From IMG/VR virus record IMGVR_UViG_3300035698_005518, positions 1 through 21,725 of that record: a stretch of 21,725 nucleotides of DNA; one strand, written 5' to 3'. Under the pieces are notes generated by a model. The model did no database searches and was not told where the DNA came from. It saw nothing but the letters and a program-made list of their open reading frames with translations. The position numbers and the translations under genes are program-made. Positions 1 to 21,725 of the stretch are shown here, one piece after another. The stretch's first letter is position 1. Each line of letters starts with the position of its first letter. Origin of the DNA: a virus.

Positions 1-1
1 C

Positions 2-58
2 AAGGATTTTGATGAGTATATGGGGCAAACAAACAAGGAGATGAGTGTTGAAAGATGA
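2..58 (+). CDS. C-terminal end of an unidentified gene (partial)
   Basis: An open frame enters from the left edge and stops at TGA 56-58, giving the 18-residue tail KDFDEYMGQTNKEMSVER. The stop overlaps the next gene, whose TTG start at 48 has a Shine-Dalgarno site inside this reading frame. That overlap matches the compact start/stop pattern of the rest of the window and is the main reason to call it coding. Too little is present to assign a family or function. Confidence 0.45.
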   Translation, partial: KDFDEYMGQTNKEMSVER

Positions 59-212
59 CATGATAGAAAAAGCAAAAGAATTAGGTGTTGAAGTTTTAGC
101 ACATTGTGAGTTTGATAAAAAAGGCAGACTGGTGGATATGGGGAAAGCAAATGCCTATCTTAAATATTTAAAGAGTATCTATTTTGAGACAGACCAAATG
201 TACAAGGAGTGA
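48..212 (+). CDS. Small hypothetical phage protein (54 aa)
   Basis: I do not recognise this protein. The chosen start is TTG 48, because AAGGAG at 35-40 lies 7 bases upstream; the in-frame ATG at 60 has no comparable site. The product begins MKDDMIEKAKELGVEV and ends ETDQMYKE. It is short, charged and probably mostly helical, with one cysteine and no membrane segment. It overlaps the end of the preceding gene. Its last codons supply the AAGGAG (204-209) used by the next gene, so the two are probably translated together. This is typical of the small accessory genes upstream of phage packaging modules. Function unknown. Confidence 0.6.
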   Translation: MKDDMIEKAKELGVEVLAHCEFDKKGRLVDMGKANAYLKYLKSIYFETDQMYKE

Positions 213-214
213 GG

Positions 215-403
215 ATGTGTGAGCCGTTATCAAGGTGCGTAGCAGGTGCTTTTATTAAAGAATGGTATATAAAATGCCCTCACTTGGATAGAGATTGTCA
301 ATGGCGATTTGATAACGATCCAAACAGATATGATTATTTGAGAAATGCGTGTTATTTATCAGGAAGTTTTGGGCTAGAATGTCCAGAAAAGGAGAAACTA
401 TGA
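215..403 (+). CDS. Cysteine-rich small hypothetical protein (62 aa)
   Basis: The start is ATG 215, with AAGGAG (204-209) 5 bases upstream; a GTG at 209 overlaps that site and is less likely. The 62-aa product starts MCEPLSRCVAGAF and ends GLECPEKEKL. Six cysteines are spread along it, at about residues 2, 8, 21, 27, 45 and 54, with aromatic residues between. This suggests a small metal-binding or disulphide-rich fold, but the spacing is not a named zinc-finger pattern that I can identify. It ends in an ATGA overlap with the next gene (ATG 400, TGA 401-403), so the two are translationally coupled. Function unknown. Confidence 0.6.
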   Translation: MCEPLSRCVAGAFIKEWYIKCPHLDRDCQWRFDNDPNRYDYLRNACYLSGSFGLECPEKEKL

Positions 404-705
404 ACGAATTACAGAAGAGATTTGAGGAAATGCAAGAAAGGCTTGAAGGTGTGATAAAAGGCCAACGAGATACAATTATTTTGTATGAAGAGATCAATAA
501 GAAATTACGTTCTCAGCTCACCTGGAGAAGTGTTGAGGAGCCACCGGAAGTCCCTGGAATGTATTTAATTATGTGGAATGACCTCGTTTTACTGTCATAT
601 TACTATCAGACAGCAGTAAATAAGGAAAATAAATGGTTGCAATTTAATAGCACAGATACATATAAAAATGTCGCTCATTGGCTACCTATCCCAAAACTAG
701 ACTAG
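400..705 (+). CDS. DUF551-like protein (101 aa)
   Basis: The start is ATG 400, with GGAG at 391-394 just upstream and an ATGA overlap with the previous stop; a longer reading from 349 has no good ribosome site. Residues 1-40 look like a charged coiled coil (KRFEEMQERLEG...). Residues 41-101 match the pattern I know from DUF551: an opening TWRSVEEPPEVPG, a strand-rich middle, and a closing VAHWLPIPK. DUF551 proteins are small, common in phages and prophages, and have no established function. The codons for the last residues, and the stop, fall inside a 12-base block repeated at 1786-1797 that looks like part of a promoter. The coding call is solid; the family call is by eye. Confidence 0.75.
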   Translation: MNELQKRFEEMQERLEGVIKGQRDTIILYEEINKKLRSQLTWRSVEEPPEVPGMYLIMWNDLVLLSYYYQTAVNKENKWLQFNSTDTYKNVAHWLPIPKLD

Positions 706-727
706 AAGGATAATTCTATGCTATAAT
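692..727 (+). promoter_or_regulatory. Putative sigma70 promoter P1 (extended -10)
   Basis: TATAAT at 722-727 is preceded by TG in the extended -10 arrangement (TGCTATAAT). A weak -35, TAGACT, lies at 698-703 with an 18-base spacer. The blocks CAAAACTAGACT (692-703) and TATGCTATAAT (717-727) both recur, one base closer together, at 1786-1820. The predicted start near 734 would transcribe the 706-1005 region, including the short reading frame at 796. Part of the promoter is inside the 3' end of the DUF551-like gene. Confidence 0.5.
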
Positions 728-795
728 GAACCTTATCCGTGAGATCGGGAAAAAACTCAAAGCCAGTGTGATCCGTCCACGGCATTGGAGGCAAC

Positions 796-921
796 TTGAC
801 TTTAATAACAAAGAAGCCTGATTATATACAAGATAGAAAGCTACCCACAGAACAACGGATATGGAAGAAAAGGGATCTGTACAGAACTATTAAACGCCTA
901 TTGAAGAAGAAAGTTGACTAA
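796..921 (+). CDS. Possible 41-aa basic protein
   Basis: This short frame starts at TTG 796, with GGAGG at 787-791, and stops at TAA 919-921. The product starts MTLITKKPDYIQDRKL and ends RLLKKKVD. It is strongly basic, with about nine lysines and five arginines, which could suit nucleic acid binding, though that is only inference from composition. It would be the first gene transcribed from the promoter at 698-727. Against it: it is very short, has a TTG start with slightly tight spacing, and has no family I recognise. The overlapping frame at 726-821 was rejected. Bases 922-1005, to its right, show no gene, only an AT-rich stretch and one arm of an inverted repeat. Confidence 0.35.
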   Translation: MTLITKKPDYIQDRKLPTEQRIWKKRDLYRTIKRLLKKKVD

Positions 922-963
922 TCGTATATATATTACCTAGCGATATGCTCAGATATAGGCGTT
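893..963. repeat. Inverted repeat AACGCCTAT / ATAGGCGTT
   Basis: AACGCCTAT at 893-901 is mirrored exactly by ATAGGCGTT at 955-963, 53 bases apart. A third copy of the core, ACGCCTAT, is at 1799-1806, between the -35 and -10 of the divergent + strand promoter. Three copies within about 900 bases may mark operator sites for a phage regulator. No regulator gene is visible here, so this remains a guess. Confidence 0.35.
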
Positions 964-1003
964 ATGACAAAAAAGTACACAGTAGAATAGAGAAATAATA
1001 AGA

Positions 1004-1025
1004 AAACCTCCAAATTAATGGAGGT
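1004..1025 (-). terminator. Intrinsic terminator of the minus-strand cassette
   Basis: Read on the minus strand, ACCTCCA and TGGAGGT form a 7-bp stem (1019-1025 and 1006-1012) around a 6-base loop. The T-rich run TTTTCTTATTATTT follows immediately. The hairpin begins 7 bases past the stop codon of the minus-strand gene at 1032-1346. On the + strand the stem is not followed by a T run, so it should terminate mainly the leftward transcript. Confidence 0.75.
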
Positions 1026-1031
1026 AATTTA

Positions 1032-1346
1032 CTAGGCATCCTGTATCATATCAGGAAAATATTCTTCTACAATACATTCAGACAAATACCGTTCAGCCCA
1101 TTCGAAAGCATCTTCTTTTGTAAGTGGCGTGATTTTCGATCCGCCGGAAGTCATATTTCCAGCCGGTCTTGAATAGCTTGTCATTGCCCCGCCTGAACCT
1201 GCGAGAAAATAGTTCTTTGACCGTGGAGTTATGTATAATCCTGCATTCCAATTGCTAAAATCTGAGCATGATAAACCATTGTCATAGTTCCCGACTAATG
1301 CTGCCTTTTCTGTGTCATACCGAAATCCGCTAATAATTGCTTTCAT
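1032..1346 (-). CDS. Conserved small phage/plasmid protein (104 aa), function unknown
   Basis: Second gene of the leftward cassette. The start codon is at 1346-1344, with a GGGAG site about 7 bases upstream. The protein opens MKAIISGFRYDTEKA, has a glycine- and serine-rich centre (GSGGAMTSYSRPAGN at about residues 51-65) and ends with an acidic helix containing EWAERYL (about 83-89) and an acidic tail. I recognise this layout (an RYDTE opening, a GEGGA-type turn, then PLT followed by AxEWAERYL) from a family of uncharacterised proteins in phages and plasmids of Gram-positive and related bacteria, but know no function for it. It is soluble, with no membrane segment. It starts only 10 bases after the upstream gene's stop, so the two are an operon, and the terminator follows its stop directly. 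Confidence 0.8.
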   Translation of the reverse strand: MKAIISGFRYDTEKAALVGNYDNGLSCSDFSNWNAGLYITPRSKNYFLAGSGGAMTSYSRPAGNMTSGGSKITPLTKEDAFEWAERYLSECIVEEYFPDMIQDA

Positions 1347-1356
1347 TCTTTACTCC

Positions 1357-1695
1357 CTATTTGTTATATTTACAGAACAAAGTATGATTATTCATTCTGT
1401 TATCAATAAACCATTTTGCTGATGATTCATTTTCAATTTTGTTTTTCAATGCAACAAAGTTGTTTAATTCTGCTATATAGATTGCTATTTCTTCTCTGAT
1501 TTCTGTAACTTCTGATTCATCTAATTCTGTAGACAACTCTTTATTGTCACTATCAATTTGTGCTTGTTTAAATTTGATAATCTGGTTTACACCTTCATCA
1601 ATACAAATATTTTGTCTTACTATTCCGTTTAAAAATGTATTTCTGATTTCTTCTGCCCATGCGATTTGTTTTTCTGATCCATTTATTTTTTTCAT
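1357..1695 (-). CDS. Conserved small phage/plasmid protein (112 aa), function unknown
   Basis: First gene of the leftward cassette. I chose the start at 1695-1693 because GGGAG lies about 7 bases upstream; the longer frame reaching 1788 would run through the consensus promoter and has no ribosome site. The product opens MKKINGSEKQIAWAEEIR, has a long charged helical middle (about residues 45-92), and ends with SSAKWFIDNR (about 91-100). The opening GSEKQIxWAExIR and the closing AKWxIDNR are familiar from uncharacterised accessory proteins of phages and mobile elements; no activity is known to me. The mostly helical, charged composition could fit a nucleic acid- or protein-binding adaptor. It is transcribed opposite to all virion genes. 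Confidence 0.8.
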   Translation of the reverse strand: MKKINGSEKQIAWAEEIRNTFLNGIVRQNICIDEGVNQIIKFKQAQIDSDNKELSTELDESEVTEIREEIAIYIAELNNFVALKNKIENESSAKWFIDNRMNNHTLFCKYNK

Positions 1696-1710
1696 TTTGT
1701 TTCTCCCTCT

Positions 1711-1723
1711 CTTAAGTCTTAAG
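1711..1723. promoter_or_regulatory. Palindromic element CTTAAG-N-CTTAAG over the minus-strand start point
   Basis: Two copies of the self-complementary hexamer CTTAAG are separated by one base, giving a 13-base near-perfect palindrome. It sits just downstream of the minus-strand -10 (1726-1731), over the predicted transcription start. That is a usual place for a repressor site, but no binding protein is identified. Confidence 0.4.
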
Positions 1724-1725
1724 TA

Positions 1726-1754
1726 ATTATACACCCAGAAGGTGCATGTGTCAA
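1726..1754 (-). promoter_or_regulatory. Consensus sigma70 promoter for the minus-strand cassette
   Basis: On the minus strand the -35 is TTGACA (1754-1749), the spacer is exactly 17 bases and the -10 is TATAAT (1731-1726). Both hexamers match consensus. Transcription should start near 1719, about 25 bases before the first start codon at 1695. It is arranged back to back with the + strand promoter at 1792-1820. Confidence 0.85.
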
Positions 1755-1785
1755 GGGAAAGGTTGCAAATAAAGTGATAAAATGT

Positions 1786-1820
1786 CAAAACTAGACTGAC
1801 GCCTATAATTATGCTATAAT
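1786..1820 (+). promoter_or_regulatory. Putative sigma70 promoter P2 (extended -10)
   Basis: The -35 TAGACT (1792-1797), a 17-base spacer and TATAAT (1815-1820) with an upstream TG form an extended -10 promoter. A second TATAAT lies at 1804-1809. It should drive the phospholipase D-like gene at 1864 and probably the terminase genes after it. Its blocks CAAAACTAGACT and TATGCTATAAT repeat those of the promoter at 692-727. Confidence 0.65.
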
Positions 1821-1863
1821 AGAGTAAATGGAAAATAACTCTGTCTTTAGTGGGGTTTGTTAA

Positions 1864-2385
1864 ATGGTGTTAGCTGATGTGCATATTCAAAGAAAACTTA
1901 TGCAGCAAAACATGAGAGTTAGCATGTTTGAAAATATTATACCAAATATAGAGATTGGCAACATTTACAACCTTGTTACACAAAAAATAATCAATCCTTA
2001 CACTATGGTGTTATCGGCGCTCAAACATGGCAAAATAGAACATCTTTATATTGCAACATACGCGATTAATCAAAAAGCTATAGAAATATTTACAAACCTT
2101 ATGGAAGCAGGAGATATTAAAGTTTGGACGCTTTTGGTAAACGAAAACTTGAAGTATAGAATGAAGGGGAAAGAAGTGTTTCTCCTGGAAGCTGAAAAGA
2201 AGTATAAAAATTTTCATTTATTAAAAAAAAGAGTTCACGCAAAAGTTACGCTTATTAAGGTTGGAAGCAAGCATATTGTTATTTCTGGAAGTGGAAATTA
2301 TTCTGAGAACCCAAAAATTGAACAGTATTCAATCTGCGATGATAAAGAGCTGTTTGACTTTCATAAGGAGTGGATAATTGAGTAA
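1864..2385 (+). CDS. Phospholipase D-like (single HKD) protein, possible nuclease
   Basis: This 173-aa protein has one phospholipase D-type motif near its C-terminus: HAK at residues 125-127 and GSGN at 142-145, followed by YSENP and IEQYS. PLD superfamily enzymes use H-x-K paired with a second copy, so a one-motif protein would act as a dimer, as bacterial Nuc-type nucleases do. The usual aspartate in HxK(x)4D is not visible here; lysine is at that position, so activity is uncertain. No signal peptide is seen, so action is probably cytoplasmic. The ATG at 1864 has only a weak site (GTGGGG), leaving the start less sure. It overlaps the small terminase gene by 8 bases, which suggests a role close to DNA packaging or a shared late transcript. 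GC is about 30%, like the genes to its left. Confidence 0.65.
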   Translation: MVLADVHIQRKLMQQNMRVSMFENIIPNIEIGNIYNLVTQKIINPYTMVLSALKHGKIEHLYIATYAINQKAIEIFTNLMEAGDIKVWTLLVNENLKYRMKGKEVFLLEAEKKYKNFHLLKKRVHAKVTLIKVGSKHIVISGSGNYSENPKIEQYSICDDKELFDFHKEWIIE

Positions 2386-2761
2386 ACACGCGGGTGGGGC
2401 GCCTCTAATTTTCACAGAAGAAAAACTCGCAAAGATGAAGAAGCAAATAGAAAAATATACCAAAGAAACCGACATCCCAATACTTGCTGAGTGCGCAACA
2501 CGGATGGATATTCTAAGACAAACATTATATGAACATGATGAGTTATCCGACGCTATAAAAAAGCTGATACAGAAAAAAGAGGCACAACTTGAAAAACTGG
2601 CTTCCTTTAACGTGATAAACCCCACTATGGCAATATTCAGTCTAAAGCAAATAGGATGGAAAGATAAGCACGAAATTGATAGTACAATAATAATAAAAAA
2701 CAAATCAGATTTGGAGAAATTACCCGATGATGAACTCAGACGACTTGCGGAAGATGGCTAG
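2378..2761 (+). CDS. terS: Terminase small subunit (putative)
   Basis: The start is TTG 2378, because AAGGAG ends 7 bases upstream; it overlaps the preceding stop. The 127-aa product fits a small terminase in size and position. A helical N-terminal half (about residues 14-60) could form the DNA-binding helix-turn-helix, followed by charged helices and the segment IFSLKQIGWKDKHE (about 86-99). That segment resembles the LKNxxGWxDK(x)E signature common in small terminases of Gram-positive and related phages. The last part is acidic (KLPDDELRRLAEDG) and may contact the large subunit. TerS recognises the packaging site and loads the motor. The gene overlaps the large subunit gene by 35 bases, which supports paired expression. 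Confidence 0.8.
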   Translation: MSKHAGGAPLIFTEEKLAKMKKQIEKYTKETDIPILAECATRMDILRQTLYEHDELSDAIKKLIQKKEAQLEKLASFNVINPTMAIFSLKQIGWKDKHEIDSTIIIKNKSDLEKLPDDELRRLAEDG

Positions 2762-4187
2762 AGCAGAAGAAGCCAAACGCATTTTGTCCCGTCGGAATGT
2801 GTTAGACTTTACAAATTACACTTTTGAAAAATTTGAGCCAGCACCATTTCATACTATTTATTATAAAATACTCGATATGTTCGCAAAGGGATTGATTAAA
2901 AATTTAATAGTTTCTATGCCTCCCCAACACGGGAAATCTGAGGGAGCTAGTAGAAGGCTTCCTACGTATATGCTAGGGGCAAATCCAGATCTAAGAATTG
3001 GACTAGGGACGTACAATCAAACATTTTCCAGGAAGTTTAATAGATCGAATCAAAAGATACTTAATGACCAGAAATATATAAACCTTTTTCCTGAGACCAA
3101 AATCGGGTCCAGAAAACACACAGATAAATATACCTGTAATGCTGACGAATTTGAGATAATAGCGAAGGACGGAAGTTTTCGGAATGTCGGTCGTGGTGGT
3201 GGTATTACCGGAGAAACTATTGATACTATGGTTTTAGATGATGTGTATAAAGATTATGAAGAGGCCAATAGTCCTGTCATTAGAGAATCGGCTATAAATT
3301 GGTATACTACATCAATCAACACTCGATTGCATAATGATTCACAAAGATTGTTAGTTTTCACTCGTTGGGATGAAGGGGATTTAATCGGGCATATCGAAAG
3401 CACCGAGGAAGTAATAATAGTGACCTCATTCTCACAACTAGAAAATACCGATCCAAGCAAATGGTATAAAATAAACTTTGAAGCGATAAAAACCGGCGAA
3501 CCAACAGAGATTGACCCCAGGAAACGGGGTGAACCGTTATGGCCGGAACGACATAGTTTAGAAAACCTTCTAAAAGCGAAAGCATTAGACCCTGAGAAAT
3601 TCGAAAGTCTTTATCAGGGCAATCCAAGACCGGCAGCAGGATTATTATATCGAAGGTTTAAAGAATACGATGAATTACCGGATAAGATTATCAAGATAGG
3701 AAATTATACTGATACCGCAGATACAGGGAAAGATAAACTTTGTTCTGTATGCTATGACAGAGGGTCTGATGATCTTATTTATATCACTGATGTTTATTAC
3801 ACCGACGAACCGATGGAAATTACCGAACCGGCAACCGCAAAGATGTTAGATAAGAATGGAACAAGAGAATCAGACATTGAAAGCAATAACGGTGGTCGTG
3901 GATTTGCCAGGAATGTTAAGAAGCAAACCAATCAAATGTGTACGGTCAAATGGTTTCATCAAAGCGGGAATAAGGAATCTCGTATCTTGACGAACTCGGC
4001 CTCTGTGTTACAAAATGTAATTATGCCAAAGGGTTGGATTTTAAAGTGGCCGGAATTTGCAAACGATGTACTGAGATATAAACGAATGTTCAGTGCCAAT
4101 AATTTTGACGATGCACCGGACACGTTAACCGGAATTGTAGAGAAGAACATCGGGAGCCAATATGCACACATAAGGAGATACGCATGA
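2727..4187 (+). CDS. terL: Terminase large subunit (ATPase and nuclease)
   Basis: The motor protein that cuts concatemeric phage DNA and pumps it through the portal. In its 486 residues I see the ATPase P-loop MPPQHGKS (64-71), a Walker B region TMVLDD (167-172), and FTRWDEGDL (211-219), a hallmark of the psiM2-type terminase family. The linker YQGNPRPAAG (296-305) follows, then an RNase H-like nuclease. Its likely metal ligands are Asp329/Asp332 in TDTADTG, a Glu in the ESDIESNNGG block (381-390), and Asp461/462 in DDAPDTL. All expected motifs are present and the length is normal. The first ATG at 2727 has GGAG 10 bases upstream; 2730 or 2754 are possible alternatives. The last codon joins the portal start by ATGA overlap. 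Confidence 0.95.
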   Translation: MMNSDDLRKMARAEEAKRILSRRNVLDFTNYTFEKFEPAPFHTIYYKILDMFAKGLIKNLIVSMPPQHGKSEGASRRLPTYMLGANPDLRIGLGTYNQTFSRKFNRSNQKILNDQKYINLFPETKIGSRKHTDKYTCNADEFEIIAKDGSFRNVGRGGGITGETIDTMVLDDVYKDYEEANSPVIRESAINWYTTSINTRLHNDSQRLLVFTRWDEGDLIGHIESTEEVIIVTSFSQLENTDPSKWYKINFEAIKTGEPTEIDPRKRGEPLWPERHSLENLLKAKALDPEKFESLYQGNPRPAAGLLYRRFKEYDELPDKIIKIGNYTDTADTGKDKLCSVCYDRGSDDLIYITDVYYTDEPMEITEPATAKMLDKNGTRESDIESNNGGRGFARNVKKQTNQMCTVKWFHQSGNKESRILTNSASVLQNVIMPKGWILKWPEFANDVLRYKRMFSANNFDDAPDTLTGIVEKNIGSQYAHIRRYA

Positions 4188-5494
4188 CAAACGAAGAAAT
4201 GGTAAAATATATAGCAGAATACGAGGCAGGAAGTATTCATCAAAGAATGGTTCAGTATCACAAGTATTATGCGGGTGATAATCCCGACTTGATTAAACGG
4301 GTAGTCGATAGAACGAGAAGGAATATTACCCCGAATTGGTTTGTCCCAACTCCTTACTTTTCCACCGTGATAGATTCAGAAGCCGGGTACATGGGTCAAC
4401 GAGTAGTCTATACCTCAGACGATAAAACAGCAGAGGCTTCACTCAACGATGTATTAGAAGCGAATGATTCCGATGTCAATGATATGAAGAACCTTACTTA
4501 TGCGCTGACTTATAACCGAGCGTATGAACTTGTATACACTACCGGAGAAATGACCGCTGACGGCACATTTTCAGCGCCAGAGATAAAATATACTTCACTC
4601 GACCCTCTCCAATGTATCCCTGTTTACAACGAAGATATTCAACCGGTAATGGAAACCCTAATTTGGAAACGAGCAAGCAAGATTAAGGATGAGTTCCTAG
4701 TGGATGTTATCTCTAAAGACTTGTGGGAGTATTTCATATTAAAGGGCGATAAGCTAATTGAGAAAACCCCGGAAAGAATATTATATTTCCCTTCCTGCCC
4801 TGCGGTAGAATCCAAGGCTGAATTAATCAGCGACCAGTCACCGTTTCATGTAGTCATACCCTACATTGCAGCTTTGGACTGGGTAATAACGGGAAATGCA
4901 AACGAGAATGACAGATTAGTCGATGCACTCCTGGTAATTGGCAAGCTCTTAAAAGACGACGATATCAAACACATGGATGAATGGAAAGTCCTAGATGATA
5001 TGGCGAAAGAAGAACGTGCCGAATATCTCACCAAAGAGATGTCTCCTGAGTTTAGAAAGTATTTATCTAATCTATTAATCAACGAGATCCACAAACATTC
5101 TCACGTAGTAGATTGGTACAATGCTGAAAACTCTTCGGGGGATGCGTCAGCCAAAGCTTTAAAGATAAGACTCTTTGACATGGATATGTATTCACAGCGA
5201 ATCGAGAAGATATACAAAGAAGGGGCTTATGATCGAGTTGGATTAATTCTTCACTTACTGGGGATTATTAAGAACATCGAACAATCTCCTGTTAAGATAG
5301 AATATCAAAGGACAGTTCCGACTGATTATGAGAGTAAGATGGAAGCGTTCAAAAATGTTGACTGGTATTCAACACAAACCAAAGTTATCCAGACAGGCGG
5401 GGATTGGGAAGTGGAGAAAGTCAGACTTGAAGAGGAAACGCCTGAGATAGACCTTGATACTATTGGAGGGGATAGTGAAACAGAAGGAAGTTAG
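4184..5494 (+). CDS. Portal protein (SPP1 gp6-like)
   Basis: This 436-aa protein should form the dodecameric ring at the capsid vertex through which DNA enters and leaves. Its size, its place right after the large terminase, and several patterns fit the SPP1 gp6-type portal family. These are HKYYAGDNP near residue 30, a basic NITPNWFVPTPYFSTVIDSEAGYMG stretch of the NxxxxIVDxKxGYLxG type (about 47-71, residues approximate), SLDPLQCIPVYN (about 138-149), and a long helical segment ending in SSGDASAKALK. The acidic C-terminal tail (EEETPEIDLDTIGGDSETEG) is common in portals. The start has AAGGAG upstream and an ATGA overlap with terL. The C-terminal codons also contain the ribosome site and GTG start of the next gene. 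Confidence 0.88.
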   Translation: MTNEEMVKYIAEYEAGSIHQRMVQYHKYYAGDNPDLIKRVVDRTRRNITPNWFVPTPYFSTVIDSEAGYMGQRVVYTSDDKTAEASLNDVLEANDSDVNDMKNLTYALTYNRAYELVYTTGEMTADGTFSAPEIKYTSLDPLQCIPVYNEDIQPVMETLIWKRASKIKDEFLVDVISKDLWEYFILKGDKLIEKTPERILYFPSCPAVESKAELISDQSPFHVVIPYIAALDWVITGNANENDRLVDALLVIGKLLKDDDIKHMDEWKVLDDMAKEERAEYLTKEMSPEFRKYLSNLLINEIHKHSHVVDWYNAENSSGDASAKALKIRLFDMDMYSQRIEKIYKEGAYDRVGLILHLLGIIKNIEQSPVKIEYQRTVPTDYESKMEAFKNVDWYSTQTKVIQTGGDWEVEKVRLEEETPEIDLDTIGGDSETEGS

Positions 5495-5786
5495 AAGAAT
5501 TGTAATAGAAGTTACACCAAAACAAGAAGAATACATACATGACATTATTACTAATTGGGATTATGAGAAAAAGAATAAAAACATGATTGAGGACACGTCA
5601 CAACATCAAGTTGAGATAATAGATCCAAGCTCTGAATACTTCGGGAGAATTGGTCGTATCGCATCAATAGGTTGCTCTGTTGGAGCTCCAAGTACTTACG
5701 ATATAGAAATGTCAGCACCCGATAAAGATGGATTTTATGAGCAGATTAATGGTGTATATAGAAACAGTTTTAAGACGGTAGTATAA
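5475..5786 (+). CDS. Small hypothetical protein with possible SH3/KOW-like fold (103 aa)
   Basis: I chose GTG 5475 because GGAGGGG (5465-5471) lies just ahead; the longer frame from 5454 has no such site. The gene overlaps the portal end by 20 bases. The 103-aa product has a charged N-terminal half (about 1-48). A beta-rich C-terminal part follows, running from VEIIDPSSEYFGRIGRIASIG (about 49-69) to GVYRNSFKTVV at the end. The 'D-P-x-S-x-x-x-G-R-I-G-R-I' opening resembles KOW/SH3-like barrels that begin with a glycine-rich first strand. Sitting between portal and head-morphogenesis genes, it may be a head accessory protein or an RNA/DNA-binding factor; neither is shown. Start and coding status are reasonable; the fold is a guess. 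Confidence 0.65.
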   Translation: MKQKEVRRIVIEVTPKQEEYIHDIITNWDYEKKNKNMIEDTSQHQVEIIDPSSEYFGRIGRIASIGCSVGAPSTYDIEMSAPDKDGFYEQINGVYRNSFKTVV

Positions 5787-5789
5787 TAA

Positions 5790-6881
5790 ATGACATTTAC
5801 CGAGATCCAACGAGCAGGCTATGAACTCACTGAAAAAGAAATGTTTCGACAAGCAATCTCTATGATCTCAGCATATAAGACAGGCAGAGATAAAGTACTC
5901 GAAGTTATCCAGAAGAATTATGGTAAATATCTCACTGACGTCAACCCGGCTGATTATTACACGGTATTAAATCAATACCAACGACTCACAAAAATAAACA
6001 AAGAAATCCAAGGATTATACATCAAGACATCCGTACAAGTCGGCTCTGATATGAAGAATACTCAGCAATTAGCATTCGGGAACAACTTTTATCGTCAGCA
6101 ATATTCAACCACTCTCGCGACTTCAACCATCGGGGAACGGGTAGCATTTACTCAGGTCAGTCCGGCAGCCATGCAAGCAAGCGTTTTTGGTGATTTATCG
6201 TTATGGGAAAAGATACGGACAACAGGCGGTAAAGAAGGCATACAAGCAAGACAAGCATCCTATCAAGCAAAGCAACTATTAAAGAAAGAACAGATAAAAC
6301 AACTCTTACCTAATAGTGGGGTATTCCTTAACGAACTTTTATCATCTAACCGGAAAAAGGAACTGTTAGCTCTTCAACGAGAAATCAAGTCAGCTCTCAT
6401 AAACGGCGAAGGCTACAAAAAGACGGCTATACGCATCAAAGGGATCTTTAATAATTCAGCTTCTAACACTATGCGCGTGCTTCGAACAGAAGGCAACCGG
6501 AATATGAACGCGGGGGCAGCATGGAACACCGAAGAGATGAGAAATCAAGATGTGAAGATACAAAGGCAATGGGTTGCTACTCTTGACGGGAACACCAGAG
6601 AAGATCACCAATCGGCTGATGGACAGAAAGAGAACAAAGACGGATTATTTAGTGTCGGTGGATATAAAGGCAGATACCCCGGGGATCTCGGCGCACCTTC
6701 TCAAGATATAAATTGCCGATGCAGCGTGATTGACATAGTAGACGAAATCCCTCCAACGATCAGGCGGGCGGTAGATCCTGTTACAGGCAAATCAGATATA
6801 ATCGATTATAAGAATTATGACCAATACATGAAAGACAACGGTATGCGACAAGACCGCGGGAAATGGGTTAAAAGTGCCTAG
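5790..6881 (+). CDS. Phage head morphogenesis protein (Mu F / SPP1 gp7-like)
   Basis: This 363-aa protein carries the Mu F-type minor head domain in its C-terminal half. The signature pieces are RTEGNRNMN (232-240), WVATLDGNTREDHQSADGQ (261-279) and YPGDLGAPSQDINCRCS (296-312), the last with the typical paired cysteines. In SPP1 the relative gp7 binds the portal and affects DNA ejection; in Mu, F is a minor head protein. The N-terminal 230 residues are mainly helical and probably contact the portal. Start ATG 5790 follows the previous stop by three bases and has no clear Shine-Dalgarno site, so it probably relies on coupled translation. A promoter for the scaffold/capsid genes begins right after its stop. 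Confidence 0.88.
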   Translation: MTFTEIQRAGYELTEKEMFRQAISMISAYKTGRDKVLEVIQKNYGKYLTDVNPADYYTVLNQYQRLTKINKEIQGLYIKTSVQVGSDMKNTQQLAFGNNFYRQQYSTTLATSTIGERVAFTQVSPAAMQASVFGDLSLWEKIRTTGGKEGIQARQASYQAKQLLKKEQIKQLLPNSGVFLNELLSSNRKKELLALQREIKSALINGEGYKKTAIRIKGIFNNSASNTMRVLRTEGNRNMNAGAAWNTEEMRNQDVKIQRQWVATLDGNTREDHQSADGQKENKDGLFSVGGYKGRYPGDLGAPSQDINCRCSVIDIVDEIPPTIRRAVDPVTGKSDIIDYKNYDQYMKDNGMRQDRGKWVKSA

Positions 6882-6884
6882 CAC

Positions 6885-6914
6885 TTGACAGATAAATAAA
6901 CTAGGGGTTATTAT
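6885..6914 (+). promoter_or_regulatory. Sigma70 promoter ahead of scaffold and capsid
   Basis: TTGACA at 6885-6890, an 18-base spacer and TATTAT at 6909-6914 make a near-consensus promoter in the 56-base gap before the scaffold gene. The start point would be near 6921, just upstream of the ribosome site AAGGGG. It would give extra transcription of scaffold and major capsid, the two head proteins needed in greatest amount. Confidence 0.7.
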
Positions 6915-6924
6915 GAATAATCCC
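6904..6924 (+). promoter_or_regulatory. Dyad/hairpin over the -10 of the scaffold promoter
   Basis: GGGGTTATT (6904-6912) can pair with AATAATCCC (6916-6924) through 9 bp, including one G-T pair, around the 3-base loop ATG. There is no T run after it, so it is not a simple terminator. It overlaps the -10 and the predicted start point, so it could be an operator. Confidence 0.4.
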
Positions 6925-6937
6925 GCAAGGGGACAAA

Positions 6938-7546
6938 ATGGCAGATCAGGAACAGGTTATCAAACAGGTTCAGGGCGCTACAAATCAGGATCAGGCGGTT
7001 CAGCCGGATCAGGAAACAACAGAACAGAAAATTGCTACTGCAATTGAGGCAAGCATTTCACCTTTAAAGGCTCAAATTGATGGGCTTAACAAACGTAATA
7101 GTAAGTTAGAAAAGGAGAAACGGGATGCTGAACTTGCACAGCTACCAGAGAAGGAGCAATACGAGGCAAGACTTGCAGCCCTTGATGAAAGGGATGTTAA
7201 GACTGCCGAAAAAGAGAAAGCTATCGAACGCCAAGCAATCGTCAACCGAGTAAAGAAAGATTACAAGCTGACTGATAAACTTGCAGAACGGCTACTCGGG
7301 GAATCCGCGGCAGAGATCGAACTTGACGCGAAGTATTTATCTGACTTCGTTGCGCAGGAAGTGCAGACAAAATCTACCGAAACCGTGAACAAAAAGCTTT
7401 CTGGAAACCCGCCAGTTGGTGGGGCTACAAAGGTTTTAACCGAAATTCAAGGGTTAGAGCTAAAAATGAAACAAGCAACTGCGAGCGGGGATATGGAAAC
7501 GGCTAATGCTATCTATCTCCACCTAAAGGGGCTTAAAAGGACTTAA
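6938..7546 (+). CDS. Capsid scaffolding protein
   Basis: This 202-aa protein lies directly upstream of the capsid gene and has the usual scaffold make-up. It starts with a glutamine-rich disordered N-terminus (about 1-30), then a long charged coiled coil (about 40-105, rich in Lys, Glu and Ala). Next is a region around GNPPVGGATKV (about 156-166), and last a short amphipathic basic C-terminal helix ending LHLKGLKRT that would bind the capsid protein. Scaffold chaperones procapsid assembly and is then removed. No protease motif is visible in it, and no separate prohead protease gene is seen in the window. AAGGGGAC lies upstream of ATG 6938. It is the first gene after the promoter at 6885-6914. 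Confidence 0.82.
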   Translation: MADQEQVIKQVQGATNQDQAVQPDQETTEQKIATAIEASISPLKAQIDGLNKRNSKLEKEKRDAELAQLPEKEQYEARLAALDERDVKTAEKEKAIERQAIVNRVKKDYKLTDKLAERLLGESAAEIELDAKYLSDFVAQEVQTKSTETVNKKLSGNPPVGGATKVLTEIQGLELKMKQATASGDMETANAIYLHLKGLKRT

Positions 7547-7548
7547 AA

Positions 7549-8535
7549 ATGGCTAATGACACGAGTACTGGATATAGCACAAATTGGAACCAGGACAATC
7601 TACCTGGATCAAGGCTGATAACATTCAGCCCTATTATGTACCCATTTCTTTCACGGATTACAAAACCTGTTAAGGCTTCAAAATCAACAGAATTTGCAAT
7701 GACCGCACAATACGCGCTTGAAACAGACGCGCAGACCGCAATCACTGAGGCAGAGGCTGTTGCTGGACAAACTGCTATTACTTACAACCTGACAAATGAG
7801 ACTAATTACATCCAGATTTTACAGCAAGCAGTTAACATATCTGACCTTTCCGCATCTTCTCAGGATCGTTTAGTAATATCAGAGGTTGGCTCTTCTGGTC
7901 TTGGATATACAGCATCACCAAACCAAAGCGGAAGAGGTGCTTTACTCCCTCATCATTTAACCCTCGCACAACAGCAACTATACGGGACTCTTGAGTATTC
8001 CGCACTTAACGGAACAAAAACCAACGCAACAACCGCATCAGTAGCAGCTCTCATGGGTGGAATATTGAAAAGTGTTTCAACCGCGACAGTGGACGGATCC
8101 ACCGGTGATTTGACAAAAGCAATGATCGATGAGTTAATGCTTGAAATGCAGACCGCGGGCGCAAAATTTGCAAATCCTGTAATATTCTGTAATGGCTTTC
8201 AGAAACAGAATCTTTCCAAGATATTCGGTTATCAGCCCGCTTCTCTTGATTCAGGTGGGGTTGCAATCGATGTATTAAGAACTGATTTTGGTGTATGGGA
8301 AATTATAGTTTCCAAAAGAATCCCGACTGACGACATTCTTTTTGCTGACATGGAAGAGGTTTCTTTGGTAACTCTCCCTGTTCCCGGTAGTTCATATATG
8401 CCAGACGGACTTTTCAGATACAATGAAAAAGAGAAAGCCGGAGCCTCAGAGGGTGGAGAATTGTACGCTCAGTTATCTGTAGACTTTGGATCTGAAAAAA
8501 TGCATGGTTCAGTAACCAATCTCTCAACAAGTTAG
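7549..8535 (+). CDS. Major capsid protein (HK97-fold, SU10/DUF5309-like)
   Basis: This 328-aa protein follows the scaffold by two bases and has the size and composition of a major capsid protein: beta-rich, Ala/Thr/Ser-rich, and no cysteines except one near FCNGF. The opening around LITFSPIMYPFLSRI (about 23-37) and the later pattern of 'NYIQI...VNISD', 'LxxAxxxLYGTLEYSALNG' and 'PVIFCNGFQKQNLSKI' resemble the SU10-type capsid family (DUF5309), which has the HK97 fold. No long N-terminal delta domain is seen, which agrees with a separate scaffold gene. AAAAGGAC precedes the ATG. Identity as capsid is well supported by position; the family is judged by eye. Confidence 0.85.
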   Translation: MANDTSTGYSTNWNQDNLPGSRLITFSPIMYPFLSRITKPVKASKSTEFAMTAQYALETDAQTAITEAEAVAGQTAITYNLTNETNYIQILQQAVNISDLSASSQDRLVISEVGSSGLGYTASPNQSGRGALLPHHLTLAQQQLYGTLEYSALNGTKTNATTASVAALMGGILKSVSTATVDGSTGDLTKAMIDELMLEMQTAGAKFANPVIFCNGFQKQNLSKIFGYQPASLDSGGVAIDVLRTDFGVWEIIVSKRIPTDDILFADMEEVSLVTLPVPGSSYMPDGLFRYNEKEKAGASEGGELYAQLSVDFGSEKMHGSVTNLSTS

Positions 8536-8545
8536 GGGGTAAGAT

Positions 8546-8977
8546 ATGGCAACTTCAACAGATCTTGAATATAGAAACGGCATACCTCCGAAACAAAGAA
8601 ATTTTGATATCGGTATGTCAAAGATGGTTTCACAGGATGATGTTACCGTAGTAATCGAGAGGGCAAATATTACTCCAGTTCCCGTTGCGGGAACATGGAC
8701 ATATCAAGTGCCTTTCCACCTTGAAACCGCAGCCGGTGAAATGGTTCCTTATACCGGAACTATCGCAGCCACGGCAGCAGAGTCAACTTCTGGGGGTGGA
8801 GAAGCCGACCCTGTAGACGCAACACCTTCAGTAGTAAACGGAATTGGTGATGTTATTACTTTTGCCGGAACTACGGGAACATGGGCGGACTCTGATACAG
8901 CAACTCTCACATTGACACATACCAATTTACGCGGTGGAACAGATACCGACACTTGGATTGTGACCTTTACAACATAG
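8546..8977 (+). CDS. Putative capsid-associated (decoration-like) protein
   Basis: This 143-aa protein sits directly behind the capsid gene, with GGGGTAAG upstream of ATG 8546. The first 45 residues are polar (LEYRNGIPPKQRNFDIG). The rest is Thr/Gly/Ala-rich and strongly beta, with two halves that look alike in composition, separated by a SGGGEADPVDATP linker (about 82-94). Small beta-rich proteins here often decorate the capsid or form the head-tail interface. I recognise no specific family, and two Ig-like halves are only a suggestion from the strand pattern (GTWTYQVPFHLE and GTGTW/TLTLTHTNL regions). Stop TAG at 8975-8977; the next gene follows after 10 bases. Confidence 0.6.
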   Translation: MATSTDLEYRNGIPPKQRNFDIGMSKMVSQDDVTVVIERANITPVPVAGTWTYQVPFHLETAAGEMVPYTGTIAATAAESTSGGGEADPVDATPSVVNGIGDVITFAGTTGTWADSDTATLTLTHTNLRGGTDTDTWIVTFTT

Positions 8978-8987
8978 GAGATATTTT

Positions 8988-9695
8988 ATGGGTAATCTTA
9001 CCTTTTCACACGTCGGGGGGAGTAAAAATACTCAAGTTGCCCTTGACACAAGATATAATTATAGATGGTTTGATGCTTGGGGTGATGTAGAGAAAGTTGT
9101 GGCTGATAACAGTTGGGACTTGGATACCTTTAATATCACCGCTACCGGGACAAGTCCAATTACCGCGTCAGTTCTTCCATCAGCAATTGCTTTAGTAACT
9201 TCCGGCGGTTCTGACTTTAACGGTGACAATATTCAGGCAAAAGGATCTCGATTCAAGTTTACTGCCGGTCAACCCTGTTATTTCGGGGCAAAGCTGACGA
9301 TAAACGAAGCAACACAATCTGACTTAGTAGTTGGACTCTTTGGGGTTGATACTACTTTAACCGCTGCAAGTGCTGCACATGCTTTAAATATTACAGCCGG
9401 GGGAATTGGATTCACAAAATTAGACGCAGTAACCGCGATGCACTTCAAATCTTACAGAACTACCGTAGAAGCAAATACCGCAGCAGCGCAAACTATGGAT
9501 GTGGCTGCACACGTATATGAGATCTATTACGATGGTACAAAAGTAATGGGATATATTGACAATGCTTTAGTTGCGACATTTACCGACACTTTACCTGATG
9601 CCGTAATGACACCAAGTATCGAGTTCAGAACAGGTTCAGCGGCAGCGAAAACTTGTACTATCCACTGGATGCGAGCTTTTCAGATAAGATCTTAA
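8988..9695 (+). CDS. Putative virion structural protein, lectin/LamG-like fold
   Basis: This 235-aa protein is rich in Thr, Ala and Gly and appears to be all beta. The middle and C-terminal parts carry the succession expected of a concanavalin/LamG-like jelly roll: GSRFKFTAGQPCYFGAKLTI (about 86-105), a following 'DLVVGLFGVDTT' strand, then HVYEIYYDGTKVMGYIDNAL (about 176-195) and a final ...FRTGSAAAKTCTIHWMRAFQI. The 'YDGTKVxGYIDN' strand pair is typical of such folds, where a ligand or subunit contact lies on one face. Being next to the capsid genes suggests a head surface protein that might bind carbohydrate; that is inference. AGGAG lies upstream of ATG 8988. Confidence 0.6.
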   Translation: MGNLTFSHVGGSKNTQVALDTRYNYRWFDAWGDVEKVVADNSWDLDTFNITATGTSPITASVLPSAIALVTSGGSDFNGDNIQAKGSRFKFTAGQPCYFGAKLTINEATQSDLVVGLFGVDTTLTAASAAHALNITAGGIGFTKLDAVTAMHFKSYRTTVEANTAAAQTMDVAAHVYEIYYDGTKVMGYIDNALVATFTDTLPDAVMTPSIEFRTGSAAAKTCTIHWMRAFQIRS

Positions 9696-9706
9696 GGAGG
9701 AAGCTT

Positions 9707-9940
9707 ATGATTTTTGAAGGTAAAGGAACAGTATGGGACACTCGCAAGAATAAAAGTCTCTGTAAGTTTGTCAATGGATTTTATGAAACGACAGACCCAA
9801 CAGAAATTGGATACCTTGTGAAGAAAGGCCACAAGCATGATGGAATTTATGAAGAACCTAAAAAGCCGGTAAAGGTTATTAAGAAAGTTGAATCTAAAGA
9901 ACCGGTTAAGAAGTTTGTTCAAAAAAAGGCAGGTAAATAA
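9707..9940 (+). CDS. Small hypothetical virion-region protein with Lys-rich tail (77 aa)
   Basis: The start is ATG 9707, with a strong AAGGAGG (9694-9700) 6 bases upstream; an in-frame start at 9653 lies inside the previous gene and was not used. The first 48 residues (MIFEGKGTVWDTRKNKSL...) resemble a small protein often found after phage capsid genes, with a VNGFYETTDPxEIGYLVKKG motif. The remaining 30 residues are Lys/Pro/Val repeats such as KKPVKVIKKV and EPVKKFVQKK, highly basic and probably disordered, which could touch DNA. Function unknown. The stop overlaps the next ATG as TAATG. The run A AAA AAG at 9922-9928 looks slippery, but the -1 frame stops after two codons. Confidence 0.7.
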   Translation: MIFEGKGTVWDTRKNKSLCKFVNGFYETTDPTEIGYLVKKGHKHDGIYEEPKKPVKVIKKVESKEPVKKFVQKKAGK

Positions 9941-10443
9941 TGTTAATTGATACACGTAAAAACTGCCAAGCTACCGAATCAACAGATGCCTACTACATCC
10001 AAGATGGCAAGATGTATATTATCCCGTTTTACACCGCATCAAAAGCGGCCGCTGCATCAGAGAGCGTCTCGTTTAAAACTCCGGTCAAGGGAACAATAAT
10101 ACTAAAACCAATCACGGCTTTTGCGGTTGCTAATACGCTTTTAGTCACGATTACCGAGGGCGCGGTGATGAGTTCAGGAACGGTAAAGGTTCCTCAGAAT
10201 ATGAACCGTAATAAGTTAAACACTTCTTTGGTGGAAGCATATTCGGCAGCTACTTTAACAACCGCAGGAACGGTATTAGATTACACATCTGCACCAACGG
10301 GCGGTAATACAAATAATGGAGAATTTGGACTCACAGAAGAGCATATTTTAAAACCAAACACGATGTACTCAATTAAGTTTGAAAACATCGGGGCTTCTAC
10401 AGCCTCGGTATTCTATTACAAAATCAGGTATATCGAAAAATGA
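9940..10443 (+). CDS. Hypothetical virion structural protein (167 aa)
   Basis: ATG 9940 shares its A with the preceding TAA, so translation is probably coupled; a weak AGGCAGG lies upstream. The product is beta-rich. The N-terminal stretch MLIDTRKNCQATESTDAYY is followed by strands, then a C-terminal segment HILKPNTMYSIKFENIGAS (about 138-156) of a type I know from head/neck-region proteins in several phages that remain unnamed. No signal peptide or membrane segment. It ends one codon into the connector gene (ATG 10440 overlaps the TGA at 10441-10443). A minor head or neck component is likely by position; no activity can be stated. Confidence 0.6.
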   Translation: MLIDTRKNCQATESTDAYYIQDGKMYIIPFYTASKAAAASESVSFKTPVKGTIILKPITAFAVANTLLVTITEGAVMSSGTVKVPQNMNRNKLNTSLVEAYSAATLTTAGTVLDYTSAPTGGNTNNGEFGLTEEHILKPNTMYSIKFENIGASTASVFYYKIRYIEK

Positions 10444-11006
10444 TTATTAATTTAATCACATTGGCGACAGTTAAAACCTATCTCGGGTTAAGCGCGACTA
10501 CTTACGATGCTGCATTGACCGCCATGATTCCGATAGTTTCGGCTGATGTCAGAAGGATCTTAAATAACCAGTATGATGATTACTTGGTTGCTTCTTTTGA
10601 CGAAACAGCAACGGACATGGAAGTCTCAGCAAGCACAGTTTACGGGGTGAAAACCCCGCGCTTACCACTACCAATAGGAACAGTTGTTTATAATACGAAT
10701 TTACCTGATGATACCTACATTGCAGGGTATGATTCTGTTTTACAGGTCTATACTCTTTCAGCTACACCGGACGATGCCGGAACAAGTATTTACTCTCATA
10801 TTAATATTTCCATGTGGTCAACGATTTCAAAAATGATCTGGTACAGAACACAGAAACTTAGTACGGATATGCCAACCGGAAAAGTTGACTCAAAGACAAT
10901 GGGTCCACTCTCGATCACGTATGCAAAAGATGAAGTCAACGCGAAATGGGATTATCCGCAAGCTCTTATTGATGATCTCGGGACTCCATACCAGAGGGTT
11001 GGATAA
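10440..11006 (+). CDS. Head-tail connector protein (gp6/gp15-like)
   Basis: In position and helix pattern this 188-aa protein fits the first neck ring, which binds beneath the portal. Residues 5-46 are helical (TLATVKTYLGLS... then DVRRILNNQYDDYL), and a helix around MWSTISKMIWYRTQ (about 124-137) follows. The C-terminus holds the KMGPLSITY-type strand and a final helix. Between the two helical parts lies an inserted beta region, about residues 50-120 (ATDMEVSAST ... DDTYIAGYD ... YTLSATPDDAG), with the 'thing-not-before-x, T-x-I-x-x-x-D' layout of a small barrel. Such insertions occur in some connector proteins, but it makes this one longer than the ~100-aa minimal form. ATG 10440 overlaps the prior stop. 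Confidence 0.7.
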   Translation: MIINLITLATVKTYLGLSATTYDAALTAMIPIVSADVRRILNNQYDDYLVASFDETATDMEVSASTVYGVKTPRLPLPIGTVVYNTNLPDDTYIAGYDSVLQVYTLSATPDDAGTSIYSHINISMWSTISKMIWYRTQKLSTDMPTGKVDSKTMGPLSITYAKDEVNAKWDYPQALIDDLGTPYQRVG

Positions 11007-11431
11007 TGTTTGATAATTTCCTAGATGGATTTGCCGACTTTCCAACTATAACGTTGACTCTGTATACTCAGTCATCTACTTTCACGCAAGCAACAGGAAA
11101 GTTAATAAGCAGATATGAGCTTAATACTACGAAAACGGCTCACGGATTCCAGAAAGCGGCGATTCAAAGTTATATCAGAGATAAAGTATTCGACAATGTA
11201 GACATGGTTTTCATAATGGACACACAGCCTGATAAAAAGACGATTTTAATGTATAACAATATTTGGTATTCGGTAGTGTTCCCTGATGACATAGGATTCT
11301 CTTCAAGCGTATTCTTAATCGGGGCTACACGGGTTGAAAAGCCTAAACTGCTATTCTATGTCGTTGGTCAGGGCGGATTCATTATAGGCGACTCCACAGG
11401 TGTGGTAGGATGGAAAACAAGTGGCGTTTGA
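11006..11431 (+). CDS. Putative head closure (stopper) protein
   Basis: A 141-aa, beta-rich protein between the connector and a gp10-like protein, the usual place of the head-closure protein (SPP1 gp16-like) that seals the neck after packaging. It starts at ATG 11006, overlapping the previous stop by one base. Supporting patterns are a beginning MFDNFLDGFADFPTITLTLY, a central helical piece IQSYIRDKVFDN (about 54-65) and strands 'DMVFIMDTQPDKKTILMYNN' (about 67-86). The C-terminus (GGFIIGDSTGVVGWKTS) is glycine-rich and unusual for the family. No family-defining residue is visible, so the call rests on neighbours and length. Confidence 0.5.
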   Translation: MFDNFLDGFADFPTITLTLYTQSSTFTQATGKLISRYELNTTKTAHGFQKAAIQSYIRDKVFDNVDMVFIMDTQPDKKTILMYNNIWYSVVFPDDIGFSSSVFLIGATRVEKPKLLFYVVGQGGFIIGDSTGVVGWKTSGV

Positions 11432-11852
11432 TACAAGCATGAAACGAACCCGATTCGGAGATCCTAAAAAGGCAGCCGGGAAAGCGAGAACACAAAGTAA
11501 CCTAGGGATCGGTGCAAGCATCGCCTCACAAGCGAAACTATTAGCACCGGTTGAGTTTGGACAATTACGTAATTCAATTTCAGCAACAAGTTTGAAAAAG
11601 ACCGTATTACTGAATAATAGATCAGGAGACAAAGCAGAGGAATTATCTAAATCAGGTTTAAAGAATGATGAAGTATACGCGGGCAGTAATTCAGACCATG
11701 CGATATTTCAAGAATACGGTACTAGGTTTATGAGCGCACAGCCTTTTATGAGACCGGCAAAAGAAGTAGTAGTTGAAGGTAAGACCGCACAAAACATAAT
11801 AGTTAAATATGGCGCAATAGCAATGGAGAGGGAGTTGAAAAAACGTGGTTGA
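11421..11852 (+). CDS. HK97 gp10-like tail completion / neck protein
   Basis: Start GTG 11421 overlaps the previous stop; an ATG six codons later is the alternative. The 143-aa sequence shows the gp10-like landmarks in order: LAPVEFGQLRNSI (41-53), VYAGSNSDHAIFQEYGTRFM (85-104) and AQPFMRPA (106-113), followed by a C-terminal helix. The 'A-x-x-x-E-Y-G-T' and 'QPFMRPA' elements are typical. Family members act at the head-tail junction during tail joining. The GTG frame begins with a basic stretch (MKRTRFGDPKKAAGKARTQ) that is plausible either way. The end overlaps the next gene by 8 bases. Confidence 0.85.
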   Translation: MAFDTSMKRTRFGDPKKAAGKARTQSNLGIGASIASQAKLLAPVEFGQLRNSISATSLKKTVLLNNRSGDKAEELSKSGLKNDEVYAGSNSDHAIFQEYGTRFMSAQPFMRPAKEVVVEGKTAQNIIVKYGAIAMERELKKRG

Positions 11853-12249
11853 TACTTTACGAACGGCAATAATAGCCGCGATTACCACAGAGGCGATTCA
11901 ATCTAAACTTAATGTCTTCACTTCTGAGGGTACGCAATATTATGCAATCTTTGCGGGGCGTTTAATCCCTGAACAGTATCAGACCTTGAATAATACTATT
12001 TTGGTATATTACACAACCCCGAAGGGACCCGGCGACATCCGACCTATGCGGTTTACTGTATCGTGCAGACAAGATAAACAGTTTGAAGCGATAGAGCTAG
12101 GAGAATTAGTCTATACAGCTTTGAATAGAACCTTTTCTGCTGTAACAGGTGGAAAGTATTATGCACAAGCTACGATGCAGGCGCCTATTTTTGAAGAAGT
12201 AAATTGCTGGCATGTACCAGTTGAAATATATATGAGAAATAATCTATAA
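11845..12249 (+). CDS. Tail terminator-like protein (DUF3168/gpU-type)
   Basis: Start GTG 11845, with GGGAG (11830-11834) 10 bases upstream, overlaps the end of the gp10-like gene. The 134-aa product has the expected alpha/beta arrangement: an N-terminal helix (MVDTLRTAIIAAITTEAIQSKL), then alternating strands such as NNTILVYYTT and RFTVSCRQD, a helix FEAIELGELVYTALNR (about 74-89), and final strands with VEIYMRNNL. Tail terminators cap the tube and connect it to the neck; this one has the right size and lies just before the tube genes. No residue-level signature was checked, so the family call is moderate. Confidence 0.65.
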   Translation: MVDTLRTAIIAAITTEAIQSKLNVFTSEGTQYYAIFAGRLIPEQYQTLNNTILVYYTTPKGPGDIRPMRFTVSCRQDKQFEAIELGELVYTALNRTFSAVTGGKYYAQATMQAPIFEEVNCWHVPVEIYMRNNL

Positions 12250-12268
12250 AAACAAATAGGAGGCTATT

Positions 12269-12847
12269 ATGCCCAGACAAACGAATGAAGCGAATACCCA
12301 ATTTCCCGATGGTTGCAAGATAGAAATATCCACAGACGGGACTACCGGATCAGCATGGGACGATTTAGGTATTATAGCCGGTGGAGTAAATTGTACCCTA
12401 AATTGGGATCAATACTATCTCGATGCTGGTAATTACGAGGGATTAATTGACAAAGCCAAAAATCCTGTTTTTGCTATTGCACCTTCTGCAATCCTTAATT
12501 GGGAACATGCGGCGATTGCTCATGCTTTTCCTGGAGTGCTCTCTACGGCAGACGCATCGGCTTCTCCGGTAGCAGGAAATAACATCACTTATGCCGGAAC
12601 AAGTAATCAGGTTACTCTCACACGATCAAAGATTAGACTGACCCATTACACAGTTGCTTTTGCCTCTCAAGCAGATCAGTACATAGATTGGCAAGTAACT
12701 CTCCATAATTGTGTTATAGATGCCGGTGCTACATTTAATTTTAAAGGTGTGAATGAAGAAGGGTTAGACGAAATCACTCTTTCCTTCACAGGCAAACCTG
12801 ATCCAGCTTCAAGTTTTGTACTCTTTACCTTATTCAAAGCATCCTAG
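12269..12847 (+). CDS. Tail tube protein, copy 1 (192 aa)
   Basis: One of two neighbouring, clearly related genes. The 192-aa product begins MPRQTNEANTQFPDGC, as the next gene begins MPRQTNQKAFLIPDGC. The shared core has AGGV...L.WD..Y.DAGNYEGL.D..KNP.FA..PSA.LNW (about residues 37-78) and a shared end around GATFNFKGVNEEGLDEIT (about 153-170). Beta-rich, no cysteine cluster, between terminator and chaperone genes: the place and size of a major tail tube protein, which stacks in hexameric rings around the tape measure. GGAGG stands just upstream of ATG 12269. This copy is the minimal-length one. Which copy builds most of the tube cannot be told from sequence. Confidence 0.75.
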   Translation: MPRQTNEANTQFPDGCKIEISTDGTTGSAWDDLGIIAGGVNCTLNWDQYYLDAGNYEGLIDKAKNPVFAIAPSAILNWEHAAIAHAFPGVLSTADASASPVAGNNITYAGTSNQVTLTRSKIRLTHYTVAFASQADQYIDWQVTLHNCVIDAGATFNFKGVNEEGLDEITLSFTGKPDPASSFVLFTLFKAS

Positions 12848-12856
12848 GGGGATCTA

Positions 12857-13702
12857 ATGCCAAGACAAACAAACCAGAAAGCCTTCCTAATTCCCGATGG
12901 TTGTAATTTCGCAATCGACGTGGGTAATGGATTTGAAGATGTCGGGATCCTCGCAGGCGGGGTAAGTGCATCACTCGGATGGGATAATTTCTATATGGAC
13001 GCGGGGAATTACGAAGGATTAGTAGACAGGATGAAAAATCCGACTTTTGCGGTTAATCCCTCAGCCTTGTTAAATTGGGATCCGCAGATTATAGCTAAAT
13101 GTCTACCTGGGGTTTTATCCTCAGCAGCAGCCGTTTCTCCGGCTACAGGATTTGACGTAACTTACGCCGGGACTTCTAATCAAGTAACCGTAACCAGATC
13201 CTCTTTACGATTGACTTATTTTCCCGACGATAAAGAAACATTTACAATGTCGAGTAGTGTCACCGCGGTTGATAATGTATCAAATAATCAAATGGTCACT
13301 GTTCCACTATTTAACTTGATCGCTGTATTAGGACCGACAGCAACCAAAATAGACGGGTATATATTTATTCCTACTATGACAGAAGTATCTTACGCTGACA
13401 GAGATTTGATAGCGAACAGGGGGAACTTTTACACCGATGCGGGGAACTTATACATAATAGTAACCGCTTCCTTATACGCTGACACAGATGCAGCCGATAG
13501 CGCACTAGACGATACAGTTATAAGTTTTTGGGACAACGTAGATTGGCAGTTTACCTTTTATAACGCGGCAATAGACGGTGGGGCGACATTTAATTTTAAG
13601 GGAGTTAATGAAGATGGACTTGACGAGATTACCGTAAGTTACACGGGAAGAGCAGACCCCGCGAATTCTTACCAGTTACTCAATTTATTTATAGCTGACT
13701 AA
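12857..13702 (+). CDS. Tail tube protein paralog, copy 2 with inserted domain (281 aa)
   Basis: Starts 10 bases after copy 1 and matches it along both ends; by my count about 60% of core positions are identical over residues ~32-92. Between them lies an extra stretch of about 90 residues (roughly 128-220), where copy 1 has only a short loop. The insert runs from ETFTMSSSVTAVDN through PTMTEVSYADRDLIANRG to YTDAGNLYIIVTAS and is beta-rich, acidic in its later half, and absent from copy 1. The end again has GATFNFKGVNEDGLDEIT. An inserted domain in a tube subunit usually lies on the outside of the tube, like Ig-like domains of other phage tubes. The fold of this one is unknown to me. It could give a mixed-tube tail. 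Confidence 0.75.
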   Translation: MPRQTNQKAFLIPDGCNFAIDVGNGFEDVGILAGGVSASLGWDNFYMDAGNYEGLVDRMKNPTFAVNPSALLNWDPQIIAKCLPGVLSSAAAVSPATGFDVTYAGTSNQVTVTRSSLRLTYFPDDKETFTMSSSVTAVDNVSNNQMVTVPLFNLIAVLGPTATKIDGYIFIPTMTEVSYADRDLIANRGNFYTDAGNLYIIVTASLYADTDAADSALDDTVISFWDNVDWQFTFYNAAIDGGATFNFKGVNEDGLDEITVSYTGRADPANSYQLLNLFIAD

Positions 13703-13714
13703 AGGAGAAAAAGA

Positions 13715-14092
13715 ATGAAAGTAGGAATAGGACGGAAAGCCATTGAGCTTGAAGTTAATGAGGAACTATTCACGATTAAATTTGTATCGGTATTCGCGAG
13801 GAAAAGAGCAAGCGATCTTTTCAGTATGGTTGATAAAATCACCAAAATAAACGATTTGCCGGACGAAGAAAAAGTAAAAGCAATGAGCGATTTGGAAGAG
13901 GTTGAACTTAATAATATTCTTGAATCAAGAACAGAGTGTATTGAAAATCTCTTAACTTCTAACGGGTATAAATTTGACCCTGATTGGTGGGATAAAAATA
14001 CTGGTTACGAAGAACAGAATGAGTTTATTTATGTCTGTCTTGCGAAAGATATTACTAAAAAAAAAGTGATTCCAAAGCAGTCGGAGAAATAG
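13715..14092 (+). CDS. Tail assembly chaperone, short form (gpG-like)
   Basis: Normal-frame product of 125 aa, with AAAGGAG upstream of ATG 13715. It is helical and charged, with VNEELFTIKFVSVFARKRAS (about 14-33), an acidic stretch, and DPDWWDKNTGYEEQNEFIYVCLAKD (about 88-112), of the 'FW...EFI...' style seen in chaperones of siphophage tails. Such proteins bind the tape measure before tube assembly and do not stay in the virion. It lies between tube and tape measure genes, as expected. The frame ends with TAG 14090-14092; the A9 run at 14057-14065, within codons 115-117, allows the longer product listed separately. Confidence 0.82.
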   Translation: MKVGIGRKAIELEVNEELFTIKFVSVFARKRASDLFSMVDKITKINDLPDEEKVKAMSDLEEVELNNILESRTECIENLLTSNGYKFDPDWWDKNTGYEEQNEFIYVCLAKDITKKKVIPKQSEK

Positions 14093-14292
14093 ACTTTGAA
14101 CGGCTGTATTTTGCATGCAGACAAGCAAAGGTTGTTTCATGCAAAGAGGAATTCTGGTTCGAAATGGACTTACCAGACTTGGAGAATGCAGGGGCTTTTG
14201 TCTCGCGTGAGATTTGGGACGAATTTATTATAAAGAAATCGGACAAGATTAAAATTACAGCGAACGATTATACAAAGAGGCGTCATGGCTAG
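13715..14292 (+). CDS. Tail assembly chaperone, -1 frameshift fusion (gpGT-like, 192 aa)
   Basis: A -1 shift at the A9 run joins residues 1-117 of the short form to a 75-residue extension, ending at TAG 14290-14292. The extension starts SDSKAVGEIDFERLYFACRQ and ends NDYTKRRHG; it is helical, charged and tryptophan-bearing (EEFWFEMD, EIWDEF), like known T-domains. The -1 frame has a stop TAA at 14056-14058 and is then open from the A run to 14289. It contains no ATG before 14164, so a separate gene is unlikely. This fills an otherwise empty 190-base gap before the tape measure, and its stop overlaps the tape measure start by 8 bases. In lambda the fusion form is made at a few percent and recruits tube subunits to the tape measure. 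Confidence 0.8.
14057..14065 (+). promoter_or_regulatory. Slippery A9 site for -1 frameshifting
   Basis: In the normal frame the codons read ACT AAA AAA AAA GTG, giving A_AAA_AAA, a heptamer on which both tRNAs can re-pair after a -1 slip. A weak bulged hairpin (CAAA/TTTG plus GTC/GAC, 14073-14098) follows about 8 bases later and may help. The short A run could also let RNA polymerase slip. Confidence 0.75.
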
Positions 14293-16579
14293 AATAATTG
14301 AACAACTAGCATATAAAATCACAGGCGATACAGGTCAGTTTGACAAGTCTATAGATGGGACTGACAAGAAGACCACAGGACTTACAGGCAAACTTGGATC
14401 ACTTGGAAAGCTCTTAACTGTAGGAGCTGTTGCAGTAGGTATTGTTGCAGTAGGAAAGAAACTTTTCAACATGGCAACTGATGCAGCTGCAGCCGGTGAT
14501 CGTGTAGACAAGATGAGTCAGAAAATCGGTATTTCAAGAGATGCGTTCCAGGAATGGGATTTCATTTTAAGTCAATCAGGAGCCTCGGTGGACGGCCTAC
14601 AAATGTCTGTTAAGACTTTATCAAACGCAGCATCAGAAGCGAGGGACGGAACTGCCGAATATAAAGATGAATTTGATAGGTTAGGAATTTCAGTCACAGA
14701 TACCAACGGAAAAATGAAAACACAAGAAGGCTTGCTAAATGAAGTCTTTGCCGCCCTTTCAAACATGGAAGACGAAACACAGCGAACAGCAACAGCGAGT
14801 AAACTACTTGGGAGATCAGCAACCGAACTTGCTCCGGCGATGAATCAGGGTGCAGATTCAATCGAGGCGATGAGACAGAAATCTCACGAACTTGGATTAG
14901 TGTTAAAAGATGAATTAATAGATGAAGCAGTTAAGTTTACTGATAATATGGATCAGCTTAGAAGGAAAGGTAAGGCACTTTTAACAGAGGCGATTGCACC
15001 GCTACTTGACCCAATGAACACTTTTATTGAATATCTTCTTAACGGTAGACAACCGGCTAAAGATTTGGCAGAGGTAACCGATGATTTGGATATTGCATCG
15101 AGGAATTATTTTGATGTAGTTAAACAGTTAGATACTCCTGTTAATGAACTAACCACGGCAGAACTTGCAAACCTTGAAGCAAAAAGAGAACTATTAAAAC
15201 TTGATGTTATAACCTCACTTGTAGCTTTATCAAACGGGTGGGAAGATAACACCACAACAGTTGAGAAGAACACTAGGAAGATAAAAGATGCTACAATAGT
15301 ACAACTACCCTATGTAGAAGCTTTCGAGGCAACAGCAAAGGCTTTTGGAATCTCAAATGAGGGATTACTTACTTATCTTAACAATAACGGAACACTAACA
15401 GATGATGTATTAGAACAGACAGAAGCCTTTGACAAAGTTGGTCAACAGGTATCTCTTTATGCAGATGAACAGAATAAAATAAACGGCTACTTAGCACAAA
15501 ACAACGAAATAGAAACAGCAAGAAACAGCACTATCGCAACTACAAAATTACTCATTGATGAAGAGATTATATCATCAGAAAAGTTGAAGTTTGTAACCAA
15601 AGAGTTAAGGGATGCGATAACAACAGAAACAGAGGCTGTAGAAGAATCAGAAACAGCAACAGAAACACATGCTGAAAAGGTAAGACGATTAGAGCAAGAA
15701 TTTAAAAAACTTGACTATACGATAACAAGTAACAGAACGTTAGAAGGGCTTACCACGAGAACAAAAGAAACCATCGTTGCATTTGACGGCTTAGAACCTA
15801 TCTTAGAAAACAGTATTGATTTACTTAAAGAAAACGGATTTGAAGCAAAAGGGTATAATACATCACTTCAATTATTAGATGAAACGTTGCCACCATTAAC
15901 AGAAAGCCAAGTTGCTTTTGCCAATTCTTTGTTAACTACTACAGAAATATTTGAAGGGTTGGAACCTATTCAAGAAGCAAGCATTTCTTTAATAAAAAGA
16001 ATGAAAGATGCTACAGATGAAACGATAGAGTCAACCTTTAATTGGGGTGAGGCATTAAACGCTACCGCCAACACCATTGGTTGGATTGGCAGACTCCAAG
16101 ACGCGCAGGCAGACGCACAAATAGCAAATCTTGACGAAGAAATATTAGGTGAAGAAAAGTACGCCTCAGAAAAACGGCGAATCATGCGAGAGTCAGCAGA
16201 AGCACAAAAAAAGACCTCTATATTTGAAGCGATAGTAGGAACTGCTTCCGCAATAGTGCAGGCAAGTCCGAACCTTTTATTGATGGCATTAGCAGGTGTG
16301 TCAGGGGCTTTACAATTAGCAACAATCAACGCGACACCCTTACCCTCTTACGATGTCGGCTCAATTAATATTCCTGAAACACAAACGGCAACCGTACATA
16401 AAGGAGAGATGATTTTACCCGCTTCAATCGCAAATGAAGCAAGACAATCAGGTGTTTCAATTTCCCCTTCCGGCGGAGGTGGGAATGTCTACCTCGATGG
16501 GGTAGAAGTAGGTAAAATAGTAATGAATCACACGAACGGCGGGCGACTCGGTACGATTGAAAAGAGGATAGTTAAATGA
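14285..16579 (+). CDS. Tape measure protein (764 aa)
   Basis: The longest complete gene here. ATG 14285 follows AGAGG and overlaps the chaperone fusion stop. The N-terminal part has a hydrophobic segment (about 43-60, LLTVGAVAVGIVAVG), then a helical region with AGDRVDKMSQKIGISRDAF (about 74-92) and LLGRSATELAPAMNQGADS (about 177-195), both typical of siphophage tape measures. The middle is charged and helical, with a repeated GLEPI block at about residues 502 and 558. A second hydrophobic stretch (about 648-685) precedes a Gly-rich C-terminus ending LGTIEKRIVK. The protein fixes tail length, fills the tube and helps DNA cross the membrane. By the rule of about 0.15 nm per residue the tail would be near 115 nm; this is inference. 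Confidence 0.92.
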   Translation: MARIIEQLAYKITGDTGQFDKSIDGTDKKTTGLTGKLGSLGKLLTVGAVAVGIVAVGKKLFNMATDAAAAGDRVDKMSQKIGISRDAFQEWDFILSQSGASVDGLQMSVKTLSNAASEARDGTAEYKDEFDRLGISVTDTNGKMKTQEGLLNEVFAALSNMEDETQRTATASKLLGRSATELAPAMNQGADSIEAMRQKSHELGLVLKDELIDEAVKFTDNMDQLRRKGKALLTEAIAPLLDPMNTFIEYLLNGRQPAKDLAEVTDDLDIASRNYFDVVKQLDTPVNELTTAELANLEAKRELLKLDVITSLVALSNGWEDNTTTVEKNTRKIKDATIVQLPYVEAFEATAKAFGISNEGLLTYLNNNGTLTDDVLEQTEAFDKVGQQVSLYADEQNKINGYLAQNNEIETARNSTIATTKLLIDEEIISSEKLKFVTKELRDAITTETEAVEESETATETHAEKVRRLEQEFKKLDYTITSNRTLEGLTTRTKETIVAFDGLEPILENSIDLLKENGFEAKGYNTSLQLLDETLPPLTESQVAFANSLLTTTEIFEGLEPIQEASISLIKRMKDATDETIESTFNWGEALNATANTIGWIGRLQDAQADAQIANLDEEILGEEKYASEKRRIMRESAEAQKKTSIFEAIVGTASAIVQASPNLLLMALAGVSGALQLATINATPLPSYDVGSINIPETQTATVHKGEMILPASIANEARQSGVSISPSGGGGNVYLDGVEVGKIVMNHTNGGRLGTIEKRIVK

Positions 16580-17286
16580 GAATAGCATGGCAGAACCTAG
16601 CAAAGACAAACGCGACTATCGCAGCACCTACAGAAGACTCAAACTACCCTGTTGAAAACTTATATCACAAATGGAAAAAGAAACGATTTCAGAGTACCAA
16701 TACAGGCGCAGTTTTAACGATCACTTGGAGCGCTGATATTTCCGTATCCTGTATCGGGATAGCTTATCATAATCTATCAGGTTGTTCAGTAGTATTAAAG
16801 AACTCAGCAGATGCGACCCTCGATACTTGGACAGTTCCGATAACTTATCAGACAGACCTTTATGTTGATACCGAATTAACCACGGTCAGAAGCATTGTTA
16901 TCACGATGACCTCCGCTAGTACCTTATATTTAGGCGGGTTATTCGTAGGATCGTACATAGAAATCGATAAAGAAGCAGGGCAGGATATTCCTTTAAGTGA
17001 TACCTCAAACATGACAAAAAGTATCGGCGGGCAAGTTGCCGGAAGACTTGGGGTTACTCTCAGAAGCGGGTCAATTACCGTTCCCGATCTCACCGTTACA
17101 CAAAGAAAAGCCTTTGAGTCAATGCAAGAAGATTTACAAAAGATATACCCGTTCTGGCTGGATTTATGGCACTCTTCACACGCGAGCTTTGAGCCATTTT
17201 ACGGACACTTAACATCCGGTATGGGGATCACCAAAGATAATTGGCAGAATACCACAGTAAATTTTAGCATCGAGGAGGCCAATTAA
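16576..17286 (+). CDS. Distal tail protein-like (putative Dit)
   Basis: This 236-aa protein follows the tape measure with an ATGA overlap, the position of the distal tail protein. It begins MRIAWQNLAKTNATIAAPTE, followed by YPVENLYHKWKKKRFQST (about 24-41) and beta strands (TITWSADISVSCIGIAYHNL). The start resembles a discoidin-like domain found in some phage tail proteins. Residues about 150-236 hold a second beta/alpha part with DLTVTQRKAFESMQEDL and PFWLDLWHSSHASFEPFYG, ending in NTTVNFSIEEAN. Dit forms the hexamer joining tube and tip. The family cannot be proved by eye, so the name is provisional. It ends one base into the next gene (TAATG). Confidence 0.6.
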   Translation: MRIAWQNLAKTNATIAAPTEDSNYPVENLYHKWKKKRFQSTNTGAVLTITWSADISVSCIGIAYHNLSGCSVVLKNSADATLDTWTVPITYQTDLYVDTELTTVRSIVITMTSASTLYLGGLFVGSYIEIDKEAGQDIPLSDTSNMTKSIGGQVAGRLGVTLRSGSITVPDLTVTQRKAFESMQEDLQKIYPFWLDLWHSSHASFEPFYGHLTSGMGITKDNWQNTTVNFSIEEAN

Positions 17287-18209
17287 TGGCAATAACAAAA
17301 GTCGCGCAATTTAATTCAAGTCCTACAAATGCAACCGATTACCAAGCGCAAAACGCACATATAAACGCTTTCATTCAGCAGATGGGAAACCAATCACAGC
17401 ACCTCACAGAATGGACAACCACAACCGTTCCCCAGATCGCTCTTGGGGTCTATCTCAGACATGCGGGAGTTCTTTATATAGTTGATACCGCTCATTTCGA
17501 TATAGCGACAGGGGACTTATCGGCTGCCGATAATTATTATATAAAACTTACTACTTCCGGCGCATCATTAACCGTTGCATGGGAAGATGATTTGACCGAT
17601 TATGCGTGGAATACTTCTTATCAAGGGTTATATAATGGCACTTCTCAAATTATGCCCTATACCGTTATATACGATGCTGGGTCAAGTTATGTAAAGAGGA
17701 AAATATTAAACCTATCTGCTACCGATGGGAACAATTTTTTCGCTATAGGAAGCGATGGAATACCCTATATAAACGCTAGTGATTTATACTTTAATAGTGA
17801 TGAAGCAAATCAAGATCATATTTTATATAATGAATCTACTAATGCATATGAGTTTTATGCTGACGACGATGGTGGAAAAACAAGTTTTGGTAAGCTTTGC
17901 GCAGGGGGATATAATCCGAAAACACTAACGGCATCAAATATTGCGGTTTCATCCGTGACAACCTTAGTAGTACCGTCGGGTATTTACCAAGCTAATATTT
18001 ATGTCGTAGCTTTTGGTAATGTTGCTGCCAATGTGCAAACCTATATAAATGGTGCATGGGTTGCTTTATCAGATAGTGGTATTAATATTACGGGCACAAC
18101 TGGAACGTCGTCTCAATTTTCAATCATGTCTGATGGTACAAACACAAGACTAAATTTGTATACCATGAGTACTTCAGGTTCTGCTACACTTTACTTAAGT
18201 AAGTACTAA
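17286..18209 (+). CDS. Putative tail tip/fibre-like protein, possible receptor binding (307 aa)
   Basis: ATG 17286 shares a base with the previous stop and has GAGGAGG upstream. The N-terminus (MAITKVAQFNSSPTNATDYQ) and the following helical and beta stretch up to about 95 look like an attachment part. The C-terminal ~90 residues (from ASNIAVSSVTTLVVPSG) are strand-rich with Ser/Thr/Gly and have the look of a beta-sandwich head, ending in SGSATLYLSKY. From about 17600 the base composition drops to roughly 30% GC, against about 40-50% in most virion genes, as if the C-terminal part had been exchanged. Its place between Dit and the hub is less usual for a fibre. Function as receptor-binding protein is inference. 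Confidence 0.55.
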   Translation: MAITKVAQFNSSPTNATDYQAQNAHINAFIQQMGNQSQHLTEWTTTTVPQIALGVYLRHAGVLYIVDTAHFDIATGDLSAADNYYIKLTTSGASLTVAWEDDLTDYAWNTSYQGLYNGTSQIMPYTVIYDAGSSYVKRKILNLSATDGNNFFAIGSDGIPYINASDLYFNSDEANQDHILYNESTNAYEFYADDDGGKTSFGKLCAGGYNPKTLTASNIAVSSVTTLVVPSGIYQANIYVVAFGNVAANVQTYINGAWVALSDSGINITGTTGTSSQFSIMSDGTNTRLNLYTMSTSGSATLYLSKY

Positions 18210-18219
18210 TGGAGTGTAT

Positions 18220-18441
18220 ATGATATTAATACTTTTATTCTGGTTTAACTTGCTGATAGGCTATCAAAATTCTGGAATTGCTAGTTTAAGAAATTATTAT
18301 GAGTTCTTACCAAGAAGAGCAAATGTTGAAGTGGTTGCTAATAATGATATTATTGAGCAAGGTGTTTTTTATGATAATACTGAATATATAGATGGTTTAA
18401 TCTTGCACCAATATACAGTGGTTTATAACGAGGTAGAATGA
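18220..18441 (+). CDS. Small predicted membrane protein in the tail tip module (73 aa)
   Basis: The start is ATG 18220, with GGAG (18211-18214) 5 bases upstream. Residues 1-14 (MILILLFWFNLLIG) are strongly hydrophobic, long enough for a membrane anchor or signal-like segment. The rest is polar, with an FLPRRANVEVV stretch (about 31-41), then an acidic tail ending VVYNEVE. No lipobox cysteine follows the hydrophobic segment. It lies in the AT-rich patch (three 60-base lines average about 30% GC) and is coupled to the next gene by ATGA overlap. I know no family. It may be a virion component inserted into the host membrane, an exclusion factor, or a small gene that moved in with the preceding fibre end. 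Confidence 0.6.
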   Translation: MILILLFWFNLLIGYQNSGIASLRNYYEFLPRRANVEVVANNDIIEQGVFYDNTEYIDGLILHQYTVVYNEVE

Positions 18442-20138
18442 ATTACAGATTTGAGATTGACAAATTATTTACACTAGAAAGCTCTTTGCTCGTTCCCTAT
18501 GGGAGTTTTACCTATAGGGCGTTAATAACTACCACTACCCTAGATGCCTATTGGGTAACAACTTTCGGCGTATCGATAGATTTGACTAATAAGGTTTCAA
18601 GAGTCATAAATTCGGTTATTGTTAATTATACCACAGGATACGCAAAGCAAACTTCAATAGTAGACTGCGAAGCGCAAGAAGAGTCATTTTATTGGGATAA
18701 TCCTAACCAGATGTTATATGTCCATTATGAACACGATACAAATCCTTTCGCTGTTTCTACTGAATATGGAAGCGTTCTTGGTTTTACCGATGAATCAGTT
18801 GAATATGTTTCAGATGTAGTTTACAAACCTCTTCTTGTCTCAGTTCCGGCAATCTCGGACAGCTCAGACCCCTTGCAATATGAAATAATGGCTTACTCAG
18901 ACGGAACTTTTTCACTAAAAAATGATGAAGATGATTTTGTGGGAGAATTTGACACAGACCCTAAACTTGCGGGTTCGATCTGTAGATTGAAAAGAGAAAA
19001 TACGACTGTATGGGAAGGGAGAATTGTTGACTATTCTACAACTTTAGACACGTTTACAGTAAAGGCGAGCGATAAAAGAAGGCTCTTACAAGCAAGCTAC
19101 CCGACAGAGGTATTTTCAGGACTCACCGGAATAGCTGATGATACCAATGGGAAACTTATACCCGATGGATACGGACTTAAAACACAGGTTCCCGCTTATC
19201 CAGTTCTTGACGGAGTTGGTGCAGTCCAGTTTCGATGGGGAACAGAAGTAACCTCGATCACTCAAGTTTATTCAGAAAAAGACGGAATAATTACCAGTGT
19301 TACAGATTATGACTTTTTAACAAATGGAACATTTAACTTACTAGATGGCGCGTGTGCTTCTGACGGTGCAGACCCTACACTTGGACTAAAAAGAATCTAT
19401 GTAACCGGTGTAATGCGACCAGAAACGAATCCCGGGGATATTATAGCGGATCTCAATCTTAATGTCTTAGGAATTGTCTATAATGCGAGTAATTACAATG
19501 AAACTGAATGGGTAGCAGAAAAGGCAAAACTCTCTGATGTCGGGCTATACATGGACTCTACTAAGAAATTAGTCGAATGGATTGAGATGCTTCAACCCTC
19601 TTCAAACCTTGGTTTCAGATATGAGGATATCGAAAAAAGAACCCTAAGAGTAGATGATTCAAACAGGGCTTTAACCACTACCCTCACCGCTATTGACATT
19701 AGAAATCAGAACCTACCGGCAGACTCTAACCTTGATTTATACGCGACAGACTGTACGGTATTCTATAACAAGAATCATAGGACAGATGTATATTCTCAAG
19801 TCTCGAATACTGACTACTATTTTCCAGTCCTTAGAGAGCATCGAGTCGCGAAGACTTTCGAGTCATATAGTCTTTTAACTCTTGAAGCAGATGCGACAGA
19901 AAAAGCTCTCAATATCATGGAAGATATCTCAGAAGTCAGACCTATATTTACGAATATTATTGACTATAATTCCTATACCGCGCCGAGAGTATTTGATATA
20001 ATACAGACAACGCAATCTTTCGGGTCCAGGGCATATTACGGATCACAAAGATGCCAGGTTATTGGCGTAAGTCCCATACCTGAAACAGACGAATACAGAC
20101 TTACTTTACGGCAGAGAGATGCACAGACTAATCCCTAG
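18438..20138 (+). CDS. Tail hub / baseplate-like protein (566 aa)
   Basis: A 566-aa protein with mixed beta and helical content in the position of a siphophage tail hub. The first 130 residues are beta-rich (MNYRFEIDKLFTLESSLLVPYG, then YWDNPNQMLYVHYEHDT). A central region includes YSDGTFSLKNDEDDFVGEFD (about 153-172) and 'VWEGRIVDYSTTLDTFTVKASDKRRL' (about 191-216). This resembles gp27-type hub modules where a short strand pair is followed by KASDK. The C-terminus has an ordered tail (SYTAPRVFDIIQTTQSFG, then RLTLRQRD). No lysozyme or peptidase motif is visible. It would link the tip and the fibres. ATG 18438 overlaps the previous TGA. Confidence 0.65.
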   Translation: MNYRFEIDKLFTLESSLLVPYGSFTYRALITTTTLDAYWVTTFGVSIDLTNKVSRVINSVIVNYTTGYAKQTSIVDCEAQEESFYWDNPNQMLYVHYEHDTNPFAVSTEYGSVLGFTDESVEYVSDVVYKPLLVSVPAISDSSDPLQYEIMAYSDGTFSLKNDEDDFVGEFDTDPKLAGSICRLKRENTTVWEGRIVDYSTTLDTFTVKASDKRRLLQASYPTEVFSGLTGIADDTNGKLIPDGYGLKTQVPAYPVLDGVGAVQFRWGTEVTSITQVYSEKDGIITSVTDYDFLTNGTFNLLDGACASDGADPTLGLKRIYVTGVMRPETNPGDIIADLNLNVLGIVYNASNYNETEWVAEKAKLSDVGLYMDSTKKLVEWIEMLQPSSNLGFRYEDIEKRTLRVDDSNRALTTTLTAIDIRNQNLPADSNLDLYATDCTVFYNKNHRTDVYSQVSNTDYYFPVLREHRVAKTFESYSLLTLEADATEKALNIMEDISEVRPIFTNIIDYNSYTAPRVFDIIQTTQSFGSRAYYGSQRCQVIGVSPIPETDEYRLTLRQRDAQTNP

Positions 20139-20148
20139 GAGGCTTTAG

Positions 20149-21725
20149 ATGGCTGATAATGTTACGACCGATGATATTAAACTTATATCCGAATATGCCG
20201 AATTAACAGAACTTGATACCGGTGACTTTATATTAACCGAGGATATTACTGATAATAGTTTTAAAAAGATTACAGAGACAAATTTTAAGACAACCACAGG
20301 TATAACTGCAAACACTACCCATAAAAGCTCTGACGGGAAAGATCATTCTGACGTAGTTTTGAATAACACTCACAGGGCAAGCGATGGCAAAGATCATAGT
20401 GATGTTGTATTAAACAATACGCATCGAGCCTCAGACGGTACAGATCATTCTCACGTAATATTAAACGATACCCATAGAGCTAGTGACGGCAAAGATCATT
20501 CTGACGTAGTGCTTAATAATACTCACCGAACTTCTGACGGGTCAGATCATACCTTCGTAGATCAATCAGTAATTTCCGGCGCTTCCCCAACTCTTGACGG
20601 TGCGAACATAACCGGAGTAGACCCTGCGGGGATAGACATCACTGCTACAAACAGACTGCTTGGTCGTTCAACCGCAGGGGCAGGAGTATCCGAAGAAATC
20701 ACGGTTGCCGGAGACATTACCCAATCCGGTTCAACTTTCACGATTGGAGCCGATAAAGTTACGTATGATAAAATGCAGGATACCTCTGCAACTGATAGAC
20801 TTCTCGGACGTTCAACCGCGTTAGGCGGTACAATCGAAGAAATCACGGTTGCAGGGGATATCACTCAATCAGGTTCAGACTTCACAATCGCCGATGACGC
20901 CGTTACTTACGCCAAGATGCAGAATGTTACCGCTACTGACAAGTTATTAGGCAGAGACACCGCGGGCGCAGGGGTAGTTGAAGAACTCGGCGATACCGCT
21001 GTGAAGACTATGCTTGCTTTGGAAAATGTTTCAAACACAGCGGATGCTGCAAAACCCGTTTCAACCGCCGGACAGACAGCTCTTGATTTAAAAGCACCCT
21101 TGGCCTCACCATCATTTACCGGAACTGTCACCACCGCCGGAGCGATAGAACTAGGGCACGCTTCTGACACAACTTTAGCTCGCGACAGCGCAGGGGTTAT
21201 ATCTGTTGAAGGGGTTGAAATAACCAACAACACGAAAGCACAGACCTTGACTAATAAATCATTGACAGCGCCTGTAATTAGTACTATAGAGCTAGGCCAT
21301 GCCACTGATACCACAATAGCAAGAGATAGTGCCGGAGTTGCAAGTATAGAGGGTGAAGAAATAACAACCAATGTTAGAATACAGACCTTAGCCAATAAAA
21401 CACTGACATCTCCTAAACTAAATGAAGATGTTGTACTTAGTGCTACAGCTACTGAACTAAATGCAGTAACAGCAAACATTGCAACAAACGTTAGTGACAT
21501 AGACACCCTCGAAGCAGACCTCACTACCTCAATTTCACCCGACATAACCAACGAAGAACCCACAAACAAAACAGGTGATGGCTCGACAGACATATCCGCA
21601 GTAATCGTGGACGGCAGCGCAAGCGTTGAGATTCAGGGTAAATCATACGATAACCAAGGTGAGGACACATGGGCAACCGCTTTAACCGGATGGACATCCA
21701 CGTATGATTCTATCGTATCCGAAAA
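20149..21725 (+). CDS. Large tail fibre protein with three tandem repeat families (partial, 3' end missing)
   Basis: ATG 20149 lies 6 bases after TAGGAGG (20136-20142). The frame stays open for 525 codons to the right edge, so the stop is outside the window. Residues 1-57 (MADNVTTDDIKLISEYAEL...) are an attachment segment. Five 17-residue repeats follow (20320-20574, HRASDGKDHSDVVLNNT-like), then 48-residue repeats with LLGRSTAGAG and EEITVAGDITQSG (20641-21010). Next come 47-residue repeats with ELGHATDTTIARDSAGV and QTLTNKTLT (21145-21423), then a stretch with LSATATELNAVTANI. This stacking is normal for trimeric fibre shafts; the receptor-binding head would be beyond the edge. The long antisense frames across it are shadows. 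Confidence 0.88.
   Translation, partial: MADNVTTDDIKLISEYAELTELDTGDFILTEDITDNSFKKITETNFKTTTGITANTTHKSSDGKDHSDVVLNNTHRASDGKDHSDVVLNNTHRASDGTDHSHVILNDTHRASDGKDHSDVVLNNTHRTSDGSDHTFVDQSVISGASPTLDGANITGVDPAGIDITATNRLLGRSTAGAGVSEEITVAGDITQSGSTFTIGADKVTYDKMQDTSATDRLLGRSTALGGTIEEITVAGDITQSGSDFTIADDAVTYAKMQNVTATDKLLGRDTAGAGVVEELGDTAVKTMLALENVSNTADAAKPVSTAGQTALDLKAPLASPSFTGTVTTAGAIELGHASDTTLARDSAGVISVEGVEITNNTKAQTLTNKSLTAPVISTIELGHATDTTIARDSAGVASIEGEEITTNVRIQTLANKTLTSPKLNEDVVLSATATELNAVTANIATNVSDIDTLEADLTTSISPDITNEEPTNKTGDGSTDISAVIVDGSASVEIQGKSYDNQGEDTWATALTGWTSTYDSIVSE
20320..20574 (+). repeat. Five 51-bp tandem repeats in the fibre gene (17-aa unit)
   Basis: Units start at 20320, 20371, 20422, 20473 and 20524, each 17 codons, with consensus HRASDGKDHSDVVLNNT. 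The fifth breaks off after about 15 codons. Histidines at positions 1 and 9 and aspartates at 5, 8 and 11 recur in register, with no insertion between units. Codons vary between units, so the repeats are old or kept at protein level. Confidence 0.9.
20641..21010 (+). repeat. 144-bp tandem repeats in the fibre gene (48-aa unit)
   Basis: Units start at 20641 and 20785, with a third, truncated one from 20929 to about 21010. Each opens ATDRLLGRSTAGAG-like, then EEITVAGDITQSGS, FTI, and ends VTYDKMQ. The period is exactly 144 bases. LLGRxTAGAGxxEE units are frequent in phage fibre shafts. Confidence 0.85.
21145..21423 (+). repeat. 141-bp tandem repeats in the fibre gene (47-aa unit)
   Basis: Two units start at 21145 and 21286 (IELGHASDTTLARDSAGV... 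and IELGHATDTTIARDSAGV...), each continuing with an EGxEI segment and QTLxNKxLTxP. Similarity is obvious at protein level and lower at DNA level. Confidence 0.85.

Follow-up and report, generated by a model that had tools for sequence, protein, structure and literature searches.

A probable lambda G/GT-type −1 frameshift at an A9 run in front of a phage tape measure gene

In a 21,725-base IMG/VR record, analysed over its whole length and called the window below, two overlapping reading frames directly 5' of the tape measure gene most probably (we would put it at roughly 0.8) encode a tail assembly chaperone of the lambda G/GT type, the second frame being reached by a ribosomal −1 frameshift on the heptamer A_AAA_AAA. 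This reading had been proposed in a first-pass annotation of the bare sequence, and it is supported by position, gene order, frame relation, the heptamer itself and the preservation of the extension in relatives. The arrangement is well known in tailed phages, and the locus is real, well supported and ordinary. What it adds to the known phage recoding mechanism is a further well-supported example, in which the A9 site has been kept exactly.

Anatomy of the locus

The capsid genes of the window are followed by head-tail genes, two similar open reading frames, the G/T region and the tape measure gene. The features of the region are the following.

13715-14092, plus strand: G-like tail assembly chaperone reading frame, 125 amino acids, zero frame, with the Shine-Dalgarno sequence AAAGGAG before its ATG
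14056-14058, plus strand: TAA closing the −1 frame just 5' of the slip site; the same TAA is found in the relatives L097, L178, L179 and L180
14057-14065, plus strand: putative A9 slip site in the phase AAA_AAA_AAA, with the canonical heptamer A_AAA_AAA at 14059-14065
14065-14292, plus strand: T-like extension in the −1 frame, 75 amino acids plus TAG (14290-14292), with 48-60% identity to L097, L178 and L179
14077-14147, plus strand: two predicted RNA hairpins 3' of the slip site, a candidate stimulator; not kept in L097
14285-16579, plus strand: tail length tape measure protein, 764 amino acids, matching PHROG tape measure families (best E 1.5e-29)

Both reading frames (13715-14092 and 14065-14292) thus stand directly 5' of the tape measure gene at 14285. 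The zero-frame reading frame and the −1 frame overlap by 34 nucleotides, in which the second frame has no start of its own and A_AAA_AAA forms an X_XXY_YYZ heptamer in phase. Sequence inspection located the 75 added residues after the AAA at 14063-14065, and the first ATG of the −1 frame at 14164. The end of the T frame overlaps the tape measure gene by 8 nucleotides, from its ATG at 14285 to the TAG. The first-pass annotation had been exact to the base for the A9 run, for the TAA in front of it and for the frame staying open to the TAG; the length of the extension and its end 8 bases past the tape measure start were re-derived from the sequence, and its statement that no ATG precedes 14164 in this frame was confirmed and found to hold for GTG and TTG as well. 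It had also described a gap of 190 bases before the tape measure gene which a gene finder would leave empty: the gap is there, its length is 192 nucleotides, and we agree that the T half gets left out.

No match was obtained for G or T in Pfam, and PHROG yielded only weak matches of unknown function for the two (best E 0.0023-0.01). G and T are assigned as chaperones by where they lie, by their frames, by the slip site and by conservation, and not through similarity in sequence to any chaperone family already described. The locus shares with lambda gpG/gpGT the two overlapping frames directly 5' of the tape measure gene, a −1 shift close to the 3' end of the first frame, a heptamer in the overlap and a T extension that stops where the tape measure gene begins. 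It differs in having no detectable sequence similarity at the family level and in its slip site, which is A_AAA_AAA within an A9 run in the window and G_GGA_AAG in lambda. For the lambda gpG/gpGT frameshift PMC5009743 cites Levin 1993 and Xu 2004, 2013 and 2014. Tail assembly chaperones share little sequence, a family match being usual and not required, and the lambda G/GT arrangement has been kept across a wide range of tailed phages although their sequence similarity is low (PMC5009743).

Tandem ribosomal −1 slippage on A_AAA_AAA, as in lambda G/GT, is the simplest reading of the locus. Most ribosomes would read the zero frame and yield the 125-residue G-like protein, and in a minority the two lysyl-tRNAs on A_AAA_AAA (14059-14065) would slip back by one base into the −1 frame, which would give a GT fusion of 192 amino acids with a T part that stops where the tape measure gene begins. 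If the proteins act as in lambda, G may bind the tape measure protein and T may recruit the major tail protein to it; the ratio of G to GT, as set by the shift, would then matter for tail assembly. The ribosome as the slipping agent, the efficiency of the shift and the functions of both parts are inferred here. Reporter measurements on two phage tail chaperone genes found 6 and 7% shifting (PMC3711429), and in E. coli A_AAA_AAA is reportedly much less prone to shifting than A_AAA_AAG (PMC5009743).

The hairpins predicted downstream of the slip site have a z score of −3.7 in the window; in the comparison with L097 the window scored −2.6, and no comparable hairpin structure was found downstream of the slip site in L097 (z +1.1 to +1.7). 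Since the hairpins are missing in L097 and the stronger one begins 44 nucleotides past the site, the candidate was rejected and no stimulator is claimed.

Relatives carrying both halves

Relatives of the locus were reached only through the tape measure protein and later through a T alignment scan, which added L178 and L179/L180. Searching viral contigs and phage records directly with the two protein sequences, G and T, gave no match, the DNA of the window showed no similarity to phage records, and a pattern search for further contigs with the exact slip site found none. In L097 (IMG/VR 3300035104) the G counterpart has 29% identity over 119 amino acids (E 7e-13) and the T counterpart, lying in the −1 frame relative to G, 48% over 71 amino acids (E 1e-22). 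The join reads AGT AAA AAA AAA GTC. L178 (60% identity in T) and L179/L180 (50%) also have both halves in the same two frames, and the sequence T-A9-GT is identical in the window and all four relatives, G being 29-30% and T about 48-60% identical to the window's proteins. Between L097 and L178 the differences in the T frame fall on codon positions 1, 2 and 3 in the proportion 14/14/42, and such a bias towards the third position is what selection on a translated frame leaves behind. Synonymous positions are near saturation among the relatives, yet the nine A's are unchanged; in the window's genes lysine is encoded by AAG in 92 of 256 cases.

The identity of T with L097 and L178 starts right after the A run and takes in the 33 residues that precede the first ATG, from which it follows that the frame is entered from upstream. 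This bears on the alternative of a small gene on its own, started at ATG 14164, with no fusion involved. An AGAGGA is found 5' of this ATG, about 12-13 nucleotides away, which is a poor spacing, and L097 has an ATG at the matching position; but the conservation extends over the stretch ahead of the methionine, the methionine itself sits inside a conserved FWxxMD motif, and no standard start codon precedes it in the −1 frame, which together make a separate gene exceedingly improbable. An extension with its own start in relatives, which the earlier annotation had named as the finding that would speak against its proposal, was not encountered: L097, L178, L179 and L180 all keep the −1 frame. That the extension belongs to the gene is settled by these relatives from public viral contigs.

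The same four contigs bear on another possibility, namely that the frame break is a homopolymer error of sequencing or assembly and that the true gene is one continuous reading frame. The run is indeed a homopolymer within a metagenomic contig, and one related locus has a G-T gene in a single frame. The identical A9 run with the identical frame break recurs, however, in the four related phage contigs, and in more distant relatives the frame breaks at heptamers which are not homopolymers. An error of this kind is thus very improbable and already largely refuted. A chance overlap of the two frames was set aside, as were the separate start and the assembly error.

The single-frame case is the contig L017, which is assigned to a Spirochaetia MAG and whose tape measure N-terminus is 58% identical to that of the window. 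Positions 2438-3001, 5' of its tape measure gene, form one uninterrupted reading frame with G and T parts and an A6 run at the join, resembling both the G (E 7e-6) and the T (E 8e-5) of L097. It may be a true fusion that works without a frameshift, or a one-base error of the contig. Four points were counted against the frameshift reading of the window: the missing match to a family model, the reportedly lower shiftiness of A_AAA_AAA in E. coli, the lack of a conserved downstream structure and the one-frame gene of L017.

Survey of related loci and the slipping agent

The A9 run is the sole A/T run of nine in the 21.7 kb of the window, which has one other run, of eight. At 2220-2230, inside the reading frame 1864-2385, an A8 run contains the heptamer A_AAA_AAA in phase. 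In-frame XXXYYYZ heptamers occur at 30 of the 6012 codon positions across the window's genes, and one of them falls within the 34-nucleotide overlap. A stronger test against chance than these counts is a comparative survey, for which loci were gathered from public data through a related tape measure and the mirrored +1 arrangement was scored on the same loci as a control. Under strict criteria 102 of 163 loci had a G-like reading frame followed in the −1 frame by an extension up to the start of the tape measure gene (+1 control: 15), and a heptamer lay in the overlap in 91 of these 102, as compared with a background of 8.4% in windows of equal length elsewhere in the same reading frames. Under relaxed criteria, with the window included, a −1 extension ended near the tape measure start in 127 of 164 loci (+1 control: 25), 112 of the 127 having an X_XXY_YYZ heptamer in the overlap (+1 control: 7). 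Many of the surveyed loci are near copies of each other, 113 distinct G reading frames remaining, and several which fail the strict filter have, by eye, a similar G/T pair and a longer apparent tape measure frame.

The other heptamers of the survey include A_AAA_AAC, T_TTT_TTC, T_TTT_TTT, A_AAA_AAG, C_CCT_TTA (L003) and G_GGA_AAC (Butyrivibrio phage Arawn). The −1 pattern is thus common, and the slip heptamer varies freely while the arrangement stays constant. Among the named phages Butyrivibrio phage Arawn (L009), Paracoccus phage Shpa (L011) and Synechococcus phage S-LBS1 (L014) share with the window a related tape measure and a −1 arrangement ending at its start, whereas their heptamers (G_GGA_AAC, A_AAA_AAG and A_AAA_AAC, respectively) are unlike that of the window. 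In none of the three records is the GT fusion annotated as a joined gene. As several of the survey heptamers are not homopolymers, the ribosome is the likely agent at those loci.

For the A9 run itself RNA polymerase has to be considered as well. If it added one A to the run in part of the transcripts, the extra base would let a ribosome reach the T frame by normal decoding, and the same GT fusion would be made. The locus has nine A's at the frame junction in common with the transcriptional slippage of Thermus dnaX and of IS elements (PMC1088944), and differs from these in its in-phase canonical −1 heptamer and in that most of the surveyed loci do without long homopolymers. A9 is a run length that many bacterial genomes avoid, which has been attributed to transcriptional slippage (PMC1088944). 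Seven of the eight distinct A_AAA_AAA sites of the survey are exactly A9, though A7 would suffice for the ribosome; the A9 sites span two groups between which neither G nor T shows detectable similarity, the window group and that of L031, L149, L156 and L026; and no stimulatory structure is conserved. Against polymerase slippage, most other loci of the survey have shorter or interrupted runs such as A_AAA_AAC, C_CCT_TTA or G_GGA_AAC, so that the shared solution is most likely ribosomal, and slippage of RNA polymerase is not expected on the C_CCT_TTA of L003 or the G_GGA_AAC of Arawn. All A9 members of both groups, moreover, have the same phase, NNT AAA AAA AAA, which slippage would not require; an in-phase heptamer is always there, and the A9 sites represent only about two independent lineages. 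Polymerase slippage as the source of the fusion is regarded as unlikely, and the ribosomal shift as the preferred reading.

The chaperones of L031 (2622-2630), L149, L156 and L026 seem to belong to an unrelated family, in which T-A9 has the same phase and is directly followed by a zero-frame TAA. It would be a rather speculative step further, and is quite unlikely, that in these phages the chaperone ratio is set wholly or partly by polymerase slipping on a maintained A9 in place of ribosomal −1 slippage, T-A9 having been reached by two unrelated chaperone families. The A9 subset does offer a clean place to ask whether it is the polymerase or the ribosome that slips.

Other reading frames of the window

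The window is a tailed-phage structural module, in which Pfam recognised a terminase, an SPP1-like portal, a Mu F-like protein and a SU10-type capsid protein. The two similar reading frames just 5' of G are arranged in tandem (12269-12847, 192 amino acids; 12857-13702, 281 amino acids), the second having an internal insertion of roughly 80-90 residues. With no Pfam or PHROG match of note for either, they are read as major tail proteins from their position alone, and they are likely paralogous. At the far end of the window an open-ended plus-strand reading frame (20149-21723) of at least 525 amino acids contains repeated segments (ASDGKDHSDVVLNNTHR and a longer repeat). It probably encodes a tail fibre-like protein, and the long minus-strand reading frames over the same positions are probably its shadow.
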